A DNA stretch of 64,000 bases, taken from contig CP036424.1 of the NCBI GenBank assembly GCA_007745835.1, forward strand, positions 1,573,001 through 1,637,000, written 5' to 3'. The notes under the pieces were generated by a model. It saw only the letters and a list, made by a program, of their open reading frames with translations. It was not told where the DNA came from and ran no database searches. The DNA is from Planctomycetes bacterium MalM25 (GTDB lineage Bacteria; Planctomycetota; Planctomycetia; Pirellulales; Lacipirellulaceae). Numbering within the stretch: position 1 is the stretch's first letter; every line of letters begins with the position of its first letter. The position numbers and the translations under genes were made by a program. Shown one piece after another: positions 1 through 64,000 of this stretch.

Positions 1-1
1 C

Positions 2-184
2 GCCGAGCGGCGTCTGGCGGAAGAGCGGGCGGCCGCCGCGGCTGCGGAGCCCTCCGCCAACGGTTCAGGAAACGTTTCTCAGGGAGGCTACCCGCCTGCC
101 GGAGAGAGCCCTTCCGCCCCGGAAGCGAATCCGGGCGGATTCGCCGGCTACGATCGTGCCCCGCACGATTCAACCGGTTCTTGA
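2..184 (+). CDS. C-terminal tail of an unidentified protein (partial)
   Basis: An open frame enters from the left edge and ends at TGA (182-184), giving about 60 residues. The first part is charged and Ala-rich (AERRLAEERAAAAAEP), as at the end of a helical or coiled-coil region. The rest is Gly/Pro/Ser-rich and looks disordered. No domain can be recognised from this fragment. It could be a chance frame in GC-rich DNA, but the abrupt helix-to-linker composition and the following intergenic gap fit a real C-terminus. Confidence 0.45.
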   Translation, partial: AERRLAEERAAAAAAEPSANGSGNVSQGGYPPAGESPSAPEANPGGFAGYDRAPHDSTGS

Positions 185-329
185 TCGAACTACAAGCTGC
201 TGCTGACAAACGGTTTACGACGATAAAGCGGCCAATCCGGGCAAGGATGCTCGACCAACCGCACACAACGACTAGAAGCGACGCCGGGCGTTGACGCCCA
301 ACGCCCCACTCAAGGAGGAGTGACCCCCC

Positions 330-587
330 ATGCGACCTCTCTCGCGCCCCCGAAAGCGACTGCTGCGTCCTCAGGCGTGGCTCTGGGTCTTGCTCACGGT
401 CTGCACCCTCGGGTCGAGCACCGGCTGCCTGATCCCGATGTACTCGGCCGATCCGGCCCGACGGGCTCAGCAACTGCTCTACACGTCGGAAGACCTCCGC
501 ACTTTCCTTGATGAGTGGGAACGCATCTGGTTCCTGGACTCGCCCAGCCACATGAAGCCGTACCGCACCAGCGGTCTGGTTCTGTAG
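330..587 (+). CDS. small putative lipoprotein, 85 aa
   Basis: The basic N-terminus (MRPLSRPRKR) is followed by a hydrophobic stretch (about residues 16-28) and Cys33 in a lipobox-like SSTGC. A secreted lipoprotein is therefore likely, though Ser at -3 is not ideal. The mature part is short and has an acidic/aromatic core (EWERIWFLD) and a C-terminal PYRTSG segment. A strong ribosome-binding site AAGGAGG (312-318) lies 11 bases before the ATG and decides the start. I believe this is a small family conserved in planctomycetes, but I cannot name a function. The gene stands alone between the partial gene at the left edge and pyrD. Confidence 0.7.
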   Translation: MRPLSRPRKRLLRPQAWLWVLLTVCTLGSSTGCLIPMYSADPARRAQQLLYTSEDLRTFLDEWERIWFLDSPSHMKPYRTSGLVL

Positions 588-701
588 CACGGCGTCGGTC
601 GACGGCCCGCCGGTTGGGCGGGCCGCTAGGAGCGATCGCGGCGGCCGGGTAGGCTGCTGGGCTCGTGGTATGCCCGTACGTCGCGTCGAAACAGTGCTTT
701 T

Positions 702-1682
702 ATGTCCCCAGGGCCCGGTGAGCCGTCTCTCGCGTCGGTCGAGACCACGGCGCCACAAGTCGATCTAACGGTCACTCTAGGTCGCTTGCGGCTGCCCAAT
801 CCGGTGATGGTCGCCTCGGGGACGTTCGGCTACGCCCGCGAGCTCGCCTCGCTGGTCGATCTGAGCCGCCTGGGCGGCATCCTGCCGAAGACGGTCACCG
901 CCACGCCCCGTGAGGGCAACGCCCCGTGGCGGACGGTCGAGACCTCCGCCGGCATGCTCAACGCGATCGGCCTAGATAACGACGGCGTCGACGCGTTCCT
1001 CGAGCACCATCTCCCCTACCTAGCGTCGGTCGGGGCACCGATTGTGGTGAGTGTCGCCGGGCGGACGGGCGACGAGTTCGTCGACCTGGTCCGCCGCTTT
1101 GCTGCGGTGGACAGCTCGCTCCGCCCCGCCGCGATCGAGCTCAATCTCTCCTGCCCGAACGTCTCGGGCGGCGTCGACTTCGGCAGCGACCCGGCGAAGT
1201 GCGAAGCGGTGGTGCGCGACTGCGTCGCCGCGAGCGACCTGCCGATCCTCGCGAAGCTCACGCCCAACGTGACCAGCGTGCCGACCATGGCCAAGGCGGC
1301 CGAAGCCGGCGGTTGCGATGCGATCACGCTGATCAATACGGTGCTCGGCATGGGCGTCGACTGGCGGAACCAGAAGCCGCTATTGGCGAACGTCGTCGGT
1401 GGCCTCAGCGGCCCCGCGATCAAGCCGATTGCGCTGCGTTGCGTCTACCAAGCGGCGGGCGCCGTGAGCTGCCCGATCGTCGGCGTCGGCGGAGCCGCCA
1501 CGCTCGACGACGTCATGGAGTTCCTCGTCGCCGGCGCCAGCGCGGTGCAACTTGGCACCGTGAACTTCTACCGCCCGCAGGCATCGATGGAGATGCTCGA
1601 CGGCTTGCCGACGGCGTTGGCGGAGTTGAACGCGGCGAGCGTCTCGCAGGTGGTTGGCTCGCTCGCTACGGGGAAGTCATGA
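702..1682 (+). CDS. pyrD: dihydroorotate dehydrogenase, class 1B type
   Basis: Oxidises dihydroorotate to orotate with FMN, the fourth step of pyrimidine synthesis, in the cytosol. The 326-residue protein has the class 1 barrel signatures: MVASGTFGYA (36-45), the active-site segment NLSCPNVSGG with Cys151 as catalytic base (Cys is typical of class 1, Ser of class 2), KLTPNV, GGLSGPAIKP and the phosphate-binding GVGGA/GTVNFYRP end. Length suits the catalytic subunit of a 1B enzyme, which normally works with the FeS/FAD subunit PyrK; no pyrK is in the window. The first ~20 residues before DLTVTLG are poorly conserved-looking, so the true start could be a little downstream. Transcribed alone. 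Confidence 0.93.
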   Translation: MSPGPGEPSLASVETTAPQVDLTVTLGRLRLPNPVMVASGTFGYARELASLVDLSRLGGILPKTVTATPREGNAPWRTVETSAGMLNAIGLDNDGVDAFLEHHLPYLASVGAPIVVSVAGRTGDEFVDLVRRFAAVDSSLRPAAIELNLSCPNVSGGVDFGSDPAKCEAVVRDCVAASDLPILAKLTPNVTSVPTMAKAAEAGGCDAITLINTVLGMGVDWRNQKPLLANVVGGLSGPAIKPIALRCVYQAAGAVSCPIVGVGGAATLDDVMEFLVAGASAVQLGTVNFYRPQASMEMLDGLPTALAELNAASVSQVVGSLATGKS

Positions 1683-1980
1683 GAAGGAGATAAGGGGATG
1701 GTGGCTTGGCGGGTCGCGTGCGGTGTTGGATTCCAAGACGCCGTTAGCTGACTCACCGGCCTCTGTGGAGATCGAGGGGATGACGAGTTAGTGGGGCGGA
1801 CCGCCACGGAATGGATTGTCCCTTGAACGAACGTTCGGGAGTTCGAACTGATTTCAGCCTTCCCGCTTCCACTCTCAAGGCGACCTCCCCCCATCCCCTC
1901 ACACAGCCGTCATTTAGCACTCGCCGATACCGAACAACCAACGACCCCAACCTCACTTCAAGCCATCCCCCCATCTCCTC
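1683..1980. other. intergenic region between pyrD and trpS with a possible leader ORF
   Basis: 298 bases without a full gene. Bases 1698-1751 are a 17-codon ORF with a good ribosome-binding site (AAGGAG at 1684-1689, 8 bases from the ATG) and one Trp codon at position 4. A 10-base palindrome CGAACGTTCG lies at 1828-1837. The last ~120 bases before trpS are strongly pyrimidine-rich and offer no ribosome-binding site. I see no T-box-like architecture and no clear terminator. Confidence 0.4.
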
Positions 1981-2952
1981 ATGCGTGCTCTCTCCGGAAT
2001 CCAACCGACCGGCCCCTTCCACTGGGGCAACTACTTCGGCGCGATCGCGCAGTACATCGCCCTGCAGGACGAGTGCGACGACGGGTCGTTCTACTTCATC
2101 GCCAACCTGCACGCGCTGACCACGGTGCGCGATAAAGAGCGGCTGCAAGAGTACACCCTCGCCGGCGCGATGGACCTGCTCGCGCTCGGGCTCGATCCGT
2201 CGAAGGCGACGCTCTTCGTGCAGTCGGACGTGCCCGAGGTCTCGGAGCTCTGCTGGCTGCTGCTCACCGGCACGCCGATGGGGCTGCTGGAACGCTGTGT
2301 CAGTTACAAGGACAAGCTCGCCAAGGGAATCAAGGCGGACGCGGGGCTGTTCACTTACCCGGTGCTGCAGGCGGCCGACATCCTGGCGTACGACGCGACC
2401 GTCGTCCCCGTGGGCGAGGACCAGCTGCAGCACATCGAGGTCTGCCGCGACCTGGCTCAGAGCTTCAACCACCACTTCGGCGAGACCTTCGTCTTGCCCA
2501 AGGGGAAGGTGCTCGATCAGTCGGCCCGCGTCCCCGGGACCGACGGCGAGAAGATGTCCAAGAGCTACAACAACACACTCGCCGTATTCGACGAGGTCAA
2601 GCCGCAGAAGAAGCAGATCATGCGGATCCAGACCGACAGCCGCCCGATGGAAGACCCGAAAGACCCCGAGGGGGACGTCCTCTTCGACCTGCTGAAGCTG
2701 GTTGCCAACGAGGACGAGCTGGCTCACTGGTCAGCGACCTATCAGGCGGGCGGCTTCGGCTACGGCGACGTGAAGAAGGCCCTCGCCGAAGCATCCGAGC
2801 GTTACTGGGGCCCCGCACGCGAACGCCGCGCCGAGTGGGCCGCCAGGCCGGACGACGTCCGAGACATCCTCGCCGCCGGCGCCGCGAAGGCCCGCGAGCG
2901 AGCGGGTGAAACGCTCCGTCGGGCGCAGGAAGCGTGCGGGTTAAAGGGGTAG
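1981..2952 (+). CDS. trpS: tryptophan--tRNA ligase
   Basis: Class Ic aminoacyl-tRNA synthetase that charges tRNA-Trp. At 323 residues it has normal length. The N-terminal [16 protein letters not shown] contains the HIGH-equivalent HWGN (14-17). KMSKS is at 191-195, followed by YNN. The specificity region with [11 protein letters not shown] is also present. The ATG is not preceded by a Shine-Dalgarno sequence, and the leader is pyrimidine-rich, so translation may start in an SD-independent way. The gene is followed by a hairpin (TCCGC-GAA-GCGGA, 2960-2972) and then by the paired palindromic element at 2981-3148. Confidence 0.95.
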
Positions 2953-2980
2953 TAGAATGTCCGCGAAGCGGACCACATAA

Positions 2981-3148
2981 GTTCCCCTCCCTTGCAGGGA
3001 GGGGCCGGGGGAGGGTTGAGCGTTCAGGACATGAAACACACCTGTAGAGAGCATAAAGCACAAAGTACGAAGCGTTCAGTACAGGAGAAATGACAGGTGG
3101 GGAGACGTCAGACCCTCCCCTCGCCCCTCCCTGAAAGGGAGGGGGATT
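2981..3148. repeat. paired inverted GC-rich palindromic element
   Basis: Two copies of a ~38-base sequence face each other: 2981-3018 and the reverse complement at 3111-3148. Each copy is itself a hairpin (CCCTCCCTT.. / ..AGGGAGGG) followed by a G-rich tail. Between them a smaller inverted repeat CACCTGT (3039-3045) / ACAGGTG (3093-3099) makes the whole ~168 bases self-complementary. This is the organisation of REP/BIME-type intergenic elements. A related but not identical sequence is at 35741-35775. It sits between the ends of trpS and the opposing sulfatase gene, so it may also stop transcription from both sides. Confidence 0.65.
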
Positions 3149-3160
3149 CAGGGCACACCC

Positions 3161-4624
3161 TCAATAAGCCCCGTGCTTCCCGTACATGTCCTTCTTCGAA
3201 GGCCGCGGCCGAATCCGCGTTGGCAGCCGTTCGCCCGTTTCGCGGTTGAACTCGTCCGGGGTGCGGACGGTGGGGACGAAGTCGTCGGTCGCTTCGGTCC
3301 AGTCGGCTAGCAGCCGGCGGTGCTCCGCCAGGACATCGGCGTAGCCCGGGTCGGCGGCCAGGTTGTTGAACTCGTTCGGGTCCGTCTCCAAGTCGTACAG
3401 CTCCTCGGCCGGGCGCGGGGTGCGGAAGGGGCGCGACTGCTGCTCGGTGAGGGCGCCCCGCTTGTGCAGCTCTTGCAGCTCGATCCAGGTGCTGTGGTAG
3501 ACCGTGTCGCCACTGGGGGTCGCGGGCAGGTCGTTGTACGTGTTGCGGACGTAGCGGAACCGCTCGGTGCGGACGGTGCGGCCGTGGTCCTCGAAGTCGT
3601 GCCAGTTCCGCTCCGAAACGGCATAGTCGCGGAAGTGATCCGCCGGCTCTTCGAGCAACCCCAAGAAGCTGCGTCCCTGGATCGTGTCGGGGATGGCGAC
3701 GCCCGCCGCGTCGAGCAGCGTCGCGGAGACATCGACCGAGCTGACGATCGCCCGGCTCGTGCCGGCGGGTTGGATGCGGGCGGGCCAGTGGGCGATGAGG
3801 GGGGTCTTCACGCCGCCGTCGTAGAGGGTGCACTTGTCGCGGGCGTAGGGACGGCCGTTGTCCGAGACGAACACGATGAGCGTGTTGTCGAGCACGCCCT
3901 GCCGCTTGAGCGTCGCGACCACGTCGCCGATCGCCGTGTCGAGGCGCGTGATTTCATCGTAGTAGAGGGCGAAGTCTTCCTTGTAGTGCTCGGTCGCCGG
4001 GTAGTAGGAGGGAATCCGCACGTCTTCCTTCGTGTAAGGCTGCTCGATGACGTTCGGCTCGAAGGGGCGGTGCGCGTCCCACGAGGCGAGCCAGAGGAAG
4101 AACGGCTTGTCCTTGGGACGCTCGTTCAAGAGCGTCTGCCAGTTGGCGGTCCCCGGCGGGTCCTCCGGTTCTTCGCCGACGTTCCAAACCGACTCGTGGA
4201 CGACGTCGAAACGGTCTTTCACCTCCTCGCCCAGGTGCCACTTGCCGGCCGCCCCGGCCCAGTAGCCGGCCTCGCGGAGCTTCTCGGAGAACGTGACCTG
4301 CTCTGCGGGAAGTGGCCAGTGGAGTTGCTCGGCGTCGGTGTTGTGGGGGTAGCGCCCCGTGAGCAGGCTCGCCCGGCTCGGGCTGCACGAGCTGGCGGTG
4401 AGGTAGGCGTTGTCGAAACGGACGCCCTCGGCCGCCAGCTTGTCGAGCACCGGCGTGCGGATCGTGGGGTGCCCGTACGCGCCCAGGTCGTCCCAGCCGA
4501 CGTCGTCGGCGACGATCAGCACGAGGTTCGGGCGGCTCGCATCATCCGCTTGCGCGGTTCCAGTGATGAAAAAGAGACCGAAGAGAGCGATCCCGATCGT
4601 CGGGAGTTGGGTCCAAGTTGGCAT
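3161..4624 (-). CDS. secreted sulfatase (arylsulfatase family)
   Basis: Hydrolyses sulfate esters, probably on algal or host polysaccharide, outside the cytoplasm. The chosen ATG gives 487 residues with a signal peptide (MPTWTQLPTIGIALFGLFFI, cleavage after AQA). Downstream come the metal-binding IVADDVGWDD (37-46) and the sulfatase signature C-S-P-S-R with Cys80, the residue converted to formylglycine, then LTGRYPH. A second metal site appears as FVSDNGRP. A longer frame reaches 4768, but that adds 48 charged residues in front of the signal peptide, so I reject it. The anaerobic sulfatase-maturating enzyme or FGE is not in the window. The gene is divergent from the PLP enzyme at 4777 with 152 bases between. 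Confidence 0.9.
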   Translation of the reverse strand: MPTWTQLPTIGIALFGLFFITGTAQADDASRPNLVLIVADDVGWDDLGAYGHPTIRTPVLDKLAAEGVRFDNAYLTASSCSPSRASLLTGRYPHNTDAEQLHWPLPAEQVTFSEKLREAGYWAGAAGKWHLGEEVKDRFDVVHESVWNVGEEPEDPPGTANWQTLLNERPKDKPFFLWLASWDAHRPFEPNVIEQPYTKEDVRIPSYYPATEHYKEDFALYYDEITRLDTAIGDVVATLKRQGVLDNTLIVFVSDNGRPYARDKCTLYDGGVKTPLIAHWPARIQPAGTSRAIVSSVDVSATLLDAAGVAIPDTIQGRSFLGLLEEPADHFRDYAVSERNWHDFEDHGRTVRTERFRYVRNTYNDLPATPSGDTVYHSTWIELQELHKRGALTEQQSRPFRTPRPAEELYDLETDPNEFNNLAADPGYADVLAEHRRLLADWTEATDDFVPTVRTPDEFNRETGERLPTRIRPRPSKKDMYGKHGAY

Positions 4625-4776
4625 CGTTGTCTCGGGAAGAGGATCGGTGAGATCTAGGGCGAGTGACTCAGCGAGGCAGCCCTTCAGTCTAACGTCGTGG
4701 CGCCGCCGATCCTTCCCAGTCTTGTTGCGATTTTCTGAGGCTTTAGCGTCGCCCCTCCGCGTGCTCAAATACGCCC

Positions 4777-5952
4777 ATGCAATTCCGAACCCGCGCTATC
4801 CACGTCGGCCAAGAGAAGGACCCCGCCACCGGGGCCGTGGTGCCGCCGATCCATCTGGCCAGCACCAGCGTCCAGCCGGGCGCCGGGGAGTGGCTGCCGT
4901 TCCATTACGGCCGCAGCGGCAACCCGACGCGGGGGCGGCTCGAGCAGACCGTCGCGGCGCTCGAGGGTTGCGGGCCCGAGTCGGAGTGCGGCACGGGCGG
5001 GGCGCTCGCGTTCGCCACCGGCATGGCGGCGATCACGTGCGTCGTCCAGTCGCTCCGGTCGGGCGACCACGTGCTGGCGGGCAGCGACATCTACGGGGGC
5101 GCCTACCGGCTGTTCCACCAGGTGATCGACCGCGCCGGGATCGACATCACCCTCGCCGACTCGACCGACCCGGCGGCCTTCGAGAAGGGGTTCCGCGACA
5201 ACACGAAGCTCGTGTGGGTCGAGTCGCCCGGCAACCCGCGGATGACGATCACCGACTACGCGGCGATCGCCGAGCTGACGCACGCGCGCGGCGCGATCAT
5301 GGGCTGCGATAACACGTTCGCCACGCCGGTGCTGACGCGGCCGCTGGAGCTGGGCGTGGACATCGTGATGCACTCGGCGACCAAGTACTACGGCGGCCAC
5401 AGCGATCTGATGGGCGGCCTGCTGGCGGTGCGCGACCCGGCGCTCCACGAGGACCTCGCCTTCCTCCAGAACGCGACCGGCGGGATCATGGGACCGCTCG
5501 AGGCGTTCCTCTGCTCGCGGGGCATCAAGACCATGGAGCTGCGCGTCCGCGAGCAATGCCGCACGGCGCAGGCGCTCGCCGAGTGGCTCGACGCCCAGCC
5601 GGAGGTCGAACGGGTCAACTACGCGGGCCTGCCGAATCACCCGGGGCACGACCTCGCGAAGCGGCAGATGGACGGCGGCTTCGGCGGCATGATCAGCTTC
5701 GAGCTCAAGGCGGGCTTCGAGGCGGCGAAGCGGTTCGTCGAATCGACCAAGCTGTTCCAGCTGGCGGTGAGCCTCGGCGCGGTCGAGTCGCTCATCGAGC
5801 AGCCCGCCAGCATGTCGCACGCGAGCTACGCCCCCGAAGACCGCGCGAAGCACGGCATCACCGAAGGCATGATCCGCTTGAGCGTCGGCCTCGAGGACGT
5901 GGAAGATCTGCGAGCCGATCTCGAACAGGCTCTCGCGGCTTCAAGCAGTTAA
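4777..5952 (+). CDS. trans-sulfuration PLP enzyme (cystathionine gamma-synthase / gamma-lyase family)
   Basis: Member of the Cys/Met metabolism fold-type I PLP family, 391 residues, the usual length. Visible motifs are YGRSGNPT (44-51, substrate/phosphate loop from the neighbouring subunit), VESPGNP (148-154), CDNTFATP (177-184) with the PLP-ring aspartate, and HSATKY (199-204) with Lys203 as the Schiff-base lysine. SLGAVESL near the C-terminus is also typical. Sequence alone does not separate cystathionine gamma-synthase, beta-lyase and gamma-lyase, so no symbol is given. The stop codon overlaps the first base pairs of the inverted repeat that follows. Confidence 0.88.
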
Positions 5953-6063
5953 CCGCCAAGACGCCAAGAGCGCCAAGCTGCGCCACGACCTGTTCGGTAG
6001 ACTAACTCCAGCGGCAGGTAACCCTTCTTGGCGATCCCTGGCGCTCTTGGCGTCTTGGCGGTT
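5951..6063. repeat. perfect 25-bp inverted repeat with 63-base loop
   Basis: The arm at 5951-5975 (starting AACCGCCAAGACGCC) is exactly complementary to 6039-6063, with 63 bases between. The arm itself is built of CGCCAAGA/CGCCAAGAG subrepeats. It begins in the stop codon of the PLP enzyme gene and ends 20 bases before the next start. It would form a very stable hairpin in RNA, and lacks a T-run, so it is not a classical terminator. I recall similar CCGCCAAGACGCCAAG repeats scattered in many environmental genomes. Confidence 0.75.
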
Positions 6064-6083
6064 CTAAATCAGAAAGAGAACAA

Positions 6084-6995
6084 ATGCAGCTCGGTTTTGT
6101 CTCCGCGATTCTTGCCGATCAGCCGCTCGACGAGGTGCTCGCCTTCGCCGCGGGGGAGGGGTTCGATTGCGTCGAGGTCCTCTGCTGGCCGCCCGGCGGG
6201 CCGGACCGCAAGTACGGCGGCGTCTGTCACCTCGACTTGAGCGACTTCACCACGGCCCAGGCCGACGACACGCGGGCGCTGATCGATAAGCACGGCGTGG
6301 CGTTCAGTGCGCTCGGCTATTACTCGATCCCGCTGTCGGCCGACGAAGAGCAAGCCAGCGCGGCGATCGAGCACCTGCACAAGGTGATCGACGCCGCGGC
6401 CGACTTGGGGCTGTCGACGGTGAACTCGTTCCTCGGCGCGAACCAGAACCTCTCGATGGAGGAGAACTTCGCGAAGTTCCTGGAGGTCTGGCCGCCGATC
6501 ATCCGCCACGCGGAGGAGCGGGGCGTGCGGATCGGCATCGAGAACTGCCCGATGCTGTTCGCGAAGACGTGGCCCTTCGGCCTCAACCTGGCCCACTCAC
6601 CCGCCGTGTGGCGGCGCCTGTTCGACGCGATCCCTTCCGACGCGTTCGGGTTGAACTACGACCCGTCGCACCTGCGGATGCAGCTGATGGACCCGGTGGC
6701 GCCGATCCGCGAGTTCGGGCCGCGGATCTTCCACACGCACGCCAAGGACATGCGGATCGATCAGCACCGGCTCGACGAGGTCGGATCGCTCGCCCCCCCG
6801 ATGGACCGCTCGACGGCGAAGATCCCCGGCCTGGGCGACATCGACTGGGGCGCCTGGATCGCCGCCCTGACCGACGCGGGTTACGACGGCCCGGTCTGCA
6901 TCGAGGTCGAGGACGAAGCCTTCGCCGACACGCTCGAGAGGCGGAAACAATCACTCAGGATTAGCCGCAACGTGCTGCGGCCACTGATTGGTTGA
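6084..6995 (+). CDS. sugar phosphate isomerase/epimerase (xylose-isomerase-like TIM barrel)
   Basis: AP-endonuclease-2/xylose-isomerase-like barrel of 303 residues. Strand ends carry the expected metal-binding acids and histidines: GIENCP, NYDPSHL, FHTHAKDM and CIEVEDEAF. These proteins isomerise or epimerise sugars or inositol derivatives with a divalent metal; the substrate cannot be read from sequence. An early CWPPGGP and the YYSIPL segment belong to a planctomycete-type subgroup. The gene starts 20 bases after the inverted repeat and ends 4 bases before the opposing polysaccharide deacetylase, with no visible terminator between. Confidence 0.82.
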   Translation: MQLGFVSAILADQPLDEVLAFAAGEGFDCVEVLCWPPGGPDRKYGGVCHLDLSDFTTAQADDTRALIDKHGVAFSALGYYSIPLSADEEQASAAIEHLHKVIDAAADLGLSTVNSFLGANQNLSMEENFAKFLEVWPPIIRHAEERGVRIGIENCPMLFAKTWPFGLNLAHSPAVWRRLFDAIPSDAFGLNYDPSHLRMQLMDPVAPIREFGPRIFHTHAKDMRIDQHRLDEVGSLAPPMDRSTAKIPGLGDIDWGAWIAALTDAGYDGPVCIEVEDEAFADTLERRKQSLRISRNVLRPLIG

Positions 6996-6999
6996 CTCG

Positions 7000-7920
7000 T
7001 TAGGCCTTCGCGTGCTCGGCGACGGTCACGACTTGCCGATTCCTGGCGAGGTCGGCCAGCGTGTCCGAGAGCAGGCTCAGCTTCGCTTCGCGGGTGAGGC
7101 GCATGCCGGGGAAGTAGGCGAGCTGCGGCTCGTCCTCTTCGCCGAGGAAATCGAGCGGGTGCAGCAAGAGCGTCGGCGCCACGCCGCGCAGTCGGCAGAG
7201 GCGCATCGCCGTTCGCCAGTAGCCACGTGCGGCGGCTGTCGATTTCTGAGCAAGGAACGAGAGGTACGTGAAGTGCACCGGCGAACGCATGAGAGGCGCC
7301 GTGGTGACGGGCAGTTCGATCAGCGGGCCCTCGGGCGTCTCCAGTCGATGCGGTCGCAGGCTCCGCAGGGCGTCGGAGAGCGAGCTGAAGCGTTGTTCGG
7401 GCGCGTCGTCGGATGCGTCCTTCGACCGGAAGCCGCTCAGCTTCACGTAGGCGCGAGCCAACGGGCCGACGAACGTCGGGAAGACGCTCGAGTCGTAGGC
7501 GTAGCCGCGGCGGGCGAGGACCGCGAGCACCTCGGGCGACCAGCTGAACCCCGGCGCGCGGAAGCCGGTCGGTTTCACGCCGGTGATTCGCTCGATGCCC
7601 GCTTCGGCTTCGGCGATCTCGCGTTCGATCTCCTCGGGCGGCAGCGTGTCGAGCCAGGGCCAGTGCGACTGGCTGTGGTTGGCGATTTCGAAGCCGGCGG
7701 CGGCGAATCGTTCGACCGCTCGTGCGCCCGGGTCACGCGTTAGGTCCTTGCCAACGACGAAGACCGAGCAGGGCAGGCCGCGTTCGCCAAGGAAGTCGAC
7801 GATCCGGGGCGTCACTTCCGCGAGGTAGCTCGGCCGCGACTCCCACGCCGCGTCGCCCCGCGAGCGGAGGTACGCCCACTTATCGTCGAGATCGATCGAG
7901 AGGCTGGCGAGCTGCGTCAC
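7000..7920 (-). CDS. polysaccharide deacetylase (NodB homology, CE4)
   Basis: Removes N- or O-acetyl groups from polysaccharide. The start is a GTG at 7918-7920 that overlaps the upstream TGA (GTGA), giving 306 residues; a frame extending to 8178 is only the antisense-like shadow of the neighbour. NodB motif 1 is SLSIDLDDKW with Asp12/Asp13, motif 2 is NHSQSH (His82, His86) and motif 3 is FRAPGF. It is the last gene of the ten-gene exopolysaccharide operon and is translationally coupled to the flavoprotein gene. No signal peptide is seen, so it may act on lipid-linked precursors at the cytoplasmic face. Confidence 0.87.
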   Translation of the reverse strand: MTQLASLSIDLDDKWAYLRSRGDAAWESRPSYLAEVTPRIVDFLGERGLPCSVFVVGKDLTRDPGARAVERFAAAGFEIANHSQSHWPWLDTLPPEEIEREIAEAEAGIERITGVKPTGFRAPGFSWSPEVLAVLARRGYAYDSSVFPTFVGPLARAYVKLSGFRSKDASDDAPEQRFSSLSDALRSLRPHRLETPEGPLIELPVTTAPLMRSPVHFTYLSFLAQKSTAAARGYWRTAMRLCRLRGVAPTLLLHPLDFLGEEDEPQLAYFPGMRLTREAKLSLLSDTLADLARNRQVVTVAEHAKA

Positions 7921-9314
7921 TTCGCCAGGACCTCGGCGAGCGGTCCGGCGAGGGCCTCGTCGGCGACCTGGATCGTCTCGTTGACGTTCAGGTTGCCCTT
8001 GAGGATCTGGGCCGAGTTGACCGCCCACACGCCCGGCACGCCGGTCGCCATCGAGGGCATCGTCTGGCTGTAGTTCATCGTCGGCAACGCCATGACGCTC
8101 CGCACGCGGCTGAAACGCATGGCGACGACATCCTCGCGCGAGAAGTTGTTGTGCATCTTCTCGAGGGCGGAGAGCCACTCTTCTCGCAGCTCGTCGTCCG
8201 TGCGCTCGAAGAGCGGGTCGTCGGCGGGGCAGTACTTCGGCAGGTAGACGAGGTAACGGCCGTGCAGCTCCTCGGGATCGACGATGGTTGTCATCTCAAT
8301 CACCGCGGTGAGGGGCACCCATTCGTCGGTGATGTTCGTGACGTAGTACTCGGTGATCGGCTTCTTGAGCAGCAACGAGGCGCAGACGATGCCGAGGTAC
8401 TCGACCCCCTCATGCCGGCGGCGTTGCTCTTCGGGCATCTCGGGAACGGCGCGGGCGATGACCGAGGAGGGCGTGGTGAAGGCGACTTGGTCGAACGTCA
8501 TCGTCCCCCGCTCGCCCGCCAACTCGACCTCAACGCCCCCCTCAGGCGCCGCCTTGGTCTGGGCGACCGGCGCGTCGGTCAGCAGCTCGACGCCGCGCTC
8601 TTCGAGCACCTCGGCGAGGCGCTCGATCAGCCGGGGGTAGCCGCCGCGAACGTAGCCGAACATCTCCTTCTTGTGCCCGGTCCGGCGGGCGGCGTACATG
8701 CGGCTGATGTGGGCCCAGATGAACGCCGCGGAGACCCGCTTGTGCGTCTCGCCCAGTTTGGCCTTGAGCAGCGGGAGCCAGACCTTGTTGAAGGCGCCGT
8801 CTCCCGACCACTTGCGGAGCCAATCGACCACGGGGATCTGCTCCAGCCGCCGCCAGTCCTTGATCTTCGATCCCCCCGCGATCGTCATGCCGAGGCGGAA
8901 CTTCTCCCACAGCTTGAGCGGCGGGAAGGTGAGAAACTCCTTGGTCGATGACATCGAGTGCATCTTGCCGCCCGAGTAGAAACCGGTCTTGGTCTCGACC
9001 CAGCGGAGCTCGTCGGCGAGGCCGATCTCTTCGAGCAGCGCGCGGAGGCGCGTGTCGGAGAGCAGCGTGACGTGGTAGTGGCGGTCCCACGTGATCCGCT
9101 CGCCGGTCTCCTCGTCGTGCAGTTCCCACGGGCTGGCGAGGCCGCCCAGCTCGGGCGAAGCCTCCAGCAGCGTCACACGCACACCCCGCTTGGAGAGCTC
9201 CAGCGCGAGCGCCATGCCGAGCATCCCCCCGCCGACGACCGCCCCGTGTTGGCGCGTGTCACTGTCGGCCGGGTTGGCGGTGGTCGGAGCGGCGGGCGCG
9301 GTAGCGGCGGGCAT
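7917..9314 (-). CDS. NAD(P)/FAD-dependent oxidoreductase in polysaccharide operon
   Basis: Flavoprotein of the amine-oxidase / protoporphyrinogen-oxidase-like fold, 465 residues. After a ~24-residue disordered N-terminus comes the dinucleotide-binding VVGGGMLGMALALELSKRG with the ribose-binding acidic LLEAS, then GGLASPW. A C-terminal FAD contact region (GVPGVWAVNSAQI) is also present. Proteins of this type recur in bacterial capsule and EPS loci, possibly as sugar-nucleotide oxidoreductases or mutases; the reaction is unknown. Located between the DPM1-like GT2 and the deacetylase, with a 4-base overlap with the latter. Confidence 0.82.
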   Translation of the reverse strand: MPAATAPAAPTTANPADSDTRQHGAVVGGGMLGMALALELSKRGVRVTLLEASPELGGLASPWELHDEETGERITWDRHYHVTLLSDTRLRALLEEIGLADELRWVETKTGFYSGGKMHSMSSTKEFLTFPPLKLWEKFRLGMTIAGGSKIKDWRRLEQIPVVDWLRKWSGDGAFNKVWLPLLKAKLGETHKRVSAAFIWAHISRMYAARRTGHKKEMFGYVRGGYPRLIERLAEVLEERGVELLTDAPVAQTKAAPEGGVEVELAGERGTMTFDQVAFTTPSSVIARAVPEMPEEQRRRHEGVEYLGIVCASLLLKKPITEYYVTNITDEWVPLTAVIEMTTIVDPEELHGRYLVYLPKYCPADDPLFERTDDELREEWLSALEKMHNNFSREDVVAMRFSRVRSVMALPTMNYSQTMPSMATGVPGVWAVNSAQILKGNLNVNETIQVADEALAGPLAEVLAK

Positions 9315-9356
9315 CGTGGGCGTGCCGGAGGGAGGGATGGAGGCGGGAGTTCTCGA

Positions 9357-10202
9357 TCAGGCGCCGGCGAAGAAGCGGCGGAAGACCAGCGACAGGGTCT
9401 GACGCACCGTCCGCAGGACGCGCATCTTGCTCGCGCCCCCCTTCTGGTCGTAGCGGAGGATCATCGGCGCTTCGCCCATGACGATCGGGGCGCCGTTCAC
9501 GCGCAGGCGGCGTAGCTTGAGCAGCACATCGACCATGCACGAGAAGCCCTTCTCGCTGACGAAGTCGTCGCCGAAGTGCTCGATCGCCGCCGCCAGCGGG
9601 GCGACGCGGTACGCGCGGAACCCGCACGTGTAGTCTCGCACGCCGGGGATGGGCAGCATGATCTTGAAGACCCACCGCGCCGCGATGCTCAGCAGCACCC
9701 GGTCCCAGGGGACGCCGATCACGCGGGCGCCGTGCTGGAAGCGCGAGGCGATGACGACGTCGTGCCCCTCGGCGATGAGGCTCAGCATCCGTGGGATGAG
9801 CCCCGCCGGGTGCGTGTTGTCCGAGTCCATCGTGAGGATCACGTCGCCGGGCGAGGCGTTCTCGACCGCGTCGACCAGGCCGGTCCGCAGCGCGCCGGCG
9901 AGGCCCTGATTCACCTCGTGCTGCACGAGGCGAACCGGCATGCTGAACGACGCCTGGGCGGCGATCGGCGCCGTGTCGTCCTGGCTGCCGTCGTCGACCA
10001 CGACGATCTCGTGCCGCAGGCCGGCGCCCTCCAGCGTGGCGTGCAGCGACCGCAGCAGCGGCAGGAGCGCCTCGCCCTCGTTGTAAGCGGGCAACGCCAC
10101 GCGGACGGTTGGCGTCGTGACCGGCGTGGCGCCGGTTGCAGTCGCCCGATCGGTGTGGGTGGTGGATGGCGCCATGGGCGCTAGGGGCGTCGCGACAGTC
10201 AT
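9357..10202 (-). CDS. glycosyltransferase family 2, dolichyl-phosphate-mannose-synthase-like
   Basis: Transfers a sugar from a nucleotide donor, probably to polyprenyl phosphate. The ATG at 10200-10202 gives 281 residues and places VRVALPAYNEGEALLPLL near the N-terminus; a frame running to 10394 adds unrelated Arg-rich sequence. GT-A motifs: VVVDDGSQDD (nucleotide binding), TMDSDNTHP (DxD metal site), and a late QKGGASK. Only weak hydrophobicity near VLLSIAARWVFKIMLP suggests membrane association. Sits in the leftward EPS operon after another GT2, with an 83-base gap. Confidence 0.86.
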   Translation of the reverse strand: MTVATPLAPMAPSTTHTDRATATGATPVTTPTVRVALPAYNEGEALLPLLRSLHATLEGAGLRHEIVVVDDGSQDDTAPIAAQASFSMPVRLVQHEVNQGLAGALRTGLVDAVENASPGDVILTMDSDNTHPAGLIPRMLSLIAEGHDVVIASRFQHGARVIGVPWDRVLLSIAARWVFKIMLPIPGVRDYTCGFRAYRVAPLAAAIEHFGDDFVSEKGFSCMVDVLLKLRRLRVNGAPIVMGEAPMILRYDQKGGASKMRVLRTVRQTLSLVFRRFFAGA

Positions 10203-10285
10203 GTGGTGGGGGAGCTCAAAAAAACCGGACGTGATGGTCCGCAGTCGAAGGTGGTCAGTCGTTTGTGGATCAGCCAGTCGATAGA

Positions 10286-11326
10286 TCAGCTGAGTGACGA
10301 GGCGCCTTGGATCAGCTTCTCGCGTCCCTCGCGGAGATTGAGCGAGGCGTCTTGGCCGGTCGTCTCCGCGTCCCCCTTGCGGACCAACGACCATGCCTTG
10401 GCGAGGTAGGCCTGCGAGCGCCAGAGCAAAGCCCTGGCGCCGAGCGCCGCCTCTCGCCGGCCTAGCAGTTTAGTTACGGCGAATCGCGGTAGGTAATGAA
10501 TCCCGGCTTGAAGTGCGCGAAGGGCGATCATGCCCCCCAGTTTTGCGCGGCCCCAGTCGCGATACTCCCTTAAAGCGACGTGCTGGCCGTGCCGTGTGGC
10601 GGTCCATTTCATGTACTCGTCCGCCAGCCGGGGCGCCGGGATCAGGTGGTAGACGATCGCCTCGGGCGTGTACCACGCTTCGTAGCCCGCGGTGCGGATG
10701 CGGCGGTACAGGTCGGCGTCCTCGCCGCCGTCCTTGATCCGCGTGTCGAAGAGCCCCACCTCCTCGATCACCGCGCGGTGAAGCATCAGGTTGTTCGTGC
10801 CGGGGATCCGCTTGCGGGTGTACGGCTGCTCTTGGTCCCAGCCGACCTTCTCGCCCAACAGGACGCGGCAGGGGCCGGCGAGCTGGCGCGTGTTGTCTTC
10901 GGGCAGGCTGAGATGCACCGCCCCGCCCACGACCTTCACGCCCCGGCGGTGAGCCAGTTCCAGAAGCTTGGCGAGCCACTGAGGATGGGCCCGTTGGTCG
11001 TCGTCGTGGAAAGCGATCCAGTCGCCTTGGGCTTCGGCGAGGCCGCGGTTGCGAGCGTAGGTGACGCCCGGCTCGGTCTCTTGGAACCCGCGGACGCGCT
11101 CGGCCGTGCCCCGGTTCTCGGGGCGCTCGTAGCGGGCGATCACCGCCGGGGTGTCGTCGGTCGAGGCGTTGTCGATCGCGACCACTTCGTAAGTGAAGCG
11201 GCGCCCGTCGGGCGTCGAGGTGTCGAGCGCCGTGAGGCTCGCCAGCGTCTGGTCGAGCATCTCTGCGCGGTTGTAGCTGCCGATCACGACCGTGACGTCG
11301 ACCGGCTTGGCGTTCGGGTCAGGCAT
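10286..11326 (-). CDS. glycosyltransferase family 2
   Basis: GT-A glycosyltransferase of 346 residues. VTVVIGSYNRAEMLDQTLASL opens the Rossmann-like domain, VVAIDNASTDDT follows, FHDDDQ supplies the DxD motif, and GGEDADLYRRI is the late acidic/acceptor motif typical of GT2 rhamnosyl/glucosyl transferases. The C-terminal part is Arg/Leu-rich and amphipathic and may touch the membrane. Its start overlaps the stop of the polymerase gene by 8 bases, so the two are translationally coupled. Probably adds one sugar of the EPS repeat unit at the cytoplasmic face. Confidence 0.88.
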   Translation of the reverse strand: MPDPNAKPVDVTVVIGSYNRAEMLDQTLASLTALDTSTPDGRRFTYEVVAIDNASTDDTPAVIARYERPENRGTAERVRGFQETEPGVTYARNRGLAEAQGDWIAFHDDDQRAHPQWLAKLLELAHRRGVKVVGGAVHLSLPEDNTRQLAGPCRVLLGEKVGWDQEQPYTRKRIPGTNNLMLHRAVIEEVGLFDTRIKDGGEDADLYRRIRTAGYEAWYTPEAIVYHLIPAPRLADEYMKWTATRHGQHVALREYRDWGRAKLGGMIALRALQAGIHYLPRFAVTKLLGRREAALGARALLWRSQAYLAKAWSLVRKGDAETTGQDASLNLREGREKLIQGASSLS

Positions 11327-12707
11327 GGCGGGGCAGGGGGGTGAGGGAAGCGTTTTCGGGCTCGGGCGTTGCTTCCTCGGGTTCCGGGAAGAAGGCGACG
11401 ACCCCCAGGATGACGATCATCGCCAGCACGCTCGGGTACTTCACTTTCACGAAGTGCGATTCGAGTAGGCTGTTCACGAAGGCGAAGGCGAGCAGGCCAT
11501 ACGCGAACGCGTAGCCCGCCGCCGGCGCCCGGGAGTAGGCGGCCTGCACGAGGTTCATGCTGGCGATCGCGAAGGCGAGGCCGAAGCCGAGGCCGACCAG
11601 CCCGAGTTGCAGCGTCAGGTCGAAGTAGGCGTTGTGCGCCGACTGGATCGCCCAGTCTTGGGTCTTCATGACCGCGGCGATCCGGTCGGGCGACCAGAAG
11701 GTGTCGTAGCCGTAACCCGTGATCGGCTTGTCCGCGGCGTAGCGGGAGAGCTCTTGCCAAAGGGGGACGCGGCCCGTGAGCGACTTCGCCTGATCGGTCC
11801 GGCCGAGCAGGGCGACCTCGGTGAGCTGGCGTCGGCCGCTGTCGCTGAGGGCTCCGGCGGTCAGGGCGACCATCGCGGCGAGGCTGACCAGGACGGCGCC
11901 ACTCCACCATCGGATAGCCGGGCTCAAGCGGACCATGAACGCCGCCAGCAGGCCGACCAAGAGGGCGATCACGCTGGTGCGGGATTGGGTGAGCACGAGC
12001 ATCACAAAGCCGAAGCCGAACAGGCCCCGACCCAGCCAGTGGCCTCCAAGCCGAGAGGGGAGGCAGTAGGCGGCGAGGCAGAGCACGGCGCAGTAGGCCG
12101 CCTGGATGTTCGGGTGGAGGGTTCCGCCGAACCGGTAGTTGCTCTCCCACGGCCGCCCCCCGCCACGGAGATCGAGCAGCAAGCTTCCGCCGACGAAGAG
12201 GGCGAGGGTCGTCATCGCGACGAAGAGGATCTCGTTCGGTCGCATCGCGCGGGCGTAGCCGAGCGATCCGACCAGCAGAATGGTCGTCGCGGCGAGGCGC
12301 CGCACCGTGAGCGAGGAGTCGTCGGACCAGGCGGCGCTCAGAGCGGCCCACATCATCAGGCCCAGAAGCGGCAGCAGAGCTTCCCAACGCAGATGCCAGC
12401 GTCGTTCGGGGCTCAGAGCGGCGAGCGTTAGGCCGATGAACGCGTAGCCGATGACGAGCAGCTTGCGGACGGAACTCCCCGCTTCGATGTCGTCGATGTA
12501 GGTGTCGGCGATGCGATCTTCGCTCGTGTCACCGATCTTCACCCCGGCGAACTCGCTGGGATCGTGCTCGAAGAGGAAGAAGCAGAACAGCAGCAGCAGC
12601 GAGACCAACGCCACACGCGCCCAGCGGACCCGGTCGTCGGTCACCGCCCGCTCGACTTCGGTGGGCTGCGTGTAGTTGTTGTACGTCGAGGCGAGTTGCT
12701 CAGGCAT
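11319..12707 (-). CDS. O-antigen ligase/polymerase family membrane protein (Wzy-like)
   Basis: Predicted multi-spanning membrane protein of 462 residues with about ten hydrophobic helices. The large loop around ITGYGYDTFWS and HNAYFDLTLQLGL, with conserved Gly/His, is characteristic of the Wzy_C/O-antigen ligase fold. It would polymerise flipped repeat units in the periplasm. The ATG at 12705-12707 has a strong AGGAGG six bases upstream and overlaps the flippase stop by 8 bases, which supports this start over a longer frame. Neighbours are the flippase upstream and GT2 downstream. Confidence 0.85.
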   Translation of the reverse strand: MPEQLASTYNNYTQPTEVERAVTDDRVRWARVALVSLLLLFCFFLFEHDPSEFAGVKIGDTSEDRIADTYIDDIEAGSSVRKLLVIGYAFIGLTLAALSPERRWHLRWEALLPLLGLMMWAALSAAWSDDSSLTVRRLAATTILLVGSLGYARAMRPNEILFVAMTTLALFVGGSLLLDLRGGGRPWESNYRFGGTLHPNIQAAYCAVLCLAAYCLPSRLGGHWLGRGLFGFGFVMLVLTQSRTSVIALLVGLLAAFMVRLSPAIRWWSGAVLVSLAAMVALTAGALSDSGRRQLTEVALLGRTDQAKSLTGRVPLWQELSRYAADKPITGYGYDTFWSPDRIAAVMKTQDWAIQSAHNAYFDLTLQLGLVGLGFGLAFAIASMNLVQAAYSRAPAAGYAFAYGLLAFAFVNSLLESHFVKVKYPSVLAMIVILGVVAFFPEPEEATPEPENASLTPLPRHA

Positions 12708-13995
12708 GGCGCACCTCCTGGGCGAACGAGGCCCACTGCCACACCAGGGCGACCAGGCTGCCGAGCAGCATGCCGACACCGATCGCCTCGGCGCCGAACA
12801 CGCCGACCAAGCCGAAGCCGATCAGCACGTTGACCGCCAGTCGCACGATCGCCGTCTGGAACATCAGGCGGCCACGCCCCCGGTTCACCGAGGCGAACTC
12901 GATCGGGATCAGCAGCGCCTCGGAGAGGACGCCCGCGCTGTAGGTCAGCAAAAGGGTCGTGTTGACGCCCGCGGCGGACTCTTTCATGACGGCGCAGACA
13001 AGCTCTTCGCCGACCGCCGCGACACCCAGCAAGAACGCCCCGATCGCGATCAGCATCGCCAGCGTGGTCCGCACCGTGTATCGCCACAGACCGTGCAGGC
13101 CCTCTTCGGCCTGCACTCGGGCGCTGATCGGGCCGAGGTAGTTCGAGCCGCCGATGACCAAAGGGTTGGTCGCTTGCACGAGGATGCGTCCGGCGCCGAG
13201 GCGGCCGAGTTCGGCGATCGAGTAGGCGGCGGACAGCAGCCAGGAGTAGCCTTCCTTGCCCAGCAGCACGGCGGTGGCTCCCCCGGTCAGCCACTTGGAG
13301 ATCGACCAGTTCTCTCGCCAGTCGGGCAGGACCGTTCTCCAGTCGATCGTCCAGGTTTCACGGCGCAAGGTCATCCAGCCGAAGGCGAGCAGCGAGGCGC
13401 CCCCGAGCGACAGGAACGCCGCGCCGGCGCTCATGCGTCCGGTCGCCGCCAGCCAGGCGAGCAGCAGCACCTGCGTGGCGGCGACGGCGAGGTCGAAGCC
13501 GAAGACCGAGAAAAAATCGAACCGCGCCAGATCGATCCGCCGAGCGTGCTCACGGAAGAGCATGATCGCCGTGCAGGGGGCGACCACCAGCAGCAGGCCG
13601 GCGTAGCGCGAGGCGCCGATCGCCCAAGCCCCGCCGGCGATCGCCAGGATGGCCAGGCAGGCCGCCAAAGCGACAAGAGCGAGGTGCACCGTCGCGCTGC
13701 CCGCGTAGGCGGCGCGGCGTTCTTGGGGCAGCTGGGGACTGCGCCGTGTGTACGCGGTCCACACCATCGCCCGGGCGAGGCCCAACGCGAAGAAGTAGAG
13801 CGAGAATCCGAGGGCGAAGAAACCGAGCTCTTCTTGCCCCGCGTAGCGGCCGACCAGCACCGGGGCGATGAAGTTCGCCAGGCTCACGACCCCCTGATCG
13901 ATGAACACCCAAACGCCCGACGGCGAATCCCCCAACAAACGACGCCACCCGGTGGCCTCGGCAGGGGGAACGGCGGTGGGGGCGGCGGGGGGCAC
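12700..13995 (-). CDS. oligosaccharide flippase (Wzx-like, MOP superfamily)
   Basis: Polytopic membrane protein of 431 residues with roughly 12 hydrophobic segments. An N-terminal soluble Ala/Pro-rich ~20 residues precedes GVWVFIDQGVVSLANFIAPV, which matches the first helix of polysaccharide flippases. It presumably moves lipid-linked repeat units across the inner membrane before polymerisation by the neighbouring Wzy-like protein. The family is recognised by hydropathy and context more than by motifs. It is 33 bases downstream of the CpsD-like gene. Confidence 0.8.
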   Translation of the reverse strand: MPPAAPTAVPPAEATGWRRLLGDSPSGVWVFIDQGVVSLANFIAPVLVGRYAGQEELGFFALGFSLYFFALGLARAMVWTAYTRRSPQLPQERRAAYAGSATVHLALVALAACLAILAIAGGAWAIGASRYAGLLLVVAPCTAIMLFREHARRIDLARFDFFSVFGFDLAVAATQVLLLAWLAATGRMSAGAAFLSLGGASLLAFGWMTLRRETWTIDWRTVLPDWRENWSISKWLTGGATAVLLGKEGYSWLLSAAYSIAELGRLGAGRILVQATNPLVIGGSNYLGPISARVQAEEGLHGLWRYTVRTTLAMLIAIGAFLLGVAAVGEELVCAVMKESAAGVNTTLLLTYSAGVLSEALLIPIEFASVNRGRGRLMFQTAIVRLAVNVLIGFGLVGVFGAEAIGVGMLLGSLVALVWQWASFAQEVRHA

Positions 13996-14028
13996 GAGCG
14001 CGGGACCGTGAAGGGATGGGGGGGCGAA

Positions 14029-14748
14029 TCAGACGCGGCGACGGAGCCAGCTCGGCACGTACTCGCGCCGGCGGGCGACAACCGAGCCGACCAGGTTCAC
14101 CCGGTCCGCCCGGAGCTGCTCGGCGATACGCTGCAGCCGCTCGCGGCGGGTCGCTTCGGAGCGGAGCGCCAGCACGGCGGCGTCGAGCCGGCGGGCGACC
14201 AGCAGCATGTGCCGCAGACGATCGGCGGGGGGCAGGTCGAACACGACCAGCTCGTGCGATTCGCGGAGCCCGCTGAGCATGGCGTCGACCAATTGGTGAT
14301 CGAGCCCGACCCGATCCATGAGCCCGAGCGTGCCGATCGGCATCACCTGCAAGCCCTCGACTTCCGTGTCGTGGATGGCGTCTTGGAGCGAGCAGCGACC
14401 CGCCAACGCGTCGGCCAGGCCGGCGTCGGTCCGCAAGCGGAACTGGCGGGCCACGGTCGGGTGCTCGGTCGCGCCCTCAACGAGCAGGACGGGACGCATC
14501 TGGTGATCGGCAGCGCGGATCGCCAGGTTGGCCGCCACGGTGCTGACGCCCGCTTTGCGCTCGCAGGAGGTCACCCCCACAAGGTAGCCGGCGCCCCGTT
14601 CGTCTTGGGCCGCGTCCTCCAGCCGCGGGTGCAGACGCCAGAGGAGCGTGTCGTACGCGTCGGCGCCCCGGCGGCGCGGCGTCGGGCGCGACGCGGCAGT
14701 TGGCTCGGCGCTGGGGGCGATCGGATCGAGCGTGGGATGGTTGTCCAT
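14029..14748 (-). CDS. CpsD/BY-kinase-like P-loop protein with degenerate ATP site
   Basis: 239 residues from the ATG at 14746-14748. It aligns with the cytoplasmic ATPase partner of Wzz proteins: SCERKAGVSTVAANLA (61-76), LLVEGATEHP (88-97) and VVFDLPPA. But the Walker A lysine of GEGKST is replaced by Val (KAGVST, Val68), and the Walker A' Asp of xDADxRxP is replaced (VEGATEHP). The Walker B Asp remains. The C-terminus (YVPSWLRRRV) has only one Tyr, no tyrosine cluster. So it likely does not act as a tyrosine kinase, and may be a structural or regulatory partner of the Wzz-like protein encoded immediately upstream. Confidence 0.78.
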   Translation of the reverse strand: MDNHPTLDPIAPSAEPTAASRPTPRRRGADAYDTLLWRLHPRLEDAAQDERGAGYLVGVTSCERKAGVSTVAANLAIRAADHQMRPVLLVEGATEHPTVARQFRLRTDAGLADALAGRCSLQDAIHDTEVEGLQVMPIGTLGLMDRVGLDHQLVDAMLSGLRESHELVVFDLPPADRLRHMLLVARRLDAAVLALRSEATRRERLQRIAEQLRADRVNLVGSVVARRREYVPSWLRRRV

Positions 14749-14782
14749 CGGAGGGGCTCGTGCGTTAGAGCGATTGAGGGGA

Positions 14783-16348
14783 CTACGGGGCGAGCACGCG
14801 GCCGTGGACCGCGCTGTCGGGGATCGAGGCGAGCACCGGCACGCCGGTCGCTTGCTCAAGGGACGACTCGCTGCGCGGTTTGTCGTTGAGTTGCTCGAAG
14901 CCCAGGATCGAGGCGAACGTGCCGGCGAAGGCCAAGGCCATCGAGGCCAACGCCACGATCGCCTTAGAGGGGCTCACCGGCTTCTCGGCGAGGGTCGGGT
15001 CTTGGGCGATGTTGATGCTGGAGATCTTCTGCCGCTCGAGCTCTTCGTCGATGCGGGCCTGCTCCAGGTTGTCCGCGTAGCGGTAGTATTTGCGGCTGGC
15101 GAGCGACTCGTCGCGTTCGAGCCGTGCGAGGCGGACCGCGTTGGTGTTGATTTTCTCCAGCTCGGTGCGGACGCCCTTCTCTTGCTCCACGAGCGCCTTC
15201 AACCGGCCGTCGAGGCTCGCCAGCTCGCTCTGCTTGAGCTTGAGGTTGAGTGTCAGCTGGCGGTGGATCGGGTTGACGTCGTCAACGGTCTCCTCGCGGA
15301 CGCTCGACTCACCATCGACTACTTGCTCGGCCTCTTCGACCTGTCGCGTGACCGCGACCACCAGCGGGTGCGTGTCGCTGTACCGCGCCTTGAGGTCCGC
15401 TTGGCGGACCTGGAGGGCGTAGAGCTGCTCGCGCATCAGGTCGGCGCCCTCGTTCGGGATCGAGGTCTTCGACGCGATCAAACGTTCGGGCATGTCCGAG
15501 AGCTGCCGCTCCAGGTCCTTCACCGCGGACAGCGCGGCGCTGCGGGCGGACTCCGCCTCGAAACGCGACAGCGTGGTCGCCTGCAACTGGGCTTCGAGGT
15601 TCTGGCGGCGCGCTTCGACCGAGGCGACCCCCATCTCGTCCTTCGCGTCGCGGACGGCGCCCATCGCGGTGTCGTACTCGCCGCGGTGCAGCTCCTCTTG
15701 CTGCTGGAAGAAGAGCCGCGAGCCGTCATTGCGATGGATGCGGAGGTGCTCATCTTGGTAGACGTCGATGAGGGTTGAGAGGACCTGCTGGGCGCCGATT
15801 GCTGAATCGGTGCTGTAGCTCACGAGGATCAGGATGGAGTCCCGCTCGGCGTCGACGGCGAGGTTCTCTTCGATCTCGATGATCGCCTCTTCCTCGCGGC
15901 TGATCGGGTCGATGCTCTTGAGCTGGGTGATCGCCCATCGGGCCGCCTCGCCTACGGTCGCGTTCACGGCCTTCGCCACGGCGCTGGGCTCGCCTTCGCC
16001 GGGGGGGCCGCCACGCAGCACGTAATCGGCGCCCAACTTATCAACGACCTTGGCGACCACGCCCCGGCTGCGCAGCAGGTCCATCGCCGTGATGACCTCG
16101 CCCTCGCGGCCCTGCTGCTGGATGGCGATCATCTGCTGCCCGGTCTGGGCGGTGGGATCGATGTTGACGCTCTGCCGGCCGACCTGCAGCGCGAGCTTCG
16201 CCTCGGAGCGATAGGTCCGCGGCAGGAACAGCGCGATCGCCAACCCGAGACCGATCACGCAGGTGGGGATCAGCAACGCCTTCCACTTGTGGCGGAAGAG
16301 CATTTCCAGCACGTCGTGGCCGGAGGTCGATGGCTTGGAACGGTCCAT
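14783..16348 (-). CDS. polysaccharide chain-length determinant (Wzz/GumC family)
   Basis: 521 residues with the Wzz topology: a cytoplasmic start, TM1 at LLIPTCVIGLGLAIALFLP (about 36-54) followed by RTYRSEAKL, a long periplasmic domain with heptad-like coiled coil (about 200-400), and TM2 at IVALASMALAFAGTFASI (about 470-488). The terminal segment after TM2 is short and carries no kinase. The N-terminal VLEMLFRHKWKALLIP is typical for GumC-like EPS proteins. It controls chain length and links polymerase to export. Encoded 34 bases before the CpsD-like gene, its expected partner. Confidence 0.88.
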   Translation of the reverse strand: MDRSKPSTSGHDVLEMLFRHKWKALLIPTCVIGLGLAIALFLPRTYRSEAKLALQVGRQSVNIDPTAQTGQQMIAIQQQGREGEVITAMDLLRSRGVVAKVVDKLGADYVLRGGPPGEGEPSAVAKAVNATVGEAARWAITQLKSIDPISREEEAIIEIEENLAVDAERDSILILVSYSTDSAIGAQQVLSTLIDVYQDEHLRIHRNDGSRLFFQQQEELHRGEYDTAMGAVRDAKDEMGVASVEARRQNLEAQLQATTLSRFEAESARSAALSAVKDLERQLSDMPERLIASKTSIPNEGADLMREQLYALQVRQADLKARYSDTHPLVVAVTRQVEEAEQVVDGESSVREETVDDVNPIHRQLTLNLKLKQSELASLDGRLKALVEQEKGVRTELEKINTNAVRLARLERDESLASRKYYRYADNLEQARIDEELERQKISSINIAQDPTLAEKPVSPSKAIVALASMALAFAGTFASILGFEQLNDKPRSESSLEQATGVPVLASIPDSAVHGRVLAP

Positions 16349-16377
16349 AGCGGATCACTCGGGAGCGGCGTGGCGGG

Positions 16378-17796
16378 TCAGCCGACGCTCGGGTGCGGGG
16401 AGGAGGTTATCGAAGCGAGCTTGTCTTGATTCGGCGCTGTGGAGGCCCGCTGGGCGGCCGCCGCCGAAGACGAAGCGCGGCGCCAGGCCTGGTCGTACCA
16501 ATCGAGCAGCAGCGAGGTCTGATCGTCCCAACGGTAGGATTCGGCTCGCGCGCGGGCACCCTCGCTCAAGCGGCGCCACTCGTCCGGGTCGCGGGCCAAT
16601 CGCGTGATCGCCGTTGCGAAGCCGCGGATGGTGTCTTGGGGGCGTCCGACCGGCACGGGCGTTGCGCATTGGGTCGTCATGATGTCGGCGGCGCCCTGGT
16701 GGTCCACGCCGACGATCGGTGTGCCGGCGGCCAGCGCTTCCAGCAACCCGGTGCCGGAGGTGTCCCGCATGCTGGTGAAGGCGAAGGCGTCCGCCTCGCG
16801 GTAGTGGGGCAGCGTCTCGCGGTACTCGGGCCACCCCAGCCACTCGATCCGGTCGGCCACGCCCAAACGCTCCGCCACGCGCCGCCAGGCGCGCTCCGAT
16901 GAGCCCACGCCGAGCACCCGCAGACGCCAATCGACATCCGCCGGCAGGAGAGGCAACGCCTTCAGGAGCAGGGGCAGCGTCTTCCACGATCGGAGACGCC
17001 CCGCCCAGAGGATCTTGAACGGCTCGCTCGCTGAGCGTGGCGGCTTGGGCTCCAGGATCGGCGTGTCGAGGGCTGTCTCGAGCTGCACGGGCATGTCAGC
17101 ACCCCTTAGCGGGCGGATGTCGCGGGCCGCTTGTTGGGTTGCGGCGACAACGACTTCGGCTTCGCGAGCGGCCCGACGCACGCGGCGGCCGAGGCGGAGC
17201 TGCCACCAGTTGATCGCGTTGCGGCACAGCTCGATCCAGGCGCATCGCGGACCCATCTGTCCCAGGTAGGCGAGCGGGTAAGCCTGGGTGCCACCGATCG
17301 GTCCCCACACGAACGGCGCGCCGAGTTTCCAGCCGTGCCCCGGTTCGCGGAAGCCGCAGAAGGTGGTCTGATGCACTAGATCGAACGCCCGCTCGGCGTG
17401 CAGCCGCTTCGCGGTTTGCAAGGCGGTCCGGTGCCACAGGCGGTAGGAGAGGTAGAAGGTCGTCGCCGACTGATTCAACAGGCCGCCCAGCGGGCCCGGC
17501 TCGACCGCGACGAAGCGGAGGCGGTCGCTCAGGCCGTGCTTTTCGGTCGCTTCCGCGAGCAGCTCGCTGTGCTCCGGTCCGCCGTGCAGGACGGTCACCT
17601 CGTGCCGCGTGGCGGCGGCGAGGGCGCGACGCCAGCCGATGCGGGTCTCCATCGACTGCTCGGGGTGGCAGGCGTAGGCGATCTGCAAGACGTGGCGGCG
17701 CTCGCCTGCACGGTGCGGATCGTCCCCGCTCGGCCCCGGCGCCGTTGTGGCGTCGGCCGATTTGCGCAGCAGCTCGGCTTGCGATAGGGCGGTCAT
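16378..17796 (-). CDS. glycosyltransferase family 4
   Basis: GT-B retaining glycosyltransferase, 472 residues. The donor-binding C-terminal domain shows LWAGRLRSWK and SMRDTSGTGLLEALAAGTP, the EX7E motif region in which the first acidic residue is Asp. The N-terminal domain has the FVWGPIGGTQAYP segment common to a planctomycete EPS subgroup. The first ~30 residues (Ala/Pro/His) are disordered-looking, so a start nearer VLQIAYACHPEQS is possible. It probably adds the second or a later sugar to the lipid-linked intermediate. Lies between the initiating sugar transferase and the Wzz-like gene. Confidence 0.88.
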   Translation of the reverse strand: MTALSQAELLRKSADATTAPGPSGDDPHRAGERRHVLQIAYACHPEQSMETRIGWRRALAAATRHEVTVLHGGPEHSELLAEATEKHGLSDRLRFVAVEPGPLGGLLNQSATTFYLSYRLWHRTALQTAKRLHAERAFDLVHQTTFCGFREPGHGWKLGAPFVWGPIGGTQAYPLAYLGQMGPRCAWIELCRNAINWWQLRLGRRVRRAAREAEVVVAATQQAARDIRPLRGADMPVQLETALDTPILEPKPPRSASEPFKILWAGRLRSWKTLPLLLKALPLLPADVDWRLRVLGVGSSERAWRRVAERLGVADRIEWLGWPEYRETLPHYREADAFAFTSMRDTSGTGLLEALAAGTPIVGVDHQGAADIMTTQCATPVPVGRPQDTIRGFATAITRLARDPDEWRRLSEGARARAESYRWDDQTSLLLDWYDQAWRRASSSAAAAQRASTAPNQDKLASITSSPHPSVG

Positions 17797-17912
17797 GCGG
17801 CAGGTCGAAACGACCCAAGCGGAGGGGAGGAGATCGCCGGGGGGGCCCGCAGCGTGGCGGGGCGCCAGCGGCTGGCGGGGCCGCGGGCGGTTGGTGCTCG
17901 GTGGGACGCGCC

Positions 17913-19070
17913 CTACCGGCCTTTCTGAAGGATCACGGAGGGCCCGGTTTGGGCGACCAGCTTCAGGTCGAGCCAGGGGCTGCGACGCTCGGCGTAGTCA
18001 AGATCCATCCTAATCCAGTCATCGAACGGCACCACATTTCGCCCGTGGATTTGCCAGGTGCAGGTCAGGCCGGGCGTCACGTGCAGCCGGCGGCGTTGCC
18101 AGGGCTTGCAAGCCAGGGATTCGTCCACGGGGAGGGGACGGGGCCCCACGAGCGACATCTCGCCCCGCAGCACGTTCCAGAGCTGGGGTAACTCGTCCAG
18201 GCTGGTTTTCCGGAGCAACCGGCCGACCGTCGTAATCCGCGGGTCGTCGGCGATCTTGAAGGCGGGTCCGTCCTGTTCGCTGCTATCCCGCAGGCTCGCC
18301 TTCTGGTTCTCGGCGTCTTGGAGCATCGTGCGGAGCTTGTACATCGGGAAGCGTTTTCCCCCCAAGCCCTCACGTTCCTGGATGAAGAACGCCGGCCCCC
18401 GGCTGGTGAGCCGGATCGCGATCACCGCCGTGGCGAGCACCGGCGAGGCGATCGCCAAGCCGAGCGAGGCGCCCAGCAAATCGAGCCCGCGTTTCCAAAT
18501 GGGCAGCGGCTTGAGCATCAACGAGTCGAAACGGCTAGTTGCCGAAGACGCCTGGCCGGTTGCGCCGCCCGGCGCGCCCGCGCCGGCGTAGTCGCCGGAG
18601 CCGCCGCCGTTCTCCGAGTCGTCGATCGCGACGCCCGCCCGCGGGCCATCTCCCGAGGGGGGATCGTGCGTCGGTGGGTCGCTTTCCGGGTAGACGATCA
18701 CTTCACAACGGGGTCGATCGACGCCCGCTTCATACGTTTCGCACAGGTCGGCGGCCACTTTCCACGCCCCTGCTTCCGGCGTATCCGGCAGCAATAGACC
18801 AATCCGCCCGTCGCGTAGCCAACCGGCCGTATCGGTCAGCCGGAGCCTCTCTGCCATGCGGCGTTCCAGGCCCTGGATTTCTCGTGGCGAGTTCTTTTCT
18901 GCCGAAGGCTCCAGCAGCAGCAGCGACACGAGCGATCCGTTTCGATCAACCCGCATTCGCTCCGCGGTGGCGGCGAGCTCGAACCGGTCGGGCGAAAGGA
19001 GGAAGCCGTCACCAGACCTCCGGCCCGTGATGCCGGCGGACTGAACCAAAGATCGAACGTACTGAAGCAT
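17913..19070 (-). CDS. initiating sugar transferase (phosphoglycosyl transferase) with GGDEF-derived N-terminal domain
   Basis: Starts repeat-unit synthesis by moving a sugar-1-phosphate onto undecaprenyl phosphate. Residues about 185-385 are a bacterial sugar transferase domain: PIWKRGLDLLGASLG with a membrane helix (196-222), MYKLRTM, TSLDELPQLWNVL, GEMSLVGPRP and the late TPGLTCTWQI. Residues about 30-118 resemble a GGDEF fold without the GGDEF residues (LRLTDTAGWLRDGRIGLLLP), followed by a disordered Gly/Ser/Pro linker (130-180). It lacks the four-helix region of WcaJ/WbaP. It is the first gene of the EPS operon, divergent from a diguanylate cyclase with 275 bases between. Confidence 0.87.
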   Translation of the reverse strand: MLQYVRSLVQSAGITGRRSGDGFLLSPDRFELAATAERMRVDRNGSLVSLLLLEPSAEKNSPREIQGLERRMAERLRLTDTAGWLRDGRIGLLLPDTPEAGAWKVAADLCETYEAGVDRPRCEVIVYPESDPPTHDPPSGDGPRAGVAIDDSENGGGSGDYAGAGAPGGATGQASSATSRFDSLMLKPLPIWKRGLDLLGASLGLAIASPVLATAVIAIRLTSRGPAFFIQEREGLGGKRFPMYKLRTMLQDAENQKASLRDSSEQDGPAFKIADDPRITTVGRLLRKTSLDELPQLWNVLRGEMSLVGPRPLPVDESLACKPWQRRRLHVTPGLTCTWQIHGRNVVPFDDWIRMDLDYAERRSPWLDLKLVAQTGPSVILQKGR

Positions 19071-19164
19071 TCTAGTGGGTAGCTAACGAATCGCGGAGGT
19101 GGGAGCTCTTCCCAAAATGAGGGGGAGCCGCGCGATCCATACGAGGCGGGGGTGGGGTGCTGTG

Positions 19165-19229
19165 ATCGAGCGTGACCTATCCTTAGGGATAGCGGGCGCT
19201 CGATATCGTGGTTTCGCCCTTAGCGGGCG
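19165..19229. promoter_or_regulatory. structured intergenic hairpins between EPS operon and diguanylate cyclase
   Basis: ATCGAGCG (19165-19172) pairs with CGCTCGAT (19197-19204). Inside, CTATCC (19177-19182) pairs with GGATAG (19187-19192) around a TTAG loop, with symmetric 4-base internal gaps. A second hairpin CGCCC-TTAGC-GGGCG is at 19215-19229. The region lies in the divergent promoter gap, so it could be an operator for either unit or a 5' leader structure of the cyclase gene. It does not match the c-di-GMP riboswitches I know. Confidence 0.5.
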
Positions 19230-19345
19230 GTAGGCTGCGCTAGGCCCCACACCGGCAACAGTCCGGGACGAGTATAGTCACGACGGCGTTAAAGTCGATT
19301 TTTCCTTCCCAATTTGCCCATTCCCACCCCAGACGCCTCCGCCAC

Positions 19346-20107
19346 GTGCCCTCCTCAAGCGACCAAACAACGCCGGTTTTGAACGATTTCGAGGCCCTTC
19401 TCGGGGTGGCCAAGACCGCGTTCGCCCTGCTGAGCGAGCGGGGAGAGCTGGTTTGGTGGAATGAGGCCCTTACGCGGATCAGCGAACAGCACCACCAATC
19501 TCCGCAGGCGATGATCACCCAGCTTCTGCCCCCCTACGGGGCGTTGGAGCCCGTTTCGTTCGGGGACGAGGGCCTGCGCCTGATCGAGATCCCTTCGCAA
19601 GACGTGCTCATGGTGAGCGCCGCCTCGGAGCCGCGACTCGACTCGCTAACCGGCGTGCTCACACGCGAGGCGTTCTCTGATGAACTCGATCAAGCCTTTG
19701 CTGTTGCCCAAGAGAAGCCCTTCGCCCTGCTGTTCATCGATCTGAACGATTTCAAGGAGGTCAATGATCACCATGGCCATCTGGTGGGCGATGACTGCCT
19801 GAAATCGGTTGGCGAGCGGCTCGCCTCGGTCGTGCGTGTGGGAGACTCCGTCGGGCGGTTTGGCGGGGACGAGTTCCTCATCCTGCTCCGGGGGGTGGCC
19901 GTGGCCCCCTTGCTGCGGCCGATCGAGAAGCGGCTGAGGGCCTCCGTTTGCGAGCCGATCGAAGGCCCCGAAGGCCCACTCGCGATCGGACTGAGCCTCG
20001 GAGCCGCGTACTCGCGGGACGGCTACGCCACGCCGGCGGAGATGGTCGCCGCGGCCGATCGCGCCATGTACCGAGACAAACGGGCCGACCGCCCGGATGT
20101 GGACTGA
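19346..20107 (+). CDS. diguanylate cyclase (PAS-like + GGDEF)
   Basis: Makes cyclic di-GMP from two GTP. The 253-residue protein begins with a PAS-like segment (about 12-90, including FALLSERGELVWWN) and ends with a GGDEF domain from DSLTGVLTREAF. The catalytic motif RFGGDEF is intact (GGDEF 173-177), FIDLNDFKEVND supplies metal and substrate contacts, and an inhibitory I-site RVGD (164-167) sits exactly five residues before GGDEF, so product feedback is likely. There are no membrane helices. The start is a GTG without a clear ribosome-binding site. Being divergent from the EPS operon, it is a plausible local source of c-di-GMP for polysaccharide control. Confidence 0.9.
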   Translation: MPSSSDQTTPVLNDFEALLGVAKTAFALLSERGELVWWNEALTRISEQHHQSPQAMITQLLPPYGALEPVSFGDEGLRLIEIPSQDVLMVSAASEPRLDSLTGVLTREAFSDELDQAFAVAQEKPFALLFIDLNDFKEVNDHHGHLVGDDCLKSVGERLASVVRVGDSVGRFGGDEFLILLRGVAVAPLLRPIEKRLRASVCEPIEGPEGPLAIGLSLGAAYSRDGYATPAEMVAAADRAMYRDKRADRPDVD

Positions 20108-20223
20108 GCGGGCGTCCACCCGATCGCCCCCGCCGGCCGGCGTTGCCGATTCGGCCCGTCTTGGCTAATTTGACGCTCTGGTTGGGCCGCGAGTGCGGTC
20201 GGTTTCCTAGGGAGGGGAGCGTT

Positions 20224-23139
20224 ATGCGGATCTTGAACGCCACGATCGATTCCCAGGGCGAAGTCCCCCTGCAGCGGGCTCGCCTGACTTTGGGCGCGGT
20301 CTCGCCCGGCTTGGCGGCCTATCAGTCGGACTCGATCGACGCCAGCGGTGTGCTGGCGGGGCTCCTCTCCGAGCTTTTGCTCGGCCAGAGCGACGCCCGC
20401 TGGTCGGCCTCGCGTTGGGCCGCCGGTGAAACACGCCTCGGCACGCGCTACGGTGAGTTGCAGCTCCGCCGCGGCGGATCGCCCCGGGCGTCGAAATTGA
20501 CGCTTGTCCCGCAGGGGCCCCGCCCCGCCGACGCCCCGCCCGCCGGGCCGAACGATTGGCAGTCGGGCTTGCCCACTTCGGTGCTTTCGGCCGTCTTCTT
20601 CGCGGAACCGACCCCGCTCGACCCGCTGCGTCCGCTGCTGTCGGCCCCTGTTGCCGAGGCCTTCACGCGTCTCTCGTCGCGTCGCCAGATCGGGCAGACG
20701 CTACCGGAGAAACCCTCGACGCGGCCCGCCGAACAACTGCTGCGACGCCGTGACGAACTGGCCGGGCGCATCGAGGCGCTGCTTGCCGCCCGCCGGCAGG
20801 AGAGTGTGCAGCTCGACGAGCGTCTGGTTGGGCTCGACGCCGACCGCGAGGCGCTCGCTTCGCATGTCGAAGAGCTCCGGCGCCGTGTCCGGGCGCTTGC
20901 CGAACAGCTCGACGCGGATGGTGCACGGGTCCGCTACGAGGAGCTCACCCGCGTGGCCGCCGAGGCCGAGGGCCGTCAGGCCGCCGATGAATGGGGCCCG
21001 CGAGTCGAGGAGCTCGATGAAGAGGTTGCCCGCTGGCGGGCCACGCTCGCGGAACTCGAGAGCCGCGAGACTTATGTCCGAGCCGAGCTGGCGCGGGTCC
21101 GTCCCGACGACGCCGCCCCCCAGCTGCTGCTCGCCGATCAACGAGCTTCGGTCGCCGTCACCCAGAGGTTGGTCGCGGACCTGGAGAGCGAGGTGGCCCG
21201 TTTCGCCCGTTCGGGTGACTCGCCTCATTGCGTCTGCAATGATGCCCACCCGCGGATGAACCCGTTGGTCGAGACGCTCGGACGCCACGTCGAGCGCCTC
21301 GCCGATTTAATCCGCCAGCAGGACGACGCCCTCCGCACCCAGGAGCTGCTCTCCGAAGCGGCCCAGCTCGAACGCTCGCAGAGCGAGCTCCGCCGGCAGC
21401 TGGAGCACCTGCTCGAACGCCGCCAGACCCTCTGGCGGAGCAGCCGGGCTCGCAATGAGCGGACCGACCAAGCGCCGGTCGAGTCGCTCGATCGCGCGGC
21501 GGTTGAGCACGACCACCGCACGCTCGGCGAGGAGTTGTCGGCTCAGGAAGCGAAGCTCCAGGCGCTGGACCGCGAGCGACACGACTTGAGCGAGCGTCGT
21601 CGGCGGTTGCTCGACGCGGGGCAGCTCGGCGATTGGCAGCGCGAGCTCGATGAGTTGCAGGCCGAACTGGCCCGAGCCGTCGATCGCCCCGTGCTCATCA
21701 CGGGCGGGTCCCTGCGGGCGTCGGACGTGCTCGCACGCTTGACCGACGGCGAGTTCGTCGAGCTGCGGCTTGTCCCGGGGGGACGGACCGTCGAGGCCCG
21801 CGACCGCACGGGGCGGATCGTCCCGCAGCACGATCTTCCGACCGCGGTGCAACGCCTTGTCGCCTGGTCGCTTCGGCTCGCTTTGGCCGACGCGTGCCAC
21901 GCCGCCGAGGCGCCGTTCGCCCTGATTTGCGACCAACCGTTCCTTGACCTCGATGATCGCCTCGCGGCGAATCTGGCGACCTGCTTGGACGACTACGCCC
22001 GCCGCGGCCGGCAGATCGTGCTGTTGGCGCGCGACGGCGCCGGTCTGAATCGCCTGCGTAGCTTGGGCGTGATCATCCATAAGCTGGACGGTGAAACGGC
22101 CGCCGATACGCCCGTCGAGCCGATCACCGAGACCGTGGTTCACGAAGAGGCCGTCGCACGGCCGTGGCTGCTCGACATTGACGACCCGATCGCCCGCTTC
22201 CCAGCGCCCTTCGCCGAGCGCGACACCGCCTTCAGGCGGGCGCGGATCCGCACCGTCGGCGAACTGATCGGCGGCGACCCCAGCGCCCTCGCCGAAGAGA
22301 TGGCGGTGGAGGGGGTAACGGCCGAGTTGGTCTCGCTGTGGCAGGCCCATACCGCGCTGGTTTGCTTCACCGCGGGGCTCGACTTGCAGGCGGCCAAGCT
22401 GCTGGTAGAGTGCGACGTGTTGTTTGTCGAGCAACTCGCGGCGGCGGACCCCGAGCACCTTCGCCGGGCGCTGCGGAAACGGGGCGCGAGCGCCGAGCAG
22501 CAGGCGCGGGTCGAGCAGTGGATCGAGGCGGCGTCCTCCGGCGTTGAGCGATGGAAATCGACCGGCTACGCCAAGGCGTGGCGCCGCAACCGCCGTGAGC
22601 GGCGTGACCGCATCCGCGAGAACGCCAGCCGCCGGCGATCGCGTTCGGACGAGCGGCCCCGCAAGCGTCGGGTGCGTGAGAAAAAGAAGGTCGAATCGTC
22701 CCTCAAGTTCTATTTGGAGCCGTCCGACGACGTCGAGGCGGCGCCCTCAATCGGCCCCAAGCGGGCGGCCCAGTTGACCGCGCTCGGCGTGGCCCGGGTG
22801 TCGCAGCTCTTGGAAGCCGACCCGCAGGACCTGGCGGCCCGGCTCGAAGACAAACGCGTCGATTCGGCGACGATCGTCGCCTGGCAGCACCAGGCAGGCT
22901 TGATGTGCCGCGTACCCGGCCTCCGCGGCCACGACGCCCAGGTGCTCGTCGGCAGCGGGTTCACCCAGCCCGAGGAGATCGCCGCGATCAAACCGGCCGA
23001 GCTGCTCGAGTTCGTGGAGCCCTTCTGCGACACCTCCGAGGGCCAACGGGCCCTCCGCGGCTCCGCCCGCCCCGACCTCGCGGAGGTCACCCAGTGGGTC
23101 GAGGGCGCCCGTCAACGGCGGGCTGTTGAGGTGGCTTGA
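20224..23139 (+). CDS. SMC/Rad50-like coiled-coil protein with decayed ATPase motifs and two C-terminal DUF4332/HhH-like modules
   Basis: 971 residues. Residues 1-60 align in outline with the N-lobe of YhaN/RecF-type ATPases, but where GPNxAGKT is expected there is SDSIDASG (35-42). Residues about 165-480 are a long heptad-rich, Arg/Glu/Leu coiled coil interrupted at 331-345 by SPHCVCNDAHPRMNP, an apex with His335, Cys336, Cys338 and His342. Residues 490-620 resemble the C-lobe (LARLTDGEF, a degenerate signature LPTAVQRLVAWSLRLALAD, Walker-B-like ALICDQPFLDLDD with Gln for the catalytic Glu). Residues about 645-775 and 830-965 are two repeats resembling DUF4332/helix-hairpin-helix, separated by a very basic linker (785-825). 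The ATG follows GGAGGGGAGCGTT. Confidence 0.75.
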   Translation: MRILNATIDSQGEVPLQRARLTLGAVSPGLAAYQSDSIDASGVLAGLLSELLLGQSDARWSASRWAAGETRLGTRYGELQLRRGGSPRASKLTLVPQGPRPADAPPAGPNDWQSGLPTSVLSAVFFAEPTPLDPLRPLLSAPVAEAFTRLSSRRQIGQTLPEKPSTRPAEQLLRRRDELAGRIEALLAARRQESVQLDERLVGLDADREALASHVEELRRRVRALAEQLDADGARVRYEELTRVAAEAEGRQAADEWGPRVEELDEEVARWRATLAELESRETYVRAELARVRPDDAAPQLLLADQRASVAVTQRLVADLESEVARFARSGDSPHCVCNDAHPRMNPLVETLGRHVERLADLIRQQDDALRTQELLSEAAQLERSQSELRRQLEHLLERRQTLWRSSRARNERTDQAPVESLDRAAVEHDHRTLGEELSAQEAKLQALDRERHDLSERRRRLLDAGQLGDWQRELDELQAELARAVDRPVLITGGSLRASDVLARLTDGEFVELRLVPGGRTVEARDRTGRIVPQHDLPTAVQRLVAWSLRLALADACHAAEAPFALICDQPFLDLDDRLAANLATCLDDYARRGRQIVLLARDGAGLNRLRSLGVIIHKLDGETAADTPVEPITETVVHEEAVARPWLLDIDDPIARFPAPFAERDTAFRRARIRTVGELIGGDPSALAEEMAVEGVTAELVSLWQAHTALVCFTAGLDLQAAKLLVECDVLFVEQLAAADPEHLRRALRKRGASAEQQARVEQWIEAASSGVERWKSTGYAKAWRRNRRERRDRIRENASRRRSRSDERPRKRRVREKKKVESSLKFYLEPSDDVEAAPSIGPKRAAQLTALGVARVSQLLEADPQDLAARLEDKRVDSATIVAWQHQAGLMCRVPGLRGHDAQVLVGSGFTQPEEIAAIKPAELLEFVEPFCDTSEGQRALRGSARPDLAEVTQWVEGARQRRAVEVA

Positions 23140-23280
23140 GAAACCCCTGCGAGCGGGCGGATCGGATGCGGCTAGGACGGCTCTGGTGGTCCCCGCCGCT
23201 GCGCCGACGCTTTGACGCTGCCTGGGCTGCCTCCGTATACTCCGGGTTGCTCGGACCCTGCCCCAGGACGGATCGCCCGG

Positions 23281-24024
23281 ATGAATCGCTACGCGTCACT
23301 GTCTGACGATTTCTACGTCAACATGAACCTGAACACGGAGATGGACCTCCCCAGCAGCCGTGACATCGTGCTGCACTTCGCCGAGCAGATGCAGAAGCGT
23401 TACCCGGAGATGCGGAACTTCTACGGCCGCGATCGCAACGACTTCGTGCTGGAAGAGGACAAGGACAAGGGCGCCTATCGTTGGTGCTCGATCGAGCCGC
23501 GGCGGCTGTCGTCCGGCCATGTGAACCCTAGCAGCATCGAGGACGCCCTCGAACAGCACCGTCGGGCGCTGGAGCTGGCCCCCTACGAGCTGTCGGTCAG
23601 CCCACTCGATTGCGAGGCGCTCGATCTCTTGTGGGGCTTCGATTTCAACTACCGCGGCAACCACAACCAGCTGGTCGCCGAGGCGCTCGGCGTCTGCCCC
23701 GGATTGGAGAAGGTGGCCGGCATCCCCGGCGCGGCGTTCGTTAATCACGAGCCCACGCTGACCCTCGCCCTCGACGAGGAGTGCCGCACGCAGTGCCGCG
23801 TGGGGGTCGAGACCCGCACGACGCCGTACCACATCCGCACGGGCGAGTACCAAGAGGACCAGCTTTCGGTCTACGTGACGGCCCGTCGCTACGGCAGCCT
23901 CGACCCGGGCCAGACGCTCGTCAGCGCCATCAACGACCTCTCCGAAGTCGCCGCCGAGGTGCTGGACAACTACGTGATCGATTCGATCCTCGAGCCGCTC
24001 TCGCGTGCGATCTCGATGCACTGA
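23281..24024 (+). CDS. uncharacterised conserved protein, 247 aa
   Basis: Soluble, acidic, compact protein starting MNRYASLSDDFYVNMNLNTE. Distinctive segments are YGRDRNDFVLEEDKDKG, GFDFNYRGNHNQLV (residues 118-131) and RYGSLDPGQTL. There is no signal peptide, membrane helix or catalytic motif I can name. I recall very similar proteins across planctomycetes, so strong purifying selection is likely. The longer frame to 23212 lacks support; the ATG at 23281 starts the conserved part. It lies 141 bases after the SMC-like gene on the same strand, so the two may be co-transcribed. Confidence 0.8.
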   Translation: MNRYASLSDDFYVNMNLNTEMDLPSSRDIVLHFAEQMQKRYPEMRNFYGRDRNDFVLEEDKDKGAYRWCSIEPRRLSSGHVNPSSIEDALEQHRRALELAPYELSVSPLDCEALDLLWGFDFNYRGNHNQLVAEALGVCPGLEKVAGIPGAAFVNHEPTLTLALDEECRTQCRVGVETRTTPYHIRTGEYQEDQLSVYVTARRYGSLDPGQTLVSAINDLSEVAAEVLDNYVIDSILEPLSRAISMH

Positions 24025-24044
24025 GGCAAGGGGTGGTCGCTGCA

Positions 24045-24830
24045 TTAGCGCCGTCGAATCTTGGCGTGGAGCAGGCAGCCGGCGAGTGCGAGCAGCGCAG
24101 CGTTGGGTTCGGGGACCGCTTTCGCGTTCGACGCCTGGGTCGCTCCGTAGTTGTCTGACCACATGGAGTAGTCGGCGGGAGTGAAACCACCGCCGGTGTT
24201 GTCACGCCAGACCGTGTAGTCGGCCGCATCGACAACGCTGTCGCCGTTAAAGTCTCCTGCCAACGAGTTGCCGAGGGCGTAGACGTTGTCCATGGCGAGC
24301 AGGCCCGAAGCGAAAGCCCCGCCAGGGCTTGGTTCGCCGGGATCGTAGCGGATCAGCAGTCGGCTGAAGTTGGCGACCAAGTCGGTGTAGGGGGCGTTCC
24401 CCTTCACTCGCGTCAGGTCCGCCTCAAGCGTCGAGAAGGTGTAGTCCCGCCACCCCCCGTCGCCCGGCGCCGTCTGCGAAAGCGTCGTTGTCCATCGATT
24501 GTCGTCGATGCTGACAAGGACCAGCCGCATCTCGAGGTCGGATTGACCAGCGGGACGCATCAGGTCCATCTGGACCGCGTTGACCGCCGGGTCGATCACG
24601 CCGAATAGGTCGCCGGTGAAGGCGGCCAGGTTGGGAGCCGAAACGATCTCGAGGAACGTGCCCGGGTTGCTGGTGTTCCCGTTGGGTGGGTCCCAGCCTT
24701 GGCGCGTGCCGTCGTTGAAGTCGCTGATCAGCCCGGGCGAGAGGTCCGCACAGGCAGTCGCAGCGATCAAGCAACCGATCATCAGGGCGAGCGTCCCGCG
24801 GACGCTCGCCCCGTGGAAATAGCGTGCCAT
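24045..24830 (-). CDS. secreted PEP-CTERM protein with dockerin-like segment
   Basis: 261 residues. A signal peptide (LALMIGCLIAATACA) is followed by a beta-rich domain of about 160 residues (DFNDGTRQGWDPPNGNTSN), which resembles carbohydrate-binding or concanavalin-like folds. After it come a dockerin-type calcium motif (DFNGDSVVDAADYTVWRDN, ~196-214) with an imperfect second copy (FTPADYSMWSDNYG), and a C-terminal PEP-CTERM signal: VPEPNAALLAL, hydrophobic, ending HAKIRRR. Exosortase should cleave at PEP and anchor or release the protein. The exosortase gene is not in the window. It is 38 bases downstream of the sugar dehydrogenase and probably in one operon. Confidence 0.85.
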   Translation of the reverse strand: MARYFHGASVRGTLALMIGCLIAATACADLSPGLISDFNDGTRQGWDPPNGNTSNPGTFLEIVSAPNLAAFTGDLFGVIDPAVNAVQMDLMRPAGQSDLEMRLVLVSIDDNRWTTTLSQTAPGDGGWRDYTFSTLEADLTRVKGNAPYTDLVANFSRLLIRYDPGEPSPGGAFASGLLAMDNVYALGNSLAGDFNGDSVVDAADYTVWRDNTGGGFTPADYSMWSDNYGATQASNAKAVPEPNAALLALAGCLLHAKIRRR

Positions 24831-24868
24831 CTTCTCTTTCCTTGTTCAACGAACCATGGAGACGCGGA

Positions 24869-26446
24869 TCAGCCCCGCGATCGGCGCCCCAGGCCTATGG
24901 CGAGGAGACCCGCACTCAGGATGGCGGCCGCCGTCGGCTCGGGGACCGGCGTGCCGACGAACCGCCAGATCGATCCGGTCTTCTTGCTGCTGATGTAGAC
25001 CTCGCCATTCTGGTCGATGCCGAATCGCATATCGACCCGGTTCTGCCCGTTGTTGCCGCTCTCCTGACGCACCAGGTCGAGCATCTGGATCGGCTGGTCG
25101 CTGTCGTTAAGCAGGCCGACGATCTCGATCGGTGCCAAGAAAGCCTCGACCGACGCCCGGTCGAGGCCGGTGAAGTCGTCTTCCTGCTGCAGGGCATCGA
25201 CATCCACGGCGTAGACATCTTGGAACTGGGTCGAGGAACCGAAGTTCGCGAAGACGTACTTGCCCCGCAGCTCCGACACAAGCGATCCCCGGTAGACAAA
25301 ACCGCCCGCGATCGCGGCGTTGTCCTGGCCGGCGTTGTCGAAGTCGTGGTCGTACTGGACCACCGGGTAGGTGTAGGGGTCGCCCGTGTGGTTAGCCGGC
25401 AGCACGTCGGCCTGGATCGGGTTGCCGGGCTGCTTGCCGGTCATGTCGAACGTCCCTTCGCGGACCGACCAACCGTAGTTGGCTCCGGCCACGCCGAGGT
25501 TGACCTCCTCGATGTTGCTCTGGCCGATGTCAGCAATCAGCATCTGACCGTCGCCGCCCGTGTCCCAGCTGAACTGGTGCGGGTTGCGGAGCCCGTACGC
25601 CCAGATTTCGGGGCGGAAGCCCCCCTGGCCGACGAACGGGTTGTCCGCGGGCACCGAATAAGCGTTGCCGCCGTTCTGCAGCGGATTGATCCGCAGCATC
25701 GAGCCCAGGAAATTGGTGGTGTCTTGCCCGTTGGGGTTCAGCGTCGTGTCGCCCCGGTCGGTCCGGTAGTTGCCGCCGTCGCCGAACGAGACGTAGAGGT
25801 TGCCGTAGTCGGCGTCGCCCGGCGAGAGGTTCGGGTTGAAGCCGACCTTGCCGATGTTGTGATCGCCGCGCGGTTGCGATTGCGAGAGGACGTCGCGTCG
25901 GCTGCCGGGGATGACGGCGCCACCCGCGTCGAGCGACCACTCGCTCACGACCGAGAGATGGTCCTCCGCGCCGTTGGGGTCGATCTCGTGGGCGGTGTAC
26001 ATCTTCCGATAGCCCGGGGCGTTCGGGTTGGCGAAGGCGTTCGGGTGGAACGCGAAGCCACGCAGGCCCGACTGCTGGTTGCCGTTTCGGAAGCCCGGGA
26101 TGTTGGATCCGAAGTCGAAGAAGAGGGTCGGAGCCGCGTCGCCGGGCGTGAAGGTGTAGACGCGGCCGCGCTGGTCGGCGACCACCATGCGGTCGCTGCC
26201 GTCGATGGCTGGGGAGATCTGTTCGATCCGCGCGAACCGGTTGTTCCCGGTCGAGCTGTCGGGCAGCTGGATGACCTTCTCGAGCTTCAGGTTGAAGCTC
26301 GTGCCGGGGATGGTCGCTGAAATCGGGTTCGCGGCAGGCAGGGTCTGGGCCGTTGCGGGATTCAAACCGCCGGCGCCGAAGCCCAACGCGATGAGCAGGA
26401 CGGAGCCGAGTTGTTTGCGTAGGTTCTTGGAGGAGTGGTGCTGCAT
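24869..26446 (-). CDS. PQQ-type glucose/sorbosone dehydrogenase with PEP-CTERM signal
   Basis: 525 residues from the ATG at 26444-26446. Signal peptide LGSVLLIALGFGAGG...AQ, then a six-bladed beta-propeller of the GSDH/soluble glucose dehydrogenase family: FARIEQISPAIDGSDRM, RGFAFHPNAF, HNIGKVGFNPNLSPGD, GLRNPHQFSWD and DIGQSNIEEVN are the recognisable blade motifs. The C-terminus VPEPTAAAILSAGLLAIGL plus GRRSRG is a PEP-CTERM sorting signal. It likely oxidises sugars at the cell surface with PQQ. The frame to 26602 is rejected because it places charged sequence before the signal peptide. Confidence 0.87.
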   Translation of the reverse strand: MQHHSSKNLRKQLGSVLLIALGFGAGGLNPATAQTLPAANPISATIPGTSFNLKLEKVIQLPDSSTGNNRFARIEQISPAIDGSDRMVVADQRGRVYTFTPGDAAPTLFFDFGSNIPGFRNGNQQSGLRGFAFHPNAFANPNAPGYRKMYTAHEIDPNGAEDHLSVVSEWSLDAGGAVIPGSRRDVLSQSQPRGDHNIGKVGFNPNLSPGDADYGNLYVSFGDGGNYRTDRGDTTLNPNGQDTTNFLGSMLRINPLQNGGNAYSVPADNPFVGQGGFRPEIWAYGLRNPHQFSWDTGGDGQMLIADIGQSNIEEVNLGVAGANYGWSVREGTFDMTGKQPGNPIQADVLPANHTGDPYTYPVVQYDHDFDNAGQDNAAIAGGFVYRGSLVSELRGKYVFANFGSSTQFQDVYAVDVDALQQEDDFTGLDRASVEAFLAPIEIVGLLNDSDQPIQMLDLVRQESGNNGQNRVDMRFGIDQNGEVYISSKKTGSIWRFVGTPVPEPTAAAILSAGLLAIGLGRRSRG

Positions 26447-26853
26447 GGGAGTCGCTCTAGTTGAAGAGAAGGTGGACGCCGCGAATCGTTCGCGGACCTC
26501 GGAAGCGACCGGGGGCTTCATGTGCAGCGCAACACGAACGTTGCGTGGCATGGCACAGAGCCGGGGCCGGTCGCGAGCGGGCAGAAATAGCAACGGAGCC
26601 AAGAGCCGCGGCTGAAGGTCAGCAGCGGGACGCCGTTATGCCCAGATCAATCAGTAGAACATCACCTGTGAAAGGATCGGCCGGGTCGAGAGTTCGTTCC
26701 CGTTCGATTCGACGCTATCCTAGATAGCCCGGGTAGGCGGTACAAGCATTAGCGATGGGAACGCCATGCCCTTTGGAGCTGCTACTCACTCAGAGGTCTC
26801 CCTCGGGGGAATCCCCTCTATCGCCCTCAATACGCCTTTTCCCGGCCATTTGC
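26447..26853. other. 407-base divergent intergenic region
   Basis: Separates the leftward sugar dehydrogenase from the rightward DUF1080 gene and must hold both promoters. A perfect inverted repeat CCGCGAA-TCG-TTCGCGG is at 26479-26495, 33 bases before the dehydrogenase start, and could be an operator. A second, CTATC-CTA-GATAG, is at 26715-26727. The short open frames here look random. I see no RNA gene. Confidence 0.5.
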
Positions 26854-27654
26854 ATGAATCTAGCCAGCCGTTGCCGCCCTCTCGTGCCAGCCGTATTGTT
26901 CGTTGTGGCCGTAACGCCATTTGCGAGAAGCGAAAGCAATTCGCCCTGGCGTCAGCTCTTCAATGGTCGCGATCTGGACGGTTGGCTCGTGAAGATCCAC
27001 GGCCACGACCTCGGTGATAACTACCGCGACACGTACCGGGTCGAGGACGGTCTCCTCAAGGTCCGCTACGACAAGTACGACGAAGGCGACTTCGGCGACC
27101 GCTTCGGTCACTTGTTCTATGACGAGTCCTTCTCGCACTACCACTTGGCGATCGAGTACCGCTTCCACGGCGACCTGATGCCCTCGGCGCCCGGCTACGC
27201 CCGACTCAACAGCGGCGTCATGCTGCACGCCCAGGACCCGCGGACGATCCTCAAGGGGCAGGACTGGCCGATAAGCATCGAACTGCAGTTCCTCGCGCGA
27301 GTGGGCAACGGCGAACGCGCGACCGGCAACGTCTGCACGCCGGGTACGCACGTTGAGTATCAAGGCGAGTTGACCAAGAAGCACATCTTGCCCTCGACGG
27401 GCCCCACCTTCGATGCGGACGAGTGGGTCCGCATCGAGGCCATCGTGCGCGGCGATCGGTTCACGCACTTGGTGAATGGCGAGCCGGTTCTTGAGTACTC
27501 CCGCCCAGTCATCGGAGGCGGGGTGGTCTCAGGCCACGCCCCCGAGGAGTTTATCGAGGGCAAGCCGCTCACGTCGGGCTACATCGCACTGCAGGCCGAG
27601 GGCAACGGGCTCGACGTCCGCAAGGTCGAGATCCGCACGCTGCCGAAGGAGTGA
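26854..27654 (+). CDS. secreted DUF1080 (3-keto-disaccharide hydrolase-like) protein
   Basis: 266 residues with signal peptide (LVPAVLFVVAVTPFARS) and a single DUF1080 jelly-roll domain: WRQLFNGRDLDGW (the classic opening), YRVEDGLLKVRYD, HYHLAIEYRF, LNSGVMLH, SIELQFL, and the terminal GYIALQAEGNGLDVRKVEIR. Family members bind or hydrolyse (3-keto-)glycosides in planctomycetes and Bacteroidetes. The ATG at 26854 begins the signal peptide; 33 upstream in-frame residues are rejected. It converges with the GH117-like gene, with only seven bases between stops. Confidence 0.88.
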   Translation: MNLASRCRPLVPAVLFVVAVTPFARSESNSPWRQLFNGRDLDGWLVKIHGHDLGDNYRDTYRVEDGLLKVRYDKYDEGDFGDRFGHLFYDESFSHYHLAIEYRFHGDLMPSAPGYARLNSGVMLHAQDPRTILKGQDWPISIELQFLARVGNGERATGNVCTPGTHVEYQGELTKKHILPSTGPTFDADEWVRIEAIVRGDRFTHLVNGEPVLEYSRPVIGGGVVSGHAPEEFIEGKPLTSGYIALQAEGNGLDVRKVEIRTLPKE

Positions 27655-27661
27655 CGCCCGG

Positions 27662-28813
27662 TTACTTCTTTTTGCGGTTCTTGAATCCGGGGTCTCGCAT
27701 CACGGGTCGGCTTACCTCGTAGCGCGTCAGGTAGTTGCCGCTCCAGCCCTTGTACTTGTGGGCGAGGCCCCAGGGCAGACCGGCGGGGAGGGTGTCGTTC
27801 TCTTCGGGGTTCTCGCTGCGGTAGATGCCCAACGCCACCGGCGGGTGCTTGAGACGCGCCTTGATCGAGAAGTTGATCCCGTCGGGCGACCACTGGATGG
27901 TGTTCCGCTCGGGGCCGTCGGAGGTCAGCAACGAAGCGAGCCCGCCGCGGTAAGGCCAGATCGCGATCTCGTGGCCACTGTTCGAGATCGGGTTGTACGG
28001 CGAGCGGATGTAAGGGCCTTCGGGCTTCTCCGCGATGGCGACGCCGTGCTTGATCTCGCGCCCCCCCATGTTGAAGGCCTGGCCGATCCCTTGCCCCTTG
28101 TAGTACAGGCGGAACTCGCCGTTGTAGTAGAGCAGGGTCGGGTCGTGGATCTTGTAGCTATCGAAGTCGCCTCGCTCGGCGAAGATCGTGCGGTCGTTGA
28201 TCTCGCCCTTCCACTTGCCCGTGTCCGTGGGGCTGAAGATCGGCTTGTCGAGCTTGCGCCACGGTCCCGCGAGCGAGTCGGCGATCGCCATGCCGACCTC
28301 GTTTTTGGTGCGGCTCAGGTAGGGCGCCTTCACGACCTGATAGACCATGTAGTAACGGCCTTCGTGCTTGAGGATCTCGGGCGTGAAGACCGCGCGGTCG
28401 TCGTAGCTGCCCGCCGGGCCGCGTCCGATGGCGAGACCCTCCTCTTTCCAAGTCCACCCATCCTTGGAGGTTGCGTACCAGATATCAGAGAGGTCCCAAG
28501 GGTAGACCTTGTCTTCCGGCTCACCGCCGTAGCCGACGACCTCGGTCGCTTCGCAGTACGTGTACCAGACGTGGTAGAGATCACCGACGCGAATCACCGC
28601 CGACGGATCGCGACGGATGATCTTCGGGTCGTAGGCCAAGTCCCCCTTCAGAGGCGTCTCCTTGAACGTGACCAAGAACTCGGTCCCGATCGTGTCGTAG
28701 CCACGCTCGATGGCGCGACGGCTCGCTTCGCTGAGCTTCGACTGGGCGATGGCGCTGCCGGAGAGCGAGAGCAAACACAAGCCCGCCAGGGCGAAGGTTA
28801 TTACGAGAGTCAT
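27662..28813 (-). CDS. GH117-like glycoside hydrolase (secreted)
   Basis: 383 residues with signal peptide (FALAGLCLLSLSGSAIAQ). The rest is a five-bladed-propeller hydrolase resembling GH117, the family of 1,3-alpha-3,6-anhydro-L-galactosidases that act on red-algal agar oligosaccharides, with relatives of other specificity. Key segments: PSAVIRVGDLYHVWYTY, SYDDRAVFTPEI (catalytic-type Asp), FDSYKIHDPTLLYY, FNMGGREIKHGVAIA, NSGHEIAIWP and TIQWSPDGINF. Substrate is inferred, not proven. The basic tail (GFKNRKKK) is unusual. A GTG start six codons earlier is possible. Fits with the sulfatase and DUF1080 genes as algal-polysaccharide metabolism. Confidence 0.8.
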   Translation of the reverse strand: MTLVITFALAGLCLLSLSGSAIAQSKLSEASRRAIERGYDTIGTEFLVTFKETPLKGDLAYDPKIIRRDPSAVIRVGDLYHVWYTYCEATEVVGYGGEPEDKVYPWDLSDIWYATSKDGWTWKEEGLAIGRGPAGSYDDRAVFTPEILKHEGRYYMVYQVVKAPYLSRTKNEVGMAIADSLAGPWRKLDKPIFSPTDTGKWKGEINDRTIFAERGDFDSYKIHDPTLLYYNGEFRLYYKGQGIGQAFNMGGREIKHGVAIAEKPEGPYIRSPYNPISNSGHEIAIWPYRGGLASLLTSDGPERNTIQWSPDGINFSIKARLKHPPVALGIYRSENPEENDTLPAGLPWGLAHKYKGWSGNYLTRYEVSRPVMRDPGFKNRKKK

Positions 28814-28906
28814 GCTGGGGATGCAAACCACGAGAAGGGGGGTGACCTGTCGATGGTATACAATAAATGCCCGAGCCTCCCCAAGGAATCCCTTCGTCGC
28901 AACAAC

Positions 28907-28925
28907 CCGCCGAACTGCTCGGCGG
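28907..28925 (-). terminator. hairpin after the RND pump gene
   Basis: CCGCCGA-ACTGC-TCGGCGG lies 19 bases past the stop of the RND gene (leftward). On the minus strand it is followed by GTTGTTGC, not a proper T-run, so it is a weak intrinsic terminator at best. It would separate the pump operon from the GH117-like gene. Confidence 0.4.
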
Positions 28926-28943
28926 AGATTGAATTCGCCGAGC

Positions 28944-31900
28944 CTAGATCGGGGTCGGCAGGCCGAGTATCGGCGCTACGACCACGAAGAAAAACAGCGA
29001 CAAGGCGAGGCCGACCACCGGCCACTCGTGGCCCTTCGGCCGAGAGTATCCGAAGCTGTAACAGCAGGGGATAACGACCAGCGTGAGGACCGTCGCGAAG
29101 GCGAGGCCGAAGACCACGGCGCCGGTCAGCGGCTGCCAGAACTCGGCGCCCCCCGAGATGTTCATCAGCAGTGGGAGCAAACCCCCGCACGTGGTGATCG
29201 TCGTCAGCATAACGGGCCGCAACCGGTTGACGCCCGCCTCGACGAGGGCGTCGTAGACGCCGGCGCCGCGGGAGCGAGCCTGGTTGGCGAAATCGACCAG
29301 GACGATGGCGTCGTTCACCACGATGCCGGTCAGGCTTACCAGTCCGATGAACGTCGCAAGGCTGAACTGGAATCCGAACGCCCACATGCCTAGCACCACG
29401 CCGATGAACGAGAGCGGCACCGCGGCCATGACGATCGCGCTCTGGCGGAGGCTGTTGAACTGGATCGCCAGGATCGCCGCGATCAGCACCACGGCGATGA
29501 GCATGCTCCAAAGCAGGTAGCCGAAGTTCTTGTCGCGCTCGTCGTTCTCGCCGGTGAACACGGCTTGTAGCCCTTCGGACTCCGTCGCCGAGCCGCCGAA
29601 GTAAGCCTTGCTGAATCCCTCGATCGTCTTCTCGCCCCCCTTGGCGGGCTGGAAACCGAGGTCGGGCAGGATCTCCTTGGAGATCACCTCAAAGATCTGC
29701 GACGGTTTCACGGGGTCGTTGACGTTGCACTTGGCCACCACCGCCCGGCTGCGATCGTAGCGGTTGATGCTGAACAGGCCCGTGTCGCGTTGGAGCTCGG
29801 CGACCGATCCGATCGGGGTCTTCTGACCGCCGGCGCCGGTCAGCATGAGCCGCGCGAGCTCCTTCGTGCTGCGTTGGTGCTCGGGCGCGAGCTGGATCCT
29901 GAGATCGACGTCCTCGTCGTCGAGCGTGATCTGGATGCGGTTGTCGCCCGCGATAGCGATTTGCACCGCTTGGGCGACTTGCGCGTCGGTCAAGCCGAAC
30001 AGGCCGATGACGTCGCTCTTGGGTTCGATAACCAACTCCGGCGCGTCGGGGCGGTAGTCGGTCGAAACGTCGACCGTGCCGTCGAGTTCCGCGATGCGGG
30101 CGGTGATTCGTTGGGCGATGGCGCCCAGTTGATTGAGGTCCTTGCCGGTCAAACGCACGCCGACATCGGTCCCGCCGGGCGGTCCGTCCTCAACCTCCTC
30201 GACGCTAAAGGTCATCCCCGGCACCGGTTGGATGTTCTCGCGGAGGTAGTGGATCACCTCGGCTTGAGACACGGTGCGGTCCATCGGCGGGAGCATCTGC
30301 ACCTGCACCTGGCCGAACTCGGGGCCGGAGGCGGAGTCTTCATCGACCCGCATGGCGAGCGCCCCGGAGGAACCGACCGAGGTCACGTAGTGCTGCAAGG
30401 CGCCGGTCTCGATCCAGCGCTCGAGCGGGTCGGTGATCACCCGCGACGCGGCGAGGGTTTGATCGATGCTGTAACCGAGCGGCAGCTCGTACTTGACGAT
30501 GAACTGCCCGCGGTCGCTCGCGGGGAAGAAGTTGAACCCGAGGTAGCCGACCAGCGTCTTGGCGCCCCAGATCGACAGCACCACCCACACGAGGACGAAC
30601 GCGCGATTGTCGAGCGCGAAACGGAGCATCGTCTGGTAGGTGCGGGTGAAAGGGTCGAGCTTGGGGCGGAGCCGCATCGCGACGCCGTCTTCGGTGATGG
30701 TCCCCTCGTGCTCGACTTCGCGTTTGCGGTACCAGCGGGCGGCGAGCGTAGGGATCACGAAGTGATCGACCACGACCGAGCCGATCAGCGCGACGCTCAC
30801 GACCTTGGGCATCACCCCCATGAAGTCGCCCATGATGCCGGGCACCAGGAGCATCGGCAGGAAGGCGGCGACGGTGGTCAGGTCCGCGGCGATGACCGGC
30901 ACGCCGACTTCCTCGATGCCGACCTTCGCGGCGTGGACGGGGTCCTCGCCGCGTTCGATGTGCCGGTGGATGTTCTCGGCGACGATGATCGCGCCATCGA
31001 CCACCATGCCCAGCACGAGGATGAAGCTGAAGATGACCATGTTCGACACGGGGATGCCCGCGAAGAACAAGAAGATAAGAGCCACCGCCATGCTGAACGG
31101 GATGGCGATCAGCACCAGCACCGAGATCCGCAGGCCCATCGTCCACGCGAGGATCACGAGCACCAGCATGGCGCCGAAGATGGCGCTGGAGCCCAGCACC
31201 CGGAACATGACCCAAATCTCGCTCGAGGCGTCGCGGGTCGTGTCGAACTTGAAACCGGGGTACTGCTCGCGGAGGGTCTCGACCATCGCCTTGACCGAAC
31301 GGGCGGCGCCCAGCGTGTTGATGCCGGCTTCCTTGTTGACGATGATCGTCGCGCCCGGCTCGCTGTCGAACTCGGCCAGGTTGAGCACCCGGCGGTAGCC
31401 GTCGACCACGTCGGACACGTCTTTTACCCGGATGATCCGCCCCCCCTGGTTCCGCACGACCGCCTCGGCGATGTCGTCCACGCCTCGGAGCTTGGTCTCG
31501 TTGCGGACGCTCCGGTTGAAGTCGGAGGTCTCGAACGAACCGGCGGGGACCTCGGCGTGGAACTCGGCGAGCGCGCCACGCAGCTCCGGCAGCGTGATCC
31601 CGTACTCGGTCATCAAGTCGGGGTCGACGTTGACTTGGATCTCCCGCTCTTTGCCCCCGAACAGCTGGGTGTTGGAGACCCCATCGACGGTCTCGATCTG
31701 TTCCTGCACGTCCTCCGCGATCGTCTTGAGGGTCCGCTCGTCGAGGCCTGCGGGGGCGCGGATGTTGAGCAACATCAGCGGTAGGTTCTCGAAGTCGACG
31801 TCCGTGATGTACGGCTGAACTTCGCGACCCGTCGGCAGCTCATTGCGGATCCGATCGACCAGGTCCTTGACCTCACGGCGGCCCTCGTCGGGGGTGACCC

Positions 31901-32192
31901 CGTCGAGGAACACCACCTGCGTGATCGCCGAGCCCCGCATACTAGTCGAGGCGATGAAGTCGACGCTCTGCAGCTCGGTGAGCGCCTCCTCGACCTTGCG
32001 GACGATCTCGTTCTCGGACTCGGTCGGCTTCGCGTCGGGGTAGGGGATCGCGACCAGGATCACCGCTTTGGTGATGGCCGGGCCCAGTTGCACCGGGGTG
32101 TAGAGACCGGCGTACAACGCCATGAGCAGCACGAGGATCGTCCCCACAAAGACCATCCGGGGGCGATCGATGGCGGCATTGCTGATCTTCAT
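28944..32192 (-). CDS. RND-family efflux permease (AcrB/HAE1-like)
   Basis: 1082 residues, normal for the family: TM1 at [18 protein letters not shown], a large periplasmic loop, TM2-6 from about residue 335, a second loop and TM8-12, ending in a cytoplasmic tail. The proton-relay region in TM4 reads [18 protein letters not shown], keeping the first Asp but with Gly for the second. [20 protein letters not shown] is the typical N-terminal docking start. It would extrude lipophilic compounds by proton antiport together with the adaptor encoded upstream, 256 bases away. No outer-membrane channel gene is next to it. Confidence 0.92.
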
Positions 32193-32448
32193 GGGGGATG
32201 AGGGGAGGGGGTCGTGGGGAGGAGCCTCTTTCCGGCGAGGAGAGGCCCGGTTGGCTAGCGGAGTCGCTTGTGCGGGATGGGGGGGATGTCAACTTGTCCT
32301 GCAGCATCATACCGCTGAAGGTAGACCCGCTGCGTGAACGCCTGAGGCTTTGTGCTCACACCAACGATTGCTATCGATGCCGTTCTTTGTGCAGCATCAA
32401 ACGAGCGTCTCCTTATGTTCTTAAGTCGACGGCATCCAAAGTTGCCGT

Positions 32449-33747
32449 TTAACGCAACGAGGCTCCATCGGCTCGGCGTTCGGCCACCCCCTCATCCTCT
32501 TCGCGATCGGCGATCGTCCGGATGAGCTGCCCGTCGTGCAGACGTTGCTGGCCCCGGGTCACGACACGGGAGAGTTCCGCCCCGTCGGAGGGGATCAGGA
32601 TCGTTTCGCCCTGATCGACCCAGCGTGTGAGCGCCACCTTCTTGGCGTACTGGACCTCGGTTTCGCCCGCTTCCCAGAAGAGGACCGGCATGGCGGCCGG
32701 CTGCCCCGTGACCGTGTAGAGGTAAGTGGCGTCCGCGCGGAAGAGGACAGCCGCTTCGGGCAACTCGTAGGCGAGGATCCGATCGGTCACGATGTCGGCG
32801 GTCGCCACCATGCCGGGCCGGAGCAGGCCGTCGCGGTTGTCGATGACGATCTCGACCTCGAACAGCCCGGTGACCCGGTCGGCGATCTCGGCGATGCGGT
32901 AGACTTCGGCCTCGATCGTCGGCCACGGCTTGCCGTACAGATCGTTCCCTTCCAGGAGGACGTGCGTGCGGAAGACTCGCTCTTCGGGGTCGGACACTCC
33001 GGTTTGCAACGCTTCGGTAACCGAACGACGGCGGAGCTCCAGTTCGCGGACGCGAGCCTCGGGGACGTTCACGATCAGCCGCAACCGGTCGTTCTCGACG
33101 ATCTCGAAGACGGTCGCGTGAGGCGTCACCGATTCGCCCGCTTCGATCATCCGTTCGGCGATGCTGCCTGTGATGGGCGATGCGATCAGCGAGTCTTCGA
33201 GGTTCTTCTCCGCCACCTGCTGGGCCGCCGCGGTCTGCGCACGCTGGGTGACGTCGTTCTGGTATTCCGATTCGGTGATCGCCGAGGGGCTCACCTGGCG
33301 GACGCGACGGCTCCGTTCCAGATCGGACGACGCGAGTTCGAAGTTGGCCACCGCCTCGGCGAGGCGGGCCCGCAGGACGCGGTCGTCCAGCCTCGCCAGC
33401 TCCTGGCCCGCTTCGACCCGGTCGCCGTCGTCCAGCGGCGATCCGTCGGCGTTCTTGCCGAGCGTCGCGACTCGGCCGCCGATTTCGAAGCCGAGGGAGT
33501 AAGTCTCCCACGGTTCGATCTTGCCACTGTAGCGAAGGACGATGTCGCGCATCGAGGGCTCGACGCTGACCGCCTTCACCAGGGTCCGTGGTTGGGAGGC
33601 GAGCGGCGTCGAGACGACTTCCCCCCCCGCGGCGAACGGGTCGGCCTCGTTCGACTTTCGGCTAACCCACCACATCACCCCGCCCGCAAGCACGGTGATC
33701 GCGATCAGCAGCACGAATCGCCCCAGTCGGGCTAAGTGCTTGGTCAT
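32449..33747 (-). CDS. RND efflux periplasmic adaptor (HlyD/AcrA family)
   Basis: 432 residues from the ATG at 33745-33747. N-terminal anchor LGRFVLLIAITVLAGGVMWWV and no lipobox; then a barrel-sandwich lipoyl half (VLRYSGKIEPWETYSLGFEIGG), a helical hairpin (about 125-195, LAEAVANFELASSDLERSRR), the second lipoyl half (SLIASPITGSIAERMIEAGE), beta-barrel and membrane-proximal domains (GLLRPGMVATADI). The acidic C-terminus (REEDEGVAERRADG) is unlike most adaptors. First gene of a two-gene operon with the RND permease; the 256-base gap is larger than usual and holds a tiny ORF (32371-32397) with an AAGGAG site. Confidence 0.9.
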   Translation of the reverse strand: MTKHLARLGRFVLLIAITVLAGGVMWWVSRKSNEADPFAAGGEVVSTPLASQPRTLVKAVSVEPSMRDIVLRYSGKIEPWETYSLGFEIGGRVATLGKNADGSPLDDGDRVEAGQELARLDDRVLRARLAEAVANFELASSDLERSRRVRQVSPSAITESEYQNDVTQRAQTAAAQQVAEKNLEDSLIASPITGSIAERMIEAGESVTPHATVFEIVENDRLRLIVNVPEARVRELELRRRSVTEALQTGVSDPEERVFRTHVLLEGNDLYGKPWPTIEAEVYRIAEIADRVTGLFEVEIVIDNRDGLLRPGMVATADIVTDRILAYELPEAAVLFRADATYLYTVTGQPAAMPVLFWEAGETEVQYAKKVALTRWVDQGETILIPSDGAELSRVVTRGQQRLHDGQLIRTIADREEDEGVAERRADGASLR

Positions 33748-33873
33748 ATGCTGTTTACTGTTTCCCGGTTCCAGAGGGTCGGCTGCGCGACGCAACGCCC
33801 AAGCGGCGGATATTAGGCGGATCGTGGGCTGGCGGCAACGCGGTGCAGGCGCTTCATCGCGTCGCACCCGGGG

Positions 33874-34209
33874 TTAGTTTTCGTTCGGCAGGGCCTCGGA
33901 CAGCGCCAGCAGCACCCCCTCGAAGCCTGCCCCCAGGACGCAGAAGCGCTTGTGGTGGTTCGTCGGCCCGGCGACCAAATTGACGCGGCTGCGGGCGATT
34001 CCGAGGGTTTTCGCCAGGAGTTTGACGATCGCCTCGTTGGCACGGCCCTTATCCGCCGGCGAGGTCACGGCGATCATCAGCTCGTCCTCGCGCACGCCAG
34101 TAACGCCATTGCGCCGAGATCCCGGCTTCGCCCGCACTCGGATAACGATCCCCTCGGGCGTGACGCTCAGGGCGTGGCGGAGTCGGTCGAGGGCATCTGG
34201 GGGCGTCAT
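33874..34209 (-). CDS. DUF167 (YggU-like) protein
   Basis: 111 residues from an ATG whose bases overlap the CPBP stop (ATGA). The typical motifs are present: IVIRVRAKPGSRRNGV, AVTSPADKGRANEAIVKLLAKTLG, and VNLVAGPTNHHKRFCVLG (normally GxxxxxKxxxI). The function of DUF167 is unknown; the fold is a small alpha/beta domain. A 24-residue N-terminal extension precedes the domain. It is the last gene of the rimO-pgsA-CPBP run and is translationally coupled to the protease gene. Confidence 0.88.
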   Translation of the reverse strand: MTPPDALDRLRHALSVTPEGIVIRVRAKPGSRRNGVTGVREDELMIAVTSPADKGRANEAIVKLLAKTLGIARSRVNLVAGPTNHHKRFCVLGAGFEGVLLALSEALPNEN

Positions 34210-35066
34210 CGGGGGAGCAGCGGCCCCATGCCGATCGCCACGGCCAGCGACAGGGAGTTGAACGTCGCGTGCATCGCCACCACGGCCGGGTAGCTGTGGG
34301 TTTGGCGGTAGACGTAGCCCATGCCCAGGGCGAGCACGATGATTGGGATCGGTGCGTAGCCTTGATTGGTGTGCGCCAGCCCGAACGCGATGGCGCTGAT
34401 CACGATGGGCGCCCATGCGCCGCGACGCCATCGCTTCTCAAGCCACCCCTGCAACAGCACGCGGAAGGCGAGCTCTTCGAAGACCGGGGCCAGCACGACC
34501 GCCAGCAACGCGGCCGAGAGGACGGTTTCAGCCTGCGGCTCGTTCAGCAGAGATTCGATCGCCGGGTGGACGGAGGGTTGCCCCAACAGGGCGATCACGC
34601 TGGCGTTCACCGTGTAGACAATGGGCAGCATCGCCCCGCACGCCAACACGCCGAGCAATATATCGCGGAACCAGCGGCTTAGGGGCGAGGCGAGCCCAAA
34701 GTCAGGCAGCCGTACCTTGCGGACCGTATAGTTGGTGATGATCCACCCCACCACGACGGTCGAGAACACCAAGAGCATGAAGCCGTGAGCGGCCGCTTGC
34801 CACAGGGTGAGTCCCGAACCTCGCGACTCGACGGCCGTTTGCGGCTGCGTGTTCAGAGACAGCGTCATGGCCGCCCCCAGCAGGAACAGGCCGGCCAGCG
34901 CCGCGCCGTCAGCGGCCCAAGGGACTCGGCGGCGGGGGCGGCGTGCTACGGCCGGCTCGCCGTGAGACCAGCGGATCCCGATCCCGACCCACGCCGTAAC
35001 GACCAAGGCCCCCGCCACGGCGAGCGTGACCATGAGCCACATCGGCGGTTGGGGGGGGGGGGGCAT
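34206..35066 (-). CDS. CPBP-family intramembrane metalloprotease
   Basis: Integral membrane protein of 286 residues with about eight hydrophobic segments. CPBP/Abi motifs: FEELAFR with Glu197-Glu198, FGLAHTNQ (His232) and AMHATFNS (His266) are the metal/catalytic residues. Family members process prenylated peptides or act in signalling and bacteriocin immunity; the role here is unknown. The first ATG is followed by four Pro codons read from a 13-base C tract (35051-35063). A second Met (residue 9, MWLMVTL) lies just after the tract and may be the real start. One base separates it from pgsA. Confidence 0.86.
   Translation of the reverse strand: MPPPPQPPMWLMVTLAVAGALVVTAWVGIGIRWSHGEPAVARRPRRRVPWAADGAALAGLFLLGAAMTLSLNTQPQTAVESRGSGLTLWQAAAHGFMLLVFSTVVVGWIITNYTVRKVRLPDFGLASPLSRWFRDILLGVLACGAMLPIVYTVNASVIALLGQPSVHPAIESLLNEPQAETVLSAALLAVVLAPVFEELAFRVLLQGWLEKRWRRGAWAPIVISAIAFGLAHTNQGYAPIPIIVLALGMGYVYRQTHSYPAVVAMHATFNSLSLAVAIGMGPLLPR
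35051..35063. repeat. 13-base homopolymer (G on plus strand) at the start of the CPBP gene
   Basis: A run of 13 G on the plus strand (C in the coding direction) lies right after the annotated ATG of the CPBP protease, encoding Pro2-Pro5 plus the first base of the next codon. Runs of this length slip in replication and are error-prone in sequencing. Any length change that is not a multiple of three would shift the frame of translation from the first ATG. Confidence 0.95.
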
Positions 35067-35067
35067 G

Positions 35068-35700
35068 TTAGGCGTTTGACTCTCGCTCGGCGTCGGCGAG
35101 GACTCGGAGTGCGGATCGCGTGTAGGTGACCCCGGACAGGATCGTCAACGCGACCGCTAGCCAAACGGCGAGGTCGACCACCGTCCAGGCCCCGGGTTCC
35201 CAATCACGCCAAACACCGGGCCACTGCATCCCCACGAGGCCGCTTACCTGCAGCAGGCTCATCGCCGCCGCGATGCATTGCGCGACCATCTTCCACTTGC
35301 CGATCCACACCGCGGAGAAATCGCCCCCCGAGCCTTCGACGACGGCGCGGAGCGTGGTGACCAGCAGCTCCCGGGCGAGCACGACGACCGCCATCCACGG
35401 AGCGACGTCCGAGTCGGGGATCGTCGTCAAATAAACGAACACCCCGCAGATGAGCAGCTTGTCGGCGAGCGGGTCGAGGATGCGGCCGAGCTTGGTGATC
35501 GGCCCCCACCGCCGGGCCCAGTAACCGTCGGCCCAGTCGGTCGCCGCCGCGAGCAGGAAGAGCACGAGCCCCGCGGGGTACCAACCGAGCGATAGGCAGA
35601 CGAAGCAGGCGACGGTCGCCACCAAGCGGGTTACGGTGATCTGGTTCGGCACGTCGCTTAGCGAGCCGAGCGGGACATCGTTGGTGGGTTCTGTCGTCAA
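35068..35700 (-). CDS. pgsA: CDP-diacylglycerol--glycerol-3-phosphate 3-phosphatidyltransferase
   Basis: Makes phosphatidylglycerol phosphate for anionic phospholipid synthesis in the inner membrane. 210 residues. The CDP-alcohol phosphotransferase signature D-x2-D-G-x2-A-R-x8-G-x3-D-x3-D is complete at 55-80. PNQITVTRL is the usual entry to TM1. No ATG is available near that point; a TTG at 35698-35700 with GAGG five bases upstream is the best start, since the longer frame adds 51 charged residues. It follows rimO by 89 bases that hold a G-rich palindrome, and precedes the CPBP gene by one base. Confidence 0.92.
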   Translation of the reverse strand: MTTEPTNDVPLGSLSDVPNQITVTRLVATVACFVCLSLGWYPAGLVLFLLAAATDWADGYWARRWGPITKLGRILDPLADKLLICGVFVYLTTIPDSDVAPWMAVVVLARELLVTTLRAVVEGSGGDFSAVWIGKWKMVAQCIAAAMSLLQVSGLVGMQWPGVWRDWEPGAWTVVDLAVWLAVALTILSGVTYTRSALRVLADAERESNA

Positions 35701-35740
35701 GCTGTCCTCGTTCCTTGTTATGCGAGCGAAGCGAGCCAAA

Positions 35741-35775
35741 GTTCCCCTCCCCCTGTGGGGCAGGGGGACTGAAGG
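35741..35775. repeat. GC-rich palindromic sequence between rimO and pgsA
   Basis: CCCCTCCCCCTG-TGGGGCAGGGGG forms an imperfect hairpin beginning with GTTCCCCTCCC, as in the element at 2981. It stands in the untranslated gap of the rimO-pgsA transcript. Probably a relative of the paired element near trpS, single-copy here. Confidence 0.5.
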
Positions 35776-35789
35776 CTCGCTGCACTTGC

Positions 35790-37178
35790 TCAAGTTGGTT
35801 CGCCCACGGCGACCGCCACTAGGTCGTACTCGTGCCGCGCGACGATCTCGCACTCGACCAGGTCACCCGGCTTGAGCCCTTCGCCGGTCACGTAGGCGAC
35901 GCAGTCGACGTCCGGCGCGTCGGCCACGGTCCGCCCGATAAAGGCGGTCGGCTCCTCGGGCGATGGGTTGTCGATCAGCACCGTCTGCCTCGTGCCGATC
36001 TGCGCGTCCGCCCACTCGAACGCGATCCGCTGCTGGATCGCCATCAGCTGGTCGCGACGCTCGTTCTTGATCTCTTCGGGCAGGTGGTTCGGCAGCCGGG
36101 CGGCGGGGGTGTCGGGCTCGAGCGAGTAGGTGAAAACCCCCAGTCGCTCAAACTTGAACTCCTCAACAAACTGGCACAGCTCGGCGAAGTCCTCGTCGGT
36201 CTCGCCGGGGAAACCGGTGATGAAGGTCGTCCGCAGCACGAGGCCGGGGATTCGGTCACGCAGCTTGGCGACCAGCTCGCGCGTCGGGCCGCTGGCGACG
36301 CGCCGCTGCATCCGCTTGAGCATCCGGTCACTCGCGTGCTGCAGCGGCATGTCGATGTACGGCACGATCTTCTCGCTGTTGGCGATCGCGTCGATCACGT
36401 CGTCGGAGAAGTACATCGGGTAGAGGTACATCAGCCGGATCCAGTCGAGCCCCTCGACCTTCTCCAGCTCGCCCAGCAGCTCGGCGAGGCGGGGCTCGCC
36501 GTACAGGTCCATGCCGTAGTAGGTCGTGTCCTGGGCGACGACAACCAGCTCGCGCACGCCGTCGGCGGCCAGCTGCTCCGCCTCGGCGATGACCTCCTCG
36601 ATCGGCTTGGTGGCGTGCTTGCCGCGCATCTTGGGGATCGCGCAGAACGTGCAGAGCCGGTCGCAACCCTCGCTGATCTTTAGGTAGGCAAAGTGGTTGG
36701 GGGTGATCCGCAGGCGGCTGGTGTCCTCCAGCGGCTTGGCGGGCGCGGGCTGGAAGACGAGGCGTTGCTCCTCCAAGCCGCCGAGCAGCCGATCGGCGAC
36801 CTTGGTCACCTCGTCGCGCCCGAAGACGCCCACCAAGTGGTCGATCTCGGGCCGGTGTTCGAGCAGGGCCTCTTTCTGGCGCTCCGCCAGACAGCCACTC
36901 ACGATCACGCCGCGGAGCTTGCCCTCCTTCTTGAGGTCGATCATCTCGTCGATGGCGGCGAACGATTCGTTGCGCGCCTGCTCGATGAAGCCGCACGTGT
37001 TGACGATCGCGAAGTCGGCCTGCTCCGGGTCGCCCACGAGGTCGTAGCCGTCGAGCTTCAAGAGGCCGAGCATCCGCTCGCTGTCGACCGTGTTCTTGGG
37101 GCAGCCGAGGCTGATGAAGGTGTAGCTCCCTTTGGCCTGCTCGGCTTGGCGGAGGTCGTCGGTGAAGTTGGTGGACAA
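35790..37178 (-). CDS. rimO: ribosomal protein uS12 methylthiotransferase
   Basis: Adds a methylthio group to an aspartate of ribosomal protein S12. The MTTase N-domain has [20 protein letters not shown] and SGCLAE (three cluster cysteines). The radical-SAM domain has [11 protein letters not shown] (C-x3-C-x2-C). [13 protein letters not shown] before it and a C-terminal TRAM domain ending in [12 protein letters not shown] identify RimO rather than MiaB. The start is uncertain: TTG at 37176-37178 ([14 protein letters not shown]) gives a normal 462 residues, while a GTG at 37299-37301 would add 41 basic residues. First gene of the leftward run. Confidence 0.92.
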
Positions 37179-37287
37179 AACGCGCGGGCCAGGGGGGCGA
37201 AAGAGGGGGGCGACTGCGAGTCCCGCATTGTGACGCGTCGCGCCAAGCGTGGGCAACCACTGTCGAACGATTCGAGGCAAGAAAAGC

Positions 37288-37315
37288 TTGCGTTTGGCCA
37301 CCGCTGAGATATAGT
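37288..37315 (+). promoter_or_regulatory. possible promoter for the ImmA/IrrE-like gene
   Basis: TATAGT (37310-37315) is a good -10 hexamer, with TTGCGT 16 bases upstream as a weak -35. It is followed by a GTACGTAC palindrome (37320-37327) and lies 40 bases before the ATG at 37355. If rimO starts at its upstream GTG the region would overlap that gene. Confidence 0.3.
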
Positions 37316-37354
37316 GATCGTACGTACACTAACTCGCGTTGTGAGGCCGCCACG

Positions 37355-38164
37355 ATGCTCGCCGAGATCCCCGCCCAACAGTACCGAGCCATCCTCGAAC
37401 GCTGCGCCGAAGACCTCCTGTGGGAGGGGGGCGTCGACGCCCCACCGGTCGACGCCTACGCCCTCGCCGAGCGGCTCGGCATGCGGGTCACCCAGGATCG
37501 CTCGCTGAACTCGCGGGCGCGCTACGCCCGCGTGGGGCAGCGCGACGGGCGTGGGGGCGTGCCGACGATCGTCTTGGCCGAGGAGAAGCGGTACGAGCGG
37601 CGGCACTTCGCGGTGGCGCACGAGATCGGCGAGGCGCACGCCCACCGGGTCTACGAAGCCCTGGGGGTCGATCCCCGCGAGACGGCCCGTGACTCGCGAG
37701 AAGCGATCGCCAACGCCTTGGCCGGTTGTCTGCTCGCGCCGGGCCGCTGGCTCGCCGGCCTGTGGCGTGACGCGGACGGCGACTTGTACGCGATCAAGGA
37801 GCAGTTCCAGACGGCGAGCCACGAGCTGCTCGCCCGGCGGACACTGGCGTGCGTGCGGGCGCCGCTGATCGTCACGGTCGACGACCCGGGACTGACCGTT
37901 TGGAGGCGGTGGAACCTATCGGGCCCGACACCGCCCCGTTCGCGTCTGGAGAGCGATTGTCAACGCCGCGCGCACGAGACGGCCGAGCTAGCCTGGGGCG
38001 ACGGCGCCGACCAAGCGTTCTGGGACGCGGGGCTCACCGGCGCCCCGTTCACTACCGTGGGCCCGCCCATCCGCCGCGTCCGCGTCTGGCCAATCCACGA
38101 GGCGGGATGGCGACGCGAGATCACCCTCACCGAACTCATGAGCGAGGAGCCCGAATGGTGGTAG
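37355..38164 (+). CDS. ImmA/IrrE-like domain protein with altered zinc motif
   Basis: 269 residues. The N-terminal half resembles ImmA/IrrE metallopeptidases: an HTH-like start with ALAERLGMRV, then HFAVAHEIGEAHAH (84-97) and the later REAIANALAGCLLAPGRW, which matches the ExxANxFAxxLLxP helix. The canonical HExxH is HEIGE here (His89, Glu90, Glu93): the second zinc His is Glu, though two His follow at 95 and 97. The C-terminal ~90 residues are not typical. No adjacent XRE repressor is seen, unlike usual ImmA loci. The last 177 bases overlap the opposing pseudo-receiver gene. Confidence 0.75.
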   Translation: MLAEIPAQQYRAILERCAEDLLWEGGVDAPPVDAYALAERLGMRVTQDRSLNSRARYARVGQRDGRGGVPTIVLAEEKRYERRHFAVAHEIGEAHAHRVYEALGVDPRETARDSREAIANALAGCLLAPGRWLAGLWRDADGDLYAIKEQFQTASHELLARRTLACVRAPLIVTVDDPGLTVWRRWNLSGPTPPRSRLESDCQRRAHETAELAWGDGADQAFWDAGLTGAPFTTVGPPIRRVRVWPIHEAGWRREITLTELMSEEPEWW

Positions 38165-38950
38165 CGTGATCTCAGGAGGGGGGGCCGCTTCGGCTCGCTT
38201 ACGAAGGGCCGTTCGCATAACCCCCAGCAAGGCGTCGCGATCGATCGGCTTGCCGACCACGGCGGCGGCGCCGAGCGCCCGCACGGCGGCGACGGTCTCG
38301 GGGCGGGGGAAGTCGAGCATCGCCACGACTGGCGTGTCGATCGCGTCGGCCCGCCGGCAAACCGCGGCGAGCCGGTCCGCCTCGGACCCGCGGAGCTGCG
38401 CCCCGTCCCACACGACGACCACCGGACGCGGCGTTTGGGCCTTCCTGATTCCGTAGGAGAAGACCCCTTCGCCAGTAAGGGTCGCGATCAACCCGGCGAC
38501 GAGTTCGCGGTCGGGGCTGTCGATCGCGACGGGGCCCGAGAGTTCGACCGGGCCCAGATTCGCGGCGTTGGATTCCTTGTTGGCGTTTCGATGCAGCCAG
38601 TTATCAAGCCACCCCGGCCAGGCGTGCCAGAAGACCCGTTCGAAACGGGGCAGCACTTTCCCGGTGCGTCCCTCGCCCTCGCACCAGACGCCGAGCAACT
38701 GCACGAGCTCGGCCGACTGATCGCCTTTGAGGAGTGGCTGCCATTGGCTTGGCGCGACGACCGGACGTTCGCACGAGGCGATGATCAGGTCGTAGCCGGT
38801 GTGCCGGCTCGCGTCGAACGAGTCAGGATGGTCGAGATGGGTAAGCTCCGCCCGCTCCGCCAGGGCCGCGTGGCAGGGGGCGAACTCGGTTGTCTTGGTC
38901 GGGCCGACCCAGAGAGCCTGGATCGTCCCTTCTGCGGGCGTTGTGGACAT
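37988..38950 (-). CDS. pseudo-receiver protein of unknown role
   Basis: 320 residues from the ATG at 38948-38950. Residues about 10-75 (ALWVGPTKT, YDLIIASCERP) and 174-252 (PRPVVVVWDGAQ, TPVVAMLDFPRPETVAA, AAVVGKPIDRD) look like two receiver (REC) folds. The second keeps Asp182 and Lys234-type positions but lacks the acidic DD pair, so phosphorylation is doubtful. Between them VFWHAWPGWLDNWL is a striking Trp-rich segment. Residues 263-320 are read from the strand opposite the ImmA/IrrE-like gene and look less natural. The real protein may be mostly residues 1-260, with the tail forced by lack of an earlier stop. Confidence 0.65.
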   Translation of the reverse strand: MSTTPAEGTIQALWVGPTKTTEFAPCHAALAERAELTHLDHPDSFDASRHTGYDLIIASCERPVVAPSQWQPLLKGDQSAELVQLLGVWCEGEGRTGKVLPRFERVFWHAWPGWLDNWLHRNANKESNAANLGPVELSGPVAIDSPDRELVAGLIATLTGEGVFSYGIRKAQTPRPVVVVWDGAQLRGSEADRLAAVCRRADAIDTPVVAMLDFPRPETVAAVRALGAAAVVGKPIDRDALLGVMRTALRKRAEAAPPPEITLPPFGLLAHEFGEGDLASPSRLVDWPDADAADGRAHGSERGAGEPRVPERLVGAVAPG

Positions 38951-39130
38951 GACCCGACATATAGGGCTCAAACCCCCTGATCGCCACGCCGGATTGAGTG
39001 GTTGCTAGCGTGCTCCACGGGTTTATCAGGACATGCCTTGACGCCCCGGGGAGATTCTTGAACGATCCGCCCGCTCAACCGACCGGGCTGAATCGGTCGG
39101 ACTCGAAGACTGGCAGGGAGGCCAGCACGA

Positions 39131-40531
39131 GTGCTATCCGATCAAACCAAATCGATCCGCGTGCGTGACGTCCTGTCCGCTGCGGCATTCTTTCCGGCCG
39201 ACGCCGATCCGGTGGGCGCCACGGTCTGCACCCACCTGGATCAGGTGGCGCCGGGCGGGCTGTTCGTCCACGAGGACGCGTTCGACTCGTCCGACGCCGA
39301 AGCGGCCGAGGCCCGCGGCGCCGCCGCGGTCATCGCCGAGCGGATCCTTCCGGGCGTTCGCATCCCGCAGGTGATCGTTGACGATTGCCGTGAAGCAGGG
39401 CGCCTGCTTAGCGAGCACGCGTCGCGACCGATTGAGCCGAGCGTGCTGAGAATCCACGTCGCCGGCGCCCGCGGCGCCGAGCGAACCGCCCTGACGCTCG
39501 CCGCCCGCCACGCGGCCGCGGGCGAGCGGGTTGGTCTGCTGACTGAATCGTGCGAAGACGACGGCGAGGCCTGCCTGCCGCGGCGTCGCAATTCATCGCG
39601 TGGTCCCGAGTGGTGGGCGCGTCGCTGTGAGCTGAGCGGCGTCTCGACCGCCATCGTCGCGACGACGCCTCGCCTGCATGCCGAACAGACCCCGCTGGTC
39701 GTTTGCCTCACCTCGCTGCGGTGCGACGCGCTCAACGAAACAGGCGAAGTCGCCTGGGAGAACAGCGAAGCCCATCGCGAAGCCATCTTGGCGGCGGTTG
39801 GCCGGATCGACTCGGGCGTGACGCTTGTCGTCAACGCCGACGACCCCGACTGTGTCCGCTTCGCCTCGTCCCATTGGGGCCGCGTCGTCATGTTTGGCGA
39901 GACGGAACGGGCTGACTTGCGTGGCGTGGTCCTTGACCAGCAAGCGGGTGGCCAAGAACTGCTCATCACCGCGGGCGGCGAATCGGCCGCCTTGGAAATC
40001 GAGGCTCCCGGTCGCGGCGCTCGCCGCGACACGCTCGCCGCGATCGCGACGGCGATGGCCGTCGGCATGGACCTGACCGCAGCGGTCGCCGACCACGGTG
40101 TCGCCCCACGGACGCCGCTCTCGCTGGAAACGGTGCAGAGCGGGCAGCCTTTTGGGCTGCGTCTCGACCGAGCAATGGGGCCACTCGATCTTGCCGAGGC
40201 GATCGAGGGGGTGACCGTCGGTGGCGAGCGGGCTTATGTCGCTTTGCGCTTGGCGGACGACCCACGCGTCGCGACCCGACAACTCAACACCGCCGCCCGG
40301 ATGGCCGACCGTGTCCTCGCTCACGGCGACGCCGCGATGCTCGACCGCTTGCCGCCGAACGCGACGGTGGTCGAAGACCGCCTTGCAGCGATGGCGGTGG
40401 TGCTCGGCTTGGCGGATGAAGGGGACACGGTGCTCGTCGCCGGATGCCGAGACCAAGGCAACGATCGTGACACAGCCGACATGCTGCTGCGTCGTCGGCT
40501 GGAGTGCGAAGACCGTCGCGCCGCGGCGTGA
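39131..40531 (+). CDS. MurE-like Mur ligase homologue with degenerate ATP site
   Basis: 466 residues with the three-part outline of MurE. The N-domain has CTHLDQVAPGGLFVHED and a GAAAVIAE segment, as in the UDP-binding domain of MurE. The central domain should carry GTNGKT; it reads AGARGAER (111-118), so the P-loop Lys-Thr is lost. VVNADDPDC matches the central-domain LNADD motif. The C-domain shows VLVAGCRDQGND where MurE has VLxAGKGHE. ATP-dependent ligation is therefore doubtful. The gene is followed 226 bases later by a MurG-like gene on the same strand. It could instead be a very divergent active ligase. Confidence 0.72.
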   Translation: MLSDQTKSIRVRDVLSAAAFFPADADPVGATVCTHLDQVAPGGLFVHEDAFDSSDAEAAEARGAAAVIAERILPGVRIPQVIVDDCREAGRLLSEHASRPIEPSVLRIHVAGARGAERTALTLAARHAAAGERVGLLTESCEDDGEACLPRRRNSSRGPEWWARRCELSGVSTAIVATTPRLHAEQTPLVVCLTSLRCDALNETGEVAWENSEAHREAILAAVGRIDSGVTLVVNADDPDCVRFASSHWGRVVMFGETERADLRGVVLDQQAGGQELLITAGGESAALEIEAPGRGARRDTLAAIATAMAVGMDLTAAVADHGVAPRTPLSLETVQSGQPFGLRLDRAMGPLDLAEAIEGVTVGGERAYVALRLADDPRVATRQLNTAARMADRVLAHGDAAMLDRLPPNATVVEDRLAAMAVVLGLADEGDTVLVAGCRDQGNDRDTADMLLRRRLECEDRRAAA

Positions 40532-40757
40532 CCAACGAATCAATCAAGGAGACACCCAAGTTTCATCGTCGGCCGCCAAGGATTGCGGGGTCCGCGGCGA
40601 CTACCCCCCCCGGGGTGGAGCGATCTACTCACGGCATTGTGGTTACTGGGTCAATCACGCGTCGTCGAGCGTTCCACGGTGAAGCTTACGGCTGGACGTC
40701 GGGGCGACCACGCGTCGCCCCGGCGTTCAGCGGACACACCCCCGAGGCCCTTGCCGC

Positions 40758-41912
40758 ATGTCTAACGAGCCGCATGTCTTGATCGCCGGTGGGGGGTCGC
40801 TCGGCAACGTCTACCCGGGCCTCTCGATCGCCCGGCGATTCTTACAGCGTGTGCCGAACGCGAAGATTACGCTCGCCGGTGACGGTCGCGCGATCGAACG
40901 GCACACCGTCAGCGCCTTTGGCCTGGCCTACGCCACGATCCCCCGCGCCGATAGCCCGCAAGGCGTTCTCTCGGCTCCCGGCTACGTCGCGAGCAACGCG
41001 GCGGGGTGGTGCGTCTCTCACTGGTTGTTGCGAGAGCAGGAGATCGACCTCGTGATCTCGCTCGGGGGCCACGCGGCGGGGCCCGTCGTCCGGGCGGCTC
41101 GCGCAAGCGGCGTGCCATACGTTATCATCGAGCAGAACTGCCTGCCCACTCCGGCTACCCTTGCGGCGACACGCGACGCCCGGCTTGTTTGCGTGGCTCA
41201 CGAGGAGAGCGCCCCTCGACTGCCCATGGGCGCTCCCGTCCTCTATACGGGCGGAGTCGGTAGACCCGGTTTCGAAGATGCGTTCGGAGACGGAAGCTCG
41301 GGTTGGCGACAGCCGGAGCCCAACGAAGCAGGCCGCCCCCGACTGGTCGTCCTGGGCGGTGTTGGTGGGGCGACCTCGTTGAACGCTTCGATGCCCCAGG
41401 CCGCCTCGCGACTTGGCGAGGCCCTTTCGGGATGGCAGATCGTTCATCAGACCGGCGACGGTTGGCTTACCGAGACCGAAAGACGGTATCAGGAAGCGGG
41501 CGTCGAGGCGGTCGCGGTGACTTACATCGATGAGCTCGCTCATCTGGCCCGCGAGACCGATCTGGTCGTCTGCCGCCCCAGCGGATCCGCCCTCGCCGAG
41601 CTCTCCCTGGCCGGGATCCCAGCGGCGTTGGTCCCCGACTCACGGCGGCGTGACGCATTGCATCAAGAAAACGCCCGACTCGCAGAACTCCGGTACGGTT
41701 GCCCGGTCGTTCAGGAATCGGAAGGCGATTTCTCTAAGCGGCTGGCTGAGCAACTCGCTCCCCTGCTTATCGATTCGGCTAGCCGTCAGCGGATAGCCGA
41801 ACGGCTGGCGAAAAACTCACAGCCTCATGCCGCCTCGGTGATTGCCGAGGCGTGCTGCAGCGTGCTGGGCGTCGCGGCGCCTGGTGGGCAGGGTCTCCGC
41901 CGCGCCGCCTGA
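40758..41912 (+). CDS. MurG-like glycosyltransferase homologue (GT28)
   Basis: 384 residues. GT28/MurG architecture is visible: glycine-rich loop 1 VLIAGGGSLGNVYPGLSIARR, loop 2 LGGHAAGP (as GGYVSGP in MurG), IIEQNCLPTPA (as HEQNAVPG), LVVLGGVGGATSLNASMP (as GGSQGAxxLN), and the UDP-GlcNAc region VVCRPSGSALAELSLAGIPAALVP, matching CRAGAxTxxExxxxGxPxxxxP. In loop 1 the catalytic-base His of GGTGGH is Asn (GGGSLGN). Most substrate features are kept, so it may still be a transferase with changed chemistry or substrate. Partner of the MurE-like gene upstream. Confidence 0.82.
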   Translation: MSNEPHVLIAGGGSLGNVYPGLSIARRFLQRVPNAKITLAGDGRAIERHTVSAFGLAYATIPRADSPQGVLSAPGYVASNAAGWCVSHWLLREQEIDLVISLGGHAAGPVVRAARASGVPYVIIEQNCLPTPATLAATRDARLVCVAHEESAPRLPMGAPVLYTGGVGRPGFEDAFGDGSSGWRQPEPNEAGRPRLVVLGGVGGATSLNASMPQAASRLGEALSGWQIVHQTGDGWLTETERRYQEAGVEAVAVTYIDELAHLARETDLVVCRPSGSALAELSLAGIPAALVPDSRRRDALHQENARLAELRYGCPVVQESEGDFSKRLAEQLAPLLIDSASRQRIAERLAKNSQPHAASVIAEACCSVLGVAAPGGQGLRRAA

Positions 41913-42011
41913 TACGCTCGTCGGGCGCCTTTGAAATTCAGGCCCGCGCGGCTATACCCGGATGCTTGGCCGCAGCACGGCCCCCTGTCAGACCCCATTC
42001 AGCGACCCCCT

Positions 42012-42389
42012 ATGCCCGCCGCCAGCAAATCGAAACGGATCCTGCTCGTAGACGATGACGCCGAGATCATCGAGTCGCTCCGCCTCGCCCTCGAGGCCAA
42101 CGGGTTCGAAGTGCTCGTCGCACGGGACGGCAACCAGGGGCTGGCGCTCACCGAACGCGAATCACCCGACCTCGTCATTCTCGACATGATGATGCCAAAA
42201 CGGTCAGGCTTCTTGGTGCTGGAACGCCTCCGCCGCACTGAGGACGAATCGCCCCCGGTGATCATGATCACCGCCAACGAGGGCAACCGCCACAAGGCGT
42301 ACGCCGAGATGTTGGGCGTGGATGACTACCTCCGCAAGCCGTTCCCGATGGACCGGTTGATCGAGAGCGTGAAGCGGCTGGTCGGCTGA
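42012..42389 (+). CDS. single-domain response regulator (receiver only)
   Basis: 125-residue REC domain with all key residues: acidic pair in LLVDDD (14-16), phospho-acceptor Asp58 in VILDMMMP, Thr88 in MITANE and Lys109 in LRKPFP. No output domain follows, so it acts as a CheY/Spo0F-type shuttle or through a partner. The ATG at 42012 starts the conserved domain; 27 upstream in-frame residues are rejected. It is 254 bases upstream of a chemoreceptor-like gene on the same strand, but no histidine kinase is in the window. Confidence 0.92.
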   Translation: MPAASKSKRILLVDDDAEIIESLRLALEANGFEVLVARDGNQGLALTERESPDLVILDMMMPKRSGFLVLERLRRTEDESPPVIMITANEGNRHKAYAEMLGVDDYLRKPFPMDRLIESVKRLVG

Positions 42390-42642
42390 GTCGAGAGCAC
42401 GTAGTCGGGACCCTCTGTGCCGCCTCTGCGGCCTGTCCGGCTAGGAGTGCGTCGATCTCTGTGGGCTGATGGGAGGTTGTGGCCTTCCGCAGGCGTGGCC
42501 GAATTGGGCGTTTATTGTGGCGGCACGCTGCGAGCAAGCTATTCATCTGGGTGAACGTATTGAACGTTTGTCGGCCGGCTCGCCACGCTAGGTGAGCCAA
42601 GCACCCGCCCAACAGGCCCGCCCAGCAGGAGAGCTCGCTGCC

Positions 42643-43977
42643 ATGTCGTTTTTCAGCCCGACACTCCAAGAAGACGCCTCGCTCGGGGCGGTGAAGCATC
42701 CGAACAACCAAGCCTCGGTTGACCGCAGCGAGATCGAAGCGCTGCGGCGATCGCAGGCGGTGATCGAGTTCGAGCCGAATGGCACGATCCTCGACGCCAA
42801 CGAGAACTTCCTCAAGACGGTCGGCTACTCGATTGGGGAGATCCGCGGACAGCACCACCGGATGTTCGTCCAACCGGACTACGCCGAGAGCCCTGAGTAC
42901 CAGCTTTTCTGGGAGCGGCTCGGACGGGGCGAGCACGACGCCGGCGAGTACCGTCGATTCGGGCGGGACGGAAAAGAAGTCTGGATTATGGCGACCTACA
43001 ACCCGGTCCTCGACGAGGCGGGCCGTTGTGTGAAGGTCGTGAAGTACGCGATCGAGATCACCAACCTCAAGCAAGAGCAGAAGAACGCCAGCCGACTGCT
43101 GAACATGATCGATAGCATGCCCCTAGCGGTGATGTACGTCGATCGCGACTTGGTGATCCGCTACGCGAACCCGGCGACGATTGAGCTGCTCAAGCAGGTG
43201 TCCGACGCCCTGCCTATCCCGCCCGACCGGATCATCGGCACCTGCATCGATGAGTTCCACAAGAACCCCGAACACCAGCGCCGGCTGCTCAACGACACGA
43301 GCAACTTGCCCCTCTCGACTCAGATCGAGCTGGGGGGGGAAACACTCTCCTTCTCCGTCAGCGCGATCTTCAACGACGCCGGTGAGCACATCGGCGCTAT
43401 GGCCTCGGGCCGGATCATGACCGAAGAGGTTCAGACCAAGCAGAAGGCCGCCTCGGTCGGTCAGACGGTCGCCACGAGCGTGACCGAGATGGTCTCAACG
43501 ATCGAAGAGATCTCGCGGAACGTCGCGCGCACCGCGAACCTCGCACAAGACGCCGAGGGCGTCGCGAACCAGACGAGCGGTCACGTCAGCGAGTTGGGCG
43601 ATTCGAGCCGCAAGATCGGAGAGGTCGTCGGCGTGATCCAGGAGCTGGCCGATCAGACCAATTTGCTGGCGCTCAACGCCACGATCGAAGCGGCCCGCGC
43701 CGGCGAGAACGGCCGCAGCTTCGCGGTGGTTGCAAGCGAGGTCAAGGAACTCGCCAACGCTACGGCCAAGGCGACCGAGGACATTGAGGAGTCGGTCCGC
43801 CAGATTCAGAAACGCATCAACCTTGTGGTCGACTCGACGGACAGAATCACGAGTGGCATCGGCGAGGTGAGCGCTAACACCACAACGGTCGCCGCCGCGA
43901 TCGAAGAGCAGTCCGCCACCATGTCCGGACTGGGGGAAACTGCGGGCGAGCTGCAAGCTCTGACCGTTCAGTCCTGA
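42643..43977 (+). CDS. soluble methyl-accepting chemotaxis protein with two PAS domains
   Basis: 444 residues, no membrane helix. PAS1 (about 38-150) includes FEPNGTILDANENFLKTVGY, HHRMF and a PAC segment ending in EITNLKQEQ. PAS2 (about 150-270) starts LLNMIDSMPLAVMYVDRDL. The signalling domain has the hairpin-tip sequence VIQELADQTNLLALNATIE followed by AARAGENGRSFAVVA and VKELA. Such soluble receptors sense internal redox or energy signals through PAS-bound cofactors and feed CheA. No che genes are nearby. GAGAG lies upstream of the chosen ATG (42643); a GTG at 42592 is an alternative start. Confidence 0.92.
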   Translation: MSFFSPTLQEDASLGAVKHPNNQASVDRSEIEALRRSQAVIEFEPNGTILDANENFLKTVGYSIGEIRGQHHRMFVQPDYAESPEYQLFWERLGRGEHDAGEYRRFGRDGKEVWIMATYNPVLDEAGRCVKVVKYAIEITNLKQEQKNASRLLNMIDSMPLAVMYVDRDLVIRYANPATIELLKQVSDALPIPPDRIIGTCIDEFHKNPEHQRRLLNDTSNLPLSTQIELGGETLSFSVSAIFNDAGEHIGAMASGRIMTEEVQTKQKAASVGQTVATSVTEMVSTIEEISRNVARTANLAQDAEGVANQTSGHVSELGDSSRKIGEVVGVIQELADQTNLLALNATIEAARAGENGRSFAVVASEVKELANATAKATEDIEESVRQIQKRINLVVDSTDRITSGIGEVSANTTTVAAAIEEQSATMSGLGETAGELQALTVQS

Positions 43978-44174
43978 ACGATCGACAGATACTTCTGCAA
44001 GGGGAGTGGGTGCGAGCTGCCGGGCGAGGATCCGGCGGCTCGCCATTTGTTGCGAGGTTCGCTCTGGGGACGCCGTCCGACTCTGCCAGCGAACTGCGTG
44101 TCCGAGTAAGGTGGGGACCACTGCGGCGAGTCCCGCCGCGCCTTCCCCATCACGAACTCCCTCCCCGCCCCAAG

Positions 44175-44771
44175 ATGATCGAATTGCCCGCCGGCACGCT
44201 CGGTTTGGTTTTTGATTGCGATGGCACGCTCGTCGACTCGATGCCGTTGCACGTCCTCCTCTGGAACGAGTGCCTGGCGCCCCACGGCGTGCAGGTCCCC
44301 AAGGCTTTCATCGATACCCACGCCGGCCGGCCCACCGACGTGATCGTCGAGATCATCAACCGCGAGCACGGTCTCTCGATCGACCCGGTTGCTTTCGAGG
44401 AGGAGAAGGAAGGCCGATTCCGCGAGCGGATCGCCGAGGTTGGTCCGATCGAACCAGTCGTCGCCACCGCGCGGCGTTGGCGGGGCGAGTTGCCGATGGC
44501 GGTGGTCTCGGGCGGCGTGCGCGAGAACGTCGTCGAGTCGTTGAAAGCGATCGACGCGCTCGATTGGTTTGAGGTCTTGCTCACCGCCAGCGATCCGATC
44601 GCCCCGAAGCCGGCGCCCGATCTGTTTCTGGCCGCAGCCGACCGGATCAAAGTGGATCCCGAGAGGTGCCACGCGTTCGAAGACGCCGACGCCGGGATCG
44701 ATGCGGCCCGCGCCGCGGGGATGACGGTGACCGATGTGCGCGAAGTGCCAATCAATCAGGTTGCGGGCTAG
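44175..44771 (+). CDS. HAD-superfamily phosphatase (beta-phosphoglucomutase-like)
   Basis: 198 residues. Motif I is VFDCDGTLVDS with Asp14 (nucleophile) and Asp16; motif II AVVSGG; motif III KPAPDLFL; motif IV FEDADAGIDAARAAGM. A helical cap sits between motifs I and II, as in subclass I phosphatases and beta-phosphoglucomutases. It dephosphorylates or isomerises a small phosphate ester; substrate unknown. The ATG at 44175 places motif I at the usual position, and the ~55 residues in front in the longer frame are rejected. The stop is 11 bases before a strong palindrome. Confidence 0.88.
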   Translation: MIELPAGTLGLVFDCDGTLVDSMPLHVLLWNECLAPHGVQVPKAFIDTHAGRPTDVIVEIINREHGLSIDPVAFEEEKEGRFRERIAEVGPIEPVVATARRWRGELPMAVVSGGVRENVVESLKAIDALDWFEVLLTASDPIAPKPAPDLFLAAADRIKVDPERCHAFEDADAGIDAARAAGMTVTDVREVPINQVAG

Positions 44772-44782
44772 CTTAGCAGCAA

Positions 44783-44804
44783 CCCCGACCAAGCTTGGTC
44801 GGGG
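44783..44804. terminator. perfect 22-bp palindrome between convergent genes
   Basis: CCCCGACCAAG and its exact complement form an 11-bp arm hairpin with no loop as drawn. It lies between the stop of the HAD gene (44771) and the stop of the small leftward gene (44805), so it probably ends transcription from both directions. There is no clear T-run on either strand. Confidence 0.6.
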
Positions 44805-45089
44805 CTATCGAGGTTTCTGCGAGAGCGTACGGCACTTGTGACGCGCGAGTATCCATGTCAAGAAACTTGCGATAAAGAGTGGGAGCCACGCAACGGCTGC
44901 TGCTAGCTGACTCTCGACTCGTTGAGCGATCCCCGCAGGATCAGCGGACCCTGCCTGACGTGAAACGTCATCGAACGTCGCCATCATCCCGAAGGCCGTT
45001 CCAACGAACGAAAGCAGAAGCAGCAATAAGCACAGCCAACCCGCAACCGAGCGCACGCGGATCCATGTCTTAAGCTGGGAGTCGGTCAC
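44805..45089 (-). CDS. small membrane protein resembling one ExbB/MotA channel module
   Basis: 94 residues. TM1 at WLCLLLLLLSFVGTAFGMMATF (20-41) and TM2 at AAVAWLPLFIASFLTWIL (64-81). The sequence FVGTAFGMMATFDDVS...ADPAGIAQRVESQL recalls the LxGTVxGM...F...A...I..AL motif of MotA/TolQ/ExbB proton-channel subunits, but only two of the helices are present. A GTG start (45087-45089) lies 15 bases after greA, so the two genes are probably co-transcribed. The protein could be an inactive relative or simply similar by composition. Confidence 0.6.
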   Translation of the reverse strand: MTDSQLKTWIRVRSVAGWLCLLLLLLSFVGTAFGMMATFDDVSRQAGSADPAGIAQRVESQLAAAVAWLPLFIASFLTWILARHKCRTLSQKPR

Positions 45090-45104
45090 GCAAGATCTCT
45101 GGGC

Positions 45105-45587
45105 TCACTCTTCGTCGAACGCGATCTTCAGGATTTCGAACTTGTTGAGGCCCGCGGGCACCTCGACCTCGGCCTTCTCGCCAACCTTCTTGCCGATCAG
45201 CCCCTGGGCGAGCGGGCTGGTGACGTTGATCTTGCCGTCGTCGAAGTCCTCCTCCCCGGCGCCAACGAGGGTGAACTCCTCGGTGTCGCCGAAGTCGAGG
45301 TCCTTCACGGTGACCGTGCAGCCGAAGACGACTTCGTCCTTCGGCAGCTTCGACATATCGACGATCTCCGCCCGGCTGAGCTTGTCCTTCAGCAGGTTGA
45401 TCTTCGCCTGCAGCATGCCCTGCGACTCGCGGGCGCCGTGGTACTCGGCGTTCTCCTTGAGGTCACCCTCGGCGCGGGCCTCGGCGATCCGCTTGGTGAC
45501 TTCTGGCATCTTCTCGTTCTCGAGCACGTCGAGCTCGGCCCGCAGCTTGTCGTAGCCGATGCGGGTCATGGGGATGATGTCAGACAT
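45105..45587 (-). CDS. greA: transcription elongation factor GreA
   Basis: Rescues backtracked RNA polymerase by stimulating transcript cleavage. The 160-residue length and two-domain layout are normal: an N-terminal coiled-coil hairpin with [19 protein letters not shown], whose tip acids (Asp, Glu) act in the polymerase channel, and a C-terminal FKBP-like domain ([32 protein letters not shown]). [12 protein letters not shown] opens the protein. A good intrinsic terminator for the upstream zinc-ribbon gene lies 64 bases before its start, so greA should have its own promoter at about 45590-45650. Confidence 0.97.
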
Positions 45588-45650
45588 GGCGGAAGCGGGA
45601 GGTTGGGTGTGGCGGGGCAGGGCTCGCTGTCCTTGCCTTTCTGCTCTGGT

Positions 45651-45686
45651 AAATAAAAAACAACAGGGCCCTCTGGGGCCCTGCTG
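45651..45686 (-). terminator. intrinsic terminator after the zinc-ribbon protein gene
   Basis: On the minus strand CAGCAGGGCCC-CAGA-GGGCCCTGTTG (11 pairs, one G-U) is followed by TTTTTTATTT. This is a textbook rho-independent terminator, placed between the gene at 45736-46440 and greA. Confidence 0.92.
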
Positions 45687-45735
45687 TCAGTCGGTTAGCT
45701 TGTCGGATCGTGAAGCCTGTGTAAAGGCCCTTTCG

Positions 45736-46440
45736 TCACTCCGGCAGGTACAGCAGCACGCCGCACGACTTGCAAAAGACCGGTTTTGACTGGCGGAGGT
45801 TGTCCTGCATTTGCAGGGTGGTCGACTGGCCGCAGCCCTGGCAGACGCCGTCCTCGAAGGGCGCCAGGCCGTCGGGGCCCTTCGCGGTCACCACGCGGCG
45901 GTAGTCCTGCTTGAAGTCGCCCGGCAGCTGTTTCTCCGCCTCGGCCAGATCGCCCTCCAGGCGGGTCACTTCGGCGCGCAGCGTCTCGGCGGTGGCGGCG
46001 ATGTTCGTCTCGACCTTCTTCAGTTCGGCCTGGCCGGCGGCGAGGCGTTCTTGGTGGCGGCCGACTTCGGCGACTTCCTCGTCCACGCGGGCCAGCAGCT
46101 CGAGTGTCTCGTCCTCGAGGACGCTCGCCGCCATCCGGCCGGCGGCGATCTGCTCGGTGAGTGTCTGGTACTCCTGGTTGCTCTTCGCGCTGTTGAGCTG
46201 GCCCTCCCACTTGCTGATGCGGTCTTCCTGCGACTTGATGTCGACTTGCTTGGCGTCGGCCGCTTTGCGGGTCGATTGGACCAGGTTCTTGGCGGCCGTC
46301 AGGTCGGCCTCCATCTGAGCCACGCTCGCCCGGTGGGCGGCGACCGTCTTCGGGCCCCGGTCGAGGCGTCCGCGCAGGTCGGACAATTGGCTGTGCAGCC
46401 GGTGCAGCTCGCGCAAGGCGGCGGCGGTGACATTCGACAT
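45736..46440 (-). CDS. coiled-coil protein with C4 zinc ribbon (DUF164/CT398-like)
   Basis: 234 residues. Residues about 5-165 are helical heptads (LHRLHSQLSDLRGRLDRG), with the characteristic SNQEYQTLTEQI. The C-terminus is a zinc ribbon: GVCQGCG at ~202 and FCKSCGVLLYLPE at ~224. The family is widespread and poorly understood; structures show a coiled-coil hairpin plus zinc ribbon that may bind nucleic acid or flagellar/export proteins. It is between rpoD and greA on the same strand and has its own terminator. Confidence 0.9.
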   Translation of the reverse strand: MSNVTAAALRELHRLHSQLSDLRGRLDRGPKTVAAHRASVAQMEADLTAAKNLVQSTRKAADAKQVDIKSQEDRISKWEGQLNSAKSNQEYQTLTEQIAAGRMAASVLEDETLELLARVDEEVAEVGRHQERLAAGQAELKKVETNIAATAETLRAEVTRLEGDLAEAEKQLPGDFKQDYRRVVTAKGPDGLAPFEDGVCQGCGQSTTLQMQDNLRQSKPVFCKSCGVLLYLPE

Positions 46441-46530
46441 CGAGTGATCTCAAAGAACGGGCGCTAGGGAGCCCCCGTTTATGCGGTGTCGCGCCGCAGT
46501 TAACAAGCCCCGGGCGGATTGACGGGCCCT

Positions 46531-46568
46531 ATAGAAAACGGCGGGCGGGGCCACGGCCCCGCCCGCCG
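46531..46568 (-). terminator. intrinsic terminator after rpoD
   Basis: On the minus strand a 14-bp GC stem (46539-46552 with 46555-46568) is followed by TTTTCTAT. It lies 26 bases past the rpoD stop and ends the dnaG-rpoD transcript. Confidence 0.9.
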
Positions 46569-46594
46569 GCGGTTTCTTATGGTGCTGGGGCAAC

Positions 46595-48505
46595 TCAGGC
46601 GGCCACGGGCAGCGACTGGTCGCCGTCGTCGCTCGCCGTTTCGATCTCGAAGCCCTCGGGCGCCTCGGGGACGAAGCTGGAGAGCATGCCACTGCGGACC
46701 GGGTTCTGCAGCTTGGCGACCGCCTTGGCCTCGATCTGGCGGACCCGCTCGCGGGTCACCTTGAAGATGCGGCCGACCTCTTCCAGCGTGTAGCTGTAGC
46801 CGTCCGCCAGACCGTAGCGGAGGCGGATGATTTCGCGTTCGCGGAAGGTGAGGGTCTTGAGCAGTTCCTCGATCCGCTCACGCAGCAAGCCGTTGTTGGC
46901 CAGCTTCGACGGGTTGTCGGTCGCGTGGTCCTCGACGAAGTCGCCGAACGAGCAGTCGTCGCCGTCGCCCACGGGGCGGTCGAGGCTCACCGGGTGGCGG
47001 CCGATGTCGAGCACGCGCTCGGTCTCCTCGAGCGGCACCTCCGACGCGAGCGAGATCTCCTCGTACGTCGGCTCGCGGCCCAGCTCCTGCTGCAGCTTCT
47101 TCGCCGTGTTCCGCAGCTTGGTGAGCACGTCGATCATGTGGACCGGGATGCGGATCGTGCGGGCCTGATCCGCGATCGCCCGCGTGATCGCCTGACGGAT
47201 CCACCACGTGGCGTACGTGCTGAACTTGAAGCCGCGGCGGTACTCGTACTTGTCGACCGCCCGCATCAGGCCCGTGTTGCCCTCCTGGATCAGGTCGAGG
47301 AACGAGAGGCCGCGGTTGCGGTACTTCTTGGCGATCGACACCACCAGCCGCAGGTTTCCGCTGGAGAGTTCACGCTTCGTGTTCTCGAACTCACGGTACT
47401 GCTTGCGGGCCGTCTCCGCCCGTCGGCGGAGGCTCGCGGGGCTCTCCAGCACCCGCTTGGTGATCTGCAGCAGCTCCGCCTTCACCGAGTGGATCTTATC
47501 GGTCGGAGCCCCGGCGGCCTTCAAATCGGCCAGCTCACGTCGAACCTCATCGATGCGGTCAGCGAACCCTTCCAGGTCCTTGATCAGCGGGCTGACCCGC
47601 TTGCTGCGGAGGCTCAGTTCCTCGACGAGCGTCAGCATCTTATCGCGGCGGCGGAGGTAGCGAGTGCGAGCCTCTTGCTTCTCGTCCTTAGTGAGGCGGT
47701 TATCGACTTGCTTCGCGTAATCAGCACGCTGTTGCTCCATCATCCCCCGCAGCGTCCGCAGGTTGTGCGGCATGCGGGCAGAGACTTGTTCCTTCGTCAG
47801 GCGTTCGGTGAGCGACACCTTGATGGTGCGGTCGAACGGCAGCTCGCCCTCCTGCACCTTCTCGAGCGTCTTGACCGTCGCCTCCAACGCGTAGAACGAG
47901 CGGAGCAGGTTGCGGCGGAAACGCTTGCGGGTCAGCTCGATCTTCTTGGCGAGGTTGATCTCTTCCTCACGCGTGAGCAGCGGGATCTCCGCCATCTGCG
48001 AGAGGTACATGCGGATCGGGTCGCTTGACGAGGTCGGCAGGCCGTCTCGCAGCAGGGCGGAGCGGTCGCCCTCGCTCAGTTCGGGCTCGAGGAACCGCGG
48101 CTTCTTGCCGGCCGGCTCGCGGAGCTCGTAACCGAGCCCCTCGACCATCGACAAGAGGGCGTTGATCTGCTCGACGCCGTAGGTCTCGTCGGGCAGGTAA
48201 TCGTAGACCTGATCGTAGAGGAGGTAGCCCTGCTTCTTGGCGAGCTTGGAGAGGCGGCAGAGCGTGGCGTCGACGCCGCCCGGGATGCCGGCCGGGGGGC
48301 CTTCGGGCATCTCCATGCGGGAGGGGCGTCCGTCGCTGACGAAATCGCCGGTCGGGCCGACCAGCGGCTGGCGTTCCGCTTCGAGCGGCGCCTCGGGGGT
48401 GGCGTCGGTCTCGACCTCGGCCACGGAGCCCTCGACTTCGGGGCCCTCGGATTCGGGGCCCGTGTAGAGGGTAAGCGGGCTCTCTTCTTGGGTCGCGGGC
48501 AGCAT
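46595..48505 (-). CDS. rpoD: primary RNA polymerase sigma factor (sigma-70)
   Basis: 636 residues. After a Glu/Pro-rich ~75 residues comes region 1.1 ([18 protein letters not shown]), then region 1.2 ([21 protein letters not shown]), a large non-conserved insert rich in Arg/Lys (about 200-390), region 2 ([40 protein letters not shown]), region 3 and region 4 ([30 protein letters not shown]). All regions of a housekeeping sigma factor are present. AGGAG lies seven bases before the ATG. It follows dnaG by 111 bases, the same dnaG-rpoD order as in the classical macromolecular synthesis operon, without rpsU. Confidence 0.97.
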
Positions 48506-48616
48506 GGGTCAACTCCTGGCGCGCCTCGTGCGCGTCGATCGAGGTGACGGTTGGCGGCCGGGCGATCCTGAGCTTGCGGGAGCGTCAGGTTCGTTCGGCC
48601 TCACCGGCGAGACACC

Positions 48617-50524
48617 CTATCCATCCGTGGACGGGGAACCAGCCTCGCGGCGTTTGCGCGAAGCGAACAGGGCGGCGACCGCCTCGTCCGCTTCGCCTTC
48701 GCGTAGCTCTCCTTTTTGAACGGCGGAGATCCGTTGGCCACGCTCGGCGCCCTCCTGGCGTCGGTCGCGGCTCTGCAGCAAATCCTTGAGTCGTTGTTCG
48801 GGGTTGCTCTTCGCCCGGGCGGAGCCCATCTCGTCGAGCTCGACCAGCAGCGTCTGCCGGTGCGGCTCCAACGCGAGCATGAGTCGGTCGTACGTGGCCG
48901 GACCGCTCTCGGCGACCCGGCGGAACAGGACGAACAGCTCGCGGGCGGAGGCCGACGAGAAGTCGATCTCGCCCAGCTCCTCGATCAGCCGTTGAGCGAA
49001 CGCCTGGTCGGCGAGCATCAGCTCGAGCGCCTCGCGTTCCCAAACGGGCAGCTCGCTCGCCCGCTGGCGGCGGGCGACCGGTTGTTCGGGCTCTACGTTG
49101 TAAGCCGGCGCGACTAGCGGCTTCTGGCTGGCGGCCCGACGCAGGTCGCGGAGACGCCCGCGGAGGTTCTCTTCCGGCAGGTGGAAGTGACGCGACAACC
49201 GGCCGACCACCGACTGCTCGCGCAGCACGGCGGTGCTGTCCGCCTCGCCCAGGGCGGCGTTCGTCTTCGCGAGGGTCGTGAGCACTTGCTCAACGGCCCG
49301 CGAAGCGGCGTGCGTGTTGTCGGCCGAGAGGACCATTCCGTCGGTCACGCTCTGCAGTTCATGTTCGAGTGCATCCGGGGCCCGGCTGACCAGGTCCGCG
49401 AACTTGTCGCCTCCATGCGACGCTACAAAATCACACGGATCGAGTCCGTCAGGCAAGGTCAGAATCCGCAGATCGATCGGATAAGCGATAAACATTTTGA
49501 GCAGCTCGCTAGCACGCTTGCGTCCCGCCTCGTCCCCGTCGAGCACCAGCACCAGGCGATCGGTGAACCGTCGGACCAGCTTCAGGTGCCCCTCGCCCAT
49601 CGCCGTGCCGCAGCAGGCGACCACGTTCTGCACGCCCGCTTGGTGGCAGGCGATCACGTCGGTGTAGCCTTCCACGACGACCAGCTCGTCCTTCTTGGCG
49701 ATCGCGTCGCGCGCCTGGTCGAGCGCGTACAGCGTGTTGCTCTTCGAGTAGACGGGCGTCTCCGACGAGTTCACGTACTTGGCGGGCGTGTAACCGTCGC
49801 GTTGCTCACGCTTTGCTAGCTCCGGCAGCACCCGCCCGCCGATCGCGACCGGCCGAGACCGCACGTCGCGGATCGGGAAGAGCAGCCGCCCGCGGAACTG
49901 GTCGTACCAGCCGTCGCCCGACTGGCGCGAGGCGATCAGGTTCACGCGTTCCAGCACCGCGGGCGAGTAGCCCGCCGAGGGGCCCTGCTTCAGCAGCCAG
50001 TCCCAGCCCGTGGGGGCGAAACCGATGCGGAACCGATTGATCGATTCCGCCGAGACGCCGCGTTCCACGAGGTAGTCGCGCGCGGGCTGCGCGTGCTGAG
50101 CCTCCTGGAGGCACTGGTGGTAACGCTCCTCGGCCCACGCCATGGCGGCGAGCAGCGTCTTCTTGTCGCCGGGCGAGCCGGGCTCGGCCCGCGGGCCGGC
50201 GTGCGCTGGCGCCAGGTCGATGCCCGCTCGGTCGGCGAGCTGCTCGAGCGCTTCGCGGAAATCGAGGTTCTCCATCCGCATGAGGAAGGAGAAGACGTCG
50301 CCGCCAATATCGCATGGCCAACACTTGAACGACTGGCGCTCGGGGTTGATCTGCAGGCTCGGCTTCGAGTCATCGTGCCAAGGACATAGGGAGACATAAC
50401 CGCGGCCTTGCCGCCGCAGTTGCAGGTAGCTGCCCGCCAGATCGACGATGTCGGTCGCCTGGCGGACGATCTCCTTGGCGTCGTCCGACCGGATCGGGCC
50501 GGGATTCCCGGGGTTCGAGTTCAC
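48617..50524 (-). CDS. dnaG: DNA primase
   Basis: Makes RNA primers for replication. 635 residues. The N-terminal zinc-binding domain has Cys47-x2-His50 and Cys68-x2-Cys71 (CPWH, CWPC). The Toprim core shows VVVEGYTDVIA, VACCGTAMGEGH and LDGDEAGRK, the metal-binding acids. The C-terminal helicase-binding region (from about residue 460) is divergent. The start is GTG at 50522-50524, with GAGGGA five bases before it; an in-frame upstream start adds ten residues without support. It is 35 bases downstream of the HtrA-like gene. Confidence 0.96.
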   Translation of the reverse strand: MNSNPGNPGPIRSDDAKEIVRQATDIVDLAGSYLQLRRQGRGYVSLCPWHDDSKPSLQINPERQSFKCWPCDIGGDVFSFLMRMENLDFREALEQLADRAGIDLAPAHAGPRAEPGSPGDKKTLLAAMAWAEERYHQCLQEAQHAQPARDYLVERGVSAESINRFRIGFAPTGWDWLLKQGPSAGYSPAVLERVNLIASRQSGDGWYDQFRGRLLFPIRDVRSRPVAIGGRVLPELAKREQRDGYTPAKYVNSSETPVYSKSNTLYALDQARDAIAKKDELVVVEGYTDVIACHQAGVQNVVACCGTAMGEGHLKLVRRFTDRLVLVLDGDEAGRKRASELLKMFIAYPIDLRILTLPDGLDPCDFVASHGGDKFADLVSRAPDALEHELQSVTDGMVLSADNTHAASRAVEQVLTTLAKTNAALGEADSTAVLREQSVVGRLSRHFHLPEENLRGRLRDLRRAASQKPLVAPAYNVEPEQPVARRQRASELPVWEREALELMLADQAFAQRLIEELGEIDFSSASARELFVLFRRVAESGPATYDRLMLALEPHRQTLLVELDEMGSARAKSNPEQRLKDLLQSRDRRQEGAERGQRISAVQKGELREGEADEAVAALFASRKRREAGSPSTDG

Positions 50525-50559
50525 AGCGATCCCTCGCGTACGGCCTGGGGCCAACGGTT

Positions 50560-51789
50560 CTAGTTGCCCGCCAGGCGTCCGACGCGGACGGTCAGCTCTT
50601 TGTCGATTGGCTTGCCGTTCTCGAGACGGCGGACCAGCACCTTGGCGTCGGCGCCAACCTCGGTCGAGGCGATCTGTTGGCTCAACACGGTCGGGTCGAA
50701 CGCCCGGTGATCGTTCCAGCGGAGGATCACATCGTTGTTGCGGAGGCCGGCGTCGGAGGCCGGCGTATTATTCTGCAGACGCGTGACGATCACCCCTTCA
50801 CCCTGATCGAGGCCGAGTTGCTTGCGGACCGTGCTGCTCGGCTTCTGCGGCGAGACGCCGAGGAAGCCCCGCTCGACGTAGCCCTTTTCGCGGATCTCCT
50901 CGTACTGCTCGTTGGCGAGCTCGCTGGGGATCGAGAAGCTCACGCCGCGGAAAGACTGACCGATGATCATCGTGTTCACACCGACCACCTCGCCCGAAAG
51001 GTTGACCATGGGGCCGCCCGAGTTGCCCGGGTTCACCGCGACGTCGGACTGGAAGAACTCTTGGTAGACATCGTCGGTCACGCCGCTGCTGCGGCGGCGG
51101 GCGGTGGCGCTGACGATGCCGAAGGTGATGCTGTTGTCCAGTCCGAAGGGGCTGCCCATGGCCCAAACGAGGTCGCCCATTTGCAGGTCGTCGCTCGCGC
51201 CCCACTTGAGGGCCGGCAGGCCGCCGCCGTTGATCTTCAGCACGGCCAGGTCGGTCCGCTCGTCGCTTCCGACGATCGTCGCGTCGGAGGTGTCGCCGCT
51301 GCTGAAGCGGACGAGCAGCCGCTCGGCGCCAGCGACGACGTGGTGGTTGGTGATGACGTACCCCTCGGGATCGACGATGAACCCGGAGCCGACCCCCTCC
51401 ATCCGCCCACGCCCACGCGAGTAGACCAGTTTATTGATGCTCACCACGCTCGGACCAACCTTCTTGGCGATCGAACGCGACGCTTCTTCGAACGCCTTGA
51501 GCTGCGGCGCCAGTTCGCCTAGCGCGGCCGAAGCGGTCTCGTACTCGGCCTGCATCTGACCCAGACGCGTTTGGTACGCGAAGATCCGCGTCAGGTAGGG
51601 CGCCACCGCCAGCAAGCCCAGCACGCCGGCGATGACCATCAGCTTGCGAATGCGGTTCGCGAACGCATAGGGGTCGGGGTCGCGGAGCTGGAGGTTCGGC
51701 TTGTCGAACATCGGCTGCTCGGCAGCGTCCCGGCCCGCACTGTCTCCCGCCGCGGAAGGCTCTTGCGGCGATTGGGGGTCTTGCTCCAT
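50560..51789 (-). CDS. membrane-anchored S1C serine protease (HtrA/DegP-like)
   Basis: 409 residues. A cytoplasmic N-terminus of ~47 residues, one TM (LMVIAGVLGLLAVAPYL), a short coiled segment (75-110), and the trypsin-like domain with His150 (TNHHVV), Asp180 (RTDLAVL) and Ser257 (NPGNSGGP). A single C-terminal PDZ domain (RGFLGVSPQ ... NNTPASDAGLRNNDVI) follows. It should degrade or refold damaged proteins in the periplasm. The start is uncertain: ATG at 51787-51789 is chosen, with a GTG at 51867 possible. Probably in one operon with dnaG and rpoD. Confidence 0.9.
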   Translation of the reverse strand: MEQDPQSPQEPSAAGDSAGRDAAEQPMFDKPNLQLRDPDPYAFANRIRKLMVIAGVLGLLAVAPYLTRIFAYQTRLGQMQAEYETASAALGELAPQLKAFEEASRSIAKKVGPSVVSINKLVYSRGRGRMEGVGSGFIVDPEGYVITNHHVVAGAERLLVRFSSGDTSDATIVGSDERTDLAVLKINGGGLPALKWGASDDLQMGDLVWAMGSPFGLDNSITFGIVSATARRRSSGVTDDVYQEFFQSDVAVNPGNSGGPMVNLSGEVVGVNTMIIGQSFRGVSFSIPSELANEQYEEIREKGYVERGFLGVSPQKPSSTVRKQLGLDQGEGVIVTRLQNNTPASDAGLRNNDVILRWNDHRAFDPTVLSQQIASTEVGADAKVLVRRLENGKPIDKELTVRVGRLAGN

Positions 51790-52044
51790 CCGATTGGCCC
51801 GAGCGTCGCCGGGAGCTTTGAGGTTGAGAGAACCGGGTGAGTCGAGGAGTCGCCCCGGCGTCCGCACGAGGTTACTCCAACAGTATAGCGGCCGCGGGCC
51901 CCCGCGGCACGCGTCCGTCGCGGCCCGTACAACCGGCGTATTCGATCGTTCAATGCGGATGGCCGATCGCCAGGGCTTTGTGAGCTAGGTTCCCAGCAGG
52001 GGACGCCTTGCGCCCCGCAATCACCGCCCACGGAGCCCAAGGCC

Positions 52045-53187
52045 GTGTCCGATTCGCCCCTGACCGACGAAGACCTCTCCGAGAACCCCTCAGCCACGGC
52101 GGTTGTGGAGCCGGAGGAGAAGGCGAGCGGCCCGACCTGTGAGAAATGCGGCCAGGCGTCCGACGCAGCCGCTTGCCCCCGCTGCGGGTGGTACCCGAGC
52201 CTCGGGATCCACGTCGAAATCGACGAAGCTTTCGAAGCGGTCATGAACGCGCCGGCCCCAGACGCCGAGGGCGAGCCGGCGGCCGCTCCGCCAAAGCCCG
52301 GTCTCCAGCAGCACCTTGAGGTCTGGCGCGGTCTCATCCCCGGCTGGGGATGGTTGATGATCGGCACCACGCTCGGCGTCGTCGGCGCCGGGGTCGCGGT
52401 CCGTGTGGCGAGCCTCAGCAATCCGGGCTTGCAGTCGTACGCCGGAGTCACCGGCCTGATCGGTGGCTTGGCCGTTTTGCTGCTGGCGCACGTGATTGGC
52501 TTCCTGCTCAACTCGTTCCACGATGCCGACTCGAGCGTGTCGGACCTCGTGATCAAGCCCCTCAAGTCGTGGAAAGTGATCCTCGCCGCGTTGCCCGAGC
52601 GTTTGTGGCTGGCTAACAGTGCAAACGCCGCCCTGACGACGGCGTTGACCTCGGCGTTGATCATCGGTGGAATCCCGTACGAGCGACTCCTCGATTGGGG
52701 CTTCAAGGCACGCCCGAAGGCGAGCCTGATCGGCATGATCGCCGACCAAGCGTCGAAGAATCAGGGCGGATCCGACAACCTCGAGGACGCCGTCGAAGAC
52801 CTCGCCGGAACCGCCGACGGGTTGAAGAAGGACGATAAAGACAAGAAACCCGAGGTGGTTCGTCAGCGTCTTGAGTGCTTGATCCTTGGCTATCGCACCG
52901 ACCGCGACGGCCAGCTCACCGAGTTGCTGCTCGCCGCTGACCAGAAGGGCAAGCTCAAGAGCATCGGTAAGGTCCGTCCCACCCTGAGCGGGGGCGAGAA
53001 GATCGAGCTGGTGGATCGGTTCAAGGAGAGCACCGCATCGCGCCCGTTTGTTAAGACCTCGGAGTCAGCGAACTGGTTGCGACCCCGCTTCACGTGCCGA
53101 GTGACCTACAACGAATGGCCCGACGGCAAGCGGCCCAAGGGGCTCAAGTGGGAGGAGTTGCTCGATGAGGTCAAAATGCCTTGGTGA
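52045..53187 (+). CDS. membrane protein with zinc ribbon and a C-terminal DNA-ligase-type OB domain
   Basis: 380 residues. A Cys4 zinc ribbon (CEKC 32-35, CPRC 44-47) comes first. Hydrophobic helices are at about 99-124, 132-156 and 192-212. A charged linker follows (235-270, KKDDKDKKPE). Residues about 272-372 closely recall the C-terminal OB fold of ATP-dependent DNA ligases: ECLILGYRTDRDGQLTELLLA, IGKVRPTLSGGE (as VGKVGTGF), RPFV, NWLRPRFTCRVTYNEWPDGK (as WVxPxLVxEVxFxEWT). The nucleotidyltransferase domain with the KxDG lysine is absent, so it is not a ligase. GTG start. Divergent from the HtrA-like gene. Confidence 0.75.
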   Translation: MSDSPLTDEDLSENPSATAVVEPEEKASGPTCEKCGQASDAAACPRCGWYPSLGIHVEIDEAFEAVMNAPAPDAEGEPAAAPPKPGLQQHLEVWRGLIPGWGWLMIGTTLGVVGAGVAVRVASLSNPGLQSYAGVTGLIGGLAVLLLAHVIGFLLNSFHDADSSVSDLVIKPLKSWKVILAALPERLWLANSANAALTTALTSALIIGGIPYERLLDWGFKARPKASLIGMIADQASKNQGGSDNLEDAVEDLAGTADGLKKDDKDKKPEVVRQRLECLILGYRTDRDGQLTELLLAADQKGKLKSIGKVRPTLSGGEKIELVDRFKESTASRPFVKTSESANWLRPRFTCRVTYNEWPDGKRPKGLKWEELLDEVKMPW

Positions 53188-53220
53188 CGGATCACCCCGC
53201 GCCGGCGTAAGCTGCGCGGC

Positions 53221-53916
53221 ATGACCCCGCGCCCCGAACCCGACGGTCCCAACGCCTCGCGTTTCCCCGACCCACTTTTGGCGGGGCCGGAGGGACTGGT
53301 CGCGATGGGGGGGCGGCTCGACCCGGATTGGCTCCTCGACGCGTACCGCCACGGCGTCTTCCCGTGGCCCTCGCGAGACGACGAGCCGATGCTCTGGTGG
53401 TCGCCCGACCCCCGCGCCCTGATGCCGCTCGAGGGGCTCCGGGTCTCGCGGCGGTTGCAGCGGACGATCCGCAGCGAGCGGTTCGAGGTGGCCTGCGACA
53501 CCGACTTCGCCGGCGTGCTCGAAGGGTGCGCGACCGGTCCGGGCCGTGAAGGGGGCACGTGGATAACCGACGGGATGCGGGACGCCTACCAAGAGATGCA
53601 CCGCCTCGGCCACGCCCACAGCGTCGAGGCGCGACGCGAAGGGCGGCTCGTGGGGGGGGTCTACGGCCTGGCGATCGGCGGGCTGTTCGCCGCCGAGTCG
53701 ATGTTCCACTACGAGACCGACGCCTCGAAGGTGGCGTTGGCCGCCCTGGTGTCGCACCTCAACGCCCGCGGCTACCGCCTCCTCGACATCCAGCAATGGA
53801 CCCGCCACACCGGTAGCCTCGGCGCCGTGGAGGTTTCGCGGAGCGACTACCTCGAGCGGCTCGCCGAGGCGGTCGAGGCGCCGGTCACCTTCGGTGACCA
53901 CCTGGCTGCGGAGTAA
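53221..53916 (+). CDS. aat: leucyl/phenylalanyl-tRNA--protein transferase
   Basis: Adds Leu or Phe from tRNA to N-terminal Arg/Lys of proteins for the N-end-rule pathway (ClpS/ClpAP). 231 residues. Motifs are characteristic: FPDPLLAGPEGLVAMGG, LLDAYRHGVFPWP, LWWSPDPRALMP, WITDGMRDAYQEMHRLGHAH and FAAESMFHYETDASKVAL, then DIQQWTRHTGSLGA. It is 33 bases downstream of the OB-domain membrane protein and may be co-transcribed with it. clpS/clpA are not in view. Confidence 0.95.
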   Translation: MTPRPEPDGPNASRFPDPLLAGPEGLVAMGGRLDPDWLLDAYRHGVFPWPSRDDEPMLWWSPDPRALMPLEGLRVSRRLQRTIRSERFEVACDTDFAGVLEGCATGPGREGGTWITDGMRDAYQEMHRLGHAHSVEARREGRLVGGVYGLAIGGLFAAESMFHYETDASKVALAALVSHLNARGYRLLDIQQWTRHTGSLGAVEVSRSDYLERLAEAVEAPVTFGDHLAAE

Positions 53917-53968
53917 GCTGCTGTTGTCGTTCGACGTCCCGTGTTCCAGACTCCGGTGACTCGCCCTT

Positions 53969-54751
53969 ATGAGCGTCAACGATAAGCTCGCCTTCGCCTG
54001 GCGTGTTGGGGCCGGTTTCTCGATGAACCAGGCCTTCTGGTACGCGCTCTTCGCGGGAGTCGCGTGGTGTTTGTTTTACTGGTTGCTCCGTGACCGCTTC
54101 CGCAGACGGCGGATCGGTCGTGAGGACCCCACCCGGTCGCAGGTGCGACGCGAACTCCTTTGCTCTTTGCGAAGCATCGCGATCTTCGGCTTGGTCACCC
54201 TCGGCGTCGTTTACGCCGCTTTGGGCGGATGGACTCGCGTGTATATGCGGGTGAACGAGTACGGCTGGGGCTGGTTCGCGTTGAGCCTGGTCGTGATGGT
54301 GATCACTCACGACGCCTACTTCTACTGGACGCATCGGCTGATGCACCACCGTTGGTTCTATCGGTGGTTCCACCGGACTCACCATCTGTCAACGAGCCCG
54401 ACTCCTTGGGCGGCGTACGCGTTCAGCCCGGCGGAAGCCTTCGTGCAGGCGGGGATCGGGCCGCTGGTCGTCTTCACGATCCCCACGCACCCCGCCGCCT
54501 TCTCGTTGTTCATGATCTGGCAAATCGCTTTCAACGTGCTCGGGCACTGCGGCTACGAGATCTTCCCGCGGTGGTTTCTCCGCAGCCCGCTGGGCGTCTT
54601 GCTCAACTCGGTGACGCACCACGGTCAGCACCACGAGACCTTTCAGGCGAACTACAGCCTCTACTTCAACGTGTGGGACCGTCTGATGGGGACCAACCAC
54701 AAGAGTTACGAGGAGCGATTCGACGCTGCGAGTCGGGGCGAGTCGGCCTGA
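53969..54751 (+). CDS. sterol desaturase / fatty acid hydroxylase family di-iron enzyme
   Basis: Integral membrane oxygenase, 260 residues, with about four hydrophobic segments. The eight-histidine pattern is complete: HDAYFYWTHRLMHH (114-127), FHRTHH (134-139) and HHGQHHETF late in the protein. The enzyme hydroxylates or desaturates a lipid using di-iron, oxygen and electrons from a carrier; substrate unknown. Some planctomycetes make sterols, but no squalene-pathway gene is near. It starts 52 bases after aat and converges with the HIT gene. Confidence 0.9.
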   Translation: MSVNDKLAFAWRVGAGFSMNQAFWYALFAGVAWCLFYWLLRDRFRRRRIGREDPTRSQVRRELLCSLRSIAIFGLVTLGVVYAALGGWTRVYMRVNEYGWGWFALSLVVMVITHDAYFYWTHRLMHHRWFYRWFHRTHHLSTSPTPWAAYAFSPAEAFVQAGIGPLVVFTIPTHPAAFSLFMIWQIAFNVLGHCGYEIFPRWFLRSPLGVLLNSVTHHGQHHETFQANYSLYFNVWDRLMGTNHKSYEERFDAASRGESA

Positions 54752-54760
54752 GCAGACGAA

Positions 54761-55102
54761 TCAACCCGGCGGCCAAGAGAGTGGCTTGCCGCCCAGCACG
54801 TGCAGGTGCAGGTGGTCGACCGTCTGGCCCCCCTCCTCGCCGATGTTCGTGATGACACGATAGCCGTTCGTCAGCCCTTCCTGGGCGGCGATCTTCTGGC
54901 AGACCAGCATCAGGTGACCCGCGAGGTCAGCGTGCTCGGGCGCGAGGGCGTCGATCGATTCGATCGGCTCCTTGGGGATCACCAGCACGTGCGTCGGCGC
55001 CTGTGGCGCGATGTCGCGGAACGCCAGGCTGCGGTCGTCCTCGTAGACGATGTCCGCGGGGATCTCGCGGGCGATGATCTTGGTGAAGAGCGTTTCGCGC
55101 AT
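54761..55102 (-). CDS. HIT-family protein (Hint/HinT-like nucleotide phosphoramidase)
   Basis: 113 residues, typical for histidine-triad HINT proteins. It opens with TLFTKIIAREIPADIVYEDD, has FRDIAPQAPTHVLVIPK in the middle, and the active-site HLHLHV (His97, His99, His101; His99 is the nucleophile by family rule). It hydrolyses AMP-lysine/phosphoramidate adducts. The ATG at 55100-55102 is chosen; 18 upstream in-frame residues are unsupported. Convergent with the desaturase gene, with nine bases between stops. Confidence 0.93.
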   Translation of the reverse strand: MRETLFTKIIAREIPADIVYEDDRSLAFRDIAPQAPTHVLVIPKEPIESIDALAPEHADLAGHLMLVCQKIAAQEGLTNGYRVITNIGEEGGQTVDHLHLHVLGGKPLSWPPG

Positions 55103-55190
55103 GGCTCGTCCGGGGGCTGGGTAAGCTGACCGACGCAGCCTACGCGGAGAGCCCAACCAACGACAAGCAATGCAGCGCCAGACGCCTGAA

Positions 55191-55237
55191 CAAGAAATAA
55201 GGCCCCGCCGACCCAGTGTCCTCTGGTCGGCGGAGCC
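55191..55237 (-). terminator. intrinsic terminator after the IINP-repeat protein gene
   Basis: GGCCCCGCCGACC (55201-55213) pairs with GGTCGGCGGAGCC (55225-55237) with one mismatch. On the minus strand it is followed by TTATTTCTTG. It separates the secreted protein gene from the HIT gene. Confidence 0.75.
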
Positions 55238-55268
55238 TTTCGCAATGTCGAGACGTGCGAGAACCGTC

Positions 55269-55706
55269 TCAGAAGGTCTTCGAAGCGTTGACGAACGGGT
55301 TGATGATCGTCAGCGGGCCGGCGGGTTCGGCCGCTTCGCCGGTGCTGATCGTGCGACCGCGGGTCGACTTCTTCGCTTTGGGCTTTGCGGCCGGGCTCTT
55401 CGCCGAGCTCTCGACGTACGGGTTAATGATCTCGACCGGCGCCGAGTTGCACGGGGCGACGTCCGGCGTGCGGGCGTCCGGGCCGTAAGCAAATGGACTG
55501 TGACCGTACGTCCGGGGGACCGGCTGACTGTAGTAAACCGGCGGGTGGGCCGCGAAGTAGGGGACGCGGCGTTCGGTCGGGTAGTCGAGCGAGCGGTACA
55601 GGCCGCCCACGCCGACACCGGCGCCGTGCCACCAGTAGGCGTCGGCCGAATTGGGCGCGGCCAGTCCGATCACGGCCGCTGCGGCGAGCATCAGGGTGTA
55701 ACGCAT
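55269..55706 (-). CDS. small secreted protein with IINPYV/IINPFV repeats
   Basis: 145 residues. Signal peptide MRYTLMLAAAAVIGLAAPNSADA, then YWWHGAGVGVGGLYRSLDY and a Tyr/Pro-rich segment. Two short repeats, VEIINPYVES and LTIINPFVNA, flank a basic Lys/Ala linker (about 100-120). No catalytic motif. The gene has its own terminator. Possibly a cell-wall or surface-associated protein of planctomycetes; function unknown. Confidence 0.75.
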   Translation of the reverse strand: MRYTLMLAAAAVIGLAAPNSADAYWWHGAGVGVGGLYRSLDYPTERRVPYFAAHPPVYYSQPVPRTYGHSPFAYGPDARTPDVAPCNSAPVEIINPYVESSAKSPAAKPKAKKSTRGRTISTGEAAEPAGPLTIINPFVNASKTF

Positions 55707-55884
55707 GGGAGGAGGTCTCGTAAGCTGGGAGGGCGCAGGCCGGCGATCGTCGCGCAGGCGGGCGGGGAGGCGGGGTCGCCGGCTTGGGTCCTTGCGGCTA
55801 CCTATTCCACGCTAATCAGCCCAGAATAAAGCACAAATCAATTCGTAAACCCCTGCGGGGCATGGCCTTCTGGCGATCCGCCCG

Positions 55885-57000
55885 ATGACCGACGCCGAGC
55901 TCACCGAACGACTCAAACGCCTCGCGGCCGATCTGGGGTTCACCCTGTCGGGCGTGGCGCCGGCCGTGACGCCCCCCGGGGTCGAGCGTCTCGACGCCTG
56001 GCTCGCCGCCGGCTACGCCGGAGAAATGAGCTACTTGGCCGATCGCCGCGAGGCTTACGAGCACCCTCGCCACGTGCTCGACGGCGCCCGCAGCGTGCTC
56101 ATGCTGGCCATCGATTACCGCACGGCGGAGCCGGTACCCGTGGGGCCCGGCCAGGGGCGCGTGTCGCGCTACGCCTGGGGTGACGCCGACTACCACGACG
56201 TGATCCGCCCCAAGCTGCACCGACTCGCCGACGCGCTGCGCGAGTGGCGTCCCGGCGCGGACGCCCGGGGGGTGGTCGATACGGCGCCCCTCATGGAACG
56301 CGACTTCGCCGTGCTGGCGGGGCTCGGCTGGATCGGCAAGAACACGCTGCTGCTCAATCGCGGCCGTGGGAGCTACTTTTTCCTCGCCGCATTGGCTACC
56401 GACGCGGAACTCGTCCCCGATCTGCCGCACGCGACCGACCACTGCGGCACGTGCACCGCCTGCCTCGACGCCTGCCCGACCGACGCCTTCACCGCGCCGG
56501 GCGTGCTCGACGCGACGCGGTGCCTCAGCTACGCGACGATCGAGGCGAAGGGCCTTCCGCCCCTCGACGTCCGCGAGGGCGTCGGCGAGTGGCTCTTCGG
56601 CTGCGACGTCTGTCAAGAAGTCTGCCCGTGGAACCGCCACGCCCCGCCGGCGAGCGAGCAGGTGTTTGAACCGCGCGAGGGGATGAACCCGGTCGAGCTG
56701 GCCGAACTGTTCGAGCTCGACGAGGACGCCTTCCGTCGGCGTTTCCGCGGCACGCCGCTCTGGCGACCGAAGCGGCGCGGGCTGCTGCGCAACGCGGCGT
56801 TGGTGCTCGGCGCCATGAAACCGGAGGGGGCCGAGCGGTCTCTAGCGCTGGGGCTGCGGGACGAGGAGCCGCTGGTGCGGGCGGCGTGCGTGTGGGCTTT
56901 GAGCCGCCTGGGCGCCGAGTCCGCCCGGGTCCTGATCAAAGAGCGCCAGGCCGTAGAAACGGACAGAGGAGTGCGCGACGAGATCGACGCCGTGATCTAG
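55885..57000 (+). CDS. queG: epoxyqueuosine reductase
   Basis: Last step of queuosine tRNA modification, converting epoxyqueuosine to queuosine with cobalamin. 371 residues. Features: SYLADRREAYEHPRHVLDGA, DTAPLMERDFAVLAGLGWIGKNT (cobalamin region), two 4Fe-4S clusters from CGTCTACLDACPTDAF and CDVCQEVCPW, and a C-terminal HEAT-like repeat (MKPEGAERSLALGLRDEEPLVRAACVWALSRLG). All cluster cysteines are intact. Transcribed rightward and alone; its stop is nine bases before the opposing UVR-motif gene. Confidence 0.95.
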   Translation: MTDAELTERLKRLAADLGFTLSGVAPAVTPPGVERLDAWLAAGYAGEMSYLADRREAYEHPRHVLDGARSVLMLAIDYRTAEPVPVGPGQGRVSRYAWGDADYHDVIRPKLHRLADALREWRPGADARGVVDTAPLMERDFAVLAGLGWIGKNTLLLNRGRGSYFFLAALATDAELVPDLPHATDHCGTCTACLDACPTDAFTAPGVLDATRCLSYATIEAKGLPPLDVREGVGEWLFGCDVCQEVCPWNRHAPPASEQVFEPREGMNPVELAELFELDEDAFRRRFRGTPLWRPKRRGLLRNAALVLGAMKPEGAERSLALGLRDEEPLVRAACVWALSRLGAESARVLIKERQAVETDRGVRDEIDAVI

Positions 57001-57008
57001 AGCCGGCT

Positions 57009-57782
57009 CTAGCTTTGCGGACTGCTGTCGCGCCGTTTCCGCTTGGCGATGCGGTCGCGGATCTCGGCGGCGAGCTCGTACTGCTCCTTCGAGATCGCTT
57101 CGGCGAGCTGCTCAGCAAGCGAGTCCTCGAGGTCGTACTCGAGCAGGATCGAGCGACGCAGTTCGTTGAGTCGCTCGACGAAGTCGAACCCGTCGGCGTC
57201 GGTCAGCTCTTCATCGATCAACGCGGAAAGGTCCGCCATCGACTCGTTGAGCGAGGTGAGTCCTTGGTCGATCGAGAGCACCGCGCCCTCGGGGTCGGTC
57301 CGCTGCAGTTCCGCGAGGGCGGCGGCCTGGGTTCGGTGGAACAGCACAAAGGGGCGGTACTGCTCGTGGTCCTCGACCCAGTCGTTATCCGGGGCGAGCG
57401 AGGAGCTGAAGTCCATCAGCGCGAGCGTGTGGTCGGCGTCGGCGACCACCTGATCGAACTCTCGCAGCGCCAGCCAAGCGACGCGGCGGTGGTAGTACTG
57501 CACGAACTCGCGATCGATCTCGTTACAGCGGAGCGGGTCGAGCTCGAAGGAGTCGCCTTCGGTCGCCGCTTCTTCGCGGAGCGCTTCGAGGTAGGTCTCG
57601 TGTCCCTCGGGGCGGGAGCCGTCGGGGCGACCCTGGACCTCCATCTGAAGCACCCCCAGGTCGATGCGCAGCTGCAAGACCGGTCGGCCATCGGCCCCGT
57701 GCGAACGGCGGGCACTGACTTCGCCGTGGGTGTAGGGCCAGTCGCCCAGCAACGAGTCGAGATCCTGCTTCTTCGAGACCAT
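57009..57782 (-). CDS. UVR-motif protein of unknown function, 257 aa
   Basis: The main part (about 1-205) is acidic and has no recognisable catalytic motif; LDSLLGDWPYTHGEVSARR and GVLQMEVQGRPDG lie at the N-terminus. The C-terminal LAEQLAEAISKEQYELAAEIRDRI is a UVR motif, the helical hairpin by which UvrB and UvrC interact and which also occurs in ClpC and McsA. So it likely binds a UvrB/ClpC-type partner. The ATG at 57782 has a G-rich ribosome-binding sequence; a GTG six codons upstream is possible. The hemerythrin-like gene lies upstream on the same strand. Confidence 0.78.
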   Translation of the reverse strand: MVSKKQDLDSLLGDWPYTHGEVSARRSHGADGRPVLQLRIDLGVLQMEVQGRPDGSRPEGHETYLEALREEAATEGDSFELDPLRCNEIDREFVQYYHRRVAWLALREFDQVVADADHTLALMDFSSSLAPDNDWVEDHEQYRPFVLFHRTQAAALAELQRTDPEGAVLSIDQGLTSLNESMADLSALIDEELTDADGFDFVERLNELRRSILLEYDLEDSLAEQLAEAISKEQYELAAEIRDRIAKRKRRDSSPQS

Positions 57783-57911
57783 AAAAGCCCCCCTCTTCAC
57801 CAGTCGGCCAAATCGTCTGCCTGTTGGTGCATTCTACCCTTCACGCAGCGTGGAGGGCGAGCCGGTGGCGCCCGGTTTTTCCGGTAACCGAACGGCCGAT
57901 TGGGCTGGGGG

Positions 57912-58376
57912 TCAGCCCTCACCCCCCTCGTCCCACAGCAGGGTCTCTTGCAGCAGGGCGATCTCGTCGCGATCGTGCTGATCGACCTGGTCGAGCAACT
58001 CGCGGATCGCGGCGCACGCCGATTCGAAGCGTTCGGTCTCCCAAACGCCTTCGTCATCGATCTGCGGGGCGAGACGGTCGATACGCTGCCGCAGGTCGGA
58101 GTGCTCCGCCCGCAGGCGGCCGACGCGGATCTCCCAGTTGGGCCGCTGGTCCACCACGTTCGGGAGATAGCCCCCCTCTTCCTCGAATTCCATCAGACGC
58201 TCGAGGTGCCGGCAGAAAGACCGCAGGGCGAAGCGGACACTTGAGCGTTTCCGCCCCTGGCTAACGGTCGGGGCCCGCCACTCCACCATGACGCGGAGGG
58301 CTTCCTTGATGTGTGCGAAGACGCGTTGTTCGGCGGTCAGACCGGCATCGACGAAGCTGGCTTCTCGGGCGATCAT
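57912..58376 (-). CDS. hemerythrin-like helical protein
   Basis: 154 residues, all-helical in appearance. His at FAHIKEALRV, then SFCRHLERLMEFEEEGG and later LRAEHSDLRQRIDRL follow the H...HxxxE...EH spacing of HHE cation-binding domains, so an iron or oxygen/NO-sensing role is possible. A full set of ligands is not certain by eye. A clear GGAGGG four bases before the ATG (58374-58376) supports the start. A hairpin in the leader (58412-58431) may regulate it. It lies upstream of the UVR-motif gene, with 129 bases between. Confidence 0.6.
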   Translation of the reverse strand: MIAREASFVDAGLTAEQRVFAHIKEALRVMVEWRAPTVSQGRKRSSVRFALRSFCRHLERLMEFEEEGGYLPNVVDQRPNWEIRVGRLRAEHSDLRQRIDRLAPQIDDEGVWETERFESACAAIRELLDQVDQHDRDEIALLQETLLWDEGGEG

Positions 58377-58762
58377 TTTTCCCTCCACTCGACGGTAAGA
58401 GGCCCTGTGGCGGCAACCCACTTAGGTTGCCACGTGGACATTCGGCGCTCGCTTCGACTCGCCACCTAAATCCCTGCGGGCCGAGTTTGTCGTTACGAGC
58501 CACTGCTTGCCTCTACTCAGGACGTCGCGACGAAGGTCCTGTGCCGAATCGGCCCGGTTCCGTGCCGCTAGCCTGGCTCAAGCAATCACGTACGCGGCGG
58601 AAAGAATAAGAGAAGAGAAACGAGCCGGATGATGCCCGCCGTGCTGTCGTTTACGTCGCATCGATTGAGCCGGCTCAGTTTAGCGATTGCCGGCTTCAAT
58701 TCAAAAGAAATCTTGACTGGATAAGACAGGCGAAATGGGGGAAATGCCTGCGGCGCTTCGGG
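58377..58762. other. 386-base intergenic region
   Basis: Upstream of the hemerythrin-like gene and downstream of arfB (both leftward). A hairpin GGCAACC-CACTTA-GGTTGCC (58412-58431) lies in the leader of the hemerythrin-like gene. AGGAC/GTCCT and GCCG-AAT-CGGC short inverted repeats are at about 58519-58555. Near arfB, two GCCGGC palindromes (about 58660-58700) could form a terminator-like hairpin, followed on the minus strand by a less GC-rich stretch. I see no ORF with a ribosome-binding site and no tRNA. Confidence 0.45.
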
Positions 58763-59194
58763 TTAGGACTCCTCGGGATTCTGGCGCCGGCCCGACTTCT
58801 TGGCCGCGTTCGCCCGCTTATCGTTCAGGCGACGCTCTTTCGAGGCGCGTGTCGGCCGCGTGGGGCGCCGCCTTTTGGGTGGTTTCGCGGCTGCAGAGAC
58901 GAGCGCCTTTAGTCGCTGCAAACACTCGCCGACGTTGCGTCCTTGTTCGCGGTGACGGTCACTCGTGATGATCAGGTCGCCCTCACGAGTCAGCCGGTTC
59001 TTGACCTCGCTGATCAACCGTTGCCGCACGGCGGCGGGAAGCGAAGCCGAGGCGCTCGGCCGCCAACGCAGCACCGCCTTGGTGTTCACTTTGTTGACAT
59101 TCTGACCGCCCGGACCGGCGCTGCGGGCGAAGCTGAATTGGATCTCCGACCGGGGGATCGCAAGGCGCTCGTTGATCACCAAGTCGCTTTGCAC
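58763..59194 (-). CDS. arfB: peptidyl-tRNA hydrolase ArfB (stalled-ribosome rescue)
   Basis: Releases peptides from non-stop ribosomes by its release-factor-like domain. 143 residues. SFARSAGPGGQNVNKVNTKA carries the GGQ motif (29-31), and the C-terminal tail is strongly basic (KPPKRRRPTRPTRASKERR), matching the ArfB tail that enters the empty mRNA channel. The start is GTG at 59192-59194 and overlaps the end of the isomerase gene by 19 bases. So the two are coupled. Confidence 0.94.
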   Translation of the reverse strand: MQSDLVINERLAIPRSEIQFSFARSAGPGGQNVNKVNTKAVLRWRPSASASLPAAVRQRLISEVKNRLTREGDLIITSDRHREQGRNVGECLQRLKALVSAAAKPPKRRRPTRPTRASKERRLNDKRANAAKKSGRRQNPEES

Positions 59195-60027
59195 GCGTTT
59201 TCGGTCGGGGTGCTGGTCGGGCGGGGGGTCAGCAGGTCTTCGAGCGCTCGGCGTGAGCGACGCAGCAACTCATGATAATCGGTCGCCTCGATCTCGGGGC
59301 CGAGGAGTTTCACATCGTAGTAGCCCTCGTAGCCCGCCTCGCGGAGGAGTTCGAGAGTCGATCCGAGCGGGGCCTCGCCTCGCCCCAAGGGGACCCGGGC
59401 TTGATCGACACCACGCGGCTCGACGTAGTCGCCGACGTGTACGACAGCCAGGTGCGGGACGAGTTCGCGCACCAGGGCGTCGTCGGCCTGAGAGAGGGGG
59501 AAATGGAACGTATCGAGAGAGAGTTTCAGCCCGGGCGACTCGTACTGTCGAATCAGCCGGAGCGTCTCCGGCAGATCGGTCAGGAAGGTCCACTCGCGCG
59601 AGCAGGCCGGGTGCATCGGCTCCAAGGCGAGCGGCACCCCGTGTTCCTCGGCGTGAGGGGTCAGGGCGTCCAGGGCGGTGCGGAGGAGTCGATCGCTATG
59701 CCGCAGGGTGTGGCCGTTGCGGCCTCCCGTGTACATCACGAGGCATCCCGCTCGCAGTTCGCCCGCTAAGGCGATCGCGTCACGGGCTGCGGCGATGTTC
59801 TCGGCGGCGCTGGCGGCGTCGGCCCCGGTGAAACCGCCGACCCACGAGAGGCTCGAAACGCCGAGCCCGCTCTCCTCGATCAGCTCGATGGCGCGCTCTT
59901 CGCCGAAGTCGCTTAGTTTGCGGAGCCACACCCCCAGGCCGTCGTAACCCGCGTCGCGGGCGTGGAGCAGGTCCTCTTCAAACGACCACTGGTAGGTCGT
60001 CTGCTCATTGATCGACAGCAGCGTCAT
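59176..60027 (-). CDS. sugar phosphate isomerase/epimerase (TIM barrel)
   Basis: Second xylose-isomerase-like barrel in the window, 283 residues. Metal-binding strand ends include ALEPMHP, LSLDTFH, VVHVGDY and YYDVKLLGPE. It begins MTLLSINEQTTYQWSFEEDL, a start I associate with a planctomycete/actinomycete isomerase group. The substrate is unknown. Downstream arfB overlaps by 19 bases, which is odd for such unrelated functions and suggests simple compaction. Confidence 0.85.
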   Translation of the reverse strand: MTLLSINEQTTYQWSFEEDLLHARDAGYDGLGVWLRKLSDFGEERAIELIEESGLGVSSLSWVGGFTGADAASAAENIAAARDAIALAGELRAGCLVMYTGGRNGHTLRHSDRLLRTALDALTPHAEEHGVPLALEPMHPACSREWTFLTDLPETLRLIRQYESPGLKLSLDTFHFPLSQADDALVRELVPHLAVVHVGDYVEPRGVDQARVPLGRGEAPLGSTLELLREAGYEGYYDVKLLGPEIEATDYHELLRRSRRALEDLLTPRPTSTPTENACKATW

Positions 60028-60220
60028 AGGCCTGATCCCTAGCCGGACGTAGTCACCCCGCGGTGGCTTGCGCCCCGCCGAGCCTGAGTATGCCCCAGGT
60101 GAGGATCTCGCGTAAACCTTGCTAGCGTCAGGGGTTTCACCGAATCGGGCGGGTAAGGCAAAGAAGTTGCTTTACCGATCGCGGATGCTGGCGATAATCC
60201 CCCTAGAGAAGGATGGGGTA

Positions 60221-60230
60221 CCCTTAAGGG
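60221..60230. promoter_or_regulatory. CCCTTAAGGG palindrome upstream of the NarL/LuxR regulator
   Basis: A perfect 10-base palindrome, extended as GGGGTACCCTTAAGGGG, 55 bases before the regulator start. It resembles the CTATCCTTAGGGATAG hairpin at 19177-19192. It might be an operator, perhaps of the regulator itself. This is inferred from symmetry only. Confidence 0.3.
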
Positions 60231-60284
60231 GCGCCCACGGACGGCCTCCGCCCCGCACGCTGCCGCCAATCCCCCCGCGTCGCA

Positions 60285-60917
60285 ATGTCAACGACCGTGC
60301 TGCTAGCCGACGACCACCCGGCCATTTATGCAGGCCTCCACGCTTGGTTTGCCGGTTCTTCTATCGAGATCATCGGCGAAGCCGAGGACGGCGAACGGGC
60401 GGCACAGCTCGCTCTGGAACTGCGGCCGCAGGTCGTGCTCATGGAGGTGCTGCTGCCCCGCGTCGATGGCTTGCAGTGCCTGAGCAAGCTCCGCGAGGCG
60501 GGCTTCCGTTCGCCGGTGCTTTGCTACACCGCTCACGGCAACCCGACTTACGCCGCACGCGCGTCCGCGTTGGGGGCGGCCGGATTCCTCTCAAAAACCG
60601 CTGGTCGTCAGGAGCTGATCGACGCCATCAAGACCGTCGCTGAGGGGGGCTCCTGCTGGCCGGGGCGTCTGCTCCGGCGCCTAACGGGCTCGGTCAATAT
60701 GCCGTCGGGGGAATCGGGACCGGCGACGCCGCTCACGTCGCGTGAGAGCGAAGTGCTGAAGCAGCTCGCTTTCGGGCTGAGCAATAAAGAGATCGCCGCC
60801 GCCCTCGGCATCAGCTACGAGACCGTCAAGGAGCACGTGCAGCACATCCTGCGGAAGCTGAACGTCGCGGACCGGACCCAAGCGGCCGTCTGGGCCGTGC
60901 GTCAGGGCCTCGCCTGA
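60285..60917 (+). CDS. NarL/LuxR-type response regulator with Glu at the phospho-acceptor site
   Basis: 210 residues: receiver domain (1-125) plus GerE/LuxR HTH (about 145-210: LTSRESEVLKQLAFGLSNKE, KEHVQHILRKLNVADRTQA). The acidic pair (ADD, 8-10), Thr/Tyr switch region (CYTAHGN) and Lys (FLSKTA) are kept. The expected phospho-acceptor Asp in VLLD is Glu54 (VVLMEVLLPRVDG). Glu at this position often mimics phosphorylation, so the protein may bind DNA without a kinase. No sensor kinase is adjacent. Convergent with the Val/Pro/Tyr-rich protein gene, 38 bases away. Confidence 0.9.
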   Translation: MSTTVLLADDHPAIYAGLHAWFAGSSIEIIGEAEDGERAAQLALELRPQVVLMEVLLPRVDGLQCLSKLREAGFRSPVLCYTAHGNPTYAARASALGAAGFLSKTAGRQELIDAIKTVAEGGSCWPGRLLRRLTGSVNMPSGESGPATPLTSRESEVLKQLAFGLSNKEIAAALGISYETVKEHVQHILRKLNVADRTQAAVWAVRQGLA

Positions 60918-60955
60918 TTCGCTCGCCGAGCGCTTTTCAACCGACCAGCAACTCG

Positions 60956-61279
60956 TCAGTAGATCGGCGTGTAGACCGCCGCGGGGGCGTAGCGGTAGCG
61001 GACCCGGGTGACCGTGCCACCCAAGAACGGGCGGTACCGCGTAGTCACCACCGGCCCCCCAACCACCGCGGGGGCGACCGCCACCGGAGCGGGCGCCGCG
61101 ATGACCGGCGAGTAGGCGACAACCGGCGTCACGGGCCGATAGACCACCGTTGGCGCCGGGCTAACGTAAACCGGCGCAGGGGCGTACCCCGCGACATAGA
61201 CGTACTGGGCCTCGGCCGGACGGGCCGAACCGAACAGGGCGAAGGCCGTGGCCACGGCCAGCAGGGCGGCGTAACGCAT
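60956..61279 (-). CDS. small secreted Val/Pro/Tyr-rich protein
   Basis: 107 residues from the ATG at 61277-61279. Signal peptide AALLAVATAFALFGSARPAEAQ, then low-complexity sequence of Ala, Pro, Val and Tyr (PAPVYVSPAPTVVYRP) ending in RYAPAAVYTPIY. GAGGG eight bases upstream supports this start over a longer frame. Probably a surface or wall-associated protein; no function can be assigned. Similar small secreted proteins occur widely in Pirellulales. Confidence 0.7.
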   Translation of the reverse strand: MRYAALLAVATAFALFGSARPAEAQYVYVAGYAPAPVYVSPAPTVVYRPVTPVVAYSPVIAAPAPVAVAPAVVGGPVVTTRYRPFLGGTVTRVRYRYAPAAVYTPIY

Positions 61280-61507
61280 CTGTGAATCCCTCGGATTATC
61301 TTCCGGAAAAACTTCCCTGGACTGCAGTGCAAGTTTACTCCACCCGTGGGGCGGGAGGCGCCAGAATCGCGGAGAATCCCCCCGGCGAATCGCTCCACAC
61401 TGGCTCCACACTGGGGCGCCTCCGGTTGCCGATCGGCTGCGAACTCCTAACAAGTCATGCCGGCGGCCACTGCGGTCGCGACCTCCGCCCGATCAGGAAA
61501 ACAAACG

Positions 61508-62038
61508 ATGAAATCTCTCGCTCTGGCCCTTGCCGCCACGCTGCTGACCGCCCCAACCCTGCTTGCCTGCGACACTTGCGGCTGCAAAGACGCCAAGCAC
61601 GCCGCCGCCCACAGCGAGGGCGCCGCCCACCCGCACGACATCGTCGATACGGCCGTCGAGGCCGATGGCTTCACCACGCTGGTCGCCGCCGTGAAGGCCG
61701 CCGGCTTGGTCGAAACCCTGAAGGGAGACGGCCCTTTCACGGTCTTCGCCCCGACCGACGAGGCGTTCAAGAAGGTTGATCCGGCAACCCTCGCTTCGCT
61801 GCTCAAGCCGGAGAACAAGGACCAGTTGGTCAAGATCCTCACGCACCACGTCGTGCCGGGTAAGGTGATGGCCGCGCAAGTCGTCGGCATCACCGAGGCC
61901 GAAACCGCCGCCGAGACCAAGCTGCCGATCTCGGTCAGTGGCGACACGGTGACCGTCGATGGCGCCAAGGTCATCGTTACCGATATCGAGTGCACCAACG
62001 GCGTGATCCACGCGATCGACACCGTGATGCTCCCGTGA
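61508..62038 (+). CDS. secreted fasciclin (FAS1) domain protein with Cys/His-rich linker
   Basis: 176 residues. Signal peptide [18 protein letters not shown], whose LLAC end could act as a lipobox. Then [18 protein letters not shown], a short Cys/His-rich segment that could bind metal. A single FAS1 domain follows (about 45-176): [36 protein letters not shown] (H1 box), [12 protein letters not shown] and [13 protein letters not shown] (H2 box). FAS1 proteins mediate adhesion. The ATG at 61508 is the signal-peptide start. A strong terminator follows the stop. Confidence 0.92.
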
Positions 62039-62065
62039 GGCGGATTCGATAGCACCAGTCGATCC

Positions 62066-62106
62066 CCGGCCCTCGGCGTGCTCGCCGAGGGCCGGTTTGT
62101 TTTTTT
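62066..62106 (+). terminator. intrinsic terminator after the fasciclin gene
   Basis: CCGGCCCTCGGCG-TGCT-CGCCGAGGGCCGG is a perfect 13-bp stem (62066-62078, 62083-62095) followed by TTTGTTTTTTT (62096-62106). It lies 27 bases past the stop codon and 18 bases before the photolyase start. Confidence 0.95.
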
Positions 62107-62124
62107 GCCTTCGATCGATCCCAA

Positions 62125-63624
62125 GTGACCGACGCCACACCAGCCGTCCGCCTGCGCGACGCCCACGAAACGCCGCGACCGGTCCACGCCGAGTGCGAGT
62201 ACGTCCTCTACTGGATGACCGCCTACCGGCGTCCCTCGTGGAACTTCGCACTCGACCGGGCGATCGCCTGGGCTCGCGAACTCGACAAGCCGTTGGTGGT
62301 GCTCGAGGCTTTGCGGATCGACTACCTTTGGGCGAGCGATCGCCTCCACGCGTTTGTCGTCGAGGGAATGCGTGACAACCGCGACGCTTTCGACTCAATC
62401 TCTGGTGTCGCCTATTACCCGTACGTCGAGCCCGAACGCGGGTCGGGGGCCGGGCTGCTGGCTTCGCTGGCTGGCCGCGCCAGTGTCGTCATCGGGGATG
62501 ATTACCCTTGCTTCTTCTTGCCGGCGCAGGCCCGTGCGGCGAGGCGTGCCGTGCCATGCCGTTACGAGTTGGTCGACTCGAACGGTCTCTACCCGCTGAG
62601 GGCGACCGAGAAGGTCTTCTCTCGCGCTTTCGACTTCCGCCGGCAACTGCACAAGGACCTGACGCCGCACCTCGCCGAAACGCCCCGGGCCGATCCCCTC
62701 GAAGACCTCGACCTGCCCGACGCGGGCGGCGTGATCGACGCTGATCTGGCACGCTGGCCCGTGGTGACTGATGAGCAACTCAAGGACCCGAGCGCCTTGG
62801 TCGCCACGCTGCCGATCGATCACGGCGTACCGCCCGTCGCGCGCGAACCGGGCGGGTGGGTCGCCGCCCGCGAGCGGCTGAGTCGGTTCATCGACCAACG
62901 GCTCCAACGATACGACCAGCGGAACCAACCCGAGGTCGAGGCGCCGAGCGAGCTGTCCGCCCACCTGCATTACGGGCACATTTCGGCTCACGAGGTCTTC
63001 GACGCGGTGGCCCAGCGCGAAGGGTGGACCCCTGACCGGATCGCGGCTAAGCCGACCGGCGCCCGCGCAGGGTGGTGGGGCATGAGCGAGGTCGCCGAGG
63101 GCTTCCTCGACGAGCTGATCACCTGGCGTGAGGTCGGCTTCAACATGGCGAGCAAGCGCGCCGACTACGACCGCTACGAGTCGCTCCCCAATTGGGCGCA
63201 AGCCACGCTCGAGGAACACGCCGAGGACGACCGCGAGCATGTTTACACCCTCGAGCAGTTCGAGAAGGCGCAGACGCACAACGATCTTTGGAACGCGGCT
63301 CAGCGACAGTTGGTCCGCGAGGGACGCATCCACAACTACCTTCGCATGCTGTGGGGCAAGAAGATCCTCCACTGGAGCGAAAGCCCGCGGATGGCGCTTG
63401 CCATCATGATCGAGCTGAACAACAAGTACGCGCTCGACGGCCGCGACCCGAACAGCTACTCGGGCATCTTCTGGGTGCTGGGCAGGTACGACCGCGCGTG
63501 GGGGCCCGAGCGGCCGATCTTTGGCAAGATCCGCTACATGACCGCCGACAACACCGCTCGCAAGGTCTCCGTGAAAGAGTACGTGCGGCGTTACGCGGCG
63601 GACGGCGAGCGATCTCTCTTCTAG
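62125..63624 (+). CDS. class II deoxyribodipyrimidine photolyase
   Basis: Repairs UV-induced cyclobutane pyrimidine dimers with light and FAD. 499 residues. The N-terminal alpha/beta antenna domain (about 20-190) shows YVLYWMTAYRR. The FAD-binding helical domain shows SAHLHYGHIS, FLDELITWREVGFN, YLRMLWGKKILHWS and LDGRDPNSYSGIFWVLGRYD, patterns of class II rather than class I enzymes. The start is GTG at 62125; no ribosome-binding site is obvious. It sits just after a strong terminator and nine bases before a second, unrelated photolyase-type gene, so they are probably one operon. Confidence 0.88.
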   Translation: MTDATPAVRLRDAHETPRPVHAECEYVLYWMTAYRRPSWNFALDRAIAWARELDKPLVVLEALRIDYLWASDRLHAFVVEGMRDNRDAFDSISGVAYYPYVEPERGSGAGLLASLAGRASVVIGDDYPCFFLPAQARAARRAVPCRYELVDSNGLYPLRATEKVFSRAFDFRRQLHKDLTPHLAETPRADPLEDLDLPDAGGVIDADLARWPVVTDEQLKDPSALVATLPIDHGVPPVAREPGGWVAARERLSRFIDQRLQRYDQRNQPEVEAPSELSAHLHYGHISAHEVFDAVAQREGWTPDRIAAKPTGARAGWWGMSEVAEGFLDELITWREVGFNMASKRADYDRYESLPNWAQATLEEHAEDDREHVYTLEQFEKAQTHNDLWNAAQRQLVREGRIHNYLRMLWGKKILHWSESPRMALAIMIELNNKYALDGRDPNSYSGIFWVLGRYDRAWGPERPIFGKIRYMTADNTARKVSVKEYVRRYAADGERSLF

Positions 63625-63632
63625 GCCTGCTC

Positions 63633-64000
63633 ATGCCGGATACTTCAAACGCGGTGAAGGCCAGGACGCTCGCTCTGGTGCTCGGTGACCAGCTCGATCG
63701 CGAGTCGGCGCTGTGGGACGACTTCGACCCCGATCGGGATGTGGTCTGGATGGCGGAGGCCTCCGAGGAGTCGACGCACGTCTGGTCGCACAAGGTGCGG
63801 ATCGCGTTCTTCCTGGCGGCGATGCGGCATTTTCGAGACGCGTTGGCCGAACGCGGCTACCGCGTTGACTACTGCGAGCTTGGCGAGGAAGCGACCACGC
63901 TCTCCGATGCCTTGCGCGACGCGATCGACCGCCTGCGGCCCGAACGCCTCGCCGTGGTCCATCCGGGCGAGTGGCGCGTGCGCGATGCGCTCCGGGCCTT
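63633..64000 (+). CDS. cryptochrome/photolyase-related protein, FeS-BCP type (partial at right edge)
   Basis: The first 122 residues are in the window. LALVLGDQLDRES, then DVVWMAEASEESTHVWSHKV, RIAFFLAAMRHFRDAL and GYRVDYCEL match the N-terminus of bacterial cryptochromes/(6-4) photolyases of the FeS-BCP/PhrB-like family (photolyase-related proteins). The FAD and iron-sulfur regions lie beyond the edge. If complete, it would repair (6-4) photoproducts or act as a blue-light receptor. It starts nine bases after the class II photolyase stop. Confidence 0.8.
   Translation, partial: MPDTSNAVKARTLALVLGDQLDRESALWDDFDPDRDVVWMAEASEESTHVWSHKVRIAFFLAAMRHFRDALAERGYRVDYCELGEEATTLSDALRDAIDRLRPERLAVVHPGEWRVRDALRA

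Follow-up and report, generated by a model that had tools for sequence, protein, structure and literature searches.

Current understanding of Rad50 and SMC proteins centres on heads that ATP drives to open and close. In Rad50/SbcC, the partner of Mre11/SbcD, the head is split by a long coiled coil, and the hook motif at the coil apex is CxxC. The protein analysed here is encoded in a 64-kb stretch of planctomycete DNA, the whole of which we call the window. It resembles Rad50/SbcC in its split head, long coiled coil and apex motif, and Rad50 heads are its top structural matches. Unlike Rad50/SbcC, it lacks the P-loop, the signature and the Walker B glutamate of a functional ABC ATPase, it carries C-terminal helix-hairpin-helix (HhH) modules, and its apex has CxC-x3-H at residues 336–342 in place of the CxxC zinc hook. 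A nuclease partner of the kind that accompanies Rad50, SbcC or YhaN was not found in the window, where a YhaO-type profile gave zero matches over 64 kb.

YhaN (AAA_27, PF13514), the partner of YhaO, is close to the P-loop-intact relatives of the window protein, which pass the AAA_27 cut-off; five of the seven basal-clade members adjoin a YhaO homologue. The window protein, however, has no AAA_27 match, and the canonical planctomycete YhaN proteins (L139–L142, L144–L146) lack a C-x1-3-C pair. The C-terminal module places the protein among those with DUF4332 (PF14229), for which Pfam records no function and which, in the literature found, appears in the figure legend of one paper. Lamassu LmuB and SMC proteins are among the top folds (9uxh_F, Z 19.4; 5xei, Z 20.1), but the weak LmuB profile match covers only the coil (187–482). 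A defence system was rejected, since PADLOC returned only weak LmuB/CARF matches on the coil and the scanned neighbours, a GGDEF protein, a sugar transferase and a conserved unknown, are not defence genes. Archaea-specific SMC-related proteins (ASRP) are a described family (PMC9389158). P-loop-intact relatives match the ASRP model of NCBIfam weakly, with a best E of 2e-12 in L117, but they reach 46.7 bits where the cut-off is 300, and the window protein has zero matches at E up to 1. A family like that of the window protein was not described in the titles and abstracts found, among which subscription journals are sparsely covered, and an earlier description is possible.

Architecture of the window protein

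The preliminary description of this gene, made from its letters, proposed a Rad50/YhaN-type protein that had lost its ATP site and gained two HhH modules and a Cys/His apex. Its observations are confirmed, and its interpretation is partly supported, in the Rad50/YhaN-type architecture, the lost ATP site and the two DUF4332-type HhH modules; the DNA-binding, ATP-independent tether that it called conceivable is putative, as is metal binding at the apex. All four motifs lie exactly where it placed them (Table 1).

Table 1 Features of the window gene and its neighbours (residues in brackets).
Feature	Position	Strand	Evidence or remark
Neighbour, GGDEF diguanylate cyclase	19346..20107	+	Pfam E 7e-37; upstream
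ORF, Rad50/YhaN-type pseudo-ATPase with C-terminal HhH modules	20224..23139	+	ATG start, 971 aa, zero internal stops
Head N-lobe, ABC-type (1–165)	20224..20718	+	Model spans 1–627 on Rad50 heads
P-loop, degenerate, SDSIDASG (35–42)	20326..20349	+	Intact relatives: G/A-x4-GK-[ST]
Coiled-coil helices, ascending (167–332)	20722..21219	+	AlphaFold2 model
Apex of coiled coil HCVCNDAH (335–342), CxC-x3-H	21226..21249	+	Model turn at 333–336; 13/13 clade rows
Coiled-coil helices, descending (343–486)	21250..21681	+	AlphaFold2 model
Head C-lobe (491–625)	21694..22098	+	Model fold match; phmmer
ABC signature, degenerate, LPTAVQRLV (538–546)	21835..21861	+	Own-genome paralogue L143: LSRGTREQL
Walker B, degenerate, CDQP (569–572)	21928..21939	+	P-loop-intact Lacipirellulaceae relatives: DEP
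HhH module 1, divergent DUF4332 (645–780)	22156..22563	+	Own-genome DUF4332 search; model
Basic linker joining HhH modules (783–829)	22570..22710	+	Net charge +16 / 47 residues
HhH module 2, DUF4332 (841–964)	22744..23115	+	Pfam E 4e-24
Neighbour, conserved gene without confident Pfam family	23281..24024	+	

The AlphaFold2 model of the window protein (pLDDT 80) contains a strand at residues 30–34 followed by a helix at 38–53 at the P-loop site. The coil is formed by helices 167–332 and 337–486, each in three pieces, and two HhH bundles lie at about 666–779 and 845–963. The best solved fold matches of the predicted head, residues 1–627, are Rad50 heads (VIA Z 22.0 for 3tho_A and 3qf7_A; 3qkt_A, Z 20.7, rmsd 3.4 Å over 264 residues). 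The top three chains found by phmmer with the whole protein are likewise Rad50, over residues 452–604, with E-values of 0.02–0.04. The predicted structure thus has a two-lobed ABC head with an antiparallel coiled coil, Rad50/SMC-type by descent; a failure of the lobes to match ABC heads, set beforehand as the outcome that would overturn the assignment, did not occur. The P-loop, the signature and the catalytic glutamate are gone from a head whose fold is predicted to have survived.

DUF4332 scores 85.5 bits against a Pfam cut-off of 23.2 in two stretches of the window protein, the second of which is the better, and the model agrees that there are two modules of this type at the C-terminus. An ABC domain is absent from the Pfam matches, and AAA_27 has none at E up to 1. 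In the relative L050, DUF4332 was missed by whole-protein hmmscan and yet reached 44.9 bits in the genome search (G011). Because lone hmmscan absences are therefore not final, the absence of AAA_27 was cross-checked by a genome-wide search, which gave no match at the locus of the window gene either. A mis-called start concealing the P-loop is ruled out by the aligned strand-loop-helix, which is present from residue 1.

The motif letters that the preliminary description had expected of a live ATPase are matched by L143, an ATP-competent paralogue in the same genome with GPNEAGKT, LSRGTREQ and LDDVLVNFD at equivalent places. Compared with L143 and with the relatives, all three elements of the window protein are altered. 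The genome has two DUF4332 matches, both within the frame of the window gene, which is thus its one DUF4332 gene; a recent degenerate duplicate was rejected on the same ground.

Recurrent loss of the ATP site in the family

The planctomycete YhaN-DUF4332 family is defined here by a head, coil and DUF4332 alignable over the full length, as they are in the window protein. The 19-row alignment A1 includes 18 relatives with 30–68% identity to it. For the tree, 105 sequences were gathered, 98 remained without repeats and 94 were aligned (480 aa or more). We left out 12 rows (seven without this head, five truncated), eight YhaN proteins of canonical or other type (L139–L142, L144–L147), and L084 and L124, in which the P-loop stretch is missing, to arrive at 80 family and nine outgroup rows. 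The named loci were found through a single pattern within DUF4332 (80 of 84 taken), and members without the module are therefore under-sampled.

The GK[S/T] P-loop is kept in 45 of the 80 family rows and in all nine outgroup rows and is lost in 35, so it is not lost in all homologues, a question that the preliminary description had raised. Among eight P-loop-intact members scanned, five (L064, L070, L080, L117, L045) exceed the Pfam AAA_27 cut-off, four of them also that of AAA_23, and three fall below the Pfam ABC cut-offs. Within the same family-level group, the genome search found AAA_27 at 5/13 P-loop-intact and 0/10 P-loop-lost family loci. The P-loop kept by 45 rows and the AAA_27 cut-off passed by five of eight members identify the head of the window protein as a decayed ATPase.

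On the 89-row tree calculated without the motif columns, P-loop loss amounts to five changes (five forced by starred branches, bootstrap range 5–5). One further clade has kept the P-loop and lost Walker B and the signature. A single ancient loss joining the lost clade of the window protein to the Pirellula-type lost clade was rejected (p-AU 1.8e-6) in a test of the two largest lost clades, with groups named after the tree was seen. Some of the losses are mild or arguable: three of the six Mariniblastus-type rows retain G-x4-G-R-T, with lysine changed to arginine, and in L063, which belongs to the clade of the window protein, a CKT stands one column away from the P-loop position.

Neither acquisition proposed in the preliminary description is specific to the window protein. 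The HhH modules are present in basal-clade relatives with a P-loop, and the CxC apex, which also occurs in these relatives, is most simply read as older than the window protein. Homologues without the C-terminal modules do exist, namely two short proteins with the P-loop kept, L041 (680 aa) and L048 (733 aa); the DUF4332 search gave no match in their genomes, G014 and G022. DUF4332 is joined to a different N-terminal part in seven rows (L021, L024, L110, L113, L122, L127, L128) and, beyond planctomycetes, was found in five of the 14 control genomes. As for conservation of the Cys/His apex, CxC-x3-H is found in 13/13 rows of the window protein's clade, whereas CxC occurs in 0/12 Pirellula-type, 0/14 Rhodopirellula-type and 0/6 Mariniblastus-type rows; homologues lacking the apex, another outcome set beforehand as overturning the assignment, thus occurred in part. 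The absence of CxC from three further clades with lost ATPase motifs speaks against a tether.

The gene that adjoins the five basal-clade members is YhaO/Mre11-like, a homologue of true YhaO, and catalytically dead; it was seen at no other family locus examined, many of which stop at contig ends. A GGDEF gene lies at most 200 bp upstream in nine distinct loci, eight P-loop-lost and one intact (L050), which indicates that the position of the locus was kept across P-loop loss.

The window gene is under purifying selection, with overall dN/dS of 0.24 and 0.25 (Nei-Gojobori, dS near 1). Constraint is tightest in the first coil (166–325; 0.13/0.15), the apex (0.16/0.08 over 25 codons) and HhH2 (0.11/0.13), and loosest in the P-loop lobe (0.36/0.43) and the linker (0.30/0.47). 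Mean N-lobe identity is 0.30 in 12 of the 13 lost rows (L040 left out); in the sister clade it is 0.45, over 12 of 15 intact Lacipirellulaceae rows (L050, L041 and L048 left out). HhH2 identity is equal in the two sets, at 0.59 and 0.60. However, the N-lobe is also laxer than HhH2 in P-loop-intact groups (0.45 versus 0.60, 0.49 versus 0.86, 0.52 versus 0.77), so a lax N-lobe alone is no mark of ATP loss. The Pirellula-type lost clade runs opposite, with the N-lobe at 0.71 and HhH2 at 0.65; the dead head there is not a relic, and a general rule that ATP loss relaxes the head is not upheld.

A possible ATP-independent DNA tether

The recurrent loss of the ATP site in related lineages suggests that a motor has been turned into a passive DNA tether. 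We consider it about as probable as its converse, or slightly less so, that the window protein is a Rad50/YhaN-type pseudo-ATPase acting as an ATP-independent, apex-dimerised DNA tether. Two copies would join at the coil apex via CxC and His, with a metal or a thiol bond as the possible link, and ATP would no longer drive the opening and closing of the two heads. The HhH modules and the strongly basic linker would hold DNA, so that the dimer could, at no cost in ATP, connect two DNA segments separated by up to roughly 50 nm.

The role of the HhH part separates this tether from a rival reading, a pseudo-ATPase scaffold in which the modules bind a protein, for example a repair factor or RNA polymerase. 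The best folds of this part include the acidic repeats of NusA (5lm9, Z 8.0, 81 residues, rmsd 3.4), the N-domains of the RadA/RAD51 family, including RAD51C, and Y-family polymerases. Protein contacts are among the roles of NusA acidic repeats and RAD51-family N-domains, and the modules are slightly acidic (net charge −5 and −6), which counts against the tether and in favour of the scaffold. On the other side, profile A2 matches Y-family DNA polymerases over HhH2 (E 0.001–0.04, where chance-like matches begin at 0.27), the linker is strongly basic, and the HhH2 hairpin, APSIGPKRAAQL, is of the IG-P-K type, which is typical of DNA-binding HhH. We regard the scaffold as unlikely.

The remaining alternatives concern the head. 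It could be the inactive half of a mixed ATPase whose live YhaN-type half is made elsewhere in the genome, in the manner of asymmetric ABC dimers; the live paralogue L143 and the strongly kept dead N-lobe of the Pirellula-type clade fit such an arrangement. L143 is, however, about 1.08 Mb from the window gene, AAA_27 frames of similar length, candidate L143 counterparts, also occur where the family member is P-loop-intact (G006, G008, G019, G020), and constraint on the window gene is loosest in the N-lobe and the linker. We consider a mixed ATPase quite improbable. There is only a slight chance that a changed loop lets the head go on binding a nucleotide or some other ligand, with gating surviving in another form. 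The strand-loop-helix geometry predicted at 30–53, the Walker B DE in 3/13 rows of the lost clade (L035, L040, L044) and the CKT of L063 would permit this, but the loop letters vary by genus, L040 has a four-column gap at the P-loop, and lysine is found at the aligned position in 0/13 rows of the clade. Motif erosion and the lower N-lobe identity at equal HhH2 identity could also mark a functionless gene in decay. This explanation is already strongly disfavoured, and we give it hardly any weight, owing to the stop-free frames in relatives of several genera, dN/dS of 0.20–0.35 in the five lost-clade pairs for which it was obtained, and the apex kept in every row of the clade.

For the tether, one evolutionary history is likely. 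The YhaO/Mre11-like nuclease partner would first have lost its active site and later disappeared from the locus; from then on the head would have had no need of ATP gating, which would have decayed repeatedly. The order with the partner lost first leans on five loci. We hold it as a tentative joint reading, somewhat short of an even chance, that a Rad50-type ATP-driven machine was converted stepwise and repeatedly to a passive DNA tether in planctomycetes, with the nuclease partner dead first and then lost, and the ATPase dead at least six times (five by P-loop, one by Walker B and signature). The coil, the CxC-His hook of some clades and the HhH-basic-HhH end would, on the same joint reading, be the parts left working.

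In this family a pseudo-nuclease stands beside live ATPases, and DUF4332, whose function is unknown, acquires a structural and evolutionary context. Condensed nucleoids are a noted trait of planctomycetes; a DNA bridge that needs no ATP would be interesting there, and we speculate about such a link. The family is a natural separation-of-function series, in which the engine was lost repeatedly while the gene, the predicted head fold, the arms and the HhH end were kept. The series makes it testable which tethering functions need ATP and, if the tether is real, would reveal the Rad50/SMC parts that suffice without it.

Predicted fold of the head and C-terminal end

The four motifs quoted in the preliminary description, those of an altered P-loop, signature, Walker B and Cys/His apex, were all located in the window ORF (Table), at the residues where it had placed them. 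The AlphaFold2 model of the window protein was calculated from a 19-row alignment and has a pLDDT of 80; P-loop-intact relatives were among the input rows, and the ancestral fold may be favoured in the model. The top two Foldseek matches were Rad50 chains from a Mre11-Rad50-Nbs1 complex; next came the heads of Lamassu, SMC and further proteins, including SbcC. VIA-align of residues 1-627 gave a Z of 22.0 for the Rad50 heads 3tho_A and 3qf7_A and of 20.7 for the Rad50 head 3qkt_A (rmsd 3.4 Å over 264 residues). Several high-Z rows have an rmsd of at least 20 Å, probably because of a differing bend of the arms, and the low-rmsd rows are the trustworthy ones. With both methods led by Rad50 heads, the predicted head matches the Rad50-type ABC fold, as had been proposed. 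A single-sequence search of solved structures returned archaeal Rad50 as the top three chains for residues 452-604 (E 0.02-0.04), which is weak on its own but agrees with the fold. The coil gave two sub-threshold Pfam matches and weak NCBIfam matches including SMC (E 4e-4) and Rad50 (E 8e-4), all far below the cut-offs.

The C-terminal end matched DUF4332 and related helix-hairpin-helix (HhH) models in Pfam. Modelled separately, it has a pLDDT of 90 and gave no Foldseek match at E <=0.001. VIA matched it to NusA acidic repeats (Z 8.0) and, at a Z of about 5-6.5, to the N-domains of the RadA/RAD51 family and the HhH of Y-family polymerases; these matches are not strong, though consistent with the two HhH modules claimed earlier. 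DUF4332-type modules also occur on another N-terminal part in other planctomycetes (loci L021, L024, L110, L113, L122, L127 and L128).

Table. Features of the window and of the paralogous locus in the same genome
Feature	Position	Strand	Remark
Window ORF	20224-23139	+	ATG start, open frame, 971 aa
C-terminal tail of the window protein	23128-23136		Glu-Val-Ala
GGDEF protein	19346-20107	+	directly upstream of the window gene, same strand
Conserved downstream gene	23281-24024		no confident Pfam family
ATP-competent YhaN paralogue (L143) and upstream YhaO-like gene	G000:C1 about 508591-513524

Repeated loss of ATPase motifs

The ATP motifs of this head, which is homologous to Rad50/YhaN, have been lost repeatedly. 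Relatives were found in 25 of 39 genomes searched and in 23 of 24 within the same family-level group, one of the 23 (G012) holding only a fragment (E 1e-5); the matches in G033 and G034, outside the group, are mostly C-terminal. When 84,980 species genomes were scanned for a single peptide pattern within DUF4332, 84 loci matched, and the 80 kept all have titles that name planctomycetes or planctomycete genera. Pfam AAA_27 is passed by five of eight P-loop-intact members scanned (L064, L070, L080, L117, L045), four of which also pass AAA_23; L050, L106 and L098 pass neither. A genome-wide AAA_27 search in the same group matched 5 of 13 P-loop-intact family loci versus none of 10 P-loop-lost ones.

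The P-loop is not lost in all homologues: GK[S/T] is missing in 35 of the 80 family rows and kept in 9/9 YhaN-type outgroup rows. The tree of these 89 rows, calculated after removal of the positions of P-loop, signature and Walker B, requires five losses, all forced by starred branches: in the window's clade (13 rows), the Pirellula-type (12) and Mariniblastus-type (6) clades, L067/L079 and L065/L066. A loss shared by the window's and Pirellula-type clades was rejected (p-AU 1.8e-6 for the joint grouping, the tested groups having been picked after the tree was known). The tool flagged the long branch that connects L119 to the Pirellula-type clade; a false placement of L119 could add a loss and hardly take one away.

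The depth of loss is uneven. Three of six Mariniblastus-type rows have G-x4-G-R-T, with lysine replaced by arginine. Within the window's clade, CKT is displaced by one column in L063, and Walker B is partly kept as DEP in L035, L040 and L044 and reads DQP in the window protein and its two closest relatives. The Rhodopirellula-type clade (14 rows) keeps the P-loop, with Walker B D-[DE] changed to E-T/S/I in 13 and an LSRG-type signature in none, a sixth inactivation of another kind. The 13 members with ET, ES or EI (L072, L074, L075, L076, L081, L082, L097, L098, L100, L107, L109, L118, L120) have an insert behind the altered Walker B, and their linkers reach 261 residues. The signature is also unusual in many P-loop-intact Lacipirellulaceae rows, LTPGERDQ being one example, so that 'intact' here means P-loop and Walker B.

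Apex, linker and sequence constraint

Rad50 hooks are CxxC. The arms of the model turn at 333-336, which would place C336, C338 and H342 at the arm tip. Conservation of the proposed Cys/His apex holds in the window's clade, where CxC-x3-H is present in 13/13 rows, and fails in the other three large clades, where CxC occurs in 0/32. Three of the 15 intact Lacipirellulaceae rows have CxC (two with His), as do 4 of 7 basal rows and L064, L065, L066 and L067; the outgroup and the other YhaN rows, 17 in all, have a sole C-x1-3-C (in L152), which lies away from the protein middle. From this distribution, the pair is most simply read as old in the family, retained by the window's clade and lost elsewhere. 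An apex-mediated dimer is plausible by analogy, since Rad50 hooks are described in PMC6969161 as stable dimerisation modules swappable with an SMC hinge.

In the window protein, the 47-residue linker between the HhH modules has a net charge of +16, and almost every family row has a net basic linker; the two modules have net charges of -5 and -6. Coiled coils rise 0.15 nm per residue, giving roughly 24 nm for an arm of about 160 residues, and since two arms would meet at the apex, the span could reach up to about 50 nm. Of 94 aligned rows, 82 end in Ala-Ala and 89 in Ala, a conserved tail reminiscent of ClpX-type degrons.

For the window gene, the pairwise Nei-Gojobori dN/dS is 0.24 with L032 and 0.25 with L031, and other lost-clade pairs gave 0.20, 0.35 and 0.22; saturation left the sole intact pair tried without a value. 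The regional values with L032 and L031 are 0.36/0.43 in the N-lobe, 0.13/0.15 in the first coil, 0.16/0.08 in the apex (25 codons), 0.21/0.19 in the second coil, 0.28/0.27 in the C-lobe, 0.31/0.35 in HhH1, 0.30/0.47 in the linker and 0.11/0.13 in HhH2. Identity in the N-lobe, C-lobe and HhH2 is 0.45, 0.59 and 0.60 among 12 intact Lacipirellulaceae rows versus 0.30, 0.42 and 0.59 among 12 lost rows, so that in this comparison the head is looser where the ATPase is gone. This is no general rule, because in two other intact groups the N-lobe is likewise far looser than HhH2 (0.49 vs 0.86; 0.52 vs 0.77), and the N-lobe of the Pirellula-type lost clade is tight (0.71 vs 0.65).

Neighbouring genes and proposed function

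The upstream GGDEF gene lies within 200 bp in nine distinct loci, and cyclic di-GMP could conceivably be involved. The downstream gene has a conserved counterpart in 16 loci, some being repeats of one locus. A YhaO-like gene is located upstream in five of seven basal-clade rows (L070, L077, L071, L080, L117); Pfam scans of four of these genes gave no match. The gene of L070 resembles YhaO beside canonical YhaN in L132-L134 (tblastn E 8e-24 to 3e-21). All five YhaO-like genes have lost GNHD and GHxH, two motifs kept in 7/7 canonical-type YhaO compared. Beyond the basal clade, the YhaO-type profile had no match in the window or in 100 loci examined (some repeats); single absences may be false because some loci end at contig ends. 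L143 and its eight counterparts (L148-L155) all have an upstream YhaO-like gene lacking both motifs (9/9), and judged by motifs these loci are a dead nuclease adjoining a live ATPase. The names YhaN and YhaO, the Rad50 CxxC hook and the canonical motif forms follow general knowledge of these families, save where L143 and the canonical loci display them.

We tentatively favour a Rad50/YhaN-type pseudo-ATPase that may act as an ATP-independent, apex-dimerised DNA tether. Two copies would join at the apex, the C-terminal end would grip DNA, and DNA would be bridged without ATP. The same pseudo-ATPase could instead be a scaffold holding protein rather than DNA, which we consider unlikely. A mixed dimer, in which the dead head pairs with a live paralogue, is more doubtful still; such a paralogue is encoded in the same genome. 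Residual ligand binding by the head is improbable, and plain decay is highly improbable for a gene that is under purifying selection. The individual parts are already known; the literature searches turned up neither the repeated conversion nor its pairing with HhH modules.
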